In this document: positions 1-64,000 of the stretch, piece by piece
Position numbering within the stretch: the first letter of the stretch is position 1
Layout: each line of letters opens with the position of its first letter
Assembly: GCA_009773515.1 (NCBI GenBank)
Contig: WSXX01000003.1
Span: 124,001 to 188,000 of the forward strand
Length of the DNA stretch: 64,000 nucleotides
Source of the DNA: Bacteroidota bacterium
GTDB taxonomy: Bacteria > Bacteroidota > Bacteroidia > Bacteroidales > Lentimicrobiaceae
Reading direction: 5' to 3'
The notes under the pieces: generated by a model
What the model saw: the letters and a program-made list of their open reading frames with translations, nothing else
Told to the model about the DNA's origin: nothing
Database searches by the model: none
Made by a program: the position numbers and the translations under genes

Positions 1-1894
1 CTCTTAATAATTGTCCGATTAGTTTATGAACCTTTAACCATTCCGAAAAGATGATTATTTTACGGTCGGAGTTAACAACATCAAGTTTTTCAAGCAGCAT
101 ATATCTGAGCTCTTCCAGCTTTGGCGATTCGTTGGTTTCCTCGTCAATCAGATAAGTTGAATCGCACACCATGCGCATGCTGGCAAGCAGCAACTGCAGC
201 TTTTGCAGGTCATATGGTGTCATGAACTTCTTGCTGATAATACTGGCAATTCCTCTTGCATATGAAGCGTGGTAATCTGCCTGCAAGGGCGAAAGGCTTA
301 CCGGAACATTGAATTGCTGTACATTGGGCAGTTGTTCCAGTACTTTACGCTTTTCGCGACGTATCAGGATTTTGTCTAGCCGTTTATTTAATTTCTGAAG
401 ATCATAATAACCATTGATCTTATTCTGTTTAACCGGATCGAACAAACAATGCTGGTAAGAGAATTCCCACAGCGGGCCAAAAAACCAGGGGTTTATTGCA
501 CTAACCAGAGAAAATATATCAATTAGTCGGTTTTCAATGGGTGTTCCGGTAATCACCAGAACATGTTTCACCAGCAGTTTACTTACCGATGATGCAGTTT
601 TGGTTTCATAATTTTTTATTCGCTGTGCTTCATCCAGTATCAGGAAATCAAAACCGGATCTATTCAAAGACATACGGTCGCGCAAAATGGTTTCGTAATT
701 GATGATGTAGAAAAAATGATCCTCATCTTTATACTGCATTTCGCGTTCTTCGGGCAAACCTTCAATTACAAGGGCTTTTTCGCTGGTGAATTTTTCAATT
801 TCTTTTTTCCATTGTTCTTTTAATGAAGCCGGGCATACCACCAGCGTTTTGCGAAATCCGAATACCTCTTTTTTCTGAATTGCGGTTACAATTGCCTGCA
901 ATGTCTTTCCAAGCCCCATTTCGTCGGCAATAATGGCTGTTTTGCGGAATAAAGCAAATTCAACCCCTTCTTTCTGGTAAGGGAAAAGCTCTGCATTGAT
1001 CAATGAATAATCGGGGCGATACTCTTTACTCAACTTTTCAAGCATCTCTTCTTCGTAAGCTGCTTCAATCTTTTCCTGTACCTCAGGGCGTATGCGGATA
1101 AGCGGGAATGCGGCAGCTTCGTTCAAAAAACCAAGAAAAGAAATGGATTTATTGTCCTCAATAAAGCGGGCATTTTTAAAGTACCGCGAAATAAGCAACT
1201 GCTCATTCACGGGCATGGTATGTGGATAATGCCAGGTAATTTTGTAATCGTTCTGCGGATCACAGTAAATTTCAATAAACGGATAGGTTTTGTCCATCCG
1301 GTTATAAAGCGAATGATTATTCTTTAATTCCTTGAAAGCGAACATAATGTGTTTGGTGGTTCCAAGCTTGTTCAGCCGTGAATCCATGCTGTCGCTGTAA
1401 CCGGTTTCATTTTCAAAGTCTCTTAAAAATACCTTGTATTTTATACCGTTTTCGTTGGTAAGAATGTGATCACCGTATATGTTTGATGCCCATTTTATGT
1501 AATATTTGGCATTTTCGGCTTTCACACGGCGCTCATCCATTACCCGCTTTATCATTCCTTCGCGGGTATATTTTTTGTGCTCTGAAGCTTCGCGGGCATC
1601 CAGCAAACTGAGCTCATATTCAACCTGAAGGAGGCAGGCATATGAGAATCTGTCCCAACCGCTGCGTTCACCTTCTTTTAATGGAATCACATCATTATCG
1701 TAAACATCAAGTCTTATCTCAAATTGCCTGATTTCCTGAGGGTGGCTAACCATCAGCTCAAAACTGACTGCAGATTGTGAAAGTATCTGACAATCATTGT
1801 TATTGAATTGTAATTCGCCATGTATTAGTTCCGCCTTTGGAAGAACTTCTCTGACTTTTTTGATCTGTTTGAAAATGATTTCCCTGATTTCCAT
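1..1894 (-). CDS. SNF2-family DEAD/DEAH helicase, 3' end cut by window edge
   Basis: The minus-strand frame starts at ATG 1894 (protein begins MEIREIIFKQIKKV) and stays open to base 1, so the C-terminus lies outside the window. About 630 residues are visible. The N-terminal 270 or so residues are an uncharacterised substrate-side region. The SNF2 ATPase follows, with Walker A DEMGLGKT near residue 318, Walker B LILDEAQ near residue 418, and the motif III-like stretch VLVITGTPIEN after it. The beginning of the second RecA domain is present near the left edge. SNF2 proteins of this type are DNA-dependent ATPases that remodel protein-DNA or RNA polymerase complexes; the precise role here is unknown. 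There are no restriction or defence genes beside it in the visible part. The family assignment is firm. Confidence 0.9.
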   Translation of the reverse strand, partial: MEIREIIFKQIKKVREVLPKAELIHGELQFNNNDCQILSQSAVSFELMVSHPQEIRQFEIRLDVYDNDVIPLKEGERSGWDRFSYACLLQVEYELSLLDAREASEHKKYTREGMIKRVMDERRVKAENAKYYIKWASNIYGDHILTNENGIKYKVFLRDFENETGYSDSMDSRLNKLGTTKHIMFAFKELKNNHSLYNRMDKTYPFIEIYCDPQNDYKITWHYPHTMPVNEQLLISRYFKNARFIEDNKSISFLGFLNEAAAFPLIRIRPEVQEKIEAAYEEEMLEKLSKEYRPDYSLINAELFPYQKEGVEFALFRKTAIIADEMGLGKTLQAIVTAIQKKEVFGFRKTLVVCPASLKEQWKKEIEKFTSEKALVIEGLPEEREMQYKDEDHFFYIINYETILRDRMSLNRSGFDFLILDEAQRIKNYETKTASSVSKLLVKHVLVITGTPIENRLIDIFSLVSAINPWFFGPLWEFSYQHCLFDPVKQNKINGYYDLQKLNKRLDKILIRREKRKVLEQLPNVQQFNVPVSLSPLQADYHASYARGIASIISKKFMTPYDLQKLQLLLASMRMVCDSTYLIDEETNESPKLEELRYMLLEKLDVVNSDRKIIIFSEWLKVHKLIGQLLR

Positions 1895-2023
1895 ATTCTC
1901 TGGCAATTACCGCTGATTTTTTGGGTGAAAATGATTCTTCAAAAATACATATTCCCTGAAAGCACTTTTCGGTATGATGTTAACTAAATTGGCTGCTTTT
2001 CAACAATAGGGAGAAACTATAAT

Positions 2024-3970
2024 CTATCGGCGCACATAGTAAAACCAGACAAATTTATTATCTGTTGTCTGGTTCTCAAATCGTTTACTTTGATGGTATA
2101 TAACACTGTCATTTACGGTAGTTGAAATGATGCAATCCACCCCGGAATTTTTAACGGAAACTGAGCCAGTGACATTTTTCACATTAACATGTACCGGACG
2201 AAGAGGATCGGTATATGCATTTCTGAAGAGCGGGTATTCCCAGTCTTCGCGGCCCAGGATAAGTCCGATATTTTTGAAACCAAGCCGTTTGATTTCAGCC
2301 GAAACTGATTCATATTCTTCATATTGATACAGTTTATTGGCGTACATTTTTTTTACCCTCAGGTCGGTTACCGAAATATTTGTGGTAAACCTGGTTGACA
2401 GGTAAGGCCTTGAACTGTTGAAAAGTACAACCATCAAAGCATATACAAGGGATGCAATTACAGCTATTTTTAAAAACCTGATATATTTTTCGTTGATTTT
2501 AAATACATAGCAGATAAGCGGAATTGAAAGCATGAAAACCGGAGTATGTAATCTGGTATGCCAGGGTTGCCATTTCAGGTAATAACTAAAAAGAATGGTC
2601 TGGATCAAAATGACAAGTGCAAGATAAAGGATCAATCGGTTTACCCTGATACGATTTAGGATCAGCGCTTTCACAATCATGAAAAATGCAATAAGAATCA
2701 ACAGAAAGTGAAGCGGGTTGGGGGCGGTGTCTTCGTGTGTTGGAAGATCAGACGCACCCCTGTAAATTTCACCCGGGAAGTTGGTGCGAGGATCATCAGC
2801 ATCCATTCCAGCCAGTTTATGCAATCGAATAACCGCTTCTTTTGATATTCTGCTTAAAGGATATGGCCCTAAATGGTTGCTCATATTTTTAATGAAGTTC
2901 GACACAAAAATATCAGGTCCCATAATTTCATTTGCATACCGGCTGTGCTCTGCTTCGCTCACACCCAGAATATGTCCGCTCATTTGGTAATTTCTGTAAT
3001 AATGCCCTGTGTTAATTGCTATTGCAATCAAAGCAGCAGCAATTGAAAAAATTATGTAGGAATATTTCCTTGATTTAATTGTTTTTACAAGTACTGCAAC
3101 AGCAAATAAAAGCAGAACAGGCGCAAGAAATATGTAGGTAGTTCCTTTGGTAAGTATGGCAAACCCAACAGATAATCCAAGAAAAGCATAGTTTTGAAAG
3201 TCTCTCTCTCTCAACGATTTAATCGTAAAGAGTACTGTCGAGAGAATAAAAAATGAAACAACAATATCGTTTTGTGTACTTGAAGCCTGAAGTATAACAT
3301 CTGGAATAGTAATCAGCAACACTATGGCAATCCAACCGAACTGATTTTTAAGACCGATCAGATCCAGGAGCGATAACATGGCCATCAGACAAAAAATCAG
3401 AAACACAAACTGCACAGCATTTGAAAAATAATCGTTCAGGCTGAGAAGGTTGACATGAAGAATTACAAATTCCGAAAAAGGGGGTTGATACACTTGTCTC
3501 ACAATGTGAGTTGGGAAGTGGTTCAGCGATTGCTGACTTATCCAGGCAGTTATTCTGGCCAGGTGATAAGTCATGGAATCCCAGTTGTTGGGTGGGTTGA
3601 TAATACCCTGTAGAAGAACCAGCGCAAGGATAAACATCACGGCATAGAACCCAAACTTATGCAAACGCATCATTGAGGAGCTGAACCGTAAAAAACTTTC
3701 TTTCAATTTCCTGATAAGCAGTTTTAAATCTGATCGTCTGTAGTAAAGGAATGCCAGACAGCAGACTGAAACTACCGACCAGATCAACACCAATGAACTG
3801 TGATTCAGTGAATTTAAAAAGGAAGCTGCTTCTGTAATTAAAGTCAACAGTAAAGAAAACAGAAGAATACTTTTAATTGCAGTATTCTTAAAACCGTTAC
3901 GGGTAACAGTAATTGTTCCAACAGAAAGGAAAAACAGAACAAATCCAATTATTAAAATCAGTAGAGCCAT
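2024..3970 (-). CDS. GT39/ArnT-like polytopic membrane glycosyltransferase
   Basis: This 648-residue protein has about a dozen hydrophobic segments, starting with a strongly hydrophobic N-terminus. The first periplasmic loop carries NNWDSMTYHLAR near residues 127-139, placed where GT-C transferases of the PMT/ArnT type keep their catalytic acidic residue. A soluble C-terminal tail of about 100 residues follows the last membrane span, as in that fold. Such enzymes move a sugar from a polyprenyl-phosphate donor to lipid or protein at the outer face of the inner membrane. The acceptor cannot be read from sequence. It is a lone gene, 129 bases from the helicase start and divergent from the sigma factor at 4540. 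GT-C fold is likely; the exact family number is less certain. Confidence 0.75.
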   Translation of the reverse strand: MALLILIIGFVLFFLSVGTITVTRNGFKNTAIKSILLFSLLLTLITEAASFLNSLNHSSLVLIWSVVSVCCLAFLYYRRSDLKLLIRKLKESFLRFSSSMMRLHKFGFYAVMFILALVLLQGIINPPNNWDSMTYHLARITAWISQQSLNHFPTHIVRQVYQPPFSEFVILHVNLLSLNDYFSNAVQFVFLIFCLMAMLSLLDLIGLKNQFGWIAIVLLITIPDVILQASSTQNDIVVSFFILSTVLFTIKSLRERDFQNYAFLGLSVGFAILTKGTTYIFLAPVLLLFAVAVLVKTIKSRKYSYIIFSIAAALIAIAINTGHYYRNYQMSGHILGVSEAEHSRYANEIMGPDIFVSNFIKNMSNHLGPYPLSRISKEAVIRLHKLAGMDADDPRTNFPGEIYRGASDLPTHEDTAPNPLHFLLILIAFFMIVKALILNRIRVNRLILYLALVILIQTILFSYYLKWQPWHTRLHTPVFMLSIPLICYVFKINEKYIRFLKIAVIASLVYALMVVLFNSSRPYLSTRFTTNISVTDLRVKKMYANKLYQYEEYESVSAEIKRLGFKNIGLILGREDWEYPLFRNAYTDPLRPVHVNVKNVTGSVSVKNSGVDCIISTTVNDSVIYHQSKRFENQTTDNKFVWFYYVRR

Positions 3971-4539
3971 TATACCGGATTAGTAATCAATTCCACAACT
4001 TCTGGTTTAACCAGAAATACTGGTTTTCCTGAATTCCGCAAATTATAACAGATTCAAAGTCAGGATGGTTTAAAATTACAAAAATTTAATTTTAAAATTA
4101 CAAAGCACTTTTATTAAGAGAAACTTCTGAAGGAGTAGTGAATGGATTGATGATAGTAAATTGTAACCATTGGCGAGGATAGGAACCTTTTCATATTAAT
4201 TTATTGCCACTAAACGTACTAAGGGCAGGTAGTATGGAGGTTGATGTGACAAAAGAGCGAATACTAAACTTCATATTGTCACAGAAGAACTGCATTCAAA
4301 ACTCCATTTTTACACTCTTTACAGATGTTCATATATCCTATTGAGTTAAGTGGTACTATTTCATCTAAGAAACTGAATACCAGCATAATATATTCATTTT
4401 AGGCAATAGATATTACCAGATTATTAATATAATACGCTGATAATCAAATTTATAAAAATTGTGGCACGTACTAAAAAATTTATTCATACATTATCCATAA
4501 TTAAAATTAAAGAATACTTTTGTGCAAAAGTAGAGTGAT
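3971..4539. other. AT-rich divergent intergenic region without a gene
   Basis: This 569-base spacer lies between the membrane glycosyltransferase (leftward) and the ECF sigma gene (rightward). It is AT-rich with many stops in all frames and no convincing small ORF. A short perfect hairpin (AACCAG / CTGGTT, 4009-4025) lies just upstream of the glycosyltransferase. The right end holds the promoter-like element of the sigma gene. Nothing else is recognisable. Confidence 0.6.
4515..4522 (+). promoter_or_regulatory. Bacteroidota -7 element of the ECF sigma gene
   Basis: TACTTTTG matches the TAnnTTTG consensus and lies 17 bases before the ATG at 4540, implying a very short leader. No clear -33 TTTG is present about 20 bases upstream. 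It may therefore be a vegetative promoter with a weak -33 or an activator-assisted one. Confidence 0.5.
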
Positions 4540-5127
4540 ATGTCAGAGTTTGTGGTCTCGTACGAACGAATACTTCTCGCGAAGCTAAAAAACGATGACC
4601 AGTCCGCATTTACCGTTATTTTTACAAAATACTATTCCGACCTGGTTCGGTTTTCGTTCGGGTTTACACATAATGCAGATATTTCTGAAGAAATTGTTCA
4701 GGAAGTATTCCTGAAATTCTGGGAGAACCGTTCTTCACTTGATATTCACACTTCGCTCAAATCCTTTCTGTTAAAAAATGTTCAGAATCGCAGCATTGAT
4801 AGCCTGCGCCATACGGACATCACTAATAAATATATCTCTTTGGTCCTCGGCCATGCTATCCTTTCGCAAAACGACACCGAGAATTATATTTTGTATTCCG
4901 AACTTCAGGCCAAACTCAATCATGCAATGGATAATATTCCAATCCAGTATGCTGAAGTTTTCCGGATGAGCCGCATGGAAATGCTTAAATATCACGAAAT
5001 TGCTGAAAAACTCGGAATATCTGTGCGTACAGTTGAGGCACGTATAAGTAAAGCATTAAGAATGTTAAAGGAAGAGCTTAAGGATTTCCTTATCCTGGGT
5101 ATGATTATCTATCAGCTGTTTCATTGA
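4540..5127 (+). CDS. ECF RNA polymerase sigma factor, FecI type
   Basis: This 195-residue protein has the two-domain ECF layout. Region 2 carries FTKYYSDLVRFSFGFTHN and the helix EEIVQEVFLKFWENR; region 4 has KYHEIAEKLGISVRTVEARI as the DNA-binding helix-turn-helix near residues 150-172. The next gene encodes a FecR-type anti-sigma factor and the one after that an STN-domain SusC transducer, so this is the sigma arm of a FecI-FecR-SusC trans-envelope circuit. It is expected to direct transcription of the SusC/SusD and downstream genes when ligand binds outside. The ATG at 4540 is the only good start and fits the -7 element at 4515. Confidence 0.93.
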   Translation: MSEFVVSYERILLAKLKNDDQSAFTVIFTKYYSDLVRFSFGFTHNADISEEIVQEVFLKFWENRSSLDIHTSLKSFLLKNVQNRSIDSLRHTDITNKYISLVLGHAILSQNDTENYILYSELQAKLNHAMDNIPIQYAEVFRMSRMEMLKYHEIAEKLGISVRTVEARISKALRMLKEELKDFLILGMIIYQLFH

Positions 5128-5231
5128 GAACTTCCCGGGTAAATAATCTGACTCAAAAAGCCTTATTTGCTGCCTTTTTGAAAAAATGTTGTTTTGTGGA
5201 TGTGGGTTTTAATTTTTAAAACGTCGTTATA

Positions 5232-6287
5232 ATGATTGATGAAAATATGAAAAATACAAATTCCGGCTGGGTTGATAATTTAATTGTAAGTTATCTTGGA
5301 GGTAAAGCTTCAAAGGATGAAATCCTGAAGCTGGAATTGTGGGTTCGCGAATCGGATGAAAATCAAAAATATTTCGCACAGTCAAAAAATATCTGGGAAG
5401 CTACTGCCGGATTTCCAATATCAACAGATAAAGCATTAGCCAAGGTTTTAAGCCAAATAAACGCTAAGCAGAAAGGCTTGACTTTATGGCAGGTAGCGCA
5501 AAGGCTAGCAGCAATACTGTTTATACCCTTGCTCATTTCCATGCTGTGGCTTTATTCAGGGAACGAATTTAGACATTCAAACTCAAACATTACATTCAAT
5601 AAGGTAGTAGCTGCATTTGGAACATTTTCCGAACTGGAACTTCCTGATGGATCAAAAGTGTGGTTAAATGCTGGCAGCTCCCTGATGTATCCCGATAAAT
5701 TCAGCAGCGATAACCGAATCGTTCACCTGGTCGGAGAAGCCTACTTCGAAGTTCATTCCGACGAAAGTACCCCCTTTTTAGTCAACACACCCTATTTTAC
5801 TGTAAAAGCAACAGGAACCAAATTTAATGTTCGGGCCGAAAAAGATTTTCGCACACCTTCAGTAACTTTAATTGAAGGTAAAGTGGCTGTACAAAAAACT
5901 TGTTCAGATAATAACGGCAGACTGATAGCCCGGTTGCAACCTCGCCAGCACATGACTTACGATACCTTAAGCGGTGATTTTAATATTCAAACCGAAGATC
6001 CCTACAAACATTTTGCATGGAAAGATGGCAAACTCGTTTTCCGGAACGACAACATGAGTGAAGTTGCCAGAAGGATCAGCCTTCAATACAACGTGGATAT
6101 AGAAATCAGAGGAGACGAAATAAAAAAATATCGTTACAGAGCGACATTCGAGAATGAACCTTTGAGCGAATTATTGAGACTCTTGAAAATTTCGTCCCCG
6201 ATTGACTATACCGAAGTCAAGCCAGCAGCATTGCCTGATGGTACATTTTCCCGAAGAAAAATCATAATTTTTTCCATAGTTAATTGA
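5232..6287 (+). CDS. FecR-family anti-sigma factor
   Basis: This 351-residue protein has an N-terminal cytoplasmic segment of about 85 residues. A single membrane span follows (ILFIPLLISMLWLY, near 90-105). The periplasmic FecR domain comes next, with the signatures LPDGSKVWLNAGS, GEAYFEV and TGTKFNVRA. The C-terminus is a DUF4974/STN-like region of about residues 262-340. FecR proteins hold the ECF factor at the membrane and release it after contact with the N-terminal domain of the TonB-dependent receptor. It lies 104 bases after the sigma gene and before the STN-containing SusC gene, which supports that pairing. ATG at 5232 is chosen; an internal ATG six codons later is possible. Confidence 0.92.
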   Translation: MIDENMKNTNSGWVDNLIVSYLGGKASKDEILKLELWVRESDENQKYFAQSKNIWEATAGFPISTDKALAKVLSQINAKQKGLTLWQVAQRLAAILFIPLLISMLWLYSGNEFRHSNSNITFNKVVAAFGTFSELELPDGSKVWLNAGSSLMYPDKFSSDNRIVHLVGEAYFEVHSDESTPFLVNTPYFTVKATGTKFNVRAEKDFRTPSVTLIEGKVAVQKTCSDNNGRLIARLQPRQHMTYDTLSGDFNIQTEDPYKHFAWKDGKLVFRNDNMSEVARRISLQYNVDIEIRGDEIKKYRYRATFENEPLSELLRLLKISSPIDYTEVKPAALPDGTFSRRKIIIFSIVN

Positions 6288-6513
6288 TTTTGAAAAGTCT
6301 GATGCCTATGTGCTGTCTTAAATAACAATTATAAACCGGGTATTTTTCTGTTGTTGGATACCTGTTTTATTGTGTCAGAAACAAGGCTTTAATTCAAGTC
6401 ACTTTTCTAAAATCAATATTAATAGTCATTGACAAAATTGAAGTTATCTGAAAATGATAATTTCAGTTAACGGGATTTTTGTTTTCTTTTTTTACCTTAA
6501 AACTAACCAAAAT

Positions 6514-9500
6514 ATGAGACTATTTTTACTAACAGGCCTGTTCTTCCTTTTCATTTTAATGCCTGTACGGCTTGATGCACAGTCAACAAAAATAACATTG
6601 AATCTGGTTAATGTCCCGTTGAATGATGTGCTGAATGAGATCGAGAAAAAGAGTGATTTCACATTCCTAGTCAACGAGGAGGTTGTTGATGTTACAAGGA
6701 AGGTAGATGCCGTTTTTGTCAACACGGCTATAAAAGATATTCTTGACCAGCTATTCAAGGGCGAGAAAATCAAATATGTAACAAGCGACCGCCAGATTAT
6801 TATAACTCCAACCAAAAATAAAGGCGGGGATTTTCAGTCAAAAAAAGTAACCGGTAGAGTAACTGATGAAAAATCCGGTGAAACATTAATAGGTGTAACT
6901 GTGCAGATTAAGGGTACTTCCATGGGTACAACCACGTCGGTTGATGGAACCTATTCTATTGATCTACCTGCATCTGACGCCATACTTGTATTTTCCTATG
7001 TAGGCTATGAACCTAAAGAAATATCAGCCAGGGATGTTCAGGTAATAAACGTTGCAATGCATCAGGTTGCAACCGAACTCGAAAGTGTTGTTGTAACCGC
7101 CTTAGGTATAAAGCGAGAGGAAAAAGCCCTGGGATATGCAGTTCAGAAAGTTGACGGCAAGGGTTTACAAACAGTGAGATCTGTTGATGTAGGTACCTCA
7201 CTAACAGGTAAAGTAGCTGGTTTATCGGTATTAAACAGTACTGAGTTTGGTGCAGCACCTGAGCTTTATATTCGTGGAGAAAAACCGCTTTTGGTAATTG
7301 ATGGAGTTCCATACGGCAATATGACTCTGCGGGATGTTCCTCCCGATGATATTGAAAGCCTCAGTATTCTTAAAGGAGCAACAGCTTCTGCACTCTATGG
7401 TTATCGCGGGGCAAGCGGTGCAATTATGATTACTACTAAAAAGGGAAGTGTTAACAAAGGTATTTCGGTATCAGTTAACAGTAGCTCAATGTACGCGGCT
7501 GGATATCTGGCTATTCCCGAATCACAGTCAACTTACGGACGTGTTGTTAACACAGCTACCAACACGGCTGTTACCAATGGCGATGGTGCCTGGGGCCCTC
7601 CTTTGGAAGGTCAGGAAGTTATCCAATGGGATCCGATTAGCAGAACAATGAAGCCCATGCCATGGCTACCCGTAGGTAAAGATAATTTTCAGAATTTCCT
7701 TGAACCCGGATATGTCCTTAATAATAACGTCAATATTATACAGCAAGGCGAGTCAGGAAGTTTTCGTGCTTCGGCCAGTTGGGTAAAAAACAAAGGGCAA
7801 TATCCAAATTCCATGTTCGACAAATTCGCTTATAACATTGGCGGAGATATAAAACTGCGCAACTTTACATTATCATCAAGCATTTCTTACAACAAGCAAA
7901 CATCGCCTAATTTTGGTTTTAGCGGTTACACGGGATACGACCCAATGTATTCTATGCTAATATGGTCATCGCCCGATTGGAATGTACTCGATTATAAGAA
8001 TTATTGGGTAGTACCTAATGAAGTTCAGAACACCGGTTATACCGATACCAACAACAACCCTTATTTTGACAGGAACGAAAGGATCCACAGCTTAAACAAA
8101 GATATTTTTAATGGGTCACTTTCTTTGAGTTATAGCCTTGCTTCGTGGCTAAAAGCAACCCTGCGTTCAGGATTTGACACTTATAGCAACCGTCAGGTGA
8201 TACGGATTTCAAAAGGTTCACTGGTAAGTGCAGGATCTTCCACAGTACTTGAAAATGGTAGCCAGGTTTGGGGCGAAAGCAAATTGGGTTCTTACAATCT
8301 GGGTCTCGGAAGAGGTTATAGTTTTAACAACGATTTTTTACTTTCTGCCGACAAGACTTTCGAAAAGTTCACCATTGATGGATTTGTTGGTGGAACAATT
8401 TATTACCGCCAGGATGAAGGAACAGATTCGAGAACTCAGGGCGGTCTTTCTATTCCGGGATTTTACTCTCTGAAAGCTTCGGTTCTACCCGCGTTTGTAG
8501 TCTCAAATATTTACAAGCAACAGGTTAACAGTTTGTATGGGCGGTTGGCTTTTTCATGGAACCGTATGGCTTATGTGGAAGGTACTCTCCGAAACGACTG
8601 GAGTTCTACTTTATCTGAAGCAACCCGATCCTATCTATATCCATCTGTATCAGGAAGTTTTATCGTTTCTGAATTATTACAAAAAGCGCAATGGCTATCA
8701 CTTTGGAAATTACGTGGCTCCTGGACATCATCAAAAACACCTGCCGGGATTTATGACATTAATCAGGTTTTCAATATTACCAACAATGCATGGACAAATT
8801 TGACTTCTGCCTCATTGCCAGCTACTATATATAGCAGCAATGTATTTCCAGAGTCTGCTTCTACCTGGGAAATAGGTACCGCAGTTAATGTTTATAATAA
8901 CAGGGCGTCGATTGATATTTCTTACTATAATAAACGCATGTATGATTTTCTTCGGGAAGCGGATATTACTCCTGCAACCGGATATTATTACAGTTATGTT
9001 AATATCGATGAGGAAATTACCCGTAAGGGTGTTGAAGTTACTGCAAATGTAACACCAGTGAAGACGAGTAACTGGAAATGGGATATTTCAGTAAACTGGT
9101 CGAAATATGCACGGTATTACACCAAATTAGATTCTACCTACTCTGAGGACAAACCCTGGATACAGGTTGGAGAAAGAGCCGATCCTTATACCCTGTATGA
9201 TTTTCAGCGTGATCCCGAAGGCAATATTATCCACAAAAATGGGGTACCCCTTTATTCAAATTATGCATCAAAGTTTGGAAATTATGATCCAGACTGGATA
9301 TGGGGCGTAAATTCCACCCTCAGGTATAAGAACTGGAACTTCTTTGTTTCTCTTGATGGCCGGGTTGGAGGTTTAGCGCAAACTACCACCGAAATGTATA
9401 TGTGGCGCTCCGGTTCACATCCAAACTCAGTTACCCCCGAACGATACCTCGATGCTACCGTTCCCGGATCAAAAAACTATACCGGAGAAGGAGTAAAAGT

Positions 9501-9879
9501 AGTTTCAGGCTCAGCAACATACGACACCTATGGTAATATTACCAGTGATGATCGGGTATATTCTCCTAACGATGTGGCTGTAACTTACGAATCGTATATT
9601 AATACCATTCACGCAGGCACCGCCTGGGGTGGATCTCCATCGCCGCTCGAAGCATATAGCACCACTTTTTTCAAAATCAGGGAAATGTCCCTAACCTATG
9701 ATTTGCCAAAAAATATTTGCGCGAAGTTTAAATCACAGGGAGTTTCGGTATCAGCAGTTGGTCAGAATATGTTTTTGTGGTCAAAGCAATTTAAGTATTC
9801 CGACCCCGATGGGGGTTACGAAAATTTCAGCGACCCATCCATCCGCTACGTTGGTTTTAACTTAAAATTGAATTTTTAA
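6514..9879 (+). CDS. SusC/RagA-type TonB-linked outer-membrane transporter with STN signalling domain
   Basis: The open frame begins at 6454, but the start at 6514 directly precedes a classical signal peptide (MRLFLLTGLFFLFIL, cleavage near DAQS). That gives a protein of 1121 residues. In order it has an STN domain (about 25-95), a carboxypeptidase-regulatory-like domain (VTGRVTDEKSGETLIGV), a TonB-box/plug region with LGIKREEKALGYAVQKV and LLVIDGVPYG, and a 22-strand-type barrel ending in an aromatic strand (GFNLKLNF). SusC proteins import oligosaccharides handed over by SusD using TonB energy. The extra STN domain marks this one as a signal transducer to the FecR/FecI pair just upstream. 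It is followed by its SusD partner after 91 bases. Confidence 0.95.
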   Translation: MRLFLLTGLFFLFILMPVRLDAQSTKITLNLVNVPLNDVLNEIEKKSDFTFLVNEEVVDVTRKVDAVFVNTAIKDILDQLFKGEKIKYVTSDRQIIITPTKNKGGDFQSKKVTGRVTDEKSGETLIGVTVQIKGTSMGTTTSVDGTYSIDLPASDAILVFSYVGYEPKEISARDVQVINVAMHQVATELESVVVTALGIKREEKALGYAVQKVDGKGLQTVRSVDVGTSLTGKVAGLSVLNSTEFGAAPELYIRGEKPLLVIDGVPYGNMTLRDVPPDDIESLSILKGATASALYGYRGASGAIMITTKKGSVNKGISVSVNSSSMYAAGYLAIPESQSTYGRVVNTATNTAVTNGDGAWGPPLEGQEVIQWDPISRTMKPMPWLPVGKDNFQNFLEPGYVLNNNVNIIQQGESGSFRASASWVKNKGQYPNSMFDKFAYNIGGDIKLRNFTLSSSISYNKQTSPNFGFSGYTGYDPMYSMLIWSSPDWNVLDYKNYWVVPNEVQNTGYTDTNNNPYFDRNERIHSLNKDIFNGSLSLSYSLASWLKATLRSGFDTYSNRQVIRISKGSLVSAGSSTVLENGSQVWGESKLGSYNLGLGRGYSFNNDFLLSADKTFEKFTIDGFVGGTIYYRQDEGTDSRTQGGLSIPGFYSLKASVLPAFVVSNIYKQQVNSLYGRLAFSWNRMAYVEGTLRNDWSSTLSEATRSYLYPSVSGSFIVSELLQKAQWLSLWKLRGSWTSSKTPAGIYDINQVFNITNNAWTNLTSASLPATIYSSNVFPESASTWEIGTAVNVYNNRASIDISYYNKRMYDFLREADITPATGYYYSYVNIDEEITRKGVEVTANVTPVKTSNWKWDISVNWSKYARYYTKLDSTYSEDKPWIQVGERADPYTLYDFQRDPEGNIIHKNGVPLYSNYASKFGNYDPDWIWGVNSTLRYKNWNFFVSLDGRVGGLAQTTTEMYMWRSGSHPNSVTPERYLDATVPGSKNYTGEGVKVVSGSATYDTYGNITSDDRVYSPNDVAVTYESYINTIHAGTAWGGSPSPLEAYSTTFFKIREMSLTYDLPKNICAKFKSQGVSVSAVGQNMFLWSKQFKYSDPDGGYENFSDPSIRYVGFNLKLNF

Positions 9880-9970
9880 ACAAGTCAGTTTTTAATAACT
9901 TTTGTCAATCAGAATAAAAATCAATCAGTGTCAAGAGTTTTAAAAAAGAACTTCTCAAAAATAAAAAGCA

Positions 9971-11494
9971 ATGAAAAACAAAATCACATATTTCGGTTTA
10001 CTTAGTGCGCTCATCATATTTTTTCTTGCTGCTTGCAGCAAATTTGATGAAATCAATACTAACCCGGATACCACTACGAAAGTTCCCGCTTCAATGGAAT
10101 GCACAAATATTGTATTGCGTGTTCTGCGTCCAGGCGGCGATGCTATGAGTTTCATTTCAACAAATGCATTGCCCAAATATGTTGGCTTTACCGTTTTAGG
10201 AAAAAATAGTTCTCAGTATAACAATACCGGAAGTGGAAGTTTCGGTTCAATGACTTTATTGCCCAATATCGATGCCATGTTAGAAGCTGCCAAAGGAGGA
10301 GTAATGGAGGACTCATACAAAGGCATCGGCAGTTTTGCCAAAGCATACGCTTTCTACAAAATGACCATGTGGATGGGCGATATTCCCTATACCGAGGCTG
10401 GTAAAGGTGCTGACGGAGTTCTCGAACCAGCCTACGATACTCAGGAACAGGTTTTTATCTATATTCTGGATGAGCTTAAAGCCGCTGACCAGTATTTTGC
10501 TAATGGGGCTAAATTTTCGGGCGACCCTTCGCCATATAACGGCGATCCGGAAAAGTGGAGAAAAGCAGTAAATGCTTTCTCTTTAAAAGTGCTGATGAGT
10601 TTAAGTGCGAAGGAGAATGTGGCATCCTTAGACGTTAAAAACCGCTTTGCCGAAATTGTGGCTGCAGGTAATTTAATGGATAATACTACAGGTTATCTGG
10701 GATTGGCTTATTCAACCCAAAACAAGCACCCTCTTAGCGCCAGCACAATGTTTGCACCTAAAACAATCGTTAGTAAATTGCTCATGGACAATCTGAAATT
10801 GTTAAATGACAGGCGATTGTTTTATTATTGCGAACCAGCTGCTGCGCTTATTGCTGCAGGAAATGCAGAATCAGACACAGCAGCATATAATGGCGTTGAT
10901 GTTTCGATGGATTATGATGCTATGAATCTGGATTATAAAGCCAATAAATTTTCAGCTATCAACCTTCGCTATTTAAAGGAGGATGCTTGCGAACCACGTA
11001 TGGTGATGACCTACGCTGAACAGCAATTAATTCTTGCAGAGGCAAGGGTAAGAGGATGGATAACTACCGGCTCGGCCCAGACTTATTACGAAGAAGGCGT
11101 AAAATCAGCTCTTTCGGATATAAAGGCAACCAAAGAAAGTTATGCTCACAACGTACCTATTGATCAGGCATATATCGATGGTTATTTTACAGGTGAGGCT
11201 GCTTTTAAAGTTACTGCGGATGAACAATTGAAACAAATCTGGATGCAGGGTTATATACTCCGTTTTATGCAGGATGCTGACTTTAGTTATTTTGAGTACA
11301 GAAGAAATAAGTACCCTGTATTCCCTATCAACCCGGCTTCGAGTTTGAACGAAAACAACACCAGCGCAATTCCAATGCGGAGTTTGTACCCAGGTTCTGA
11401 AACAAATTATAACCGCCAAAACCTCACCGATGCGCTGAATCGTCAATATGAGGGCTACGACGAAATCAACAAAATAATGTGGCTACTGAAATAA
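9971..11494 (+). CDS. SusD/RagB-family surface glycan-binding lipoprotein
   Basis: This 507-residue protein starts with a lipoprotein signal peptide; the lipobox is LAAC and the lipidated Cys is near residue 22. The following segment KFDEINTNPDTTTKVP is typical of the SusD-like_2 branch. The middle has the tetratricopeptide-like helices found in SusD proteins (for example GSFAKAYAFYKMTMWMGDIPYTEA). The C-terminal region carries the conserved run of polar loops ending in GYDEINKIMWLLK. SusD caps the SusC barrel and binds glycan at the cell surface. It lies directly after its SusC. The ligand cannot be inferred from SusD alone; the downstream GH16 suggests beta-glucan. Confidence 0.93.
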   Translation: MKNKITYFGLLSALIIFFLAACSKFDEINTNPDTTTKVPASMECTNIVLRVLRPGGDAMSFISTNALPKYVGFTVLGKNSSQYNNTGSGSFGSMTLLPNIDAMLEAAKGGVMEDSYKGIGSFAKAYAFYKMTMWMGDIPYTEAGKGADGVLEPAYDTQEQVFIYILDELKAADQYFANGAKFSGDPSPYNGDPEKWRKAVNAFSLKVLMSLSAKENVASLDVKNRFAEIVAAGNLMDNTTGYLGLAYSTQNKHPLSASTMFAPKTIVSKLLMDNLKLLNDRRLFYYCEPAAALIAAGNAESDTAAYNGVDVSMDYDAMNLDYKANKFSAINLRYLKEDACEPRMVMTYAEQQLILAEARVRGWITTGSAQTYYEEGVKSALSDIKATKESYAHNVPIDQAYIDGYFTGEAAFKVTADEQLKQIWMQGYILRFMQDADFSYFEYRRNKYPVFPINPASSLNENNTSAIPMRSLYPGSETNYNRQNLTDALNRQYEGYDEINKIMWLLK

Positions 11495-11504
11495 AGTACA
11501 TTAC

Positions 11505-11525
11505 GAACAAATTTATAATTTGTTC
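11505..11525 (+). promoter_or_regulatory. Perfect 9-bp hairpin after susD
   Basis: GAACAAATT, a TAT loop and AATTTGTTC form a perfect stem 10 bases after the SusD stop codon. No U-tract follows, so it is not a good intrinsic terminator. It could be a 3'-end stabiliser or processing site separating susCD expression from the LamG gene. Confidence 0.4.
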
Positions 11526-11691
11526 CGATGCCCCAAATTCAAAAATGTCAATTGGTAAGAAGAAAAACCTGATACCCGAAGCAGTTTGCAATGATTTGAA
11601 AAAGACAAATTTTAAACTGCTGATCAACTTTGAATCAACCTGTGCAAAATAATAAACCAATTATTTATTAACCTTCAAACCTAATTAAATT

Positions 11692-14463
11692 ATGAAAAAA
11701 ACTGTACTAAGTTTAGTCATAATACTGGCTTTTGCCAGTTTTGCAAGCGCCCAAGTGCCTGGAAGAACAGGCTGGTGGAAGTTTGACGATGTTACCGATA
11801 TGTTAAAGGCTGAAATCGGCTCACCTTTAACGATAACAGGAACACAGGCTTCTGTTCCAGGACCAGCCGAAGGAAACCTTGCAACCCAGGTTTCGTTGGG
11901 AAGTTATTTAACAATGTCCCATGGTATTGCCCCAAACGGAGGCGGTATTTCAGTAAATGAATATTCATTACAAATCGATTTTTCGGTCCCTGAAATCGGG
12001 ATATGGCATGCTTTTATCCAAACCAACCCTGCCAACAGCGACGATGCAGACTTGTTTACCAAAGCCAGCGACAACACAATAGGAACCGCAGCTACAGGAT
12101 ATTCCGTTAATGCAGTTGCCGTAGATACATGGTACCGGATGGTTATTTCAGTTAAAAACGGAGATTTTTTCAACGTTTATCTTAATGGAGAACTTTGGCT
12201 GAGCGGTACACCTCAGGATGTTGATGGCCGGTGGGCGCTTGTAAATGAACTGTTGATATTTGCCGATGACGATGGCGATGATGCAGCAATTAATTGCTCT
12301 GAATTAGGAATATGGGATGTGGCACTCACCGCCGGTCAGGCTTCCGAATTAGGAAATGCTTCAACTGCTCCACTTGTTGCACGAAAAGGCTGGTGGAAAT
12401 TTGACGATGCCGCCGATCTGTTAAAAGCTGAGATTGGATCTCCTTTAACACTAACCGGAACGCAGTTATCAGTTCAAGGTCCCGAAGAAGGAAACCTGGC
12501 AACACAGGTTCCTTTGGGCAGCTATCTGGCTATGAGCCATGGTATTTCTCCAAACGGAGGAGGTAATTCAGTAAATGAGTATTCTGTACTCATAGATTTT
12601 TCAGTACCTGAAATCGGGAAATGGCATGCGTTTATCCAAACCAACCCGGCCAACAACGACGATGCTGACCTGTTTACCAAAGCCAGCGACAACACAATAG
12701 GAACATCGGCTACAGGATATTCCACTAATTTTGTTGCTAAAGATGCCTGGTACAGGATGGTTATTTCTGTTAAAAACGGAGATTTTTTTAACGTATATCT
12801 TAACGGAGAACTATGGCTGTTCGGTACACCTCAGGATGTTGATGGCAGATGGGCTCTTGTTAATGAACTATTGATATTTGCTGATGACGATGGTGATGAC
12901 GCAGCCATTAACTGTGCTGAATTAGCCATTTGGGACGTAGCATTATCGGCAGATGAAGTTATTCAGCTGGGCGGTTTTGCCAGTAATGTTTTAGTTACTG
13001 AAATAAATGTAACTGGAACCGGCGGAGTAAGTGTTATTGAGACTGAAAGCGGAACTCTGCAAATGGTTGCAGAAGTTTTACCTGAGAATGCTACCAATAA
13101 AGTAGTTGCCTGGTCGGTTACTGAAGTTACCGGCGGTGCAACAATAAGCGAAGATGGTTTATTAACAGCAGTCAAAAACGGAACTGTAACTGTAAATGCA
13201 ACATCCACTGATGGAAGTAATATAACAGGCAGCACAGAAATAACCATTTCGAATCAGGCAGTGATCCTTGTTACATCAATAACTGTTACTTCCGAAAGCG
13301 GTGCAAACACAATAACAAATAAAGGTGGCACCCTGCAGATGATAGCTACACTACTTCCCGAAAATGCAACTGAAAAAGCAGTTACCTGGTCTGTTATCAT
13401 AGGCACAGGTGATGCATCAATAACTGCAGATGGCTTACTGGCGGCTATTGCTGACGGTACCGTAACCGCAAAAGCAACTTCTACTGACGGATCAAACATT
13501 TCAGGAACTATGCTGATAACTATTTCAAACCAGACCACAGTTCGCGAAAGAAAAGGCTGGTGGAAATTTGATGATGCCAATGATATGGTAAAAGCTGAAA
13601 TAGGCTTACCACTTGTTCTGTCCGGGACTCAGACTTCAATTAACGGTCCTGTTGAAGGAAATTTAGCTACACTTGTTCCCCTTGGAAGTTATTTGGATAT
13701 GAGTCATGGTATCCCGGCCAATGGCGGAGGAGCCCTTGTAAATGAATGGACACTTCAGATCGATTTTTCCGTTCCAATGCTAGATACATGGTATGCATTT
13801 TTTCAAACGCTTGACGGTGACGCCGACTTATTTGTTGCCAAAACCGAAGCTCCGGATATAGGCCGCGTACCTAATAGTATTGGCTGCGGTTCCACCAGGT
13901 ACTCCGAAGCTACAATCACAGAAGATACATGGTACAGGATGCTTGTTTCAGTAAAAAATGAAGAATTCTTCAGAATTTACATGGATGGAACTTTATGGCT
14001 TGATGCAGCCCCTCAGGCTTTGGATGACAGGTATGGATTAAGTTCGATACTTCAGATTTTTCAGGATGATGATGGCGATGACGGTGATATCAGATGCTCT
14101 GAATTAGGTATTTGGGATGTTGCTTTGACCGAGGCTGAAGCTGTTGCTTTAGGCAATGCTACCACTACTCCTCATGGAATTTTTGAATTTCAAACCAATA
14201 GAAATTCTGATTTGGGCCCAAATTTTCCTAATCCATTCTCAGTTACTACAACCTTCCCTTATGTGGTTAAGGAAAAAGGATTGGTTACATTCCGAATCAT
14301 TAATCTGGCAGGTAGTGAAGTTGCACACATTAACGAAGGTATTAAATCACCTGGTTCTTACAAACTTGAGTTAAACGCTGCCAGTCTGCCAAGTGGAATT
14401 TATAATGTTCAAATGTTAACAGAATTTGGTTTCAGCAGTCAGAAAATGATAATAATTCGTTAG
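11692..14463 (+). CDS. Secreted three-LamG, two-BIG2 protein with T9SS sorting domain
   Basis: The protein has 923 residues with an N-terminal signal peptide (cleavage after ASAQ). Three LamG-like (concanavalin-fold) domains each start with GWWKFDD at about residues 27, 233 and 622 and end with an acidic DDDGDDA..CSELGIWD block. Two bacterial Ig-like (BIG2) domains lie between the second and third LamG (about 437-620). The last 80 residues are a T9SS type A sorting domain (NFPNPFSVTTTFPY, then SGIYNVQM). No catalytic motif is visible, so a surface glycan-binding or adhesion role is inferred. The position after SusD resembles that of SusE/F-type accessory binding proteins, although those are lipoproteins. 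A terminator follows it. Confidence 0.85.
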   Translation: MKKTVLSLVIILAFASFASAQVPGRTGWWKFDDVTDMLKAEIGSPLTITGTQASVPGPAEGNLATQVSLGSYLTMSHGIAPNGGGISVNEYSLQIDFSVPEIGIWHAFIQTNPANSDDADLFTKASDNTIGTAATGYSVNAVAVDTWYRMVISVKNGDFFNVYLNGELWLSGTPQDVDGRWALVNELLIFADDDGDDAAINCSELGIWDVALTAGQASELGNASTAPLVARKGWWKFDDAADLLKAEIGSPLTLTGTQLSVQGPEEGNLATQVPLGSYLAMSHGISPNGGGNSVNEYSVLIDFSVPEIGKWHAFIQTNPANNDDADLFTKASDNTIGTSATGYSTNFVAKDAWYRMVISVKNGDFFNVYLNGELWLFGTPQDVDGRWALVNELLIFADDDGDDAAINCAELAIWDVALSADEVIQLGGFASNVLVTEINVTGTGGVSVIETESGTLQMVAEVLPENATNKVVAWSVTEVTGGATISEDGLLTAVKNGTVTVNATSTDGSNITGSTEITISNQAVILVTSITVTSESGANTITNKGGTLQMIATLLPENATEKAVTWSVIIGTGDASITADGLLAAIADGTVTAKATSTDGSNISGTMLITISNQTTVRERKGWWKFDDANDMVKAEIGLPLVLSGTQTSINGPVEGNLATLVPLGSYLDMSHGIPANGGGALVNEWTLQIDFSVPMLDTWYAFFQTLDGDADLFVAKTEAPDIGRVPNSIGCGSTRYSEATITEDTWYRMLVSVKNEEFFRIYMDGTLWLDAAPQALDDRYGLSSILQIFQDDDGDDGDIRCSELGIWDVALTEAEAVALGNATTTPHGIFEFQTNRNSDLGPNFPNPFSVTTTFPYVVKEKGLVTFRIINLAGSEVAHINEGIKSPGSYKLELNAASLPSGIYNVQMLTEFGFSSQKMIIIR
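11770..12990 (+). repeat. Recent 618-bp internal duplication of the LamG module
   Basis: The GWWKFDD codons recur at 11770 and 12388, exactly 618 bases apart. The two units are nearly identical at the DNA level over long stretches, for example around the TGGTACCGGATGGTTATTTC type segment and the acidic block. The third LamG at 13555 is clearly more diverged. The pattern indicates a recent in-frame tandem duplication of one domain. Confidence 0.85.
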
Positions 14464-14485
14464 TGGTTTGGTTATAGTTGGTTAA

Positions 14486-14518
14486 GGGTGTCTCATATTT
14501 TGAGGCACCCTCTTTTTG
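14486..14518 (+). terminator. Rho-independent terminator after the LamG gene
   Basis: GGGTGTCTCA, a short TATTT loop and TGAGGCACCC form a 10-bp stem with one G-U pair, followed by a T-rich run. It lies 23 bases after the LamG stop. It suggests that the sigma-to-LamG block ends here, at least partly, and that the phosphatase gene has its own promoter or is read through. Confidence 0.85.
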
Positions 14519-14652
14519 AAACTCATTGATTTACCTGCACATAAAATCAGCAATGCCTGCTTTGAAACCTGCTTTGTCAATCTTTGTAACTTAAATCAAG
14601 CCAAACCCTTTACTTTTTCTGTACGCCTTTTGCCTAAATACTCCCCATTATT

Positions 14653-17157
14653 ATGATTTTGCGAACTATTTGTTTAATTCTGACTACATTTCTTCTATTT
14701 ATTGGAGAGTTACAATCTGCTATTCCGGACAGGGCAGGTTGGTGGAAATTTGATAATGCGGCTGATCTGCAAAAAGCCGAACCTGGTTTTGGGATTGATC
14801 TTACTCTTGTTGGTTCGCATACTGCCACCCCGGGACATGAAGCCGGAGACGGAGCTGTTCTTATTGGACCCGGCAGTTATTATAAAATGCAACATCAGAT
14901 TTCCGCTAACGGCGGAGGTAGCAAAGTAAATGAATATACGCTTCAATTTGATTTCAAAATACCGGCTAACGGAGTGTGGCACACATTTTTTCAAACAGAT
15001 ATTAACAACTCAAATGACGGAGATCTTTTCATAAATACTTCCGGAAATATAGGTGTAGCTGCCGCGGGCTATGGTACTTATCAGATTATTCCCGGCGAGT
15101 GGTACCGTTTGATCGTTTCTGTTAAAAACGGTAGCCATTTTACATATTACCTTGACGGTCAACTTGTAATGAATGGAAATTTTCAGGCGATTGACGACCG
15201 GTTTTCGCTGGAGAACCTTTTATTGGTTTTTGCTGATGAAGATGGCGAAGATTCTGATATTATATGCTCCGAACTAGCTGTTTGGGATCATCCGCTTACA
15301 GCAGAACAAGCTGCAGAACTGGGCGGATTTGGTCATATTACCGGACCTTTTGTGATGACCAGGATACCATACCTGCAAGCACAGGGCTCCAATACAATGA
15401 CTGTTTGCTGGCACGATATTTCAACAGCCGGCACCGGGGTTCAGTATGGTTTAGATTCAACTTTGGGTTTGGCTATGACCGGATCAAGTGAAGTTATCAG
15501 TGATCCCTACCGCTGGCACACCGTTAAATTAAATGGGTTGCAACCCAACTCCCGCTACTTTTACAAGGTACAAAGCGGAGGTGCCGAATCTGCAATGTAT
15601 GCTTTTAAAACTTTACCAGATCCCACATACAAGGGGAAACTCCGTTTCTTACTGCTCAGCGATACGCATGCAACGGATACAACCATGGCTGGCAAAGTAT
15701 TGAGGGCGGCAAAAGATAAAATATCGGAATTATATGGCCCTGATATCGAAAATCATGTGAGCGGAATATTCCATTCAGGCGATGTGGTTGTGAGTGGCAA
15801 TATTCCCGGGCAATATTCAAAGCAGTATTTCAAGCCTTTATCCGCATTATCATCCAATATTCCAACCATGGTTGTAGCTGGCAATCATGAAGGAGAAAGC
15901 CCCTATTTTTATCAATACCTCAAACTTGACGATCAGTCGGCCTTCCCTCAGTTGCCATCGCTAAAGGAAAAAGTGTGGTTTCTTAAAGCCGGGAATTCCC
16001 TTTTTATTGGCATGAATACCAATATCATTGATCCATATGGTGCTGCGCAGGCAAATTGGCTGAATGCCAAACTGAATGAAGCCGAAAACGATTCCATAAT
16101 CGACTTTGTGTTTTTGTTTTTTCACCATCCCCCATTCTCTGAATTGTGGGTTGTTGGAGGTACTGATTATGTTGTAAATGTGCTTTTTCCAATTATAAAG
16201 AAATACACCAAAGTACAGCAAATGTATTACGGTCATACACATGGATTTGAAAGAGGAACTATAACATCGGGGGATGCGGGTGCTGATTTCAGGATTATTT
16301 GTAGCGGCGGTGGGGGTGGCCCCAACGATCCTTGGCGGGAAGGCGAGAACAGGGATTTTAATGATATTCATAAAACCTTTAATCATTATTTCTTTCAGAT
16401 TCTGGAGATTGACATCGAAAATCATTCCTTCCGGAATTCGATGTATAGCCTTGGAAACAATAATGACCCACGGAATTCGGAACTTATGGATACTTGGTAT
16501 AAATCGAAAAACCAAGCTGGCCCGGAAACGCCTGGATTGCTTAACTTTGAAATTACCGGAAATCACATTCAGTTCAATACATCTGAGTTTTCAGGCTCCG
16601 ACTCTTTAATGTCAGTTCATTTTCAGGTGATTGATAGTTTGCAATCATCAAATATTGTTATTGATTCAATCACGCATTGGACAAATATTTATAATATAGA
16701 TCAATATTTCAAGCCAGTTGATATTAATAAGGGAATCAATTTGTTGCAAAGTACAATATCGCTTGCGCAGCTAAATGAGGGTAAAAATTACTATTTCAGG
16801 GTGCGATATCGCGATCATAATCTGAAATGGAGCGATTGGTCTGGTTTAACAAGTTTCTCAACATTAGGAACTGAAGAAATCCAGGGCAGACATCAGGGCT
16901 ATTATCTTGATCAAAACATTCCGAACCCATTCAGAAATCATACAAAATTCACTTACAGGATTCCTGAAAAATGTGAAGTGATTTTCCGGGTTTATGATAA
17001 AAATCACAGGATTATCATGGAAATTAACGAAGGGATTAAAGACAAAGGAACACATATCCTTGATTTTAACGCCGAAAACCTGGCCAGTGATATCTATGTT
17101 TACGAAATGAATGCGAAAAACGTCACTTTGTCGAAAAAAATGCTCCTAATCAATTAA
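14653..17157 (+). CDS. Secreted LamG / purple-acid-phosphatase-like metallophosphoesterase with T9SS domain
   Basis: The 834-residue protein has a signal peptide, then one LamG domain (about 27-215) closely related to those in the preceding gene. Next come a fibronectin-like purple-acid-phosphatase N-domain (about 235-330) and a calcineurin-like metallophosphoesterase. The metal motifs are complete: SDTH near 336, GDVV near 378, GNHE near 409, HHPP near 492 and GHTH near 526. A second fibronectin-like region (about 585-740) and a T9SS type A sorting domain (IPNPFRNHTKF to the end) follow. The enzyme should hydrolyse phosphate mono- or diesters at the surface, with LamG targeting it to a glycan. 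Substrate is unknown. Its place among glucan genes is unusual. Confidence 0.88.
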   Translation: MILRTICLILTTFLLFIGELQSAIPDRAGWWKFDNAADLQKAEPGFGIDLTLVGSHTATPGHEAGDGAVLIGPGSYYKMQHQISANGGGSKVNEYTLQFDFKIPANGVWHTFFQTDINNSNDGDLFINTSGNIGVAAAGYGTYQIIPGEWYRLIVSVKNGSHFTYYLDGQLVMNGNFQAIDDRFSLENLLLVFADEDGEDSDIICSELAVWDHPLTAEQAAELGGFGHITGPFVMTRIPYLQAQGSNTMTVCWHDISTAGTGVQYGLDSTLGLAMTGSSEVISDPYRWHTVKLNGLQPNSRYFYKVQSGGAESAMYAFKTLPDPTYKGKLRFLLLSDTHATDTTMAGKVLRAAKDKISELYGPDIENHVSGIFHSGDVVVSGNIPGQYSKQYFKPLSALSSNIPTMVVAGNHEGESPYFYQYLKLDDQSAFPQLPSLKEKVWFLKAGNSLFIGMNTNIIDPYGAAQANWLNAKLNEAENDSIIDFVFLFFHHPPFSELWVVGGTDYVVNVLFPIIKKYTKVQQMYYGHTHGFERGTITSGDAGADFRIICSGGGGGPNDPWREGENRDFNDIHKTFNHYFFQILEIDIENHSFRNSMYSLGNNNDPRNSELMDTWYKSKNQAGPETPGLLNFEITGNHIQFNTSEFSGSDSLMSVHFQVIDSLQSSNIVIDSITHWTNIYNIDQYFKPVDINKGINLLQSTISLAQLNEGKNYYFRVRYRDHNLKWSDWSGLTSFSTLGTEEIQGRHQGYYLDQNIPNPFRNHTKFTYRIPEKCEVIFRVYDKNHRIIMEINEGIKDKGTHILDFNAENLASDIYVYEMNAKNVTLSKKMLLIN

Positions 17158-17179
17158 AGCCTCAAGGCAAATATTAATC

Positions 17180-17917
17180 ATGAAAAACATCCCAGTTAGT
17201 CTCCTTGCCATTACAATTCTGTTTTTTCTTCCATCAGATATAAACGCACAGGAACATTTGAGCGATTATGAAAAAATGATGAACGAAAGGAATAAAGTGG
17301 ATTGGCCTTTCCTGAACTGCTATCGGGAAGATAACAATAAGCTTGGATTGCCTTCTGCCGGCGAAAAAAGAGTTGTGTTTATGGGCAATTCAATTACCGA
17401 AGGATGGAAATATATGCGCCCTGAATATTTCGCCGGCAAGCCATATATCTGCCGTGGAATCAGCGGACAAACTTCCCCGCAGATGCTTGTCAGGTTCAGG
17501 CCTGATGTTATTGCGCTGAAACCTGCAGTTGTACTGATTTTAACTGGTATTAATGATATTGCAGGCAACACTGGCCCGTCAACGCTTGAAATGATAGCGG
17601 ATAACATTACTTCAATGGCCGAACTTGCAAAAGCAAATGGAATACAAGTAGTTTTGTGTTCGGTACTGCCTGCGTATGATTTCCCGTGGAACCCGGGTGT
17701 TTTTCCGGCTGAAAAAATTGTGCTTTTAAATAAATGGATCAAAGAATATGCTGCGACCAATGGATTTGCCTACCTGGATTATTATTCATCAATGGTTAAT
17801 GAACGGAAAGGACTGAAAATTGAATTTTCGGAAGATGGTGTACATCCCAACGAAAAAGGGTACAAGGTAATGGAGCAACTGGCTGAAATTGAAATAGCTA
17901 AGGCTTTAAAAAAATAA
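17180..17917 (+). CDS. Exported SGNH/GDSL hydrolase, probable carbohydrate esterase
   Basis: This 245-residue protein has a signal peptide (cleavage after INAQ). All SGNH blocks are visible: catalytic Ser in FMGNSITEG (block I), Gly in CRGISGQTSPQM (block II), Asn in LTGINDIAGN (block III) and the Asp/His pair in DGVHPNEKG (block V). The GNSIT form is typical of the acetylesterase and platelet-activating-factor-acetylhydrolase-like branch common in glycan loci. It starts 22 bases after the phosphatase stop and precedes GH16, so removal of acetyl groups from the same polysaccharide is the most likely job. Substrate is inferred from context only. Confidence 0.88.
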   Translation: MKNIPVSLLAITILFFLPSDINAQEHLSDYEKMMNERNKVDWPFLNCYREDNNKLGLPSAGEKRVVFMGNSITEGWKYMRPEYFAGKPYICRGISGQTSPQMLVRFRPDVIALKPAVVLILTGINDIAGNTGPSTLEMIADNITSMAELAKANGIQVVLCSVLPAYDFPWNPGVFPAEKIVLLNKWIKEYAATNGFAYLDYYSSMVNERKGLKIEFSEDGVHPNEKGYKVMEQLAEIEIAKALKK

Positions 17918-18031
17918 ATTAATTGTTTAGATAGTATGACCGTATTGTCCTGAAAATGTAAGGTTCATCAGGTGACTGATACTACATTTTTTCAAATCCG
18001 GAATACCATGGTTTCACAACAAATATTTCAA

Positions 18032-18793
18032 ATGAAGACCTCAAAAATCGCAATCTTACTCCTTTTTATCTCTTCTTTTTCCTTCGCTCAATCAAAAGAA
18101 GGTTATGAGTTGGAGTGGGAAGATAATTTTAACGGCACATCGCTTGATACCGGAAGCTGGAGCCACGAACTTGCACAGCCGGGCTGGGTTAACAACGAAT
18201 TGCAGCGATACACGAACGATAATATCGAGTTTGCTGATGGTAATCTCCTGATTATTGCAAAAAAAAAGAACAATGAAATTACGTCAGCCCGTTTGATCAC
18301 AAAAGGGAAACGAACTTTTACCTACGGAATTTTTGAGATCAAAGCAAAAATACCCCAGGGTACCGGCACCTGGCCGGCTCTGTGGATGTTGGGACAAAAT
18401 ATTGACCAAGTCGGCTGGCCAGACTGTGGCGAACTCGATATTATGGAGCATGTCGGTAAGAATCCACGATTTATACATTCGACAGTTCATAACAAATCAG
18501 GTTACGGTTCCACGCCTTATACCGGCATACTCGAAATACAGGATCCTTTTAATGAATTCCACATTTATGGCATGGAGTGGACGAATGAGTTTGTTGATTT
18601 TTTTATTGATGGCAAGTTGGTGTATCGTTATCAGCCCGATGTAAAAAATGCCGATAACTGGCCTTTTGATAAACCCTGTTTTTTGATTTTTAATATTGCT
18701 ATTGGAGGCACTTGGGGTGGTCCTGATGTTGACGAGACGATTTTTCCGGCAACTATGACTGTAGATTGGGTAAAGGTTTATCAGAAGAAATAA
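18032..18793 (+). CDS. Glycoside hydrolase family 16 beta-glucanase
   Basis: The frame opens at 17972, but ATG 18032 directly precedes a signal peptide (MKTSKIAILLLFISSFSFAQ), giving 253 residues. It is a single GH16 domain with the catalytic signature GELDIMEHVG. The nucleophile and acid/base glutamates are near residues 134 and 139. The EhDhxE form with the inserted Met is that of laminarinase-like members. Flanking aromatic residues (TWPALWML upstream and EWTNEFVDFFIDG downstream) match the family. It should cleave internal beta-1,3 or mixed beta-1,3/1,4-glucan linkages in the periplasm or outside. It is the only recognisable glycoside hydrolase in this locus and therefore the best clue to its substrate. 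Confidence 0.93.
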   Translation: MKTSKIAILLLFISSFSFAQSKEGYELEWEDNFNGTSLDTGSWSHELAQPGWVNNELQRYTNDNIEFADGNLLIIAKKKNNEITSARLITKGKRTFTYGIFEIKAKIPQGTGTWPALWMLGQNIDQVGWPDCGELDIMEHVGKNPRFIHSTVHNKSGYGSTPYTGILEIQDPFNEFHIYGMEWTNEFVDFFIDGKLVYRYQPDVKNADNWPFDKPCFLIFNIAIGGTWGGPDVDETIFPATMTVDWVKVYQKK

Positions 18794-18838
18794 TCGGAAA
18801 AAAGGATAAAGTAAGTCGGACTCAAAAGTCACAGAACA

Positions 18839-19942
18839 ATGAATGAAGATGGGAAAAAACTAAACCGGATTGCTTCCATCGATGCGCTGAGGGGCTTTGA
18901 TATGTTGTTTATTATATTTCTCGACCATTTTTTTAAAGCGCTGAATGTGGGTGTTGGTTCGCCTTTTACAAAAGCTCTGGCAAAACAATTTGATCATCCT
19001 GAGTGGCTTGGGTCATCGCTTTACGATATCGTTATGCCATTGTTCCTTTTTATTGTCGGAGCAGCAATACCATTTGCATTATCAAAACGAAAACTGCATG
19101 ACTCTAGATTGTCTGCCTTGTATGCAAAGCTGATCAAGCGTTTTGTAATACTGTTTATACTTGGCTGGATTGTTCAGGGTCATCTGCTGGAATTTAATCT
19201 GGAAACATTCAGCGTTTTTAGCAATACTTTGCAAGCCATCGCAGTCGGATACCTCTTTTCAAGTATTGCTTATATTCACTTTAAACTCAAAACCCGCCTG
19301 CTCATTTTCGGTGCAAGCTTACTTATTTATACTTTGCTCCTAACCATTCCCGTTGTTCCAGCGGTTGGTAGCGGTGTTTTGTTGCCCGACAGCAGCTTTG
19401 CCTGGTATTTGGATCAGCAGGTATTTGGCGATTTTCAGGACGGAACTCAATATACCTGGTTACTTAGTGGGCTTGGATTTATTGCTACCACTCTGTCGGG
19501 TGTATTTGCAGGTGAACTTATAAAATCAGACCTGCCCCGAAAGAAAGTTGCTTTGTACTTGTTTGTAATCGGAATTGCCGGGGTGCTGGCTGGAATGTTT
19601 TTAGGAATATGGCATCCGATTATTAAGAAACTTTGGACAAGCTCATTCGTACTGGCCTCTTCGGGGGTTTGTTTCATCTTATTATCAATATTCTATTGGA
19701 TAATTGATGTGCATGGAAAAGTTAAATGGGCGTTTCCATTAAAAGTTATCGGGATGAATGCCATTGTGGCTTATATGCTTTCGCATGTGTTCAATTTTCA
19801 CCTGATTGCCGAAATGGTGTTGCATGGATTAAAGCAATTTGTCGGTGACTTTAATTACCTTGTGCTTACCATCAGTGGTTTTGGAATTTTGTACCTGATA
19901 CTTTGGTATATGTACAAAAACAAAACTTTCATAAAAGTGTAG
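18839..19942 (+). CDS. HGSNAT/DUF5009-like membrane acyltransferase
   Basis: This 367-residue protein has about ten membrane spans. The opening IASIDALRGFDM followed by FLDHFF is the signature of the heparan-alpha-glucosaminide N-acetyltransferase-like family (COG4299/DUF5009). It lies 45 bases after GH16 and before a second esterase. Members are thought to transfer acetyl groups across the membrane onto sugars. In this setting it might handle acetyl groups released by the two esterases, or acetylate an internal sugar; that is inference. It is not one of the acyltransferase-3 family, whose motif pattern differs. Confidence 0.85.
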   Translation: MNEDGKKLNRIASIDALRGFDMLFIIFLDHFFKALNVGVGSPFTKALAKQFDHPEWLGSSLYDIVMPLFLFIVGAAIPFALSKRKLHDSRLSALYAKLIKRFVILFILGWIVQGHLLEFNLETFSVFSNTLQAIAVGYLFSSIAYIHFKLKTRLLIFGASLLIYTLLLTIPVVPAVGSGVLLPDSSFAWYLDQQVFGDFQDGTQYTWLLSGLGFIATTLSGVFAGELIKSDLPRKKVALYLFVIGIAGVLAGMFLGIWHPIIKKLWTSSFVLASSGVCFILLSIFYWIIDVHGKVKWAFPLKVIGMNAIVAYMLSHVFNFHLIAEMVLHGLKQFVGDFNYLVLTISGFGILYLILWYMYKNKTFIKV

Positions 19943-19987
19943 TACTTATCAGCTGAAAAGTGTTCATTTGTTAACCAGATATTGATC

Positions 19988-20839
19988 ATGAAAAAAACCA
20001 TCCTCATCCTTGTCGGGATAATATTCATTGGCACTATGCAAGCCCAGGAAGAAATTAAATTATACAAAAATGGTCCGTCCGAAAATAGTGGAATCACCGA
20101 AAAGGAAGCCATTTACGATAATTCATGGGTTACCAATGTAACAGAAGCGCGCATGTATGCTTACATTGTTCCGAAAGAAAAAGCATCGGGTGCGGCAGTG
20201 TTAATTTGTCCCGGAGGCGGCTATGGCGGACTGGCAGTGGCTCATGAAGGTTCTCAGGTGGCCGAATGGCTGAATACATTTGGAGTTTCGGCTTTCGTGC
20301 TTTATTACCGAATGCCAAACCATCATTCGGAAATCCCGTTAACTGATGCGCAGACTGCCATTCAGATAATCCGCGAAGGAGCGGGGAAATGGAATATTGA
20401 TAAACATAAAATCGGGATTGCAGGTTTTTCAGCCGGAGGGCATCTGGCTTCTACTGCCGGAACGCATTTCGACGAAATAAACCGGCCGGATTTTATGATC
20501 CTGATTTATCCGGTTATTTCGATGACAGGAGACGGAACCTGCCAAAACCTGTTGGGTGAAACGCCATTCAAAGAGCAGTTAAACCGCTTTTCAAACCAGC
20601 TTCAGGTAACTGATAAAACACCGCCGACATTTATAATAGCTGCATTAGATGATGATGTTGTTTCAGTGGAACATAGCTTTATGTTTTACAAAGCATTGCA
20701 GGATAAAAGAATTCCTTCCGAAATTCATACCTGCGAAAAAGGCGGACATGGATTTGGAATGCGTAAACAAGGATTAGAAATTGATAACTGGACTGAGAAG
20801 TTGAGAATTTGGTTGAAAACCAGCGGGTTAATAGAATGA
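19988..20839 (+). CDS. Exported alpha/beta-hydrolase, probable acetyl (xylan-type) esterase
   Basis: The start is ATG 19988, after an alternative TTG two codons earlier; the protein has 283 residues. The signal peptide ends near TMQAQ. The fold motifs are an oxyanion loop CPGGGYGG, nucleophile elbow GFSAGG, an acidic residue in AALDDDVV and the histidine in GGHGFGM. This is the dienelactone-hydrolase/acetyl-xylan-esterase branch common in Bacteroidota glycan loci. It is the last plus-strand gene of the locus and ends before a convergent terminator. Together with the SGNH enzyme it implies a substrate carrying two kinds of acyl ester. Confidence 0.88.
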   Translation: MKKTILILVGIIFIGTMQAQEEIKLYKNGPSENSGITEKEAIYDNSWVTNVTEARMYAYIVPKEKASGAAVLICPGGGYGGLAVAHEGSQVAEWLNTFGVSAFVLYYRMPNHHSEIPLTDAQTAIQIIREGAGKWNIDKHKIGIAGFSAGGHLASTAGTHFDEINRPDFMILIYPVISMTGDGTCQNLLGETPFKEQLNRFSNQLQVTDKTPPTFIIAALDDDVVSVEHSFMFYKALQDKRIPSEIHTCEKGGHGFGMRKQGLEIDNWTEKLRIWLKTSGLIE

Positions 20840-20910
20840 TAATTATCCCTAAGGAGCGCATTTTGTTCATATAAAAGTAAGGCTAAGCAAAAAAAGACAG
20901 CAATAAATAA

Positions 20911-20938
20911 ACGACCCGGAAGTTTAAGTCCGGGCCGT
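20911..20938. terminator. Convergent hairpin terminator between the glucan locus and the PKD operon
   Basis: ACGACCCGGA, an 8-base loop and TCCGGGCCGT form a GC-rich stem with one mismatch, flanked by A/T-rich sequence on both sides. It separates genes that converge on this spot, so it may act in both directions. A second small stem (CTTCCC / GGGAAG) lies at 20958-20974. Confidence 0.65.
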
Positions 20939-20974
20939 TTCTGATCAGGGAATGAGCTTCCCTTTTCGGGGAAG

Positions 20975-23900
20975 TTACTTTATAAACTTGCGTTGTAATG
21001 GCTGATATCCTTCAGCGCTGATGCGCAGGAAGTAAGCACCTTTTACCAGATTACCGGCATTGAGTGAGATGCGGGTGCTTCCATTGGAAACAGAGAAAAT
21101 TTCACTCACGATAACCCTGCCCTGAAGGTCAATAATATCAGCAACAACCTTACCGCTGACTGAAGCATTCAGCTCAAGATAGAAGGTTTCGCCAACCGGG
21201 TTTGGATAGATTTTTCCTGCATCTAAAACAGGCTGGTTCTGATCGTTTCGACCCAACGCACTGATTGCGGTTGCTGATACCTCAAAATTCACAATGGCAC
21301 TTGAAAACTCATCTGATAAAATCACAACCATAACCTGCGTGTGTTTGCCAACCATTTCGGCATGAACAGTATATTCGCCGAAAGGCAGGTTATTGAATTC
21401 AAATGAACCATCGCTGTGTGAGAAAGTGTAAGCTATCGGAAGTCCGGTATTGTTAAAAAGTACGATCTCAACATTTTCAGCTGGCATTCCGCCCGATTTA
21501 AAGTTTCCGCTCCAGTTGATGGCACCTGTAATGCTGGCTGTGCCTTGTCCCCAATTCATAGCAGAAATCAGGTTAATCGGATACCAACCGAGGGTATCAG
21601 CTGTAGTAACAATGGTTGCGCCCTGCCAGGTGAGTGAACTTACGTAGTAAGTTGGAAGATAATCGATGAAAGCAGGATCATCTGGAGTCAGCATTGCATA
21701 GATGTAGTAAGACCCGGCTGGAACGCCTCCAAAGTTATAAGTACCATCTGAATCAATTTCTGTTTCTGCATAATAGAAATTATCAGCTCCAAGCAGCCAC
21801 ACCTGTCCGGCTTCTGCCAATGCATTTCCAGCTGTTACATTACCTGAAAGACTGAAATCCCCTCCGGTACTTCCGGCAAAAACAATCATACAGTAAGTGC
21901 TTTGACATTCAGTGCCATTCTCAATGGTCAGGCAAACATTATATATGCCTGCTTCGGAATAAGTGTGTAACGGGTTTGGATCGTCAGATGAGGTACCATC
22001 GCCAAAATCCCATACAGCACTTGTGTATTCAGGGAAAGAGGTGTTTACAAACTGATAGGTAAGCAAAGTCTGAACTGAATCAACCGGATATGCAAAAAAT
22101 GACGCCTGACATTCCGGCTGAATAAGATCAACCCATATTTCCTGACAGGTTTGATCCCAGCAGTTGTTCAGACTATCGCTGATCATCAGGCAAGCCATAT
22201 AAATACCGGGTTCTGCGTAAGTGTGTGTTGGATTGACTTCTGATGACTGATTTCCATCGCCGAAATCCCAAAACCGGTATGCATGATTGCCCATAGAAAG
22301 GTCCTCAAAATACCATGTGTAACCATCAGGATCTGAATAAGCAGACATTACGGCTTTGCATTCCGACCCTCCACCACCAGGGAAGATTGTCTGACAGCTT
22401 ACAAAAATACAAGAGTCGGCAGGATTTAACGAAACAGTTGTAAGACAAACATTGTAAATCAAGCCCATCCCACCCTGGAAAGTATGTGTAACCTGCTGAC
22501 CGGTAGCAGTTGTTCCGTCACCAAAATCCCACAGGTATTCAGCAGCTCCGCCATTGAGCATAAAGCCGGTAAACTGATATGTTGAGCCATCGTTTGTAAT
22601 GGCTTCGAAATAATTTTCGCAGGGCGACGGAATGTAGGTAAATACCTCCTGACAGAATGTGTAAGTGCAGGCTGTGCCATCAGGTCCTATACCGGTAGTG
22701 GTAAGACAAACGGTGTATATTTGGTTGGGATTGGCAAATGAATGAGATACCACCTGACCTGTAGCAGTAGTTCCATCGCCAAAATCCCAGGTCCAGGAGT
22801 CAATCATATTGTTCATAGCCCATCCTTCGAATGTATAGCTGTTACTGCTTGAATCGGGATAATACCAGAACCAGCTTTCACAGGGAGATGGAATATGATT
22901 GTAAAAATCCTGACAGGAAGTATAAGTGCATGGATCGCCTTCCGGACTTGTGCCGGTTGTGGTGAGACAAACAGTATAAATTTCGTTGGGATTTGCAAAA
23001 GTATGATTTACAATCTGACCGATGGCGGTTGTGCCATCACCAAAATCCCAGGTCCAGGTTTCCGGATTTCCGCCAGGCGACCATCCTTCAAAGGTGTAAG
23101 CTGCTCCTGTGGAATCGGAGTAGTACCAGAATGAGTTCTCACAGGGGTCAGGGGTGTAGAAAAATACTTCCTGACAGGAAATTGAGGTACAGGCTGTTCC
23201 ATCAGGACCAATACCGGTGGTGGTAAGGCAAACCAGATAAAGGCTGTCGTTATTGGCAAACTGGTGCGAAACCGTTTGACCGGTAGCTGTTGTTCCATCA
23301 CCAAAGTCCCAGATGTAGGAATCTGGTTCAATATTTATTCCCCAGCCTTCAAATGTAAATCCACCGCCAGTTGAATCAGGGTAATACCAGAAATAATTAT
23401 CGCATCCTCCGGGGATAACAGAACCTGCTTCAACCGGCAAACAGAAACTGCTGTAGCATGAGCTGTCGCTGCTGCTGATGTAGAGGCAAGCCATATAAAA
23501 ACCGCTTTCGGAATATGTGTGTACCGGGTTTTGGTCTGTTGAAGTTGCTCCATCACCAAAGTCCCAGAACCAACTGTCGATGATTGCCCCGGGAGCAGCA
23601 AAACTTTCATCAGTAAAACTAAGTGTAAGCAAATCGTTTGAAGCATGAATATAACGGAAAGAGGCCGAACAGCCTTGTCCCGAAGTACCACAAATACTGA
23701 AATCAAGCACGGTTTGTTGTGCACCCGGCAGGATAACCGCACACATAGCAATCATTACTCCATTACAGTCGTTTGTTGAAACTGTTATAAAAGCGGGAGC
23801 AGTGCCTTGTGAATAGGGAATATTATCGGTATAAAAACCCGATTCATCAGTAAAAACTTCGTTGAAGTATCCCGGAAAGTTAAGGCTGTCAGATGAAATA

Positions 23901-24046
23901 TACATTGCCTGACCGATCACCGGTTCGCCGGTTTGCTGGTTTGTTACATGCCCCGAGAGGACAACATATGGCTGCTGGGCAAAGGAATGTGCGATTCCTG
24001 CAAGAAATAGGAGCAGCAAAAGTGTGAATTTTTTAGTGCTTTTCAT
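20975..24046 (-). CDS. Secreted seven-PKD-domain protein with T9SS sorting domain
   Basis: The start is taken at ATG 24046 (MKSTKKFTLLLLLFLAGIA signal peptide) rather than the upstream 24064; the product has 1023 residues. A carboxypeptidase-regulatory-like domain is followed by seven PKD domains, each marked by WDFGDG. Two further CNA-B-like domains (SLSGNVTAG and SITGAINWSG) come next. The final T9SS type A domain holds KIYPNPVGETFYLEL. Each PKD has a recurring four-cysteine pattern (C at entry, VCLT or ACL, then C-x3-C), suggesting disulphides. It should be a large surface or extracellular protein. No enzymatic motif is seen. It is the last gene of the sigma-barrel-PKD-PKD operon. Confidence 0.85.
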   Translation of the reverse strand: MKSTKKFTLLLLLFLAGIAHSFAQQPYVVLSGHVTNQQTGEPVIGQAMYISSDSLNFPGYFNEVFTDESGFYTDNIPYSQGTAPAFITVSTNDCNGVMIAMCAVILPGAQQTVLDFSICGTSGQGCSASFRYIHASNDLLTLSFTDESFAAPGAIIDSWFWDFGDGATSTDQNPVHTYSESGFYMACLYISSSDSSCYSSFCLPVEAGSVIPGGCDNYFWYYPDSTGGGFTFEGWGINIEPDSYIWDFGDGTTATGQTVSHQFANNDSLYLVCLTTTGIGPDGTACTSISCQEVFFYTPDPCENSFWYYSDSTGAAYTFEGWSPGGNPETWTWDFGDGTTAIGQIVNHTFANPNEIYTVCLTTTGTSPEGDPCTYTSCQDFYNHIPSPCESWFWYYPDSSSNSYTFEGWAMNNMIDSWTWDFGDGTTATGQVVSHSFANPNQIYTVCLTTTGIGPDGTACTYTFCQEVFTYIPSPCENYFEAITNDGSTYQFTGFMLNGGAAEYLWDFGDGTTATGQQVTHTFQGGMGLIYNVCLTTVSLNPADSCIFVSCQTIFPGGGGSECKAVMSAYSDPDGYTWYFEDLSMGNHAYRFWDFGDGNQSSEVNPTHTYAEPGIYMACLMISDSLNNCWDQTCQEIWVDLIQPECQASFFAYPVDSVQTLLTYQFVNTSFPEYTSAVWDFGDGTSSDDPNPLHTYSEAGIYNVCLTIENGTECQSTYCMIVFAGSTGGDFSLSGNVTAGNALAEAGQVWLLGADNFYYAETEIDSDGTYNFGGVPAGSYYIYAMLTPDDPAFIDYLPTYYVSSLTWQGATIVTTADTLGWYPINLISAMNWGQGTASITGAINWSGNFKSGGMPAENVEIVLFNNTGLPIAYTFSHSDGSFEFNNLPFGEYTVHAEMVGKHTQVMVVILSDEFSSAIVNFEVSATAISALGRNDQNQPVLDAGKIYPNPVGETFYLELNASVSGKVVADIIDLQGRVIVSEIFSVSNGSTRISLNAGNLVKGAYFLRISAEGYQPLQRKFIK
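22390..23405 (-). repeat. Tandem PKD repeat array (four near-identical units)
   Basis: PKD units two to five share long runs such as DFGDGTTATGQ, YTFEGW and VCLTTTG. At the DNA level the phrases around gtagcagttgttccatcacc and ccaaaatccca recur about every 250 bases. The neighbouring PKD units and the paralogue at 24125 are much more diverged, so this block expanded recently. Confidence 0.8.
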
Positions 24047-24124
24047 GTTGTAAAGGATTGCCATTTGGTTTAGTTAAGATTGGCTTATTTAAAAGACCCT
24101 TCATTTTTTGAAAGGTTGCCCGGT

Positions 24125-26395
24125 TTAAGGAATTTTAATGAACTTTTTTGTGTCAAGGATTACACCTTGGTCCGATTTAAACTGAATCATATAAAACCCC
24201 GGAACAAAATCCGTAAGGTTGATGATGATTCTCTTGCTGCCTGCCGGAATTAAATTTTCGCGGATGTTAAGCGGAGTTCCGGTTGGTGAAATTACTTCGA
24301 AAAATATGCTGGTATTGTTTTGATCGCGAAGTTCAAGCGTTAAAAAATCACTTACAGGATTCGGATAAACAGATATCTCATTTAAGTTCCTCATCTCTGT
24401 TTCTTCCGTTCCGAAAATGCCTGACGCTGACACTTCCAGATCAAGACCAAAAGTTTGGTTCTGGAAATTGGTAAGACTTACCTGAATAGTATTGCTATAC
24501 AGACCGGCTATTTCGGCTTTGATAGAATATGTTTCATTCGGAAGATTGCTGAAACTGAAGTATCCGGAAGCATCGGTATAATCGTAGGCAATGACTACTC
24601 CCTGATGAAAAAGGAAAATAATCTTTTCACCCGGATACGATAAAGAACCATCAATACTTACTAGATTTCCTGAAATAACACCTGTCCCACTTTGGGGTAA
24701 AACAGTCATTCCCTGCATATAAACATTCGCATCAAAGACATCTGATCCAGATAGAGAAACCGCCTGAGCGCTCTGCCATGAATGCGTTGAACCGGTGTAT
24801 GCAGGAATGTATGACATATAAGAAGGAGAGCCATCAAGCAGTTCAGCATGAACAACATAGTCTCCCTGCATTACATCGAGAAAGAAATAATATCCGTATT
24901 CGGAAAAATCACCGGCAGCAACTTCCGAGAGCTTGTTGCCCGATTTTTTAAACAGCCTGACATGTGCCACATCGTTTACAGAATCAGGATTGTTGATCGG
25001 GAAGTTTCCAGCAAATATCTGACCGCCCAAATTGCTGTATTCAGGCGTGGTTATCGTCTGGCAAAAAGTATCAGAGCAATAACCGCCGCTGCCTGTTCCG
25101 CTTACAGTAAGACACACGTTGTAGGTGCCGCTTTCAGCAAAGGTGTATTCAGGATTTTGAATATAGGAAATTGCGCCATCGCCAAAATCCCAATACCAGT
25201 TGGTGATGTTTACACCTTCAGATTCATCGGTAAACCAATAGTGGTTTTTTATTCCGGGGATTGAGTCCACCTGAAACGCGAAAGCAGACTGACAGGCAGT
25301 AACAGTATCTCCAACCGTAATATCAAGACACAAAACATCCTGACATTGAAACATATTGCTGATAACTGCCAGGCAAACATGATAAATTCCGGCCTGCTCC
25401 CAGGTATGTACAGGATTGGTTTCATAAGAAAAAGGAGTGCCGTCGCCAAAATCCCATATCACCTGATCGATCCAACCTTCAGAGAGGTTGGTAAAGGCAA
25501 TTGTATTTCCTTCAACATGCTCATAAGTGTAATTGGCTATACATTCCTGTGGGAGCCCGATAGAAATAAGCTCACAGCGACTTGACTGGCAATTGGTTGC
25601 GCTGTCATAAATTGAAAGACAAACCATATAAACCCCGGGATACTGCCAGGTGTGCTCAGGGTTGGGAAGCTGAGAAGTGTTCCCATCACCGAAATCCCAG
25701 AAGAATAATGAAGGACTTCCTGTGGAAATGTTGGTAAATGAAGCAGTTAAATCCTGAATTTCCCAGATAAAGTAAGCTTCACATTCCTCCTGATTAATTC
25801 CTGCCCATACATCAGCACAAGATATACTGTTGCATCCGATAGCGGAATCAACCATTGTCAGGCAAACGTAGTAAATGCCTGGCTGGGCATATTCATGGCT
25901 GGGCTCAAATTCGTTTGATGTCTGTCCGTCACCAAAATCCCACATCCAAAAAGCAGTATTATTTACCGGTAAACTCAGGTTTTCGAAAGAGACAACCGGG
26001 CTTGAAGAAGGTTGGTTTGTGTATTCAAAAGAAGCTTTGCAGTTGCTGAACTGGGTACATATCTCAAAATCCGCCTGATACAGATTCTGGTTAACGACCG
26101 GAAAAGACAGCACATGATGATTGTTTTCACAATCTGTCGTGAAAACATATAACACCGATAATGAATCAGCAGGTGGAATAGGATAATCAGTGTAGTAGTA
26201 ACCGTTTTCATCGGTGTTAACCATCACAGTGATTGATCCGTTTATCAAACCTATTTCAACCTGATGATCTGGTACCGGAATTCCGGTTTCAATCGCAGTT
26301 ATATGCCCTTCTATATAGACAATCTGATTTTGTGCAAACACCGCATGCATTGTGGTGAACAGCAAGAGGAATATGATGAATAATCGGAGTTTCAT
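24125..26395 (-). CDS. Secreted four-PKD-domain protein with T9SS sorting domain
   Basis: This 756-residue paralogue of the downstream gene has a signal peptide ending near VFAQN. A regulatory-like Ig domain comes first, then four PKD domains (WDFGDG four times) with the same cysteine pattern. Two CNA-B-like domains follow, then a T9SS type A domain (ISVYPNPVSDFLTLEL). It begins 13 bases after the barrel gene and ends 78 bases before the next PKD gene start, so it is cotranscribed. The pair probably acts as a surface or matrix structure whose expression is set by the operon's sigma factor. Function beyond that is unknown. Confidence 0.85.
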   Translation of the reverse strand: MKLRLFIIFLLLFTTMHAVFAQNQIVYIEGHITAIETGIPVPDHQVEIGLINGSITVMVNTDENGYYYTDYPIPPADSLSVLYVFTTDCENNHHVLSFPVVNQNLYQADFEICTQFSNCKASFEYTNQPSSSPVVSFENLSLPVNNTAFWMWDFGDGQTSNEFEPSHEYAQPGIYYVCLTMVDSAIGCNSISCADVWAGINQEECEAYFIWEIQDLTASFTNISTGSPSLFFWDFGDGNTSQLPNPEHTWQYPGVYMVCLSIYDSATNCQSSRCELISIGLPQECIANYTYEHVEGNTIAFTNLSEGWIDQVIWDFGDGTPFSYETNPVHTWEQAGIYHVCLAVISNMFQCQDVLCLDITVGDTVTACQSAFAFQVDSIPGIKNHYWFTDESEGVNITNWYWDFGDGAISYIQNPEYTFAESGTYNVCLTVSGTGSGGYCSDTFCQTITTPEYSNLGGQIFAGNFPINNPDSVNDVAHVRLFKKSGNKLSEVAAGDFSEYGYYFFLDVMQGDYVVHAELLDGSPSYMSYIPAYTGSTHSWQSAQAVSLSGSDVFDANVYMQGMTVLPQSGTGVISGNLVSIDGSLSYPGEKIIFLFHQGVVIAYDYTDASGYFSFSNLPNETYSIKAEIAGLYSNTIQVSLTNFQNQTFGLDLEVSASGIFGTEETEMRNLNEISVYPNPVSDFLTLELRDQNNTSIFFEVISPTGTPLNIRENLIPAGSKRIIINLTDFVPGFYMIQFKSDQGVILDTKKFIKIP

Positions 26396-26408
26396 GGTAG
26401 TAATGGGT

Positions 26409-27764
26409 TTAGAATCTGTAAAGTATTCCGGTTTTTATACCAAAGCTTTGAGGTTTTGTACGGGTATTCTGATACACTGGTCGCAGATAGCTTTTGTAGG
26501 TTGGTTCGGCAAGCAATGTAAATCTGCGGGAAAGGTGCAAACCAACACCAAGAGAGGCTGCAATCTGCCAGTTGGCTGATACCCTGTCAGGGCTGAGATC
26601 GTTGATAGATTGAAGGCTGGCATTTTCCTGACTAAAGATTGCCTGCTGTTCATCGGAACCTATCATCAGCGAAAACACCGGCCCGGCTTTCAGGCTGATG
26701 GTGAGAAAACGGTTGGCATAAATCCGGTAACCGGCCATCAGGGGAATCTGCAGGTAGGTGTAACTATTTGCGGTTTTCGTTTGAACATTATGCCCGATTG
26801 AATCATAAACTCCTTCAATTTCTGTGTTGAAAATTATCCTTCCGGGATTTTGCAGATCAGGACTGAAAGAAACTACTTTATTGTAGAATCCAATGCTGTC
26901 GAAAGAGCTGTAATTTATGTCGAACTTACCATTATCATCGCTTTTGGCAAAAGCAATTCCGGTTTCAAACTCCCAGGGTCCACTGAAGGTACCAAGGCTT
27001 ATTCCTGCTGCCCGGCTTTGTTTGCGATGATTGTTGTTGTAATATATCATATCCCACGAAGCATAAACCCCTCCGATAATCGGAATTGAAGTGCGTTTCG
27101 GCGATATAGGATTTCCTGAGTTTTTGTAACGCAGATTAAAAGCCGGGAAATTCTCCGCGACAATCTCAGCGCTGGTGCGGGAGGAAAGCCAGTTGGTAAA
27201 ATCGGTGCGTAAATCCAGCAGTTCTGACTTAACAACTATCAGCTTTTCTGTGCTGTTGTCAGAATTAATATTTGCAGATGTCTCAGCGCTGAATTTTTGA
27301 GTTTCTTCTTCGGTTTCGTGACTGTCAGAGCCTTGTGGGATATTTTCATTTTTGCCGGATTTGTCTGTCCGTGAAATATTCTGACCTGTATTTTCGGTAA
27401 CAATTCTGTTTGAAGATGATTTTTCAGGATTAACAGCAGATAAATTAACATCCAAACCCTGCTGCTTTTCTGTGGCAGAGATGGAGGTTTCTGTAGATTG
27501 TTGCATTGGAGATGATGAATCTGCTTTTTCAGTTTCAGGGTTGATGCGACTTGCAAAAAACCACAATAAAGCAATGGTTGTTAGAAGTAAACCGCCAAAA
27601 CCAGCAAGCATCCATCTTCTGCCGGTTGGTATTGAAACCGGCGTAGAACCTGAAGCAGGAAGCGCTGAATCGACCCGCTCCCACACCCCGGGCGGCGGAG
27701 CAGGCCTTAAATCGTTCAGGCTCTCCCTGAAAAGTTCATCAATATTGTTTCGTTCGTCTTTCAT
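26409..27764 (-). CDS. Inner-membrane-anchored outer-membrane beta-barrel protein, possible sigma regulator
   Basis: The 451-residue protein has an unusual layout. A charged cytoplasmic-type N-terminus of about 50 residues (DELFRESLNDL, then PAPPPGVWERVDSAL) is followed by a single hydrophobic span (about 51-71) with no signal-peptidase site. A low-complexity Ser/Thr/Glu/Lys-rich linker of about 150 residues comes next. The C-terminal 225 residues look like a PorT-type beta-barrel with alternating strands and a terminal aromatic (GIKTGILYRF). Its ATG overlaps the sigma-factor stop (ATGA), so the two are translationally coupled, as anti-sigma factors usually are. The inference is that the N-terminus binds the sigma factor while the barrel senses the surface. 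No zinc-finger or FecR motif is present. Confidence 0.7.
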   Translation of the reverse strand: MKDERNNIDELFRESLNDLRPAPPPGVWERVDSALPASGSTPVSIPTGRRWMLAGFGGLLLTTIALLWFFASRINPETEKADSSSPMQQSTETSISATEKQQGLDVNLSAVNPEKSSSNRIVTENTGQNISRTDKSGKNENIPQGSDSHETEEETQKFSAETSANINSDNSTEKLIVVKSELLDLRTDFTNWLSSRTSAEIVAENFPAFNLRYKNSGNPISPKRTSIPIIGGVYASWDMIYYNNNHRKQSRAAGISLGTFSGPWEFETGIAFAKSDDNGKFDINYSSFDSIGFYNKVVSFSPDLQNPGRIIFNTEIEGVYDSIGHNVQTKTANSYTYLQIPLMAGYRIYANRFLTISLKAGPVFSLMIGSDEQQAIFSQENASLQSINDLSPDRVSANWQIAASLGVGLHLSRRFTLLAEPTYKSYLRPVYQNTRTKPQSFGIKTGILYRF

Positions 27765-28327
27765 GACTGTACGCTTATATTTTTTGTGGCAAGTTCTGCC
27801 TCTATCATTTGTCTGAGTTTTTTGCGGGCTTTCATCAGTTGAGTTTTTGAAGTATTATTGCTGATGCCCAGCATTTCTGAAATTTGCTGATGGCTCAGAT
27901 TTTCAAAAACATACATATTGAAAACCAGGCGATAGCCATCGGGTAATGTCTGTATCATCAGCAATAATTTTTCTTTGGGGATTGCTGAAGCTGAAAAAGT
28001 TTCTGCATCGTCAACCGGGTCGGGCTCAGGAGGTTCTGCTGAAGAGTTTATAAACAGATATTTCAGGTTGTCGCGTCTGAAATTTATAGCCTGATTCACC
28101 ACAAGCCTTTTTAGCCAGCCTTCCAAAGAACCTTTAAAACCAAAAGAACTCAACTTGGCAAAAATTCTGATAAATGCTTCCTGCAAAAGATCCTCTGCTT
28201 CGGCACGGTTGCGGGTATAGCGAAGACAAATACCAAAGAGTACCCCCGAAAATCGTTGGTACAATTCGTATTGTGCCTGCTTATTTTCTGATAAACAGTC
28301 CTTTACCAATTGCTTTTCGCTACGCAT
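27761..28327 (-). CDS. ECF RNA polymerase sigma factor
   Basis: The 188-residue protein has a region 2 with YQRFSGVLFGICLRYTRNRA and the helix EDLLQEAFIRIFAKL. Region 4 has LSHQQISEMLGISNNTSKTQL as its recognition helix near residues 146-168. It heads an operon with the anchored barrel protein and two PKD/T9SS proteins. The stop overlaps the next start by four bases. A consensus -7 element precedes it. It is distinct from the FecI-type factor at 4540: the partner here is neither FecR nor a zinc-finger protein. Confidence 0.93.
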   Translation of the reverse strand: MRSEKQLVKDCLSENKQAQYELYQRFSGVLFGICLRYTRNRAEAEDLLQEAFIRIFAKLSSFGFKGSLEGWLKRLVVNQAINFRRDNLKYLFINSSAEPPEPDPVDDAETFSASAIPKEKLLLMIQTLPDGYRLVFNMYVFENLSHQQISEMLGISNNTSKTQLMKARKKLRQMIEAELATKNISVQS

Positions 28328-28352
28328 TCATTCCCTTGTACTATTGCAGACA

Positions 28353-28360
28353 CAAAAATA
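28353..28360 (-). promoter_or_regulatory. Bacteroidota -7 element of the sigma/PKD operon
   Basis: On the minus strand this reads TATTTTTG, an exact TAnnTTTG match 25 bases before the sigma start. The -33 region is not convincing. Confidence 0.55.
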
Positions 28361-28460
28361 GGGAATGGGTTGCCCGGATGGGTAAAATATTTCCGGGTAG
28401 TTGATTTATTTCTTCGCGTAGGTTTTTATAACATCAGAAACAATACTCAAAGATTTAAAA

Positions 28461-28492
28461 TTGCATGATCAGTTTGTTTCTCCCTACCTTTG
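28461..28492 (+). promoter_or_regulatory. purN promoter
   Basis: TTG at 28461-28463 is separated by 21 bases from TACCTTTG at 28485-28492, a full match to the Bacteroidota consensus. The element ends 18 bases before the purN ATG. Confidence 0.75.
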
Positions 28493-28510
28493 CAGCGAAA
28501 TTACCACGCC

Positions 28511-29080
28511 ATGAAACGAATTGCCATTTTTGCCTCAGGCAACGGATCCAACGCCGAACATATTGTCAACCATTTTGCGAAAGGAAATATAGCAAGGGTA
28601 GAAGCCATTTACTGCAACAACCCCAAAGCATTTGTTATTCAAAGGGCAAACCGCTTAAAAATCCCCTTTGTACTTTTCGACCGTGAAAAGTTTTATGGTG
28701 GCGAACAGGTTTTGAAAGATTTACAAACCCGCAAAATCGACCTTATTGTTTTGGCAGGGTTTCTCTGGCTGATACCCGGGAACATCACCCGTAATTTTCG
28801 CAATTGTATCGTAAATATCCATCCCGCACTTTTACCCCTTTACGGAGGAAAAGGGATGTATGGAATGCAGGTGCACGAGTCGGTGATTGAAGCAGGAGAT
28901 AAAGAATCTGGTATAACAATTCACCTGATTGATGAAGTGTATGATCGCGGAGAAGTGCTGCTGCAGGTAAAATGCCCGGTTTTGCCGGATGATTCTCCGG
29001 AAACCCTTGCCGAAAGGATACATAAACTGGAGTATGAGCACTATCCGGAAGTGATTGAAAATCTGCTCAGTAATAAATAG
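28511..29080 (+). CDS. purN: Phosphoribosylglycinamide formyltransferase (GART)
   Basis: Starts at ATG 28511 (MKRIAIFASGNGSNAEHI) because the upstream in-frame TTG lies inside the promoter; the protein has 189 residues, usual for PurN. The phosphate-binding loop SGNGSN is present. The catalytic set Asn/His/Asp is seen in NIHPALLP and in DEVYDRG. It transfers the formyl group of 10-formyltetrahydrofolate to GAR in purine synthesis. It is a single-gene unit convergent with tyrS. Confidence 0.95.
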   Translation: MKRIAIFASGNGSNAEHIVNHFAKGNIARVEAIYCNNPKAFVIQRANRLKIPFVLFDREKFYGGEQVLKDLQTRKIDLIVLAGFLWLIPGNITRNFRNCIVNIHPALLPLYGGKGMYGMQVHESVIEAGDKESGITIHLIDEVYDRGEVLLQVKCPVLPDDSPETLAERIHKLEYEHYPEVIENLLSNK

Positions 29081-29186
29081 GAATTAAACAAGGATTAATG
29101 ATCAGTTAATCAGCCTGCCATAGAGTTAATCCAAATAGTGCAGGTAGAATTTCAGGTATCTGAATTTATTATATCGCACATCCGGT

Positions 29187-29207
29187 AACTCCGGATCTTC
29201 CGGAGTT
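29187..29207. terminator. Hairpin between convergent purN and tyrS
   Basis: AACTCCGG and CCGGAGTT form a perfect 8-bp stem around a 5-base loop. The T-run is weak on both strands. The position between convergent genes suggests a bidirectional terminator of modest strength. Confidence 0.5.
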
Positions 29208-29254
29208 TGTCATTGAGATAGCCCTTCAACAGAAAAAGAAACTGACTGGCAGAA

Positions 29255-30544
29255 TTATCGTGCAATCAGCAGGTAATAGTTCTTTTTGCCTTTTTGAACC
29301 AGCATGTACTTTTTGCTGAGCAGGTGTGATGAATCAGCGGTAAAATCTTCACCCACTTTAGCTTTATTCACCTGTACTCCACCATCTTTCAGCATACGGC
29401 GGGCTTCACCCTTTGAAGGGAAAATACTTGTTTTATCTGCAACCAGATCAACAATGCCAATGCCATCGGAGAGTTCAGCTGCCTGAATCTCAAACTGAGG
29501 CACTCCCTCAAACACCGAAAGCAGCGTATCTTCATCTAGTTTATGAAGTGCTTCTGCGGTGCCTTTTCCAAAAAGGATTTCAGATGCTTCCAGAGCAGCC
29601 TGATAATCAGCTTCAGAGTGAATACGGATGGTGATGTCTTTGGCCAGCGCTTTTTGTAAAAGGCGAAGGTGGGGTGCTGTAAGGTGTTCAGCAATTAACG
29701 CTTCAATCTCTTCTTTCCCGTAAAGGGTAAAAATGCGGATATATTTTTCAGCATCGGCATCCGAAGTATTCAGCCAGAACTGGTAAAATTTGTAGGGAGA
29801 AGTTCTTGCCGGATCGAGCCATACATTACCGGTTTCGGTTTTCCCGAATTTGCCTCCGTCGGCTTTTGTAATAAGCGGACAGGTTAGCGCAAAAGCTTCT
29901 CCACCTGTTTTACGGCGGATCAGTTCGGTACCGGTGGTGATGTTTCCCCACTGATCAGAGCCACCCATCTGTAGTTTGCAGTTGTTGTGCTTGTATAAAT
30001 GCAAAAAGTCGTATCCCTGAACCAGTTGATAAGTAAATTCGGTAAACGACATTCCATCACCGGCTTCACCGGTCAGTCGTTTTTTCACCGAATCTTTGGC
30101 CATCATATAATTCACCGTAATGTGTTTGCCGATATCACGTATAAATTCCAGAAAGCTGAACTCTTTCATCCAGTCGTAATTATTTACCAGTTCGGCCCGG
30201 TTGGCTTCGTTTGTATCGAAATCAAGCAGTTTGGTCAACTGGTTTTTCAGGCACGCCTGATTGTGGTGCAAGGTATCTTCATCGAGCAGGTTGCGTTCTT
30301 CCGATTTTCCGGAGGGATCACCTATCATACCAGTGGCACCGCCCAACAGCACAATTGGTTTATGGCCGCTGCGTTGTAAGTGCTTCAGCATCATTACACC
30401 AACCAGATGACCGATATGAAGTGAGTCAGCCGTAGGGTCAATACCCACATAAGCCGATATCATTTCTTTACTCAATAATTCTTCAGTTCCCGGCATTTTG
30501 GTGTGAACCATACCACGCCATTCCAATTCTTCAACAAAATTCAT
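29255..30544 (-). CDS. tyrS: Tyrosyl-tRNA synthetase
   Basis: The 429-residue protein has the class I signature HIGH at residues 43-46 ([10 protein letters not shown]) and the KMSKS-equivalent KFGKTETG near residue 230. The tyrosine-pocket residues are in the [12 protein letters not shown] region and in [14 protein letters not shown]-terminal S4 RNA-binding domain is present ([17 protein letters not shown]). It charges tRNA-Tyr. It has its own consensus promoter and no operon partner. Confidence 0.97.
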
Positions 30545-30558
30545 TATACATTTTTTTG

Positions 30559-30589
30559 CAAATTTACGCTTATCCGGCCAATTGACAAA
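30559..30589 (-). promoter_or_regulatory. tyrS promoter
   Basis: On the minus strand TTTG (30586-30589), a 19-base spacer and TAAATTTG (30559-30566) match the Bacteroidota vegetative promoter exactly. It sits 14 bases before the tyrS ATG. Confidence 0.8.
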
Positions 30590-30643
30590 AGATAGTAGGG
30601 ATTGTGGATTTCGGAGGTCGGATTTTGGATGGCAAATGTCAGT

Positions 30644-30676
30644 GACCTAACAAGTTTTCTTCAATCTTGTTAGGTC
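30644..30676. repeat. Perfect 11-bp inverted repeat GACCTAACAAG
   Basis: GACCTAACAAG, an 11-base spacer and CTTGTTAGGTC form a perfect stem with a T-rich right flank. It lies between divergent promoters, where a terminator has no obvious job. Similar acctaac / gttaggt hairpins recur between genes in Bacteroidota, so it is called a dispersed repeat here; that comparison is from memory. Confidence 0.6.
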
Positions 30677-30690
30677 TTCTTTTATTGATT

Positions 30691-30910
30691 CCGTATGCCA
30701 GAAGTCAGATGTCAGAAGTCAGAAGTCAGATTTACCTTCGGTGAGCTCCGCTTCGCTTCGGTTCGGATGTCAGAAATTAGAAATTAGAAATTGGAAGTAA
30801 GATTCCGGATGTCAGAAATTAGAAATTGGAAGTAAGATTTACCTTCGGTGAGCTCCGCTTCGCTTCGGTTCGGATGTCAGAAATTAGAAATTAGAAATTA
30901 GAAATTAGAT
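30691..30910. repeat. Composite direct-repeat tract between tyrS and the epimerase
   Basis: Units such as gtcagaagtcagat and gtcagaaattagaaatt recur in direct orientation. A longer block of about 45 bases (TTTACCTTCGGTGAGCTCCG onwards) occurs at 30731 and again at 30838. No reading frame persists. It looks like slippage plus duplication of a short dispersed repeat. It accounts for most of the 391-base gap together with the two promoters and the hairpin. Confidence 0.8.
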
Positions 30911-30923
30911 ATTGGATATTTCT

Positions 30924-30931
30924 TAGCTTTG
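30924..30931 (+). promoter_or_regulatory. -7 element of the epimerase gene
   Basis: TAGCTTTG matches TAnnTTTG and ends 4 bases before the ATG at 30936, so the transcript would be nearly leaderless. No good -33 is visible inside the repeat tract. Confidence 0.45.
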
Positions 30932-30935
30932 TCCT

Positions 30936-31955
30936 ATGATATTAGTCACCGGAGCCACTGGCCTTGTAGGTTCATACCTGCTGTTTGAACTGCTTAAAAA
31001 TGATGAGCCGGTTAAGGCTTTGTTGTATAACGAAAACAGCCTGAACCGAACCCGTAGAATTTTTTCGAGTCTGGGTGCAGATGCCGATGCATTGATAAAA
31101 CGGGTAGAATGGGTTAAAGGCGATGTGCTTGATGTGCTTGCGATTAACGAAGCCATGAAAGGTGTAAGCAGGGTCTATCATTGTGCAGCCATTGTTTCTT
31201 TCGATCCCCGCGACCACGACATGATGATGAAAATCAATGTGGAGGGTACCGCCAACATTGTAAATGCTGCCCTTGAGGAAGGCGTTGAAAAATTATGTCA
31301 TGTAAGTTCCATTGCAGCCCTTGGCAGAACCGAAAACAGTAATGTAATCGATGAAAAATCACAATTCAAAACAGCACGTATCAATTCAAAATACTCCCTT
31401 AGCAAGCACATGGCCGAACGTGAAGTATGGCGTGGCACTGCTGAAGGCTTGAATGCCGTAATTGTTAATCCTTCGATTATTCTCGGTTATGGACATCCCG
31501 AAAAGGGAAGTACCCGAATGTTTACCACCATTTACCGCAACTCGATGTTTTACGGGCAGGGAATCAATGGTTTTGTAGGTGTGGAGGATGTAGTAAGGGC
31601 AATGATCAGCCTGATGAAAAGTGAAGTCAAAAACGAACGTTTTGTGGTTTCGGGAGGCGATTTTAGCTATAAAGACGTATTTTCAATGATTGCCCGTGGC
31701 TTTGGAAAACGCGAACCAAAATATCCGGTTCCTGCTTTGGCTCTCGAAATTGTGTGGCGTTTCGAATGGCTCAGGGGAAAACTGACCGGGACAAAACCGC
31801 TGATTACACGCGAAACGGCCCGCACTTCCAAAGGTAATTATTCCTATTCTTCCAAAAAGCTGCATTGCACCCTTAAATTTGAATATACTCCCCTTGAGGA
31901 AACAATTTTAAAAACCTGTAAACTGATTGAGCTTGATCTGAAAAATCAGAAATAG
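30936..31955 (+). CDS. NAD(P)-dependent epimerase/dehydratase (extended SDR)
   Basis: The 339-residue protein begins with the Rossmann motif TGATGLVGS. The extended-SDR catalytic Ser/Tyr/Lys set is seen in CHVSSIAALG and KYSLSKHMAE (YxxxK). HCAAIVSF follows the third strand as usual. The family includes dihydroflavonol-reductase-like and nucleoside-diphosphate-sugar epimerase-like members; the substrate cannot be read here. It is a single-gene unit closed by a strong terminator. Confidence 0.88.
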   Translation: MILVTGATGLVGSYLLFELLKNDEPVKALLYNENSLNRTRRIFSSLGADADALIKRVEWVKGDVLDVLAINEAMKGVSRVYHCAAIVSFDPRDHDMMMKINVEGTANIVNAALEEGVEKLCHVSSIAALGRTENSNVIDEKSQFKTARINSKYSLSKHMAEREVWRGTAEGLNAVIVNPSIILGYGHPEKGSTRMFTTIYRNSMFYGQGINGFVGVEDVVRAMISLMKSEVKNERFVVSGGDFSYKDVFSMIARGFGKREPKYPVPALALEIVWRFEWLRGKLTGTKPLITRETARTSKGNYSYSSKKLHCTLKFEYTPLEETILKTCKLIELDLKNQK

Positions 31956-31992
31956 CCGTAATAATGTTTTTCTGTCTCTGCTTCAGAAATTC

Positions 31993-32038
31993 CAAAGCAT
32001 AAAAAAACCGGACATTGCCCGGTTTTTTTTATGCTTTG
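31993..32038. terminator. Strong bidirectional terminator
   Basis: CAAAGCAT, an A-run and CCGG pair with CCGG, a T-run and ATGCTTTG across a 7-base loop, giving a nearly perfect stem of about 19 bp. Because the stem contains an A-tract and a T-tract, it can terminate from either side. It lies between the convergent epimerase and mltF genes. Confidence 0.9.
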
Positions 32039-32047
32039 ACAGCTATG

Positions 32048-33487
32048 TTACCTTGCTGCAAGAGTTTTGTATTGGTCGTATTTAGCCAGCACATCCCTGA
32101 CAAATCTTTGGGTTTCAATGCCCTTTACCTTGCCATATTTAACAACCGGATCATTATAGAACTCAGGCTTTGATTTGGCAAGCAAATAATATTCAACATT
32201 GTCGTACCAGATGTGTGGATTTTTTCCGTGTTTCAGGGCAAGTTTCTGTGCATCAATAATATGGGCCTGGCCAATGTTGTAAGAGGCTAAGATAAATTTT
32301 ATTCTTTCTTCCGGATCGGGAACAGTTTTTATAAACAACTTATCAAGGTATTGAATAAGTTTAGCCCCTGCAGCAATTTGTTCTGCCGGTGTTGAATTGA
32401 TGTCTGCCCCAAAACGTTTTGCAGTATGCGGCATCAGCTGCATTAAACCAAAAGCACCGCGGTGTGAAACGGCGTCAGGGCTGAACTTTGATTCTTTATA
32501 AATCAAAGCTGCTATCAATCGCCAGTCCCAGTTTATCATATTACCTGAATGCTTAATATGCTCATCATAATCTGATATTCCCTGATATTGAAGTTTTTGA
32601 CCAAGAGCAAGTCTTGCCCAACGGGAATTTTCATAGTATTTTGAGTATGAAGCAATAAATTCACGGCCGTCTCTTCGTTCTTCAATCCATTTGTTAATCT
32701 CACTTATCAAATTAACAGATCCTTGCCGAACCGCCCATGATATGCCCATTTCAGGGCTAACAGCGGTATTTACATCCAGATCGGGATATATACGTGCCAA
32801 AGCAAGGGCTGTGTGCTCATAAGCAATGGTGTAATCAACTTCATTGAAAGCCACAGCCTCAATCAATTCCACAACGTTTACATCATTATATGCAATGATA
32901 TCAACCGAATTGGAGGTTGCATGCTGTATATCAGAAAGATAAAATTGCTTATTTTTATGTGATGGAAGAGCAATTGTTTTATTACTCAAATCGCCCAGAT
33001 TTCTAACAAGCAGCTTTTCAACAGTTGCCATATCTTTCATTCTGCGCCACTTTTCAGGTTTTCGCTGCACAAGAACCTGTTTTGAATCGAAAAGAGACTC
33101 TGTAAATAAAATGCCCTTTCTTAATTCAGCTGAGGCCGGAAGTTCCATGGCAACCACATCCACCTGACGCTGTCTTAAATAAAGCAATGCACGGTGAGGA
33201 TCAGGTTCTACAATAAGTTCGAGTTCAACACCCAGAAACCCGGCAAAACTTTCAAGCATATCGTATTGATAGCCTTTGGGCTCGCCTTTGTAAGTGAAGT
33301 AATTGAATGGGTTGTCGTCAGTTATTGCAACCAGTTTGCCCCTGCGTTGAATATCGGCCAGAAGTCCGCCCTTGTCATCGTGGCTCAAATAATTGTTTTG
33401 CTGAGGCAAGGTAAAAGAACCTGGCACTAAAATAATGAACAGAAAAAGTATTGTGGTATTTATTCGTTTAAAAAAGCGGTTTTGCAT
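32048..33487 (-). CDS. mltF: MltF-type membrane-bound lytic transglycosylase
   Basis: The frame opens at a TTG at 33556, but ATG 33487 directly precedes a signal sequence (MQNRFFKRINTTILFLFIIL), giving 479 residues. The N-terminal half is a periplasmic solute-binding-protein-3 domain (RRGKLVAITDDNPFNYFTYK, then GYQYDMLESFAGFLG). The C-terminal half is an SLT transglycosylase with the catalytic Glu in ALIYKESKFSP and the GLMQLMP motif. MltF cleaves peptidoglycan between MurNAc and GlcNAc and is regulated by muropeptides through its N-domain. No lipobox is evident, unlike many homologues. Confidence 0.9.
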   Translation of the reverse strand: MQNRFFKRINTTILFLFIILVPGSFTLPQQNNYLSHDDKGGLLADIQRRGKLVAITDDNPFNYFTYKGEPKGYQYDMLESFAGFLGVELELIVEPDPHRALLYLRQRQVDVVAMELPASAELRKGILFTESLFDSKQVLVQRKPEKWRRMKDMATVEKLLVRNLGDLSNKTIALPSHKNKQFYLSDIQHATSNSVDIIAYNDVNVVELIEAVAFNEVDYTIAYEHTALALARIYPDLDVNTAVSPEMGISWAVRQGSVNLISEINKWIEERRDGREFIASYSKYYENSRWARLALGQKLQYQGISDYDEHIKHSGNMINWDWRLIAALIYKESKFSPDAVSHRGAFGLMQLMPHTAKRFGADINSTPAEQIAAGAKLIQYLDKLFIKTVPDPEERIKFILASYNIGQAHIIDAQKLALKHGKNPHIWYDNVEYYLLAKSKPEFYNDPVVKYGKVKGIETQRFVRDVLAKYDQYKTLAAR

Positions 33488-33723
33488 TTGTTTTGTTTTG
33501 GTGAATTCCTGATGTCTGTGAAACCCTGCAAGCTTTTTTAGAAGAATTGCAGTCAAACACCTTTAATTTCCAGCCCATATGAATTGGACGGAAGGCACTT
33601 AACAAAATTTGTGCCATTAGAAACATTTCTATTATTCTGCGCCTTCTGCACACGAATGTCCAGCAGGCTTTTTATAGGAAAGCCGATCACAGAAAATAGA
33701 ATCTGTTATTCTACTTATTCGTG

Positions 33724-34830
33724 TTAAATGGTTTTTCGGTATCGCCATACCGAAAGACTCAAAACCGCAGAACCGTATCCCGCTAAAATTAATAGCGGAA
33801 TCATAATATCTTGAATGCCAGATCCTTTAAGCATAATCATTCGTATTATTGAGATAAAATAAGCAATAGGATTTATCATATTCAGGTTTTGTGCCCATTG
33901 CGGCATACTTTCAGCCGGGGTAAAAAGACCGCTCATCAGGATGAAAATTACCAGTACAAACCACGAGATAAACATCGATTGTTGCTGGGTATTTGTCAGG
34001 GTAGAAATAAACAGACCGATACCCATCACCACAAGCAGATATACCGATGCAACCAGAAAAATGAGGAAAATATTACCCAGTATTGGAATACTGAACACCA
34101 ATCGTGCTACCAAAAGGCCAATCGCCAACTCAAAAAGGGCAATAATCCAGAATGGAATCAGCTTGCCGGCTATAAACTGATGTTTGCGGATGGGAGTCAC
34201 ATTTATCTGTTCTATGGTGCCTAATTCCTTCTCGCGCACCACATTCATTCCCGATAAAAACATACCAATTATGGTCACCAGAAGCACGAGTATTCCCGGT
34301 ACCATGTAAGTCTTGTAATCCAATTGCGGATTGAACCAGTACGACCAGGTCAGCTTTACCGGTAACCCTGCCAGGGGGCTGACCTCTGCCAGAATTTCCC
34401 GATTGTAATCATAGATAATTTGCAAGGTATAGGCGTTCATCAGAGCGGCAGCACTTCCGTTAATAGCATCGGTAACAACCTGTACATGTGCGGGTTGGCC
34501 TTTGACAAGTGCTTTTTCAAAGCCCGGCAGCAGCACAATCATCTGGTGTGCACTTCCTTTATGAAGCATTTCCGCGCCATCTCTCTGATCGGAGCTTTCG
34601 CCAACGATATTGTAAAATGGGGAAGACCGGAAATGGCCCGTTAAACGGCGCGATGCAACAGTGTTGTCGTTGTCAGTTATGCTAAGTTTGATGCTTTTTA
34701 TTTCAAATGTAACGGCGTATGAAAGTATCAGCAACTGAACAATAGGAATAATGAAGATAATGGGAAGCATCATCCTGTTTCTGAATATCTGAAGAAACTC
34801 CTTCTGCACTATGTAGAATATTGTCCTCAT
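33724..34830 (-). CDS. ABC-2 type transporter permease (second)
   Basis: The 368-residue protein has one N-terminal span, a large extracytoplasmic domain of about 140 residues, then five spans. This is the layout of YbhS/YbhR-type exporters. The conserved ABC-2 region contains REKELGTIEQINVTPI. It starts 12 bases after the first permease and ends the TetR-headed efflux operon. With its paralogue it should form the heterodimeric membrane channel driven by the two ATPases upstream. Drug or lipid-like substrates are typical of the family; none is proved here. Confidence 0.9.
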   Translation of the reverse strand: MRTIFYIVQKEFLQIFRNRMMLPIIFIIPIVQLLILSYAVTFEIKSIKLSITDNDNTVASRRLTGHFRSSPFYNIVGESSDQRDGAEMLHKGSAHQMIVLLPGFEKALVKGQPAHVQVVTDAINGSAAALMNAYTLQIIYDYNREILAEVSPLAGLPVKLTWSYWFNPQLDYKTYMVPGILVLLVTIIGMFLSGMNVVREKELGTIEQINVTPIRKHQFIAGKLIPFWIIALFELAIGLLVARLVFSIPILGNIFLIFLVASVYLLVVMGIGLFISTLTNTQQQSMFISWFVLVIFILMSGLFTPAESMPQWAQNLNMINPIAYFISIIRMIMLKGSGIQDIMIPLLILAGYGSAVLSLSVWRYRKTI

Positions 34831-34842
34831 GTTGTGGAATTG

Positions 34843-35937
34843 TCAGGCCAACCTGATTTTAAATTTCTTTATACTTGCCAGAATAAATACCAGCGTCATG
34901 CCCGCCAGAATCAGGGTTTCCTTCCAGAAATACTCAATTCCAGAGCCTTTCAGCATGATGGATTTTATAATGGTGATAAACCACCTTGGCGGCATAATCA
35001 GACTGAACCACTGCAAAACAGCAGGCATATTCTCAATGGGGAAAATAAATCCTGACAACAAAATGGTGGGAAGCATCAGTGCAAACATTGAAAGCATCAT
35101 GGCTGTTTGCTGATTGTTGCTTATGGTTGATATAAAAATCCCCAGCGACAATGCCAGCAGGATAAAAAGTATGGTTTCACCAAGCAAAAGAAGCAGGCTA
35201 CCATTGATAGGCACATTGAAAATATAATAGCTCAGAATCAGAATGCTGCCTGCATTGATGAACGACAACAGCACATAAGGCATCACCTTCCCCGCAACAA
35301 TCTGAAAAGGTTTCAGCGGAGAAACCAGCAGCACTTCCATTGTGCCCAGCTCTTTTTCGCGTGCTATTGAAATGGAAGTCATCATGGCAGATACCAGCAT
35401 GAGTAAAATGGTAATTATTCCCGGCACAAACATGTACACGCTTCGAAGCGAAGGATTGTAAAGCATTCTTGATTCGGGCACAATTACAGGAATATTGGCT
35501 GCTGGTATAAGTTCGCGGCTGTAAGCATTTATGATTCCTGATGCATAACTTACCAGCAGATTGGCGGTATTTGGGTCGGAAGCATCGGCAATCAGCTGAA
35601 TGGATGGTTGCTGGCCGGTTTCAAGTTTTCCGGCAAAATCAGGACCAATTACCACCACCATTTTGTTTTCACCTTTGCGGAAACTCTCTTCAATTTCAGA
35701 GGTTGAACTTATATGTTCTCCTTTCAGAAAATACCCCGAAGCAAACAACTTATTGACAACTGCCTGAGAAGCATAATCATACGACTGGTCAATCACCGAA
35801 ACCTTTACATCTTTTACTTCATTGGTGATGGCATAACCAAAGAGAAGCACCTGAACAAGTGGCATCCCGAAAAGGATAACCATCGACCGGACGTCGCGGA
35901 AAATGTGAAGAAATTCCTTGATTACAAATTGTTTCAT
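34843..35937 (-). CDS. ABC-2 type transporter permease (first)
   Basis: This 364-residue paralogue of the next gene has the same topology. The signature REKELGTMEVLLVSPLKPF follows the large extracytoplasmic loop, and LSGFIFPIENMP lies in the C-terminal membrane part. It starts 10 bases after the upstream ATPase gene. It corresponds to YbhS or YbhR in the E. coli YbhGFSR system. Sequence similarity between the two permeases is visible but modest, consistent with a stable heterodimer. Confidence 0.9.
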   Translation of the reverse strand: MKQFVIKEFLHIFRDVRSMVILFGMPLVQVLLFGYAITNEVKDVKVSVIDQSYDYASQAVVNKLFASGYFLKGEHISSTSEIEESFRKGENKMVVVIGPDFAGKLETGQQPSIQLIADASDPNTANLLVSYASGIINAYSRELIPAANIPVIVPESRMLYNPSLRSVYMFVPGIITILLMLVSAMMTSISIAREKELGTMEVLLVSPLKPFQIVAGKVMPYVLLSFINAGSILILSYYIFNVPINGSLLLLLGETILFILLALSLGIFISTISNNQQTAMMLSMFALMLPTILLSGFIFPIENMPAVLQWFSLIMPPRWFITIIKSIMLKGSGIEYFWKETLILAGMTLVFILASIKKFKIRLA

Positions 35938-35947
35938 ATTCGATTGG

Positions 35948-36685
35948 TTAACCTGCTTTGCGCGCCAGTTTCAGAAAAACTTCATCCATGTTTTTTGCCT
36001 GAAATTTGTCCTTGAGATTGCGCGGCGTGTCCAGGGCTTCAATTCTGCCATCAACCATAATGGAAACCCGGTTGCAATATTCTGCTTCATCCATGTAATG
36101 CGTGGTAACAAAAACGGTAATTCCCTTTGCGGCAGCCTCATAAATTAGCTCCCAGAACTGCCTTCGGGTGATTGGATCAACTCCGCCGGTAGGCTCATCA
36201 AGAAAAACAATCTGAGGTGAATGCATAATGGCTACTGAAAAAGAAAGTTTTTGCCTTATGCCCAATGGCAATGATGCAACAATGCTATTTTTAAGTGATT
36301 CAATCCCAAGCCGGTCAAGCATTTCAGCTGTTTTTTCCTTTATTTTGATTCGGCTCATTCCGTATATGCCACCATAAAAACGGAAGTTTTCATTGATAGT
36401 CAGATCTTCGTATAGAGAGAACCTCTGACTCATATATCCGATCTGCTTTTTTATGGCTTCGGTTTGGGTGTAAACATTTTGGCCGGCTACAGTAATTTTT
36501 CCGGATGTGGGCAATAGCAGGCCGCACAGTATTCTGATGGCAGTGGTTTTTCCTGCGCCATTGGCCCCCAGAAATCCAAAAATTTCGCCTTTTTCTACTT
36601 TGAAAGTAAGATTATCATTGGCTACAAAACTTCCGAATTTCTTAACCAGATTTTCTGCTTCAATTACATATTCATTGTTTCCCAT
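35948..36685 (-). CDS. ABC transporter ATPase with degenerate signature motif
   Basis: The 245-residue ATP-binding subunit has Walker A GANGAGKTT, Q-loop GYMSQRFSLYEDLT, Walker B VFLDEPTGGVD and the switch His in VTTHYMDEAE. The signature motif reads LPLGIRQK in place of LSGGQ, as in the second half of YbhF-type proteins. It starts 4 bases after the preceding ATPase gene. The two ATPases together correspond to the two halves of YbhF, which is a single fused chain in enterobacteria. One consensus site and one degenerate site are thus expected in the dimer. Confidence 0.92.
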   Translation of the reverse strand: MGNNEYVIEAENLVKKFGSFVANDNLTFKVEKGEIFGFLGANGAGKTTAIRILCGLLLPTSGKITVAGQNVYTQTEAIKKQIGYMSQRFSLYEDLTINENFRFYGGIYGMSRIKIKEKTAEMLDRLGIESLKNSIVASLPLGIRQKLSFSVAIMHSPQIVFLDEPTGGVDPITRRQFWELIYEAAAKGITVFVTTHYMDEAEYCNRVSIMVDGRIEALDTPRNLKDKFQAKNMDEVFLKLARKAG

Positions 36686-36689
36686 AATG

Positions 36690-37616
36690 TCAGCCCGTCT
36701 GGTTTAACTTCATAAAATCAATGAAACAATCTTCAATTCCGGGTTTTGCTTCTTCCGGTTTTTCGGCCGTAAATCCGTAATTTCTTAAATATTCCCCGAC
36801 TTCTTCTATACCCGTTTCAGCATCTGCCACGCTTAAATGAATGTCGCTGCCAAACATTTCGGCACTGTGTATTCCATTCATTTTCCGGATAAGGGAAAGC
36901 AATTCCAAAGTTCGGTCTGTACTGATTTTAAAAAGCCGATGTGGATAGGATGACATGATTTCGTCAGGAGTTCCACTAGCCATTATGCTTCCATGCTGCA
37001 TCAATGCCACACGATCGCAGAGGATAGCTTCATCCATGTATGGTGTGGACACAAGGATTGTGATTCCCTGACTTTTTAGCCTGATAAGCATTTCCCAGAA
37101 TTCGCGTCGCGAAACGGCATCAACTCCGGTAGTGGGTTCATCAAGAATCAGCACTTCTGGTTTGTGAATTAATGCGCAGGATAGGGCAAGTTTTTGTTTC
37201 ATTCCGCCGGATAATTTCCCGGCCCTGCGTTTGGCAAACGGCGCAATCTGATCGTATATTTCTTTGATCAGGTGGTAGTTTTTACTGATGTCTGCTTTAA
37301 ATATTCCGGCAAAGAATTTCAGGTTTTCCTCCACTGTCAGATCCTGATAAAGCGAAAATCGCCCGGGCATATAACCCAGAATTGTTCGGAGATGGCGAAA
37401 ATCTTTCACCACATGAAAGCCTTCAACCGATGCATCCCCGGCATCGGGGAGTAATAAGGTAGTCAGAATACGGAAAAGGGTAGTTTTTCCTGCGCCATCC
37501 GGGCCAATAAAACCAAAGATTTCGCCCTTGTTTACCGAAAAACTGATACCCCGCAAGGCTTCAGTTTTTCCGTAATTTTTCACCAGCCCTTCTCCATAAA
37601 CTGAAATATCGGTCAT
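36690..37616 (-). CDS. ABC transporter ATPase with canonical signature motif
   Basis: The 308-residue subunit has Walker A GPDGAGKTT, Q-loop GYMPGRFSLYQDLT, signature LSGGMKQK and Walker B LILDEPTTGVD. The switch region reads VSTPYMDEA, with Pro where ATPases usually carry His; the same replacement is known in some YbhF N-halves. A C-terminal extension of about 80 residues follows. It starts 2 bases after the DUF2147 gene. It is the partner of the ATPase at 35948 in the efflux complex. Confidence 0.92.
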   Translation of the reverse strand: MTDISVYGEGLVKNYGKTEALRGISFSVNKGEIFGFIGPDGAGKTTLFRILTTLLLPDAGDASVEGFHVVKDFRHLRTILGYMPGRFSLYQDLTVEENLKFFAGIFKADISKNYHLIKEIYDQIAPFAKRRAGKLSGGMKQKLALSCALIHKPEVLILDEPTTGVDAVSRREFWEMLIRLKSQGITILVSTPYMDEAILCDRVALMQHGSIMASGTPDEIMSSYPHRLFKISTDRTLELLSLIRKMNGIHSAEMFGSDIHLSVADAETGIEEVGEYLRNYGFTAEKPEEAKPGIEDCFIDFMKLNQTG

Positions 37617-37618
37617 GT

Positions 37619-38101
37619 TTATTTGCGTTGTTTTTCTTCGCGGGTCCAGGTGGCAGTTTTGCCCAATCCCATCCAGGCTTTACCAATGTAGCCCCTGACC
37701 TGCATTTTGTTGCCCTCAAGCTTCATGTAGCTGTTGTATGTTTTTCCGCTGCTGGGGTTGTAAATTGTACCGCCACTCCATTCGTCCAGGCTGGCATCAT
37801 AGGTAAAATCTTTCAGAATCTGCAAACCCATGATCTTGCGGGTTTTTAATTTATTGTCAGGGTTCTTATTATCAAGTTTATCCTTTCCGTTGCTTTCTTT
37901 CGGATCTTTAAGCCATACAATCTCACCCACATATTTACCGTTTGCGGCTTTGTAAATCCGGATCTGTGATTTTTCCTTTCCTGTTTCATCATCATAGGTA
38001 AGGTAGTACCCAACAGCTTTGTCGGCTTTTGATTGTGCTTTGAGAACGTTTGGCATCGCTATGGCCAGGATAAGACCGGTAATCAGGAGCATTCTTTTCA
38101 T
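37619..38101 (-). CDS. DUF2147 family exported protein
   Basis: The 160-residue protein has a signal peptide (cleavage near LKAQ) and a DUF2147 domain. Visible family features are GYYLTYDDETGKEKSQIRIY at the start, EIVWLKDP in the middle and the C-terminal GYIGKAWMGLGKTATWTR. DUF2147 proteins are small periplasmic beta-barrel-like proteins of unknown function. It sits inside the efflux operon between the membrane fusion protein and the ATPases, 2 bases before the latter, so it is cotranscribed. A role as a periplasmic accessory of the pump is possible but unproven. Confidence 0.85.
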   Translation of the reverse strand: MKRMLLITGLILAIAMPNVLKAQSKADKAVGYYLTYDDETGKEKSQIRIYKAANGKYVGEIVWLKDPKESNGKDKLDNKNPDNKLKTRKIMGLQILKDFTYDASLDEWSGGTIYNPSSGKTYNSYMKLEGNKMQVRGYIGKAWMGLGKTATWTREEKQRK

Positions 38102-38157
38102 GTGTTGATTTTTTTTGGTGAATAATGGCCGAAGATAATCAATAATTAAACTCAGTT

Positions 38158-39045
38158 TTACTGATTAAAGTTGACTTCTGCCGGCATGGCAATTTTTAAA
38201 CTCCCGTCGTTGGGAACCTTCAATTTAACAGCATAAACCAGATTTACCCTTTCATCGCGGGTTTGTATGATTTTAGGTGTAAATTCTGCTGCGGGAGATA
38301 TCCATGTAATTATACCTTCAAATTCTTTAAGACCATCCGGCCCGTCAATCAGCACTTTAGCTTTTTCGCCGGTTTTTATCGATGATAACATATTTCCGCT
38401 GATGTAAACCCTTAATTCCATTTCTGAGAGGTCGGCAATCCGGTAAAGCGGTTTGCCAAATGCCGTTACTTCACCGGTTTCAGCAAGGCGCGACAGAACA
38501 GTTCCTTTTACAGGATTTGTAATGTAGCAGCGTTTTATGGATTGTTCTATCTGAGCAATTTGTGCATCAATCGCTCTGATTTCGTCGTTCAGACCACTTT
38601 GCTGGGATTTTACTGCAACTATCTGACGTTGGGCAACGGCCATGGCGCCTTCCACATCGTCAAGCTGTTTGGGTGTTGCAGCCTGCTCTGCCAGAAGACT
38701 TGAAATACGATTCCTGTCTTTTTCAAGGTTCCGCTTTTGCTGTTCATAAACCTGTGCCTGAGCATCAAGATTTCCATGTTTTGACCCAATGGCTGACCTT
38801 TGAGCCATCATCTGCACCCGTTTGAGATGAAGATCGGTGGTATCGATCAGGCCAACGGTATCACCTTGCATCAATATACTCCCTTCTTCTAGGTTCAACA
38901 TAAGTATGCGGCCATTGGCTTCCGCCGAAATGGTGGTTTCTATTGCCTCAAAATTGCCATAAGCATCCGAAGTTTTTTTAGTGTTGCAAGAAGTTGCGAC
39001 CATCACCATAAAAGTCAGTATCAGGGTTTGTGTTTGTAATTTCAT
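38158..39045 (-). CDS. HlyD/YbhG-type membrane fusion lipoprotein
   Basis: The 295-residue protein has a lipoprotein signal (lipobox VATSC, Cys near residue 20). A biotinyl-lipoyl half-motif (ISAEANGRILMLNLEEGS) is followed by a coiled-coil hairpin of about residues 70-160, rich in Gln/Ala/Glu. The second lipoyl half is GTVLSRLAETGEVTAFGKPL. A beta-barrel domain finishes the chain. It should bridge the inner-membrane ABC exporter to the TolC protein encoded just upstream. The order matches ybhG in the E. coli system. Confidence 0.92.
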   Translation of the reverse strand: MKLQTQTLILTFMVMVATSCNTKKTSDAYGNFEAIETTISAEANGRILMLNLEEGSILMQGDTVGLIDTTDLHLKRVQMMAQRSAIGSKHGNLDAQAQVYEQQKRNLEKDRNRISSLLAEQAATPKQLDDVEGAMAVAQRQIVAVKSQQSGLNDEIRAIDAQIAQIEQSIKRCYITNPVKGTVLSRLAETGEVTAFGKPLYRIADLSEMELRVYISGNMLSSIKTGEKAKVLIDGPDGLKEFEGIITWISPAAEFTPKIIQTRDERVNLVYAVKLKVPNDGSLKIAMPAEVNFNQ

Positions 39046-39057
39046 CTTTTCAGGATT

Positions 39058-40332
39058 TTATTTTGTGAAACCCATTGTGGTAAGATAGTTAAGCCGTGCC
39101 CTTTGAAGCATGATTTTGTTTACGCCAAGAATCAGATTGGCCTGGGTGAGTGCGTTTTGTTCGGTCAGATATTCCGATGAAGTTATCATTCCCTGCTCAA
39201 GTTGGGCAGCGGAGGATGCAGCAATTGATGTGCGAAGGGCAACAATGCGATGATCGGCAGCAAGCTGATTCTCAATTTTAAGTATTTCCTGCTTGTAGTT
39301 GTTGAGCAAAATACGCTGGTTTATTTCCCAGACCTGCTTCCGGGTATCTGTAATCTGTTTCTGAATGCCTGTTATCGATTTGTTTCTTCCGGTGATATTC
39401 CAATCCCAGAGATTCCAGCTTAAGCGCAAACCCAGCATTGCAAATGGCTCAAAGGAGGTAGAGAACATATCTAACCCGGGTCTTCCGTAACCAAGATTGC
39501 TGAAAGCCGAAAAGCGGGGCATAAGTTTGAGTCCGATCATTTGCTGCTGATTGTCGAACTGAATTTTTTGCAGATCAAATAGTTGATATTCCGGCCTTTG
39601 CCACTGATCAAGGTCGGGCATATCGTGGTATTCAGGAAGTATCAGCACTGTGGATGCATCCGGATTTAGTCCGGTAAGTTCGTTAAGCCTGTAAATTGCG
39701 GCATTTCGGTTGAATCTTATGTCAATCAGTGTTTGCTCATGCCTGATAAGTTCTGCATCCAGCACATCGGCATTTGCCGGCAAAACAGCGCCATTGGCTA
39801 TTCCTGCCCTGACTTTGGTAAGGCGCGATTGTATTTCATCCATAGCCAGTAAAATCAGTTTTTCGCTTTCTTTTAATATCAGAATTGAAAAATAGGTCTG
39901 ATTTACAGCTTCGGTAAGTTTCAGGTTTTCGATTTCTACTTCGGTCAGGTTGATCTCAAGTGTGGTAAAATCAATCGCTTGCTGCGATTTTATTGATCCT
40001 CCATCCCAGATCAACTGATTGATATCAAGACTGATTCTGTAATTATCCCGTGCCAGCGAAGGAATTTCAATATTTGGAATATTTACCGGAAGCGAAGTAA
40101 CATCTGATTGCCAGGATGCTTGTCCGTTCAGGTATAGCTGAGGGTAATAACCTCTGTGAGCTGACTCTTGTTTAAAATTATGAATTTCAGTAAATAAACC
40201 AGCCTGGCGGGACACAGGATAATGTTCAAGTGCCATTTTCCGGCATGAATCAAGAGTCAGGCTCTGAGTTTGCTGCGAAAACCCCGCAGACTGAATCAAA
40301 CCGAAAAACAATAATGAAATGAGTTTTTTCAT
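39058..40332 (-). CDS. TolC-family outer-membrane efflux channel
   Basis: The 424-residue protein has a signal peptide (cleavage near GFSQQ) and two TolC repeats of long coiled-coil helices. The first contains LEINLTEVEIENLKLTEAVN, the second QLEQGMITSSEYLTEQNAL. TolC proteins form trimeric channels through outer membrane and periplasm. It starts 2 bases after the TetR gene stop and 12 bases before the fusion-protein gene. It supplies the operon with its own exit duct. Confidence 0.93.
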   Translation of the reverse strand: MKKLISLLFFGLIQSAGFSQQTQSLTLDSCRKMALEHYPVSRQAGLFTEIHNFKQESAHRGYYPQLYLNGQASWQSDVTSLPVNIPNIEIPSLARDNYRISLDINQLIWDGGSIKSQQAIDFTTLEINLTEVEIENLKLTEAVNQTYFSILILKESEKLILLAMDEIQSRLTKVRAGIANGAVLPANADVLDAELIRHEQTLIDIRFNRNAAIYRLNELTGLNPDASTVLILPEYHDMPDLDQWQRPEYQLFDLQKIQFDNQQQMIGLKLMPRFSAFSNLGYGRPGLDMFSTSFEPFAMLGLRLSWNLWDWNITGRNKSITGIQKQITDTRKQVWEINQRILLNNYKQEILKIENQLAADHRIVALRTSIAASSAAQLEQGMITSSEYLTEQNALTQANLILGVNKIMLQRARLNYLTTMGFTK

Positions 40333-40334
40333 CT

Positions 40335-40940
40335 CTAAACTTTTATTGAACGGATAATGTCGTCGGGGACTATCTGTTTGCGTTCCTCAATAAAACTGTC
40401 GAATCCCTGCGCATCCATTTTCATTATGCCCATCAATACAGGTCGGGCAATAAATGGGAATACGCACATCGAAATCAGGTTTGCAATGAAATGCTCTGGC
40501 TTGACCGGTCTGATATTACCGGCTTCTGCTTCCTTTCGAAGTTGCTCCCCAATAATTCCGATATCGGCACCTGTTTCTCTGATATTACCGATTAAGCGGT
40601 GTGGATTTACACTCAGCTCATGAAACACAAATACCGGAATATCAGGATTCTTTACCAGGATGTCAATGTAACTTTCTGTAAAACGATGTATCTTATCGAA
40701 AAGCGGAATGTCAGCTACAAGTACCGAAACTATCTGCGGGAAAAATGTTTTTATAACATCCTTGAAAATTGATTCAAAAAGCTTGTCTTTGCTCCTGAAA
40801 TAATAATGAAGCAAGGCTTTGTTGATGCCGGCTTCATTTGCAATATCCTGCATCCTTGCTCCGTCAAAGCCTTTATGAGTGAAAACTTTTCGGGCGGCTA
40901 TAAGGATGAGTTGTTCGGTATTTAGTTCGTTTTCTGACAT
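40335..40940 (-). CDS. TetR-family transcriptional repressor
   Basis: The 201-residue protein has an N-terminal TetR helix-turn-helix (ILIAARKVFTHKGFDGARMQ, then GINKALLHYYFRSKDKLFES, near residues 10-55). A helical ligand-binding domain follows. It is the first gene of an eight-gene efflux operon, so autorepression with release by a transported compound is the likely logic. A palindromic site overlaps its promoter. In E. coli the YbhGFSR pump is controlled by the TetR protein CecR from the same position, which supports the assignment. Confidence 0.92.
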   Translation of the reverse strand: MSENELNTEQLILIAARKVFTHKGFDGARMQDIANEAGINKALLHYYFRSKDKLFESIFKDVIKTFFPQIVSVLVADIPLFDKIHRFTESYIDILVKNPDIPVFVFHELSVNPHRLIGNIRETGADIGIIGEQLRKEAEAGNIRPVKPEHFIANLISMCVFPFIARPVLMGIMKMDAQGFDSFIEERKQIVPDDIIRSIKV

Positions 40941-40972
40941 TTAATAGTTATCTAAAAAGTTTAACCCAGTAA

Positions 40973-40990
40973 TTTAACCAAGTGGTCAAA
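40973..40990. promoter_or_regulatory. Probable TetR operator
   Basis: TTTAACCAAGTGGTCAAA is an 18-base imperfect palindrome with the perfect core ACCA-AG-TGGT. It overlaps the downstream edge of the promoter -7 element and lies 33 bases before the TetR start. A further TTTAACC half-site occurs at 40960-40966. Position and symmetry suit an autoregulatory operator; binding is inferred. Confidence 0.6.
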
Positions 40991-41018
40991 GGTATGAAAT
41001 AAAATAAGCGTAATGCAA
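40987..41018 (-). promoter_or_regulatory. Promoter of the TetR-efflux operon
   Basis: On the minus strand TTG (41016-41018), a 21-base spacer and TACCTTTG (40987-40994) match the Bacteroidota consensus. It has the same spacing and -7 sequence as the purN promoter. Confidence 0.75.
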
Positions 41019-41053
41019 GTTTTTTAGTGAAAAAATTACATTACGCTATTATG

Positions 41054-42064
41054 CTATTGATTTTCAACATATTCAAAAGACAGCAAAACCGATTGAACCT
41101 GTTTCAACAAAGGTAGTTTTGATTCATTGGGTGCATACACGTATCCATCCAGAGCAATAACCATATTGTTGCGTTCATCAACAAAGGTGTAGTTGATAAA
41201 AGGCCCGCCCATAAAGTCTTTTCTTACTTCCCACAATCCACGTGTTTCAGTTGCTGTCTGATTTTTCAGAGAAATTGCGCGGCTTATCGGTGTAACAAAT
41301 TCATCAGCTACAACCATAAATGAGCTATCACTTGGTCCGGGGACAAATAGTTGAGTAAATTGATTCCTCACCGATTGGATTTTAGCGGATTTAAAGGCAA
41401 TAGTGTCTGTATATGGATAGGCGTAAATAATGATTCCCTGTCCATCTTTGTTGGTTTCGCGCCTGATCCAGATGAAGTTATCTTTTTCAACGGCAAGATA
41501 ATAATCGGCAGGGATATTTAGTTTAAGATTGAATTTTTTTGCGACAGCATCAATGGCACTCTGATTGCGCGATTTACTGTACAGTTTGTTCAATCTTTCC
41601 ATTTCGGCATTGTCGTAAAGATTGAGAATTTCATCCCTTTTTGAGGCAAAGGTTTCTTTAATTCCTTCAATGCTTGAAGCTGAAATTTTTACCACCCGTT
41701 GTGGTTCAGCCCATAAATCGCGGCGCATTTCAGCCAATGGGGTTTTCATTGAGCTGTCGATGGTTATAATTAGAATGTTGCGGTGAATTTTAAGCATTCT
41801 TCCGAGTTCATCTTCTTTAATTTGAACCAGTTTATAGTAGGGCTCAGGTTGCGGAAGTCCGGCTACAGGACCGGCAAAAAAACTACGTACCGAGTCTCCG
41901 GCTGAACTTTTCCATAAGTTGTCTTCAGAAACAACCAATATTTCTGATGGTTTTCCGGTTGAAGATGGTTTAGTGGGTTTTTCGTCCTGATTGCAAGATG
42001 ATAGTATTGCCAAAACTAAAAATGCCGGAGCCCAAAACCAGCGGTTTCTGATGATTTTTCCCAT
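41054..42064 (-). CDS. DUF4837 family lipoprotein
   Basis: The 336-residue protein has a lipobox at AILSSC. The DUF4837 pattern is visible from PSEILVVSEDNLWKSSAGDS near residue 41 onward. The central part holds a helical stretch (EMERLNKLYSKSRNQSAIDA) followed by SIGNAL-free beta-rich sequence with WIRRETNKDGQGI. The family is confined to Bacteroidota and has no assigned function. The gene is monocistronic, 113 bases upstream of the TetR operon and transcribed in the same direction. Confidence 0.88.
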   Translation of the reverse strand: MGKIIRNRWFWAPAFLVLAILSSCNQDEKPTKPSSTGKPSEILVVSEDNLWKSSAGDSVRSFFAGPVAGLPQPEPYYKLVQIKEDELGRMLKIHRNILIITIDSSMKTPLAEMRRDLWAEPQRVVKISASSIEGIKETFASKRDEILNLYDNAEMERLNKLYSKSRNQSAIDAVAKKFNLKLNIPADYYLAVEKDNFIWIRRETNKDGQGIIIYAYPYTDTIAFKSAKIQSVRNQFTQLFVPGPSDSSFMVVADEFVTPISRAISLKNQTATETRGLWEVRKDFMGGPFINYTFVDERNNMVIALDGYVYAPNESKLPLLKQVQSVLLSFEYVENQ

Positions 42065-42198
42065 TAGTCAACAATATTGATGGATTATTATTTCCAACTG
42101 AAATCTTTATTTTAAATCAGGGTGCAATTTCCTGAAAAATATAACGCTGAAATATTTCAATTGTTGTCACAGCAGAAATATCAAAAAAATAGAACAAA

Positions 42199-44049
42199 TC
42201 AGGAAACAGGCTGAACCTTAATCCGTTGACCTGCCTTAATTTGATTTTCATTGGTTATATTGTTCAACTTCTTGATATCTTCAATACTGACGCCCTGATG
42301 TTTTTGGGCAATTTTCCAAAGGGTATCGCCACGTTGAACGGTGTAATAAATGTAGTCGCGTTTTTTAACAACATGACTTTCGGGAATATTTTCAATCTGA
42401 GCAGGTTCTAAGTCGGCCACTTCTGTTTTACCAACAATAAGATTTTTGCCGGATTGAATGTTGTTGCCTTTAATGTTGTTCCAGATGCGTAAACGCGAAA
42501 TACTGGTGTTGTATTTTTCTGCCAATTGGCCAAGGGTTTCACCTGGCTTTACTTTGTGATAAGTGTTTTCGATGCGGGTTTGCATTACAACAGGTTCCGG
42601 GCCTGTAATAATAACGGTATCCTGTATTTGGTCAGCTTCTGTTTGTGTATTGGAAGCAATTTCCTGCACAGGAACCGATTTCGGTTCTTCAACTTTTGGG
42701 GTAGCAGGGGCAGCCGGTTTGCTAACCGGTGTGGTTTTTTTGGCAATAGGCAAATCTATCTGCTGTTCAGGCCTTACAATCAGGCGTTGACCTATCTGCA
42801 GGTTGGTTGATCTAAGTTTATTCCATCTTTGCAGATCTTTTACCGAACAACGATACTTCTTTGCTATCAAACCAAGACTCTCGCCTTTTTTCACTTTGTG
42901 ATATTCAGCTGCACTTACCGTTTTCATCAGATTGAGCATCTGCTCTTTTTCAATTTCTGATTGAGCACGAAATGCATATAATTGGGCTTCATTGTTCACA
43001 AATGCAGGAATATTTTTCTTTTGAAGCCTGAGTATGTAAGTATTCAAGTTGGTTGCAGGAATAATTCCGGCTTTGTAAGCAGGATTAAGAAATTCTATTT
43101 CCTCCACAGGTACATTAAGCATGGTTGATATCTGATTAAAAGATAAAACATCTTTTACAACAACAGTATCAATCTCATAATGGTGATATAGTGGCTGAAC
43201 CGGTCTCAGGTTGTGTTCTGCGGCATAACCCATCACATAATTTACCGCAATAAATGCAGGAACATATCCCCGTGTTTCGAGCGGGAGAAACGGACGGATT
43301 TGCCAGAAATCCCTTTTTCCTCCTGATCTGCGGATGGCCTTGTTTACATTGCCGGCACCTGAATTGTAAGCAGCAAGCACGAGCAGCCAATCGTCGTACA
43401 TTTTGTAAAGATCATTCATATGTTCGCAGGCTGCGATGGTTGATTTTATCGGATCGCGGCGATCGTCAACCAATGAAGTTACGTTGAGATTGTAAGCTTT
43501 GCCGGTACCATACATAAATTGCCACAAGCCAGTAGCTCCCATCCTTGACTTGGCGACCGGATTTAGGGCTGATTCAACAATGGCAAGATATTTTAATTCA
43601 AGCGGCATATCAAATCTGTCGAGATGCTCTTCAAACAAAGGGAAATATATCTGGGCCAGACCCATAACCCTTTGCATCAGAACCCGCTTTTTCATTGCAT
43701 ACATCTCAATATAATCTCTCACATATTGATTGTAAGTAAGATCAATGGGAGAAGCGGCATTCAGTTTTTTCAACCGGTCATAATAAACGGAATCGGCATA
43801 CACCGGAACAAATCCCGGTTCAAAACCGAAAATACTTTTCAAGTCTTCATCAGAAGCACACTCAAATCCTGCAAAATATTTCAGGTTGGCAATGCTATCC
43901 AGAGATGCAGCGATAAAATCATCTTTTCTGAACTCAAAAACTGATTGACTGGAGTCAGAAACCGCTTTGGTATTCTGGCTTATAAGCGGAATAGCCGGAA
44001 AGAATGTAAGAACAAGAAAAAAGCTGCTTATTATTTTTGAAATCTTCAT
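42199..44049 (-). CDS. mltD: MltD-type lytic transglycosylase with three LysM domains
   Basis: The start is ATG 44049 (MKISKIISSFFLVLTFFPAIP signal peptide) rather than 44076; the product has 616 residues. The SLT domain (about 130-270) has the catalytic Glu in YLAIVESALNP and the GLWQFM motif. Three LysM domains follow, beginning YHKVKKGESL, YHKVKPGETL and YYTVQRGDTL. Pro/Glu-rich linkers separate the first two. LysM binds the glycan strands of peptidoglycan, so the enzyme works along the sacculus. Three LysM copies and this order match Bacteroidota MltD proteins. Confidence 0.93.
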   Translation of the reverse strand: MKISKIISSFFLVLTFFPAIPLISQNTKAVSDSSQSVFEFRKDDFIAASLDSIANLKYFAGFECASDEDLKSIFGFEPGFVPVYADSVYYDRLKKLNAASPIDLTYNQYVRDYIEMYAMKKRVLMQRVMGLAQIYFPLFEEHLDRFDMPLELKYLAIVESALNPVAKSRMGATGLWQFMYGTGKAYNLNVTSLVDDRRDPIKSTIAACEHMNDLYKMYDDWLLVLAAYNSGAGNVNKAIRRSGGKRDFWQIRPFLPLETRGYVPAFIAVNYVMGYAAEHNLRPVQPLYHHYEIDTVVVKDVLSFNQISTMLNVPVEEIEFLNPAYKAGIIPATNLNTYILRLQKKNIPAFVNNEAQLYAFRAQSEIEKEQMLNLMKTVSAAEYHKVKKGESLGLIAKKYRCSVKDLQRWNKLRSTNLQIGQRLIVRPEQQIDLPIAKKTTPVSKPAAPATPKVEEPKSVPVQEIASNTQTEADQIQDTVIITGPEPVVMQTRIENTYHKVKPGETLGQLAEKYNTSISRLRIWNNIKGNNIQSGKNLIVGKTEVADLEPAQIENIPESHVVKKRDYIYYTVQRGDTLWKIAQKHQGVSIEDIKKLNNITNENQIKAGQRIKVQPVS

Positions 44050-44188
44050 TATATGATGTTTTTTGCCCCAAAGCATTTTTTCAAAAACTTGCCGTGCTAT
44101 TTCTGTTTCTGGCAGCTATAGCATGAGTTGTCAGCCGGTTAACGGATTAAATGCCGGTTTCCCTGAGTCGATTAAAAGTGTCCCGCCG

Positions 44189-44196
44189 CAAAAATA
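44189..44196 (-). promoter_or_regulatory. -7 element upstream of mltD
   Basis: The minus strand reads TATTTTTG, an exact TAnnTTTG match about 140 bases before the mltD start. A TTTG lies 16 bases further up, shorter than the usual spacer. Confidence 0.4.
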
Positions 44197-44264
44197 AGTT
44201 ATAAAAACAAAACAAAGCCTGTTTTTAACACATTTTAAGTCATAAACTGTTTTACCCAAAACCG

Positions 44265-45509
44265 TTATTCTGCCAGAGAAAACTTTATCGGCATGTTGAA
44301 CTGCACTCTTACAGGTTTGCCTCTTTGTTTTCCGGGCGACCATTCAGGCATCATTTTTATCACTCTGACGGCTTCCTCATCGCAGCCACCACCTATGCCT
44401 CTCAATACCCGGATATCAGATGTTGATCCGTCTCTTTCAACCACAAAAGTAATGTAAACGGTTCCACTTATTCCAGCGTCTCTGGCTTCCTGCGGATAAC
44501 TGATATTGTTGGTTAAAAACCGTATTCTTGCTTCATCTCCTCCCGGAAAAGAAGGAGAAGTTTCTACAACGGCAAAAATTTCTGTTTCAGCTACTTCCTC
44601 TTCATCGGCCATAGATTGCTGTTTGTTTGATCTGCGCGTTGACTTTTTCTCCGCACCAACAGCAATTCCATCAATATAGGTTACCACTTCGGTGACCTTT
44701 TTATCTTCTTCTACAACTGCATACCCCATGCTTTTATTTTCTTTCGGTTTCAGATCTTCCGGGAATAGAGGTGGCATTCTCTCCTGCAATGTTTCTTTGC
44801 CGTCGGATACTTCATTTTTCTCCATTACCTGATCGGATTCAATCTCAATGTCATCATTAACTATACGGATATCAGAAACAGCTGCCGGTGGTTTTACAGT
44901 AACGGCTGGTTCTGTAGATTCATCATCAGTTGAAGGTAATCCTGGCTGTATTTCCATCATTTTCATTTCAACCTCAGGTGCGCTTGCTAATTCATCGGCT
45001 TCCCGGGAACCAGAAATTTCAAAATACAGATGTCGTCCGCCAATACCAAGCAATATCAGCAGAACTGCAGCAATAAGTTCTAAGCGGTATCTTTTAAAAA
45101 ATGATAATTTTCTGATTGGAACATCTGCAGGGGAATCTTTTGTTTTCCCGGATTCCATATCAAGAATGGTATTTCTGAACTTTGAAATCTCTTCCTGACT
45201 AAGTCTTGGGAACCGTGGCCCTTCAAATCCATCAGCTTCTGACAGCGCCGGTTCTTGCTCTGGTGTGGGAATGTTATCGTGTAAATGAAGGAAAGAAGCA
45301 TTTATTATTTCCACATCATCACTGAAAGATTCGGGGTCGGAAAAAGAAATGCCTTCAACGGCAAGTGCGCAGAATTCGCAGGTTTGCAGGTGGTTTTTCA
45401 CTTCAGCTACTTGACCTTCACTGAGCAAACCCTGCACAAAAAGCGAAAGCCCTGCCTCTGAAAGGCATCCCGAAGGATTATACAGCTTATGTTCGTGTTT
45501 GTTTTCCAT
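44265..45509 (-). CDS. Zinc-finger anti-sigma factor fused to a TonB C-terminal domain
   Basis: The 414-residue protein begins with a zf-HC2-like anti-sigma module; His40, Cys44 and Cys47 in HLQTCEFC form the H-x3-C-x2-C motif. A single membrane span lies near residues 136-155 (LIAAVLLILLGIGGR). A periplasmic acidic/Pro-rich linker contains SMGYAVVEEDKKV. The C-terminal 85 residues are a TonB_C domain (SFPGGDEARIRFL, GTVYITFVVERDG, PGKQRGKPVRV). It starts 5 bases after the sigma-factor stop. It should hold the sigma factor at the membrane while its periplasmic end contacts outer-membrane receptors. This fusion is uncommon among characterised anti-sigma factors. Confidence 0.85.
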   Translation of the reverse strand: MENKHEHKLYNPSGCLSEAGLSLFVQGLLSEGQVAEVKNHLQTCEFCALAVEGISFSDPESFSDDVEIINASFLHLHDNIPTPEQEPALSEADGFEGPRFPRLSQEEISKFRNTILDMESGKTKDSPADVPIRKLSFFKRYRLELIAAVLLILLGIGGRHLYFEISGSREADELASAPEVEMKMMEIQPGLPSTDDESTEPAVTVKPPAAVSDIRIVNDDIEIESDQVMEKNEVSDGKETLQERMPPLFPEDLKPKENKSMGYAVVEEDKKVTEVVTYIDGIAVGAEKKSTRRSNKQQSMADEEEVAETEIFAVVETSPSFPGGDEARIRFLTNNISYPQEARDAGISGTVYITFVVERDGSTSDIRVLRGIGGGCDEEAVRVIKMMPEWSPGKQRGKPVRVQFNMPIKFSLAE

Positions 45510-45514
45510 TGTTC

Positions 45515-46108
45515 TCAGTAAAGATGTTGCTCAAGCGCTATTTTCAGGTTTCGTTTGCCGTTTTGAATGTGACTTTTTACTTCGTTCAACGTGTATCCGG
45601 TTGTTTGCTCAATTTCAAGATATGATTTATCATCGAAATAAAAGAGCAGGATACATTGCTGCTGTCCGGGCGAAAGGTTTCCCATTGCCTGGTGAAGTTT
45701 TCGGATGCGTTCTTCGGCTTCATCTTCAGAATTAAGATTCAGAAAACCGCCGTTTTCCATAATTTCTCCCAAAAGATTATCTTCCCAGGTCAGCAGAAAT
45801 CCATCTTTTTTGCGCTGTCGCAGTATCATGGCGCAATGGCTTTTGGTAAAGGTAAAAAGCCAGGATTTGAAATTATGAACTTCGTATTTCCGAAGAGCTA
45901 CAAAAAGCCGTTCAAAAACTTCCATGGCGGCATCGCGCGCTTCATCACGGTTTTTCAGGTATTTTAAGCAAACCCCAAGTACCAGATGAGAGTAGCGGCG
46001 AAATAGTTCCCCGATGATCTCCTGATTCCCCGACTGACGGAAGAATTCAACCAGTTCCTCATCGCTGAGGAGGTTGATTATATTTCCATCGGTCAGATTG
46101 CTTGCCAT
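45515..46108 (-). CDS. ECF RNA polymerase sigma factor
   Basis: The 197-residue protein has region 2 with RRYSHLVLGVCLKYLKNRDE and AAMEVFERLFVALRKYEVHN. Region 4 holds KSYLEIEQTTGYTLNEVKSH near residues 158-178. The next gene on the same strand is the zinc-finger/TonB_C protein, 5 bases away, so the two form a sigma/anti-sigma pair. Region 2.4-like sequence differs from the other two ECF factors in this window, implying different promoters. It has a consensus -7 element 20 bases upstream. Confidence 0.93.
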   Translation of the reverse strand: MASNLTDGNIINLLSDEELVEFFRQSGNQEIIGELFRRYSHLVLGVCLKYLKNRDEARDAAMEVFERLFVALRKYEVHNFKSWLFTFTKSHCAMILRQRKKDGFLLTWEDNLLGEIMENGGFLNLNSEDEAEERIRKLHQAMGNLSPGQQQCILLFYFDDKSYLEIEQTTGYTLNEVKSHIQNGKRNLKIALEQHLY

Positions 46109-46127
46109 GAATTGTTTTTGTTCTTCA

Positions 46128-46135
46128 CAAAAGTA
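46128..46135 (-). promoter_or_regulatory. -7 element of the sigma / TonB_C anti-sigma operon
   Basis: The minus strand reads TACTTTTG, identical to the -7 element of the ECF sigma gene at 4540. No clear -33 is present. Confidence 0.5.
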
Positions 46136-46161
46136 GAAAAAGAAGCGGGAAATTTATATTA

Positions 46162-46320
46162 AAGTCAGGGCTTGACTTTATATTTCCTTGCTTTTGCAAA
46201 AAGCTTGTTTTCAAATAGTCAAACCCTGACTTGTGGATTTTACAAAAGTCAGGGCTTGACTTTATATTTCCTTGTTTTTGCAAAAAGCTTGTTTTCAAAT
46301 AGTCAAACCCTGACTTGTGA
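46162..46320. repeat. Tandem pair of 75-bp hairpin elements
   Basis: Two nearly identical copies (46162-46236 and 46246-46320) repeat with a period of 84. Each is bounded by AAGTCAGGGCTTGACT and AGTCAAACCCTGACTT, a 16-base inverted repeat with one mismatch. About 39 AT-rich bases lie between the arms. There is no ORF and no spacer diversity, so it is a duplicated MITE-like or REP-like element. It fills most of the 426-base gap between the divergent sigma and TonB genes. Confidence 0.85.
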
Positions 46321-46534
46321 ATTCTAGAATGAATAATAAATATTGAATTTGCCTGAATATTATAAAATATCCGGCGCTTCTTTGCGTTAGTATTTACAGG
46401 GAGATTGACCGGATTTCGGGAAGGCTTGTGTTAAATTAGCAGGATTGAGAATTATTTTTTGCATGGCTTATGGAAAAAGGATGCGTTTTGCATCTTCACT
46501 ATAAAACCAGTTCTCACACTTAAACACTTCAGCC

Positions 46535-47212
46535 ATGGAAACACGTAAAACAAAACGGGCCGATCTCGAAAAAAAGCGCCCCGTATTTCTTCAACTAGGT
46601 CTCATTCTCGCGCTAGGCGCAGCTCTTGCAGCCTTTGAATGGAAAACCCCGGACATTGGCAATATTGATCTCCCACAAAGAATTGTATTTGATCCAGATC
46701 CAGGCTTCATTCAGATTGTAAGAGAGAAAAAGGAACTCCCAAAGCCTGTAAACACAACCCTGATTAAATCGGTTGATAATATCCGGGATGATATTCCTGC
46801 ACTCGAACTCAATATAGAAATAGACCCCAATGCTGAAGTTGAACCCTATTTGCCACCAGTTCAACTTGCTGATGAACCGGAAGATTTATCAGACGAGCCC
46901 TTCGTAATTGTTCAGAATATGCCTGAATTTCCCGGGGGTGAAGCAGCACTTTTTAAATATCTGTCTGACAATATTGTTTACCCATTACAAGCCAGAGAAG
47001 CAGGGATAAGCGGAACCGTTTTTGTGACTTTTGTGATTGAACCTGATGGAAGTGTTTCCTCGGTAGCCAGTCTCAGGGGTGTACCCGGTGGATGCACTGA
47101 AGAAGCTGAACGCGTGGTAAAATCAATGCCCGACTGGAATCCTGGCAAGCAACGTGGAAAAGCAGTCAGGGTGCGCCTTAACCTTCCTGTAAAATTCAGT
47201 CTCAGAAATTAA
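46535..47212 (+). CDS. Energy transducer TonB
   Basis: The 225-residue protein has a short basic N-terminus (METRKTKRADLEKKRP) and one membrane span (FLQLGLILALGAALAAF). A periplasmic Pro/Glu linker follows. The TonB_C domain covers about 140-225, with MPEFPGGEAALFKYL, GTVFVTFVIEPDG and NPGKQRGKAVRVR. No ExbB/ExbD genes are nearby. The same C-terminal module ends both the anti-sigma factor upstream and the VWA protein downstream, so the three evolved by domain sharing. It likely energises a TonB-dependent receptor or passes signals in this cluster. Confidence 0.9.
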   Translation: METRKTKRADLEKKRPVFLQLGLILALGAALAAFEWKTPDIGNIDLPQRIVFDPDPGFIQIVREKKELPKPVNTTLIKSVDNIRDDIPALELNIEIDPNAEVEPYLPPVQLADEPEDLSDEPFVIVQNMPEFPGGEAALFKYLSDNIVYPLQAREAGISGTVFVTFVIEPDGSVSSVASLRGVPGGCTEEAERVVKSMPDWNPGKQRGKAVRVRLNLPVKFSLRN

Positions 47213-47367
47213 GCACTTTCCCCTTCTTTTCTCTCAGGATATTTTATAAGCATTATTCCTGACTCATCATTTGTAGTTTAATTTTCTTCTGATAAGCAGC
47301 CATTGCTGGTTGTACAGCCACCCTTATGTCCTGAAAAACCTGAAAAACACACTTTAAAAACTCTGTC

Positions 47368-49707
47368 ATGAAAACAAATCCTTTCACCAAACCCATATGC
47401 ATTGGCATTGCAGCAATTGCCTCGCTTTTCAACTTAAGTTTAATTTCAAATGCCAATGCCCAGGAATATCTGCCCGATCGTCCCGGAGTTCCATATTTCG
47501 AAACTCCCGGCGATGTGGTTACCGAAAACCTGCCTCTGCAATCCACTACAGCAACGGTAAGTATTGCAGGTGTAATCGCCCATGTTACCGTAAAGCAGGT
47601 CTATAAAAATCAAGGGAAAAAGCCAATCGAAGCCGTTTATGTATTTCCCGGATCAACACGCGCCGCAGTTCATGCCATGAGTATGAAGATAGGAGAACGC
47701 AACATTACAGCTAAAATTGAAGAGCGAAACAAAGCCCGTACAGATTATGCTCAGGCATTAAATGAAGGGCGTTCGGCTTCTCTGCTGGAGCAGCACCGGC
47801 CCAATGTTTTTCAGATGAGTGTTGGCAACATTATGCCCGGCGATGTGGTTGAAGTTGAACTGCGATACACCGAATACCTGATGTCGCGAAATGGGATTTA
47901 TGAATTTGTTTATCCAACGGTGGTAGGTCCGCGGTATCCCGGAAACGGAGAAAGCAGCCACAACCCTGAGTGGAATGCCAATCCTTATCTGAATGAAGGT
48001 GAATTGCCATCCTATACTTTTAATTTTGATTGTTCAATATCTTCAGGCCTGCCGCTCAAAGATGTGAGGTGTACTTCGCACAAAGTAAATGTCACTTACA
48101 AGGATAAAAAAAGTGCCGGAATACAACTTGACAGCAAGGAAATTTATGGGGCAAACCGCGATTTTATCCTGCAGTACCGCTTAGGTGGTGATGGAATTGA
48201 AAACGGAATATGGCTTTACAGCGATGGCGTTGAGAATTATTTCATGACAACGATTCAGCCACCGGCATCTGTAAAACCGGAAATGATTCCGCCGAGAGAA
48301 TATATTTTTATTGTGGATGTTTCGGGTTCTATGCATGGATTTCCCCTTGAAGTGTCAAAAAAACTGATCTCAGGCTTATTAAACGGACTGAAAAGTACCG
48401 ATAGGTTTAATATCCTCTTTTTTGCCGGAGGTGCCGATTTGCTTGCCAATGAGTCTTTATCAGCCACAACGGAAAACATTTCAAAAGCCTTAAAAATGCT
48501 CAGTTCGCAGCGAGGCAGCGGAGGTACTGAATTACTTCCGGCCCTTAAAAAAGCGCTGGCAATGAACACTTCTTCTGATTTTGCCCGCACCTTCGTGATT
48601 GCAACCGATGGATACGTTACCGTGGAGAAGGAAGCATTTGCGCTGATAAAATCCAATCTGAACAAAGCCAATTTCTTTACTTTTGGGATTGGATCATCGG
48701 TAAATCGGCATTTGCTTGAAGGCATGGCCCACGCCGGCGCCGGAGAAGCTGTTGTGATTACCAATGAAAAGGAAGCCGTTGAAAAAGCCGAAGAGTTCAG
48801 GAAATTACTGAGTTCTCCGCTGCTGACCAATATTGATATTTCGTTTAATGGCTTTGATGCGTATGATTTTGAACCTTCTTCGGTTCCCGATATGTTTGCT
48901 TCGCGACCTGTTGTGATTTTCGGAAAATACCGCGGCACACCTTCAGGCAGCATTAAACTTTCAGGTTCAAATGGCGATGGAAATTACACATCCACAATTT
49001 CTGTTGCTGATGCTAAACCAGTCATAGAAAATCAGGCGCTTAAATACCTGTGGGCCAGGGAGAAAATTAGGGTGATTGATGATTATTCCGGTGGCTATGG
49101 AGGTGTGCCTGAGGAAGTGGAAAAACTGGTAACCAGTCTGGGAATTAAGTATAATCTGCTAACTGCATATACTTCATTTATAGCTATTGATACAGAAATA
49201 AGAAATGATGGAAAGCCAGTGGTTACTGTCAGGCAGCCTTTACCTTTGCCCGAGGGAGTAAGCAACTGTGCTGTAGGGGCTGTGAGTACAGGTGCATCAT
49301 CTCCGAAAATGAGCATGGGATATGCTGTTCAGGATGTTCAATATATTGAGGGAATCAGGGTTACTGGAAAGAAAGAAATGAAAGAAGAGGAAGCATTTAT
49401 TGTAGTCGAAACCATGCCTTCGTTTCCGGGAGGTCAAAAAGCACTTGAGAACTATCTGAAAATCAACCTTAAGTATCCGGAAGCAGCAAAAAATGCCGGA
49501 ATCAAAGGCACTGTGTTTGTTTCGTTTGTGGTTGAAAGGGATGGTACTTTGTCGGATATTCGGGTAGTTCGCGGAATCGGCAGTGGTTGCGACGAGGAAG
49601 TTATCCGCTTGTTGAAGAACATGCCCAAATGGAAACCCGGAAAACAAAGAGGAAAAGCTGTCAGAGTAAGTATGAATCTGCCGGTTACGTTTGACACAGC
49701 GAACTAA
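47368..49707 (+). CDS. VIT-VWA protein with C-terminal TonB domain
   Basis: The 779-residue protein has a signal peptide (cleavage after ANAQ), a VIT domain (about 50-165; KQVYKNQGKKPIEAVYVFPG) and a von Willebrand A domain. The MIDAS reads FIVDVSGSMHG near residue 315. A linker with SMGYAVQDVQYIEGI leads to a TonB_C domain (about 690-779; MPSFPGGQKALENYL, then KPGKQRGKAVRVS). VIT-VWA proteins (inter-alpha-trypsin-inhibitor-like) mediate protein contacts through metal-bound MIDAS. Because it has a cleavable signal peptide rather than a membrane anchor, the TonB_C part cannot be driven by ExbBD in the normal way. It follows the TonB gene by 155 bases. Confidence 0.88.
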   Translation: MKTNPFTKPICIGIAAIASLFNLSLISNANAQEYLPDRPGVPYFETPGDVVTENLPLQSTTATVSIAGVIAHVTVKQVYKNQGKKPIEAVYVFPGSTRAAVHAMSMKIGERNITAKIEERNKARTDYAQALNEGRSASLLEQHRPNVFQMSVGNIMPGDVVEVELRYTEYLMSRNGIYEFVYPTVVGPRYPGNGESSHNPEWNANPYLNEGELPSYTFNFDCSISSGLPLKDVRCTSHKVNVTYKDKKSAGIQLDSKEIYGANRDFILQYRLGGDGIENGIWLYSDGVENYFMTTIQPPASVKPEMIPPREYIFIVDVSGSMHGFPLEVSKKLISGLLNGLKSTDRFNILFFAGGADLLANESLSATTENISKALKMLSSQRGSGGTELLPALKKALAMNTSSDFARTFVIATDGYVTVEKEAFALIKSNLNKANFFTFGIGSSVNRHLLEGMAHAGAGEAVVITNEKEAVEKAEEFRKLLSSPLLTNIDISFNGFDAYDFEPSSVPDMFASRPVVIFGKYRGTPSGSIKLSGSNGDGNYTSTISVADAKPVIENQALKYLWAREKIRVIDDYSGGYGGVPEEVEKLVTSLGIKYNLLTAYTSFIAIDTEIRNDGKPVVTVRQPLPLPEGVSNCAVGAVSTGASSPKMSMGYAVQDVQYIEGIRVTGKKEMKEEEAFIVVETMPSFPGGQKALENYLKINLKYPEAAKNAGIKGTVFVSFVVERDGTLSDIRVVRGIGSGCDEEVIRLLKNMPKWKPGKQRGKAVRVSMNLPVTFDTAN

Positions 49708-49773
49708 CAACGACAGGTTATTTCTTTAATCTTTACAATAAGGATTACTTGGTAAATAATTGATGGTTTTGTC

Positions 49774-49873
49774 CTTCGACTCCGCTCAGGATGACATCGT
49801 AGAGGGTTGATAACGTGTGTACTATAGAGGAACACTGCTGACCAAACACGAATGTCACACTGAGCGGAGTCGA
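49774..49873 (-). repeat. MITE-like 100-bp inverted-repeat element, copy A
   Basis: The ends CTTCGACTCCGCTCAGGATG and TGTCACACTGAGCGGAGTCG are imperfect terminal inverted repeats of about 24 bases. Read on the minus strand the whole element, including the interior around acgttatca and acgatgtcatcc, matches the copy at 59376. A further half-end (gcggagtcgaaac) lies at 49941. The element occupies most of the gap between the VIT-VWA gene and the response regulator. Confidence 0.8.
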
Positions 49874-49974
49874 TATGTCTTAAATAATTATACTCAAACT
49901 TTTTGAGTGATATTTCAAAATGATAATTCTGTCAGGTCGGGCGGAGTCGAAACTTTTAAGCGACAACTGTCTGC

Positions 49975-51324
49975 TTATAGCTTTCCGTCGCTCATCAGGC
50001 GGTAAATGGTGGTTTTTCCAATGTCAAGTTTATCGGCCACAAGCCTAACCTTGTTGTCGTATTTTTGTAGAAAGTGATTGATAATGCGTCTGTTATATTC
50101 ATCTAGCGTTGTTTCTTCAAACAGGAAATCCTGCGATGAACTGGCGGTGCTGAATGAGATGTCCATATCCTCAATCACATTGGTATTGGTCATTACAGCA
50201 GAAAGTTCCATAATGGCTTTCAACTCACGCACATTTCCCGGAAAGGGGTATTTCTGGATTTTATCAATTGCTTTTGGCGAAATTGACAGCTTTCCCATTT
50301 TGTTTTTCTGGCAAAACTCATCCACAAAAAAGCGGGCCAGCAATGCAATGTCGCTTCCACGTTCGCGCAAAGGCGGCAGATTAATCGGAAGACCCAGAAG
50401 ACGATAATACAAATCTTCGCGGAAGTCACCCTTTCTCACCAGTTCCTGCAGATTTTTGTGTGTAGCCACAATTACCCTGACATCGAGTTTAATGGTTTCA
50501 CTACCTCCAACTCTCACTACTTCCTCTTCCTGCAGCACCCTGAGCAGCTTCGACTGCATATTCAGATCCATATCACCGATTTCGTCGAGAAAAATGGTGC
50601 CACGGTTAGCTTCCTCAAAACGTCCTATGCGGCGGTTGTTAGCGCCTGTGAATGAACCTTTTTCATGACCAAACATTTCGCTTTCAATCAGCTCTTTAGG
50701 AATTGCAGTTACATTTACTGCTACAAATGGTTTCTTGCTGCGGGCCGAAGCGTGATGTATAGATTTGGCAACCAATTCTTTACCAGTTCCGGTTTCACCA
50801 TAAATGGAAACCGTAATGTTCGTTCTGGCTGCTTTTTCAATCAAAATAAATACCTTATTGATCGCCTGACTGTTTCCTTTAATCAGGTTGTTTACTTCGT
50901 ACTTGCGACCGATTTCCTCTTCAAGATAAGCGATCTTTTGCCGGAGAGCCACATTTTCGCGTATGTTTTTGGTGATGTTCCACATGCGCTCTTTGGTGTC
51001 CTGATCTTTAAGAATATAATCGTAAGCACCTTTTTTCAGCAATTCAATGGCCGTTGCCACATCTTGTTGCCCGGAAACTATAACCACCGGAGTATCAGGG
51101 TTAAACTCTTTAATTTGTTTCAACACATCCAGTCCGGTCATATCCGGAAGGTTATAATCAAGCGAAATGAGGGCCGGATTTTTATAGAGGTTTTTTATCA
51201 GACTTTTCCCATCGGGAAAAATCTCAACCTCATATTCAGGGTTGAGTGAAAGATGATGAGAAATAATTTTTGCAAATATTATGTCATCTTCAACTATAAA
51301 AATTCTGAAAGGTTCTGAGGCCAT
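49975..51324 (-). CDS. NtrC-family sigma-54-dependent response regulator
   Basis: The 449-residue protein has a receiver domain (1-125) with phospho-acceptor Asp56 in SLDYNLPDMTG and acidic residues in IVEDD. An AAA+ domain follows with Walker A GETGTGKE, the sigma-54 contact loop in GSFTGANNRR, Walker B TIFLDEIGDMD and an arginine-finger region. A Fis-type helix-turn-helix closes the chain (KVRLVADKLDIGKTTIYRLM). It activates sigma-54 promoters after phosphorylation. No histidine kinase is adjacent, so it is an orphan here. The contact loop has Ser in place of the common Ala of GAFTGA, a tolerated variant. Confidence 0.95.
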   Translation of the reverse strand: MASEPFRIFIVEDDIIFAKIISHHLSLNPEYEVEIFPDGKSLIKNLYKNPALISLDYNLPDMTGLDVLKQIKEFNPDTPVVIVSGQQDVATAIELLKKGAYDYILKDQDTKERMWNITKNIRENVALRQKIAYLEEEIGRKYEVNNLIKGNSQAINKVFILIEKAARTNITVSIYGETGTGKELVAKSIHHASARSKKPFVAVNVTAIPKELIESEMFGHEKGSFTGANNRRIGRFEEANRGTIFLDEIGDMDLNMQSKLLRVLQEEEVVRVGGSETIKLDVRVIVATHKNLQELVRKGDFREDLYYRLLGLPINLPPLRERGSDIALLARFFVDEFCQKNKMGKLSISPKAIDKIQKYPFPGNVRELKAIMELSAVMTNTNVIEDMDISFSTASSSQDFLFEETTLDEYNRRIINHFLQKYDNKVRLVADKLDIGKTTIYRLMSDGKL

Positions 51325-51420
51325 ATTGAGAGAGTCTATTTGAGGTCTAAATTACAAAAAATATTCGCCCGGCGCATGAAACAATAAAAATCAGCTGATT
51401 TTAAGTTTATTGAACGCAGA

Positions 51421-52410
51421 TTATTCTGGATTCAATGAGGTATAAAACGATTCAATCTGAAACAAAATTTCCTCAATTTCCTGATGTTGCATTGCAAGCA
51501 TAAGTTTCATGCGGAAAGGTTTGAAATCGGGAAGGGCTTTGAAATAGCGGGCATAGTGTTTTCGCATTTCAAGAATGGCTGTTCTTTCGCCTTTCCACAA
51601 AACTGATTCCGACAGATGAGTGCGGCATACATTAAGGCGGTCAGCAATTCCAGGTTCTAGGGCCTCAGTTTTATCGTTCAGATACTGTTTTATATTTCTG
51701 AAAATCCAGGGATTTCCAACAGCTGCCCGGCCAATCATAATGCCATCAACTCCGGTTTGTTCAAGCTTAGCCAGCGCTGTCGGTCCATCCACTACATCTC
51801 CGTTGCCAATTATAGGAATATGGATTCCGGGATTTCGCTTAACTTCACCTATCAGCGACCAATCGGCCAGACCACTGTACATCTGTGCGCGTGTGCGGCC
51901 ATGAATGGTGAGTGCCTGAATACCAGTGTCCTGAAGTCGCAGCGCAAGCTGAACAATAGGTTTTGAGCTTTCGTCCCATCCCAGTCGGGTTTTTGCCGTT
52001 ACAGGCAATGAAACACCTTTCACCACCGATTCAGTGATTCTGAGCATCAATGGAAGATCCTGAAGCAAAGCTGCACCACCGCCTTTATTTACAATTTTCC
52101 GCACAGGACAACCGAAATTCAGGTCAATAAAATCGGGGCCGGCCTGTTCGGCGACCTTAGCTGCATTGACCATTGCGTCCACATTATTGCCAAAAATCTG
52201 AATTCCAACCGGGCGTTCATCTTCCGAAAAATCCATTTTTTTAAGGCTTCCGCTGATATCGCGCACCAATCCTTCTGACGAAATAAACTCAGTTACCACT
52301 GCATCTGCGCCCAATTGCCTGCATATCCGGCGAAATGGCGGGTCAGTAATGTCCTCCATCGGAGCCAGAAAAAGTGGGCAGTTGCCGAGTTCGTGTGAGC
52401 CTATTTTCAT
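51421..52410 (-). CDS. dusB: tRNA-dihydrouridine synthase
   Basis: The frame is open to 52662, but the conserved protein starts at ATG 52410 (MKIGSHELGNCPLFLAPMED), giving 329 residues. The extra 84 codons overlap the CPBP gene and look like noise. Dus features are APMEDITDPPFR at the FMN site, NFGCPVRKIVNKGGGAAL, the catalytic Cys within it, and TIHGRTRAQMYSG. It reduces uridines in tRNA D-loops using FMN and NADPH. It diverges from the CPBP gene with a 64-base gap. DusB is favoured over other Dus types by length and motif spelling, but the subtype is not certain. Confidence 0.92.
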   Translation of the reverse strand: MKIGSHELGNCPLFLAPMEDITDPPFRRICRQLGADAVVTEFISSEGLVRDISGSLKKMDFSEDERPVGIQIFGNNVDAMVNAAKVAEQAGPDFIDLNFGCPVRKIVNKGGGAALLQDLPLMLRITESVVKGVSLPVTAKTRLGWDESSKPIVQLALRLQDTGIQALTIHGRTRAQMYSGLADWSLIGEVKRNPGIHIPIIGNGDVVDGPTALAKLEQTGVDGIMIGRAAVGNPWIFRNIKQYLNDKTEALEPGIADRLNVCRTHLSESVLWKGERTAILEMRKHYARYFKALPDFKPFRMKLMLAMQHQEIEEILFQIESFYTSLNPE

Positions 52411-52474
52411 GTCAGACGTTGATGTTTTGGTATTTTCTGTAATTTCACGCAAAATAACGAAATATAATGAAGGC

Positions 52475-53392
52475 ATGAGGGCAGGAGCATTTTTCTCTAA
52501 TTTATCTTCTGGCGGACAAATACTGTTACTGATTGGATTGGTGCTGGCTGGTACCGTATTTTCAATAGTTCTGGCATCGGGAGTTTCTATTTTGGTGTGG
52601 GGAACTGATGTTCTTACACAAGGTGCTGCTGTTGGAAGTCTGAACCTTGATTTTTTACGCACTTTCCAGATGATCAGTCAGGTAGGTATATTTATTTTGC
52701 CACCATTTATTTTTGGTTTATTGGTGAACAGCAGCAGTTTTAATTTTCTGGGCTTCCGCAGACCGGATTACAGGCACCTTATTGCTGCGGTTCTCATTAT
52801 TGCAGTGGCCGGACCAACCATCAATTTTCTGGTTGAATGGAATGAAGGTTTAAGATTACCCGGATTTTTAAAATCAATTGAGCAATGGATGCGCAATTCG
52901 GAAGAAACTGCAACCCGACTCACAAAGCAGTTTCTGGAAACAAGCAAAACAAGTGATTTGATAATCAATTTCATTATGATTGCAATACTTCCCGCAATTG
53001 GGGAGGAGTTGCTTTTCCGTTCTGCTTTAATAGGGATTCTGCGCAAAGTGTTTAAAGGCATACACTGGCCGGTGATAATTTCTGCGTTGATTTTCAGTGC
53101 TTTTCATCTGCAGTTTTTCGGATTTGTACCCCGGTTTGCGCTTGGCCTTGTGCTTGGCTACCTTTTTGTATGGTCAGGTTCTGTATGGGTTCCGATGCTG
53201 GCTCATCTGGTAAATAATGGTGTCGTAGTTGTAGTTTCCTGGTTGTCGGTGAATAAGATTATTGAAAGCAATGTAGATGACCTGGCTGATTTTGGATCAT
53301 GGATTGCGGTGGTGGTTTCGGTTTTTGCCTGTATTCTGATTTTGTATCTGACTTATCGGACCCGACCTGTTGAAGAAATGCAAACCGAATAA
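52475..53392 (+). CDS. CPBP-family intramembrane protease
   Basis: ATG 52475 (MRAGAFFSNLSSGGQILLLI) is chosen because the upstream codons overlap dusB; the protein has 305 residues. It has about seven membrane spans. The catalytic motifs are EELLFRSALIG (EExxxR), FSAFHLQFFGF and HLVNNG, which match CAAX-protease/bacteriocin-processing proteins. These glutamate intramembrane proteases cut prenylated or hydrophobic substrates; in bacteria they often give self-immunity or process small peptides. The neighbours give no clue to the substrate. Confidence 0.88.
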   Translation: MRAGAFFSNLSSGGQILLLIGLVLAGTVFSIVLASGVSILVWGTDVLTQGAAVGSLNLDFLRTFQMISQVGIFILPPFIFGLLVNSSSFNFLGFRRPDYRHLIAAVLIIAVAGPTINFLVEWNEGLRLPGFLKSIEQWMRNSEETATRLTKQFLETSKTSDLIINFIMIAILPAIGEELLFRSALIGILRKVFKGIHWPVIISALIFSAFHLQFFGFVPRFALGLVLGYLFVWSGSVWVPMLAHLVNNGVVVVVSWLSVNKIIESNVDDLADFGSWIAVVVSVFACILILYLTYRTRPVEEMQTE

Positions 53393-53460
53393 ACCATTTC
53401 CATCTTTAACCGGGAAAAGAGCCCGGGATTTGGAAAAAGAAGCGGAGATAAATTAATTAT

Positions 53461-53690
53461 TGTTTATCAATTACTCCTGCTTTGCTTCACCAAAAGATCA
53501 AACAGGTCTCGGGGAAGTATTTATATCACTTGTTTTAATATCGGTTGACCGAATAATTTTTTTTGATAAATTTGCTCACGGTCTAAATTTTATGTTGATG
53601 CAAACAAAATTACAACCCATAGAGGCCATGAAACTTTGTCCCACGATTTTATTGAATTATTTTAGTTGGTCAGAAGTAAATTTTTAAGTT
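53461..53690 (-). mobile_element. Decayed IS4/DUF4372-type transposase end, copy 1
   Basis: Read on the minus strand and allowing one frameshift near 53560, the sequence spells GQPILKQVI, then ILPRDLFDLLVKQSRSN, then stops. This matches the N-terminus of DUF4372-bearing IS4-family transposases. The roughly 100 bases upstream of that start also match copy 2, which suggests the IS end is included. The rest of the transposase is missing. Confidence 0.7.
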
Positions 53691-53699
53691 ACATAGAGT

Positions 53700-54113
53700 A
53701 TGAAACACATTAGGCTTTTTTTGAGTATTTCATTGCTGCTATCTGCTGCCTGCACCAAAGAAATAGATCTGAACCCAAATCCCGGTAATGAGAATACAGT
53801 AATTACTTTCAAAGTAAATACAACAGGTTATCCGGAAGAAAATACACTTAAAATTTATGACAATTATGACTATTTTCTGAGTGATACATTACCGTTAATA
53901 ATAAGCAAAGAGTATATTTCTTATGGTCGAGGCTGGTCTAAGCATACCCTGATTTTTCCAAAGGAAAGTAATAGGGAGCTCTGGATCAGAGTTAACTCCC
54001 TTTATAAATTCCCTTGGTTTTACAGGGATTTCATCTACAAATCCTCCATTTTTATTCCTTTGACGGATTCACTAATTGTTGATACTGAATATGAAAAATG
54101 GATACAGGAATAA
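53700..54113 (+). CDS. Small hypothetical lipoprotein
   Basis: The 137-residue protein has a lipoprotein signal with lipobox LSAAC (Cys near 19). The mature part is beta-rich with several aromatic residues (SYGRGWSKHTLIF, WFYRDFIYKSSIFIPL). No family is recognised. It is the first gene of a three-gene run bracketed by two decayed IS ends, followed after 33 bases by the barrel protein. Lipidation suggests an outer-membrane location, perhaps as partner of that barrel. Confidence 0.7.
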   Translation: MKHIRLFLSISLLLSAACTKEIDLNPNPGNENTVITFKVNTTGYPEENTLKIYDNYDYFLSDTLPLIISKEYISYGRGWSKHTLIFPKESNRELWIRVNSLYKFPWFYRDFIYKSSIFIPLTDSLIVDTEYEKWIQE

Positions 54114-54146
54114 TTCAGGGAAACTAATTCTAAAATTCTATTAATT

Positions 54147-54833
54147 ATGAGGTCAACTTTACTATTTCTTTTGTTTATTCCGGTATCGCTTTTTAGTCAA
54201 AATGCCGAGAAAGTCTCTCTGAGGATCAATTACAACCATCAAATTGAAATTGAATCGTTTGAAAAGATGTGTATAAATACTTTTGACTTAAACTATCCAT
54301 TTCAACAACCAACTTTCCTCGGTAACGTTCAATCATTTGATATTGATGTGGCATTAAGAATCAAGCCAAACCAGCTTCCGGTTGACATTGAATTAATTTT
54401 AAGAAATACTTCAATGAAATTTACCGGAGGTGACTACTATAACAATCTGAAATGCAAAATTTATTCACCAGGTGTTGGGTTTTTGTATAAATATCCGCTC
54501 GCGAAAAATATTTATGTTTCAGGATATGTAAGTTTCTTAATGGGTATCGCCAGTTTAACCAGAGATAACAATGAGAAATTTATATATTATGACGAATTCG
54601 GTTATATGATCAAACACGATCAGATGGAAAAAAAATTTATTGTTCCGGCAATTGAACCAGGACTGGAAATTGAATACATGATAACTTCAATGTTGGGACT
54701 TCAGGCGAGAGTAGGAATGGAGCTCAGTTCGTTCCCCGATTTTGACATTGAATCTCCCATGTTTTATAAAACACTCCTGTTGAGCGCAGGATTCAGGTAT
54801 AACATTTTAAGAAACAAATCACTAATCTACTGA
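54147..54833 (+). CDS. Hypothetical outer-membrane beta-barrel protein
   Basis: The 228-residue protein has a signal peptide (cleavage near LFSQN) and alternating strands typical of an 8-stranded OmpW/PorT-like barrel. Examples are VGFLYKYPLAKNIYVSGYVS and LGLQARVGMELSS. The C-terminus reads LLSAGFRYNILRNKSLIY, with the usual aromatic strand followed by a short extension. No specific family is recognised. The stop TGA is followed after two bases by the start of the WD40 gene. Confidence 0.7.
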   Translation: MRSTLLFLLFIPVSLFSQNAEKVSLRINYNHQIEIESFEKMCINTFDLNYPFQQPTFLGNVQSFDIDVALRIKPNQLPVDIELILRNTSMKFTGGDYYNNLKCKIYSPGVGFLYKYPLAKNIYVSGYVSFLMGIASLTRDNNEKFIYYDEFGYMIKHDQMEKKFIVPAIEPGLEIEYMITSMLGLQARVGMELSSFPDFDIESPMFYKTLLLSAGFRYNILRNKSLIY

Positions 54834-54835
54834 TT

Positions 54836-55786
54836 TTGAAAAAATTCCTTTTATTATTTTGTGTCGTAACGGCATTACTATTGCCTTCACAGGCTCAAAC
54901 CCGGATTGGTAATTATAAAAAAGCCATATATGCAATGGACATAAGTCCTGATGGACAAACTCTGGCATTTGCAATGGACGATTCCCTAATGTTTTGGAAT
55001 TTAGTTACTTTGAAATCTACCGGAAGCATAAGCACAAAATTACACGGCAAAATATTTTCAATTGATTATTCAGGCAGGGGAGATAAAATTGCGGCCGGAG
55101 GATCTGACAGTTCTGTTGTTATAGTTGATCTTAGTAATCAGAATTCAATACTGAGGTTCAAAGGGGCCCAAGGGGTAATCACCTCTGTTAAATTCAGCCC
55201 TGACGACACCTTTCTGGCAGCCGGCTGCAGTGATCACTGCATATATATCTGGCAGATGGACAACACCGAAAAGGTAATTAAACTTGAAGGTCATCAAAAG
55301 GATGTTACAGATATTGAATTTCTCAACAATAATTATCTGGCAGGATGTGACGGAGAGGGAAAAATTCTAATTTGGAATCTCATAAAAAAACAGGTAGAAA
55401 GTAATTTGACAGCACACAAAGGATGGGCAAGAGACCTTAGTTTGAATCATGATAATCAGCAACTTGTATCCTGTGGTGATGACGCTTTGGTGAAAAACTG
55501 GAAAATTGGCAAACATTATTTCCCAGAACTCGTTTCCTCAGAAAAACTTGGTTTAGACTGGCTTAATTGCATCGATCTCTATGGGTCCGATTTTATTGGA
55601 TCCATCAGTTTAAATAGAAAGGTATATGTTGACACAAAAAATGGATTATATACATACAAAACAAATGCTTTTGCTTATAAGATTCTATTTATTCCCGAAA
55701 CAATTCCTTTTAAAATTATTTACTGCACTCTTGATGACGGAATCTTTTTACTTGAAGCGGAGAATATGAATCTGAAACAACATTAA
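54836..55786 (+). CDS. Exported WD40-repeat protein with TTG start
   Basis: The 316-residue protein starts at TTG 54836, two bases after the preceding stop. No ATG is available before the signal peptide (KKFLLLFCVVTALLLPSQAQ). At least five WD40 units follow, shown by GRGDKIAAGGSDSSVVIVDL, DDTFLAAGCSDHCIYIWQM, LAGCDGEGKILIWNL and QLVSCGDDALVKNWKI. The repeats should form a beta-propeller for protein contacts in the periplasm or outside. The close spacing and rare start suggest coupling to the barrel protein. Function is unknown. Confidence 0.8.
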   Translation: MKKFLLLFCVVTALLLPSQAQTRIGNYKKAIYAMDISPDGQTLAFAMDDSLMFWNLVTLKSTGSISTKLHGKIFSIDYSGRGDKIAAGGSDSSVVIVDLSNQNSILRFKGAQGVITSVKFSPDDTFLAAGCSDHCIYIWQMDNTEKVIKLEGHQKDVTDIEFLNNNYLAGCDGEGKILIWNLIKKQVESNLTAHKGWARDLSLNHDNQQLVSCGDDALVKNWKIGKHYFPELVSSEKLGLDWLNCIDLYGSDFIGSISLNRKVYVDTKNGLYTYKTNAFAYKILFIPETIPFKIIYCTLDDGIFLLEAENMNLKQH

Positions 55787-55894
55787 ACACCAAGGAAGGG
55801 TTTTGTTGGTATCTGGTTGGCCAAAGGGCGGCACTGCATTGAACTTACCCTGCGGTAATATCAGGTTTCGGGTGTTTGATTTTAGAAGGGGAAC

Positions 55895-56244
55895 TATTCA
55901 TTCCTCAATAATACAGTTTGCCTGCCAATGACCGCATACTGTCACATACCTCACCCATTGAATCACATCTGTAAAACATCCCCCAAAGCATTACAATAAA
56001 TTGCTCCCAAGCAAAGAATGTTTTATAATAGCGGTTACTCCAACTTTGCTTCACCAAAAGATCAAAATGGACTCGTGGAAGCATTTTTATCACTTGTTTG
56101 AATATTGGTTGAATGATCAATTTTTTATTGATATATTTGCTCACGGTCTAAATTTAATGTTGGTTCAAAAAAAATTTCGACCAAAAGGGCAATGATACTT
56201 TGTCGCCCGGTTATACTGAATTATATTGGTCGGTCAGTAGTGAT
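55895..56244 (-). mobile_element. Decayed IS4/DUF4372-type transposase end, copy 2
   Basis: The minus strand carries an open N-terminal fragment starting near GTG 56144. It reads QPIFKQVIKMLPRVHFDLLV, then NRYYKTFFAWEQFIVMLWG, then RCDSMGEVCDSMRSLAGKLYY before a stop. This is the DUF4372 N-terminus of IS4-family transposases. Similarity to copy 1 extends to about 56244, beyond the reading frame, so the IS end is included. The catalytic DDE part is absent and the sequence changes character near 55880. Confidence 0.75.
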
Positions 56245-56292
56245 AATCAATAAAAATGCTGTGGATTGAATAATACTTATACCTTGAAAATT

Positions 56293-57588
56293 ATGAAAAC
56301 CATAAACAAACAATCTCTAAGGCAAATTACAGTAGTTTTATTACAATTTGTATTCCTGTGTGCATATGGACAGGAAAACTTTCTTCCCGGATACATTATT
56401 GACCTGAAAGGAGATACAACAAAGGGATTTATTGATTATCGCAACTGGGATAAAAACCCAAAGGATGTAGTCTTCAGAAATGATACTGATGGTATCAAAT
56501 CCACTTACAAACCCTTAGATATCAGTGAATTTAGAGTTCTGGATGAATTATACGAAAGTGCCATTGTTGAGATTGAAACCAGTCCTGTTTTGACAGCCAA
56601 GCTGAAACCTGATCCTGAACTCTATTTTGCCATTGATACGACATTTTTGCAGACGGTAATCCGGGGAACGAAAAGCCTCTATTACCTTAAAGACAGAACA
56701 GGAAAATCCCACTTCTATACAAAGGATTCATTGTTCAGATTACTGATTTATAAGAGATACTTTAAGGTGGTAGAGGGGAAAAACGGTGTGGCTGAGAACA
56801 GAACTTTTCTGGGACAGTTAATAAATTATCTGGAGGATTGCCCGGACATCCAAAAGAAAATTAAAAATACCGGATATAATAGACAAAGTCTCGAGAAACT
56901 GTTTAGCGATTGTTACAATATCAAGAACATGCCCGTGAGTAATGGCTTTGAAAAGACAGAAATTAATTTTCAGAATAAAACTGAGAAAGTTAAGCTGGAA
57001 GTTGGGTTACATGCCGGTATGACCTCCACCTCTATTTCATTCAGGAGTGAAAAGCGAGAGTATCTTTCCGAAGCGGAGTTCAAACCCTCATTGAATTTTA
57101 CCTATGGGATGTATTTTGATTTCATCCTTCCCAGACAACAAGGACGATGGTCTGTTTGTAATGAACTCACTTTTACAAATTATCTCACAACAGGCGAATA
57201 TCTTGATTTTGAATCTGATGAAAAATACACGATAAATTATACTACCATGGGATTTTCATACCTGAATTTAAACAGCATGATTCGTTTTAAATACCCGGTG
57301 AAAAAGATCCGCATCTTCGCAAATGCAGGTCTTTCAAACGGAGTACTACTTAAAGAAACAAACATTCGGAAAAGGGAGATCAAATACTATACTGAGGAAT
57401 TAACCGAATACAGTCATGCAGTCAAAGGAGTCAGGGAAATGGAGCAGCGCTTCAATTTGGGTTTAGGCGCCCAATTAAAAAAAATATCATTCGAGTTCAG
57501 GTATGAACTGGGAAATGGAATGGCTCAGGCTATACAACTAACTTCAACAACTAAGCGGTTTTATTTTATATTTGGATACAGGTTTTAA
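56293..57588 (+). CDS. Hypothetical outer-membrane beta-barrel protein
   Basis: ATG 56293 (MKTINKQSLRQITVVLLQFV signal peptide, cleavage near AYGQE) is preferred over the upstream TTG; the protein has 431 residues. The first half begins LPGYIIDLKGDTTKGFIDYR and NWDKNPKDVVF, a pattern I associate with a Bacteroidota-specific family of unknown function. A helical segment with paired cysteines near residues 195 and 220 follows. The C-terminal half is a PorT-like barrel ending in KRFYFIFGYRF. It stands alone after the IS remnant. Confidence 0.75.
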   Translation: MKTINKQSLRQITVVLLQFVFLCAYGQENFLPGYIIDLKGDTTKGFIDYRNWDKNPKDVVFRNDTDGIKSTYKPLDISEFRVLDELYESAIVEIETSPVLTAKLKPDPELYFAIDTTFLQTVIRGTKSLYYLKDRTGKSHFYTKDSLFRLLIYKRYFKVVEGKNGVAENRTFLGQLINYLEDCPDIQKKIKNTGYNRQSLEKLFSDCYNIKNMPVSNGFEKTEINFQNKTEKVKLEVGLHAGMTSTSISFRSEKREYLSEAEFKPSLNFTYGMYFDFILPRQQGRWSVCNELTFTNYLTTGEYLDFESDEKYTINYTTMGFSYLNLNSMIRFKYPVKKIRIFANAGLSNGVLLKETNIRKREIKYYTEELTEYSHAVKGVREMEQRFNLGLGAQLKKISFEFRYELGNGMAQAIQLTSTTKRFYFIFGYRF

Positions 57589-57683
57589 TTGAGTAAGTGA
57601 AGCTTATCATAATTTAAAACACCAATAACCGACTAACATTTGTGGTTTACCTTCAATATTCTCCACAATCCCCCAATATTTAA

Positions 57684-57691
57684 TAATTTTG
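57684..57691 (+). promoter_or_regulatory. -7 element of cysS
   Basis: TAATTTTG matches TAnnTTTG and lies 17 bases before the cysS ATG. The -33 match is weak. Confidence 0.5.
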
Positions 57692-57708
57692 CAGTAAATA
57701 TTACCTTA

Positions 57709-59178
57709 ATGGAAAACAAGTTATTTCTATACAACACCCTCAGCCGTAAAAAGGAAGTTTTTGAACCCATCAATGCACCTCACGTGGGCATGTATGTCTG
57801 CGGGCCAACAGTTTACGGCGATGGACATCTGGGTCACGCACGCCCTGCAATTACTTTTGATCTTGTTTTCCGTTACCTGAAGCATCTGGGCTACAAAGTG
57901 CGCTATGTGCGGAATATTACCGATGTCGGGCATCTTGAAAATGATGCCGACGCCGGCGAAGATAAAATTGCAAAAAAAGCGCGCCTTGAGCAGCTCGAAC
58001 CCATGGAAGTGGTTCAATATTTTACCGAACGCTACCATAAAAATATGGAGCAGTTGAATGTGCTCAGTCCCAGCATTGAGCCACGGGCATCGGGCCACAT
58101 CATTGAGCAAATGAGCATGATCGACAGCATTTTCGAATCAGGCATGGCGTATGAAAGCAATGGATCTGTTTATTTTGATGTTGAAAAATACAACAAACAA
58201 TACCATTACGGTAAACTTTCGGGTCGTGTGCTTGAAGATCTGATGACCAACACCCGCGATCTGGAAGGGCAGGATGAAAAACGCAATCCCTTTGATTTTG
58301 CATTGTGGAAAAGAGCTCAACCTGAGCACATTATGCGCTGGCCTTCGCGCTGGAGCGATGGTTTCCCGGGTTGGCATCTTGAATGTTCAGCCATGAGTGC
58401 CCGTTATCTTGGTGAAACTTTTGATATTCACGGTGGTGGCATGGACCTTCTTTTCCCACATCATGAGTCTGAAATTGCACAAAGTGTGGCAGCCAATCAC
58501 ACCGAACCTGTGAAATACTGGATGCACAACAATATGATCACCATCAATGGGCAGAAAATGGGAAAATCTTTGGGTAATTTTATCACGCTCAACGAATTTT
58601 TCAGCGGAGATCATAAATCGCTTGCACAGGCCTACAGCCCGATGACCATTCGATTTTTTATTCTTCAGGCGCAGTATCGCAGCACACTCGATTTCTCGAA
58701 CGAAGCCTTGCAGGGTGCTGAAAAGGGACTAATCAGACTTATGAATGCATGGTTGACCCTAGATAAACTTAAGGCTTCCGAAAAATCGACAGCTGAAGTT
58801 GCATCAGTCCGCAACAGCTGCTATGAAGCCATGAACGATGATTTCAACAGTCCGATGGTGATTGCCAGTCTTTTTGAGGCGGTGAGGATTATCAATTCAG
58901 TAAATGATGGAAAAGAGAGTCTTTCTGTGGCCGATCTTCAGTCGCTGCGCGAAACCTTCAATACATTTATGGGCGATATTCTCGGCTTGAAACACGAAGA
59001 AGCCGCTTCAGCGGGAAATGAAACCGTTGAAAACCTGATGGGACTGATTCTGGATCTCAGAAAAAATGCCAAATCGGCCAAAGACTTTGCTACTGCTGAT
59101 AAAATCAGGGACGAACTGGCAAAATCAGGCATCGCGGTTAAGGATACAAAAGATGGGGCAACGTGGACATTGGATTAG
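57709..59178 (+). CDS. cysS: Cysteinyl-tRNA synthetase
   Basis: The start ATG 57709 ([20 protein letters not shown]) fits the family; the frame opens 23 codons earlier without conservation. The 489-residue protein has the zinc Cys and HIGH-equivalent in [16 protein letters not shown], further zinc ligands in WHLECSAMS and FPHHESE, and KMSKS as KMGKSLGN. The DALR-like C-terminal helical domain is present and ends in [11 protein letters not shown]. It charges tRNA-Cys. It is monocistronic, followed by a repeat-rich gap. Confidence 0.97.
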
Positions 59179-59218
59179 ATGAGGTCTCAAACAGGAATAC
59201 TAAAGCGTTCAGACACTT

Positions 59219-59316
59219 TCCCGCACGTGCGGGACTCAGTGTGACATCCGTTTTAGGTCAGTATTGCATCTTTTAATGCGTTTACAATCAACAAGACACA
59301 ATGTCATGCTGAGTTT
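59219..59316. repeat. Degenerate MITE-like element next to a perfect 16-bp palindrome
   Basis: TCCCGCACGTGCGGGA at 59219-59234 is a perfect palindrome. It is followed by GACTCAGTGTGACATCC, and about 60 bases later by ATGTCATGCTGAG in opposite sense. These match the inner parts of the terminal repeats of the elements at 49774 and 59376, with decay. No gene is present. Confidence 0.6.
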
Positions 59317-59375
59317 GCACTCAAAAAAAAATTGAGCTTTATGCGGAGATGACAGTTAAATCAAGCGTCAAAACA

Positions 59376-59477
59376 CTTCGACTCCACTCAGTGTGACATT
59401 CGTGTTAAGTTGACATTGATTACATTTAAAGTACACGTTATCAGCTCTATACGATGTCATCCTGAGCGGAGTCGAAG
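59376..59477 (+). repeat. MITE-like 102-bp inverted-repeat element, copy B
   Basis: The left end CTTCGACTCCACTCAGTGTG and the right end CATCCTGAGCGGAGTCGAAG are terminal inverted repeats of about 24 bases. The interior matches the minus strand of the copy at 49774, for example around tacacgttatca and acgatgtcatcc. A broken third end (TAGCGGAGTCGAAGC) lies at 59503-59517. The 470-base gap before the peptidase is otherwise empty of genes. Confidence 0.8.
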
Positions 59478-59648
59478 GATCGGATGAACAATCTGTCATT
59501 GGTAGCGGAGTCGAAGCACAAAACGTACAATTTTACAAACCATGTAATCCTGATTAAAGAGTTAAAAACAAACTTTATTAACCAAACGATATTGATTCGG
59601 CAATTCTCAATTTTTCCATGAAAACCCAATCACTTTTAATCCAACAAT

Positions 59649-61337
59649 ATGAAAAAGTACATTAATTTTCTGCTGCCTTTATCCATTGCCATTGTGATGG
59701 CCACCGGATGCAGCAACAAAACCGAAAAAATGGAACAGGAACTCAAAAAGTTTATCTCAGAATGGGAGGCGAAAGTTGAACCCCTTCAGAAAGAAGCTGC
59801 CCTGGCTTACTGGAATGCCTCAATTTCAGGAAAAGATGAGGATTATTCAAAATCAGAAAAACTGCAGTTTCAGGTAAGCAGCATTTTCACAAACAAGGAA
59901 GATTTTGAACTGCTCAAAAAAATAAAAGACTCCGGCGCGGTCACGGATACTTTGCTCAAACGACAACTCGAAGTACTTTACACAGGCTATCTGAGCAATC
60001 AGATTGACACGGTGCTTCTGGCCAAACGAATCAAAATGGAAGTTGAAGTTGAGAAAAAATATTCAAATTTCCGTGCAGAAGTTAATGGCAATAAGCTCAG
60101 CGACAATGAGGTAGAAGAGGTTCTGAAAAATTCAGTGAACAGCGATGAACTCCGTGCAGCATGGGAAGGTCACAAGAAAATTGGTCCTGTTGTTGCCAGT
60201 GATGTAATTGAGCTTGTAAAACTGCGCAATGAAATTGCCAGTAGTCTGGGATTTAAAAACTTTCATGCAATGAGCCTTGAGCTCAGCGAACAGAATCCCG
60301 ATGAAATCAGCAAACTTTTCGATGAACTCGATCTGCTTACCCGCGATGCTTTTGCCGGTTTAAAGGGGGAGATTGATACCTATCTGGCCAACCGACTCAA
60401 AATCAGCAAGGAAGAACTGATGCCCTGGCATTACCAGAACCGTTTCTTTCAGGAAGCACCGGCCATTTATAGTGTTGACCTTGATAAATATTATAGCGGT
60501 CAGAACATTGAAAAACTGACAGCAGATTATTATACCAGTATTGGCCTCGAAATAAACGACATGCTTGCTGCCAGCGATTTGTATGAAAAACCCGGGAAGA
60601 ACCAACATGCATATTGTATTGATATTGATAATGCCGGAGATGTGCGCATCCTTTGCAACATAAAGCCCAATTACAACTGGATGAACACCATGATGCATGA
60701 ATTTGGCCATGGGGTTTATGATAAGTATATCGACAGGGATTTGCCTTTCAGCTTAAGAAATCCTGCCCATACTTTTACCACTGAATCAATTGCAATGATC
60801 TTTGGTCGCATGGCTTCAAACCCGCAATGGATGATGGATCTCGGACTTATTGACGAAGCCGAAAAAGCAAAAATTGCTGAGGATACATACCGTGTGCTTC
60901 GTCTTGAGCAGCTTACCTTCAGCCGGTGGGCCCAGGTTATGTATCGCTTCGAAAAAGCCATGTACGAAAACCCTGATCAGGATCTGAACGCGGTTTGGTG
61001 GGATCTGGTGGAAAGGTATCAGATGATCCGCCGCCCCGAAGGCCGCAATGAACCCGACTGGGCAACAAAAATTCATGTTGCCACTTTCCCATGTTATTAC
61101 CACAATTACCTGCTGGGAGAATTACTGGCATCGCAGCTCAACCATTACATCACCGCGAATATTGTAAAGTCTGATGATTTCCGCTACCAGAGTTTCTATG
61201 GAAACAAGGAAGCCGGACAGTACCTGACCAATAAGGTATTTAAACCCGGTGCACGTATGTACTGGAACGACATGATTGAAAATGCAACCGGCGAAAAACT
61301 TACAGCACGTTATTATGCCGATCAGTTTGTGAATTAG
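59649..61337 (+). CDS. M2/M3-like zinc metallopeptidase lipoprotein
   Basis: The 562-residue protein has a lipoprotein signal (lipobox MATGC, Cys near 21). The N-terminal 250 residues are helical. The zinc motif HEFGH lies near residues 350-354 (TMMHEFGHGVYD), and the third ligand Glu is in HTFTTESIAM about 28 residues later, the gluzincin arrangement. The overall all-helical architecture resembles peptidyl-dipeptidases of families M2 and M3; which family is uncertain. It probably trims short peptides in the periplasm or at the surface. A terminator follows directly. Confidence 0.85.
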   Translation: MKKYINFLLPLSIAIVMATGCSNKTEKMEQELKKFISEWEAKVEPLQKEAALAYWNASISGKDEDYSKSEKLQFQVSSIFTNKEDFELLKKIKDSGAVTDTLLKRQLEVLYTGYLSNQIDTVLLAKRIKMEVEVEKKYSNFRAEVNGNKLSDNEVEEVLKNSVNSDELRAAWEGHKKIGPVVASDVIELVKLRNEIASSLGFKNFHAMSLELSEQNPDEISKLFDELDLLTRDAFAGLKGEIDTYLANRLKISKEELMPWHYQNRFFQEAPAIYSVDLDKYYSGQNIEKLTADYYTSIGLEINDMLAASDLYEKPGKNQHAYCIDIDNAGDVRILCNIKPNYNWMNTMMHEFGHGVYDKYIDRDLPFSLRNPAHTFTTESIAMIFGRMASNPQWMMDLGLIDEAEKAKIAEDTYRVLRLEQLTFSRWAQVMYRFEKAMYENPDQDLNAVWWDLVERYQMIRRPEGRNEPDWATKIHVATFPCYYHNYLLGELLASQLNHYITANIVKSDDFRYQSFYGNKEAGQYLTNKVFKPGARMYWNDMIENATGEKLTARYYADQFVN

Positions 61338-61355
61338 ATCGTTTTTCATTGGCAT

Positions 61356-61392
61356 TAAAAAGCCGATTCCTGATAGGGATCGGCTTTTTTTT
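61356..61392 (+). terminator. Rho-independent terminator after the metallopeptidase
   Basis: AAAAGCCGAT and ATCGGCTTTT form a 10-bp stem, continued towards the loop by TCC/GGG, and a run of T follows. It lies about 20 bases after the stop codon. Confidence 0.9.
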
Positions 61393-61493
61393 ATTTTTTA
61401 AAGCATTTTTGCAGATTTTTAAAAGCCAACTTGCAGGCTCACCTGCTATTTCTCACCTTTCAACCAGGCTTTTACGCATTTCATCGGGTTTCA

Positions 61494-61525
61494 TTTGTGT
61501 AGTACTGTTCCTCGTTGCAATTTTG
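61494..61525 (+). promoter_or_regulatory. Candidate promoter of the DUF2807 gene
   Basis: TTTG (61494-61497), a 20-base spacer and CAATTTTG (61518-61525) resemble the Bacteroidota consensus with C in place of T at the first -7 position. It lies 75 bases before the ATG. Confidence 0.45.
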
Positions 61526-61600
61526 CATCGTTAAAAAGTCAATTTCTGGCACGAAATTTTCTTAAGCAAAAAAATCCAGTCACCATCAAACACACTCACC

Positions 61601-62335
61601 ATGAAATCTCTTAAAACTCTACGCTACTTATTGCCGCTGATGGCCATCGCATTAATTTTTTCATCCTGCGAAGGTGATGGGTGGAACAATATCCGGGGAA
61701 CCGGCCCAACCTACAGCGAAACACGTGATGTTCCTATTCACCGCGATATTTCTGTTTCAATTCCTGCCGATGTTTACATTTATCAGAGTCTGGCAAAAGA
61801 TGTTACCATTGAAGCTCAGTCAAATGTTCTTGATGTGATTGAGACTTATGTTAGCGGAAGTGAACTGAAAATCAAGCTTGAAAACGGAGTAGGACTGGGT
61901 CGTCATGAACCCATTAAAATATACATTTCAAGCGCAATGTTTAATACCATCCGCTTATCGGGATCAGTGAACCTCTATTCTGAAACACCGATTGTAACCG
62001 ATGTATTCGATATAAGTGTTTCAGGATCAGGCAATATTGATGTTGCTGTGGTTGCAAATACAGTAAAAGCATCAATTTCGGGAAGCGGAAAAATGTGGTT
62101 TGAAGGAACAGCCATTACCACCGAATACACCGTTTCGGGATCGGGAGACATTTACGCTTTTGGTTTGCTAAGCGAAACCGCAGATATAAACATCAGTGGA
62201 TCCGGCAAAACCGAAGTAAGTGTTGAAGAATTTCTGAAAGCACGTATCAGCGGTAGCGGCAGCGTTTATTACCGCGGTTTCCCATCAGTTGACAGCCGCA
62301 TTTCGGGATCAGGAAAAGTAATACGCGTGAATTAA
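61601..62335 (+). CDS. DUF2807 (GIN-domain) lipoprotein
   Basis: The 244-residue protein has a lipobox at FSSC (Cys near 23) and a head-GIN auto-transporter-adhesin-like domain. The domain is a parallel beta-helix made of short rungs, and the turn motif SGSG or SGSGK recurs about every 18-20 residues from near residue 140 to the end. The opening YSETRDVPIHRDISVSIPAD is typical. Function is unknown; surface adhesion or envelope maintenance has been suggested for the family. It stands alone between two terminators. Confidence 0.88.
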   Translation: MKSLKTLRYLLPLMAIALIFSSCEGDGWNNIRGTGPTYSETRDVPIHRDISVSIPADVYIYQSLAKDVTIEAQSNVLDVIETYVSGSELKIKLENGVGLGRHEPIKIYISSAMFNTIRLSGSVNLYSETPIVTDVFDISVSGSGNIDVAVVANTVKASISGSGKMWFEGTAITTEYTVSGSGDIYAFGLLSETADINISGSGKTEVSVEEFLKARISGSGSVYYRGFPSVDSRISGSGKVIRVN

Positions 62336-62418
62336 AATACTCGTTTAACTCAGGGCCGGACAGGAGAAGGTCATCTCATAGAACCGGCAATATTCTGCTT
62401 TTTTGGTTAATGCCTGAG

Positions 62419-62456
62419 AAACCCTGGTTATAAAAGCCGGGGTTTTTCTTTTTTTG
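62419..62456 (+). terminator. Rho-independent terminator after the DUF2807 gene
   Basis: AAACCCTGG and CCGGGGTTT form a 9-bp stem with one G-T pair across a 9-base loop, followed by a long T-rich tract. It is about 80 bases after the stop. Confidence 0.8.
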
Positions 62457-62598
62457 CCACCAAAACACCAAATACCACTAAATTTAGTTGATAGGTTACC
62501 CAATAGCTACCTGGGCTCTATATTGTAACACTAAATAAATATAATTGGTGTGTTTTGGAGTTTTCGTGCTTCCGCCGGTTGTCGGACAAGTTGGTGGC
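62456..62598. repeat. 143-bp inverted-repeat element
   Basis: The ends GCCACCAA and TTGGTGGC are perfect inverted repeats. Just inside, CACCAAAACACCAA and TTGGTGTGTTTTGG form a second imperfect pair. There is no ORF. It looks like a small non-autonomous element or a large intergenic hairpin, and lies between convergent genes. Confidence 0.6.
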
Positions 62599-62625
62599 TA
62601 AATCCAAAAAGTAAGGTGTGGCTTC

Positions 62626-63996
62626 TCAATTTTTTATTGAGAATTTTACGTCAATCCGTCCTTCGCCACTTATAAATGGTTTTACACCAGAAGGTGTGAT
62701 AAGGATATCGTTCATCGAAAGCCGGCTCACCTGGCCTCTAAGCGTAACTCCGTCGGCAAGCGGGTAAGATTTCAAGGTATTGTTGATTTCTCCGTACATC
62801 ATTTTTATATCCGATGCCATCGGCCAAACCATTTCTTTGGCCATCATATTCCGGAAACCACCCTGATAAAGCCATGCGGCAGATTTAACTAGTAAATTAC
62901 GGGTGGATATATCATAATCAAAATCCTTCAGAAATAGGGTGGAATCCTTGGCATTAAAAGCTGGAATACCACTGAAATAGATGGTGCCTTTAAAGCTGCC
63001 CGACAGTCTGGTTTCTGCCACCAGTTTACCTTTACTACCATATATTTTTACTTCCTCAACTTTAATTTTTCGTTTGCCCTGACTGAAATCCATGCCAACT
63101 AAGTATGTAGAAGCCTGCACGTTGATTTCTTCGAAAGGTATATCCAGCGAAGCATTAACCACAATACCATCCTGAACCGTATTGCTTATCTGCAATGCCG
63201 GCAGGGGGCCGGGAGCCTTGGCGGCAGGTTTCTGGCCAATAGAGGTCTCAATCACTGATTTTACACCGCTTTGTATGCGGATGATGCCATTGGACGCAGT
63301 AATGGGAGATGAGAAAAAGCCGGAAGTCTCAATACTGAGCCAGACTTTGTATTCATCGTTCAGGCTTATCGGCTGGTTGAGCGATTTCCAGGCCTGCAAT
63401 GCATGAGGTTTCAGGTCAAGATATTCTTTAACACTTTCATCGATGCTGCTGCTTATGGTTTTGAGATTCTTTTGCAGGATAAGGTCGGCAACAAATTTTA
63501 CAGGCACATTTATGCCTGCTATTTTTACCACGGGTTCTGTAATCCATTCATAACCTGTGGTTTCTGTTTTGGTGCTTAATGTCCAATCTGGATTCAGAGT
63601 CAGGCTTGTTCGGAACATCAAAGCTAAAGCACCGCTGACTTCGCGGTAATCAGAAAGGGTTATTCCCAGCTGCGTGGTTTTAAATCCGGCCTTAATCCAT
63701 AACCTGAGCGGAACACGGTAGATGATTACATTTTCTTTCATCGTCAGCGCGATGTCGCCCTGTTTCCAGGCTTTCACCATAAGGTTGTCTCCACCATTGT
63801 TATCCAGGCTGTTGTCTTCATATACCAGGCCTGTAAACTGGCGGTTCAGTTCTTTCTGAATGTCGCTGAGTCTGGCTTCGGCGGTAAAACCAATAACCGA
63901 AGATTCTGGTCTTACAATCTCAGGCAGGTAAGTTTCTGCTGGCTTTTCTACCTTAACAGTAGCACAGGAGACTGCAGCAAACAAAATTGCAAGCAT
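62626..63996 (-). CDS. DUF4403 family lipoprotein, 5' end probably outside the window
   Basis: The visible 456 residues begin with MLAILFAAVSCATVKVEKP, a lipobox (AVSC) with only the end of a hydrophobic stretch and no positive n-region. The frame is still open at the right edge, so the true start is likely beyond base 64000. The DUF4403 domain covers nearly all of it, with two homologous lipid-binding-like halves. Characteristic stretches are NVIIYRVPLRLWIKAGFKTT and LPALQISNTVQDGIVVNASL. The family is thought to be TULIP-like and to handle hydrophobic ligands at the envelope; that is family-level knowledge with no direct proof here. Confidence 0.85.
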   Translation of the reverse strand: MLAILFAAVSCATVKVEKPAETYLPEIVRPESSVIGFTAEARLSDIQKELNRQFTGLVYEDNSLDNNGGDNLMVKAWKQGDIALTMKENVIIYRVPLRLWIKAGFKTTQLGITLSDYREVSGALALMFRTSLTLNPDWTLSTKTETTGYEWITEPVVKIAGINVPVKFVADLILQKNLKTISSSIDESVKEYLDLKPHALQAWKSLNQPISLNDEYKVWLSIETSGFFSSPITASNGIIRIQSGVKSVIETSIGQKPAAKAPGPLPALQISNTVQDGIVVNASLDIPFEEINVQASTYLVGMDFSQGKRKIKVEEVKIYGSKGKLVAETRLSGSFKGTIYFSGIPAFNAKDSTLFLKDFDYDISTRNLLVKSAAWLYQGGFRNMMAKEMVWPMASDIKMMYGEINNTLKSYPLADGVTLRGQVSRLSMNDILITPSGVKPFISGEGRIDVKFSIKN

Positions 63997-64000
63997 GGCC

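Follow-up and report, generated by a model that had tools for sequence, protein, structure and literature searches.

A probable Dma/Reo-type barrel anti-sigma factor with T9SS/PKD gene neighbours and a shared predicted promoter in Bacteroidota

ECF sigma factors whose anti-sigma factor sits in the inner membrane and responds to events at the outer membrane are familiar from FecI/FecR and SusC-linked systems. The closest described relatives of the locus reported here carry a barrel within the anti-sigma chain itself. In Bacteroides thetaiotaomicron, Dma2 is reported to begin with an anti-sigma domain and to continue through one helix and a lengthy disordered tether to a barrel at its C-terminus, and dma2 adjoins an ECF21 sigma gene in a three-gene operon; its deletion raises das2 and bt_1555-1557, and hypervesiculation depends on das2 (PMC13088901). 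An 'unusual' sigma/anti-sigma pair was described in Phocaeicola vulgatus, with an anti-sigma factor predicted to cross the periplasm and to end in a barrel (PMC9308784); the pair was later named EcfO-Reo, and Reo, said to span 'all five bacterial compartments', is thought probably to sense outer-membrane stress (PMC13114119). Loss of the Reo-type anti-sigma factor switches on the regulon, which includes surface NigD lipoproteins, the nigD genes being published targets (PMC9308784, PMC13114119). Two further precedents involve the type IX secretion system (T9SS). The CTD protein PorA acts upstream of an ECF sigma factor in PorXY-SigP of Porphyromonas gingivalis, a two-component route whose sigma regulon is the T9SS machinery (PMC7712824), and T9SS cargo is bound to an outer-membrane barrel in PorP-PG1035 and SprF-SprB (PMC9143113).

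The locus, from a bacterium of the order Bacteroidales, lies in the window, by which we mean the whole 64,000-nucleotide stretch of DNA that was analysed; all features of the locus given below are on the minus strand. A gene for an ECF sigma factor of 188 amino acids with Pfam regions 2 and 4 (27761..28327; Sigma70_r2, 8e-15; Sigma70_r4_2, 4e-16) is directly followed by the gene for a 451-residue partner (26409..27764), and the ORF coordinates place the sigma stop codon and the partner start codon in an ATGA overlap (27761..27764); reading frames, strands and overlap agree with an earlier sequence-only reading of this DNA. Compared by description, the locus shares with Dma1-Das1 and Dma2-Das2 its chain architecture, an adjacent ECF sigma factor and downstream operon genes, and with EcfO-Reo of Bacteroides fragilis and P. 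vulgatus a sigma factor paired with an envelope-spanning barrel anti-sigma factor and surface proteins in the regulon, both of these features being predicted in the window. It differs in its neighbours and outputs: Dma2 is accompanied by DUF4943 (BT_1557), DUF4858 (BT_1556) and the reductase-like BT_1555, and EcfO-Reo acts on NigD surface lipoproteins, whereas PKD/T9SS genes stand beside the window pair and T9SS PKD proteins would be the outputs of its branch. FecI/FecR resembles it in combining an ECF sigma factor with an inner-membrane-anchored anti-sigma factor (predicted in the window), but here the barrel lies within the anti-sigma chain, and the sigma factor scores 90.4 bits against TIGR02985, below the cut-off of 126.4. 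Pfam scans of the partner and of the first downstream gene (E up to 1), and of the second downstream gene (E up to 0.001), gave no match to a FecR domain or a TonB-dependent receptor, and a TonB/FecR system was rejected for the locus because none of these three genes scanned beside the sigma gene carries such a domain, in line with the earlier proposal that no separate TonB-dependent receptor takes part. The available text on PorXY-SigP names no barrel anti-sigma factor (PMC7712824); the window pair has a predicted one. The sequence-only reading had also ranked the pair as an undescribed signalling system, which is not borne out, since Dma1/Dma2 and EcfO-Reo have been published with the same architecture; shared architecture and profile homology place the window protein with the Dma/Reo family. 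What looks new is the branch with T9SS/PKD neighbours and a shared promoter: among the open-licence literature texts accessible to us, we found no report of a PKD/T9SS-linked branch, its dedicated partner or its promoter.

The pairing was followed with a partner profile built from an alignment of 21 relatives, which include the partners of most of the 17 loci L048-L064 and of L094 and L095. The searches were confined to the phylum and scored four to five candidates per genome, so the genome counts are lower bounds: in the phylum, at least 46 of 392 genomes have a match at E up to 1e-12, and in the order at least 162 of 295 do. Gene order was read in the window and 117 further DNA stretches (118 loci); 100 of these (L094-L193) are the best matches of 80 genomes of the order and 20 of the phylum, with neighbours unseen at selection, and the other 18, the window included, were chosen after the sigma adjacency had been seen for most. 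A sigma gene lies directly upstream, on the same strand, of 122 of the 126 partner-profile matches (104 of 108 in the blind-picked 100 loci), and the same holds for 37 of 40 partners in 40 further hold-out loci, which are different genes, yet 36 of the 40 come from genomes already used. The association is far above chance in this genome search, a check that had been proposed for the two-gene pairing. Sigma and partner genes overlap in 82 of the 122 pairs, by 4 nt in 45. Sigma distances correlate with those of the partner N-terminus (r 0.55; permutations at most 0.12) and more strongly with those of the barrel (r 0.68), correlations that may reflect shared descent alone because both genes sit in one operon. 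Among 20 loci picked for nigD, nine carry a sigma/partner pair, termed Reo-type here by the nigD neighbour only, and the profile hits all nine partners, at 3e-16 to 3e-38. A further PF13568 gene of the window (56266-57588, plus strand) was considered as a second pair and set aside: its hydrophobic N-terminus is of the signal-peptide kind and no sigma gene lies directly upstream.

The anatomy of the partner, as the sequence-only reading had sketched it (a cytoplasmic-type N-terminus, one span, a linker of about 150 residues and a barrel-like C-terminus), is recovered by hydropathy, composition, the PF13568 match and a barrel model. Residues 1-48 (27621..27764) make up a charge-rich segment ahead of the span, predicted from motif conservation to be the cytoplasmic anti-sigma segment and containing a P...W..I motif, with W28 as the conserved tryptophan. 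Residues 49-74 (27543..27620) form the single predicted inner-membrane span, with a best 19-residue hydropathy of 1.98 and a net charge of +2 in the 12 residues before it and -1 in the 15 after; inspection for a signal peptidase site, another of the checks that had been suggested, found no A-x-A downstream of the span in the window protein, and on hydropathy and charge the span is probably uncleaved. The putative periplasmic linker, residues 75-221 (27102..27542), is recognised by its S/N/E/T-rich composition (147 residues, 41% S/T/N/Q) and is poorly conserved in the alignment of relatives. The remainder, residues 222-451 with the stop codon (26409..27101), ends in F and has an OMP_b-brl_2 (PF13568) match that covers residues 252-417 and, at 29.8 bits (E 7.7e-7), clears the cut-off of 27; a PDB sequence search with the partner gave no match at E up to 1, and an NCBIfam scan gave matches below cut-off only. 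Structure prediction, which had likewise been proposed, was informative for this part: an AlphaFold2 model of the barrel alone (residues 222-451, three sequences) has ten or eleven strands (pLDDT 66.7, pTM 0.62), whereas the full-length model (three sequences, pLDDT 32.7) was too poor and was discarded. The best structural matches of the barrel model are outer-membrane barrels, among them a designed 10-strand transmembrane barrel, aligned over 137 residues (Z 16.3, rmsd 1.9), and the barrel of the adhesin OpcA, aligned over 183 residues (Z 14.8, rmsd 3.6); some soluble beta-barrels also align, at lower scores (2a13: Z 11.7, 142 residues). With moderate confidence, the C-terminus can be modelled as an outer-membrane barrel of about ten strands.

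These traits recur among the 122 sigma-paired partners. An N-terminal span with a hydropathy of at least 1.6 is present in 117, exactly one such span in 103, and the flank before the span is more positive than that after it in 112. The loose W motif (P...W..I type) is found in 110, and the 76 partners that are PKD/CTD-linked or carry the A motif described below have the N-terminal consensus m.....nID.lfr..l.g....Ps..vW..i...l. The chain ends in F or Y in 97 of the 122 partners; a terminal F, Y or W is seen in 67 of 707 control genes.

The two downstream PKD/T9SS genes and the promoter shared across the locus, which do not appear in the sequence-only reading, are its less expected part. The first gene (24125..26395, 756 aa) begins 13 bp after the partner gene and encodes, by Pfam and synteny, a signal peptide-like start, four PKD stretches, CarboxypepD_reg and Por_Secre_tail; the second (20975..24064, 1029 aa; Pfam) encodes seven PKD_4 stretches, CarboxypepD_reg and Por_Secre_tail, so that the two share one domain architecture, with the T9SS sorting domain (Por_Secre_tail, PF18962) in both. 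The second gene has a homologue in all nine other same-genus loci, two of these homologues being cut by the end of the stretch and one split over two reading frames. A terminator-like hairpin of 12 pairs, 7 of them G-C, follows it (20909..20940) as a consensus match only, nine such hairpins being found in the region against 7.8 expected. The host genome encodes the T9SS translocon protein SprA (2700 bits), the one T9SS component searched for.

The link to PKD genes was first noticed in L048-L064 and counted afterwards, and the split by closeness to the window, at E 1e-60, was set at tabulation, by which time the link was known. Among the 57 partners closest to the window (E up to 1e-60), 55 are followed within 250 bp by a same-strand gene, and 52 of these 55 genes encode PKD and/or sorting-domain proteins. 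The proportion is 44 of 47 when eight same-genus orthologues are left out, and 36 of 38 in those loci that were retrieved once the link was known (L094 on); for the 69 more distant partners it is 12 of 43. As background, these loci hold 468 further genes with 200 codons or more, of which 27 have PKD and 38 a sorting domain. A Pfam scan of the 52 downstream proteins, which had been preselected as PKD/CTD, finds the sorting domain in all 52 and PKD in 48.

Upstream of the sigma gene we find a predicted ECF-type promoter, GGCAACC-N16-GTCTG (28347..28374), recognised by its conservation in same-genus loci: it is kept in 10 of 10 of them amid otherwise diverged DNA, with the sigma start codon 19 bases away in the window and 18-19 in the eight same-genus loci examined. 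GGCAACC-N(15-17)-GTCTG has a single match in the host genome, the sigma promoter itself, against none for the reversed control. Ten same-genus genomes together contain 34 such sites against 17 reversed; ten of the 34 are the sigma promoters and most other sites examined fell inside genes and were taken as chance, so that a single match in one relative means little. A second predicted promoter, GGCAACC-N16-GTCT (24094..24120, a pattern match), begins 56 bp before the second PKD gene. This shorter pattern, with N(15-17), occurs at five sites in the 5.03-Mb host genome against two for the reversed pattern; the two belonging to this locus are the only ones not contained in a longer open frame, and the remaining sites fall within frames of 504, 187 and 416 codons. 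The one relative also scanned (G010) has seven sites and seven reversed ones, so the pattern is no commoner there than its control, and two of the seven occupy the sigma and second-PKD promoter positions. The second-PKD site is strict in the window and five same-genus loci, and in a sixth if the start is read later; in the remaining three its first base is changed.

When the window and 108 non-orthologous loci are taken together, the 150 bp upstream of the gene contain a strict GGCAACC-N(15-17)-GTCT for 7 of 113 paired sigma genes, for 6 of 89 T9SS/PKD genes and for 1 of 748 other genes, and this single other gene sits directly downstream of a sigma-partner pair; two control patterns have no upstream site in any of 950 genes. 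The looser GCAAC is present ahead of the sigma gene in 71 of the 112 pairs that do not belong to the genus group, whereas shuffles average 12.7 and never exceed 21. A text search of the accessible open-licence literature for the promoter elements found none, and the available texts on the Flavobacterium psychrophilum transcriptome (PMC9723704) and a B. thetaiotaomicron regulon (PMC12596196) do not give them.

Taken as a Dma/Reo-type system, the locus would work as follows, and we consider it likely that the partner is such an anti-sigma factor and controls both its own operon and surface proteins of the T9SS. The barrel protein would act as anti-sigma factor on the product of the preceding sigma gene, with its N-terminus keeping sigma in the cytoplasm, its single helix inserted in the inner membrane, its linker passing through the periplasm and its barrel seated in the outer membrane. 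A change there would release sigma, which would then transcribe its own operon, including the PKD protein exported by T9SS, from GGCAACC-N16-GTCTG, and the second PKD gene from that gene's own copy of the promoter. By analogy with the published relatives, we infer the holding of sigma by the N-terminus, its release from the outer-membrane side and the transcription of its own operon; the PKD proteins would be its main targets, and so small a predicted regulon suggests a nearly self-contained circuit. The earlier proposal that one chain runs through both membranes and acts as sensor and anti-sigma factor at once is partly supported, in that it agrees with the sequence and with the published relatives. 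If true, the scheme would give T9SS surface proteins a further means of regulation, one that works through a single protein.

The Dma/Reo-type explanation accommodates two accounts of the signal. According to the first, which we regard as an even proposition, the system responds to damage of the outer membrane in general, the proposal made for Reo, with the PKD proteins serving as output only, for example a protective or adhesive coat. Such an account fits a Reo that is thought to sense outer-membrane stress and whose regulon has surface NigD lipoproteins, and it fits a promoter placed at the PKD genes, as outputs should have. The distances of the barrel, however, track those of the PKD proteins beyond what sigma accounts for (partial r 0.46, 0 of 500 permutations, n=71), a hint of some role beyond output, even though correction for sigma only is a weak control; the partner N-terminus adds nothing to this correlation (-0.02). 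The covariation is suggestive of contact between barrel and PKD protein, or might simply reflect better-resolved distances.

The same covariation, together with the dedicated gene order, speaks for the second account, in which the barrel has the PKD proteins as its ligands or caps, and their presence, anchoring or pulling would set the state of the anti-sigma factor; the operon would then report on T9SS surface display and feed back on it. Precedents exist in PorP-PG1035 and SprF-SprB (PMC9143113) and in PorA (PMC7712824), although the barrel precedents concern type B CTD cargo on 14-strand PorP-like barrels, whereas the proteins here have Por_Secre_tail and a smaller PF13568 barrel; furthermore, the covariation may stem from better-resolved distances rather than contact, and with the sorting domain taken by itself it is weak (partial r 0.17, reached by 3 of 500 permutations). 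We therefore put this account forward tentatively, as possible and somewhat unlikely. A wider version, which we hold to be doubtful, makes the barrel anti-sigma factor a dedicated receptor for its own T9SS-exported PKD proteins, through which the cytoplasm would feel the export, anchoring or pulling of one particular surface protein and adjust its supply, with sister branches having swapped the partner for one at another envelope layer, namely a cell-wall lytic transglycosylase or a surface NigD lipoprotein. For a family whose signal the literature available to us leaves open, this branch, which is large and has a fixed neighbour gene, a recognisable promoter and a tiny predicted regulon, supplies a concrete candidate for both output and ligand.

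Cleavage of the span as a late signal peptide, which would free the mature barrel and leave the N-terminal part to act alone or be degraded, is very improbable: an A-x-A does occur in or just after the span in 22 of the 122 sigma-paired partners, but the window protein has none, the span lies behind a charged N-terminus of 48 residues in which a W motif is conserved, and the published relatives, as described, have a transmembrane helix and a cytoplasmic domain. It is just as hard to credit that the partner is an ordinary porin or adhesin that does no more than share an operon with sigma, even though PF13568 barrels are common (15 matches in the host genome, 12 of the 14 examined having no sigma gene directly upstream), given the pairing in 122 of 126 matches, the conserved cytoplasmic motif and the genetics described for relatives that restrain their sigma factor.

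A sister branch with another promoter and a transglycosylase gene offers a natural comparison. Many of the more distant pairs have CGCAAC...CATC as their upstream element (class B), as opposed to GGCAACC...GTC (class A). Both patterns were written after the discovery set had been viewed; in that set, the 53 PKD/CTD-linked pairs comprise 20 with A, 0 with B and 33 with neither, and the non-linked pairs 1 with A, 30 with B and 29 with neither, while shuffled upstream sequences give at most 2 A and 1 B. With the patterns unchanged, the hold-out loci gave 4 A, 0 B and 17 neither for 21 linked pairs, and 0 A, 9 B and 6 neither for non-linked pairs, one pair at the end of a stretch being excluded. 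The split thus held in 13 of 13 classifiable new loci, of 37 (Fisher 0.0014). No recognised A or B motif is present in 50 of the 82 linked pairs of the discovery, hold-out and same-genus sets combined.

The sigma trees set the A, B and nigD lineages apart. On a tree of 159 sigma factors, A versus B needs one change and PKD linkage eight, and the window falls in a 54-row group (SH-aLRT 97) of which 51 rows are PKD/CTD-linked; when nine nigD rows are added, this group is no longer among the starred sets of the 168-row tree, in which the nine nigD-linked sigma factors, with neither an A nor a B motif, form their own clade (SH-aLRT 98). A lytic transglycosylase gene lies directly downstream in 18 of 39 B-motif pairs and is therefore a frequent rather than universal neighbour; Pfam finds the SLT domain in 9 of 10 scanned downstream proteins of non-PKD pairs, and the tenth, with no SLT match, belongs to the host genome's own second pair. 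Of the two A-motif pairs counted as non-linked, one (L053) does have the PKD gene, but 303 bp away and beyond a run of N, for which reason the linkage rule did not count it.

Eight DNA loci carry two pairs of an ECF sigma gene and a directly downstream barrel-protein gene within a single stretch (L096, L105, L106, L108, L109, L113, L123 and L227, the second pair of L227 being incomplete because it is cut), and when these tandem loci were compared, the sigma factor and the N-terminus of its barrel partner chose the same match in 26 of 28 comparisons. In the partners of four loci (L035, L038, L041 and L043), the N-terminal W motif is apparently present twice ahead of the membrane span, and from their sequences the predicted anti-sigma segment looks as if it had been duplicated.

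In 18 of the 39 pairs with the B promoter motif, the gene directly 3' of the pair encodes a lytic transglycosylase (SLT; e.g., L095, L126, L127, L144, L150, L156, L158, L162 and L165); these pairs belong to a sister branch of the family in which most promoters read CGCAAC...CATC. The genome of the window itself encodes another sigma/barrel pair (L057, G000:C11:37000-50000, positions 4643-7868), preceded by the element TGCAACC...CATC and followed by a gene with LVIVD rather than PKD repeats. The sigma tree placed a nine-locus group of pairs linked to PKD-repeat and/or T9SS sorting-domain genes (L231, L234, L237, L239, L241, L244, L247, L249 and L253) apart from the window's group, and neither the A nor the B motif was seen in these nine loci.

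On the minus strand of the window, the promoter predicted for the second PKD gene coincides in part with a terminator-like hairpin (24096-24116); nine such hairpins were seen in the region versus 7.8 expected, and the one at this promoter may be a chance occurrence. Among 748 genes encoding neither sigma factors nor PKD proteins (same-genus loci excluded), the strict GGCAACC...GTCT site was found with only one, L167:5624-6547, which lies directly 3' of a pair and encodes a 307-residue lipoprotein-like protein with no match in Pfam.
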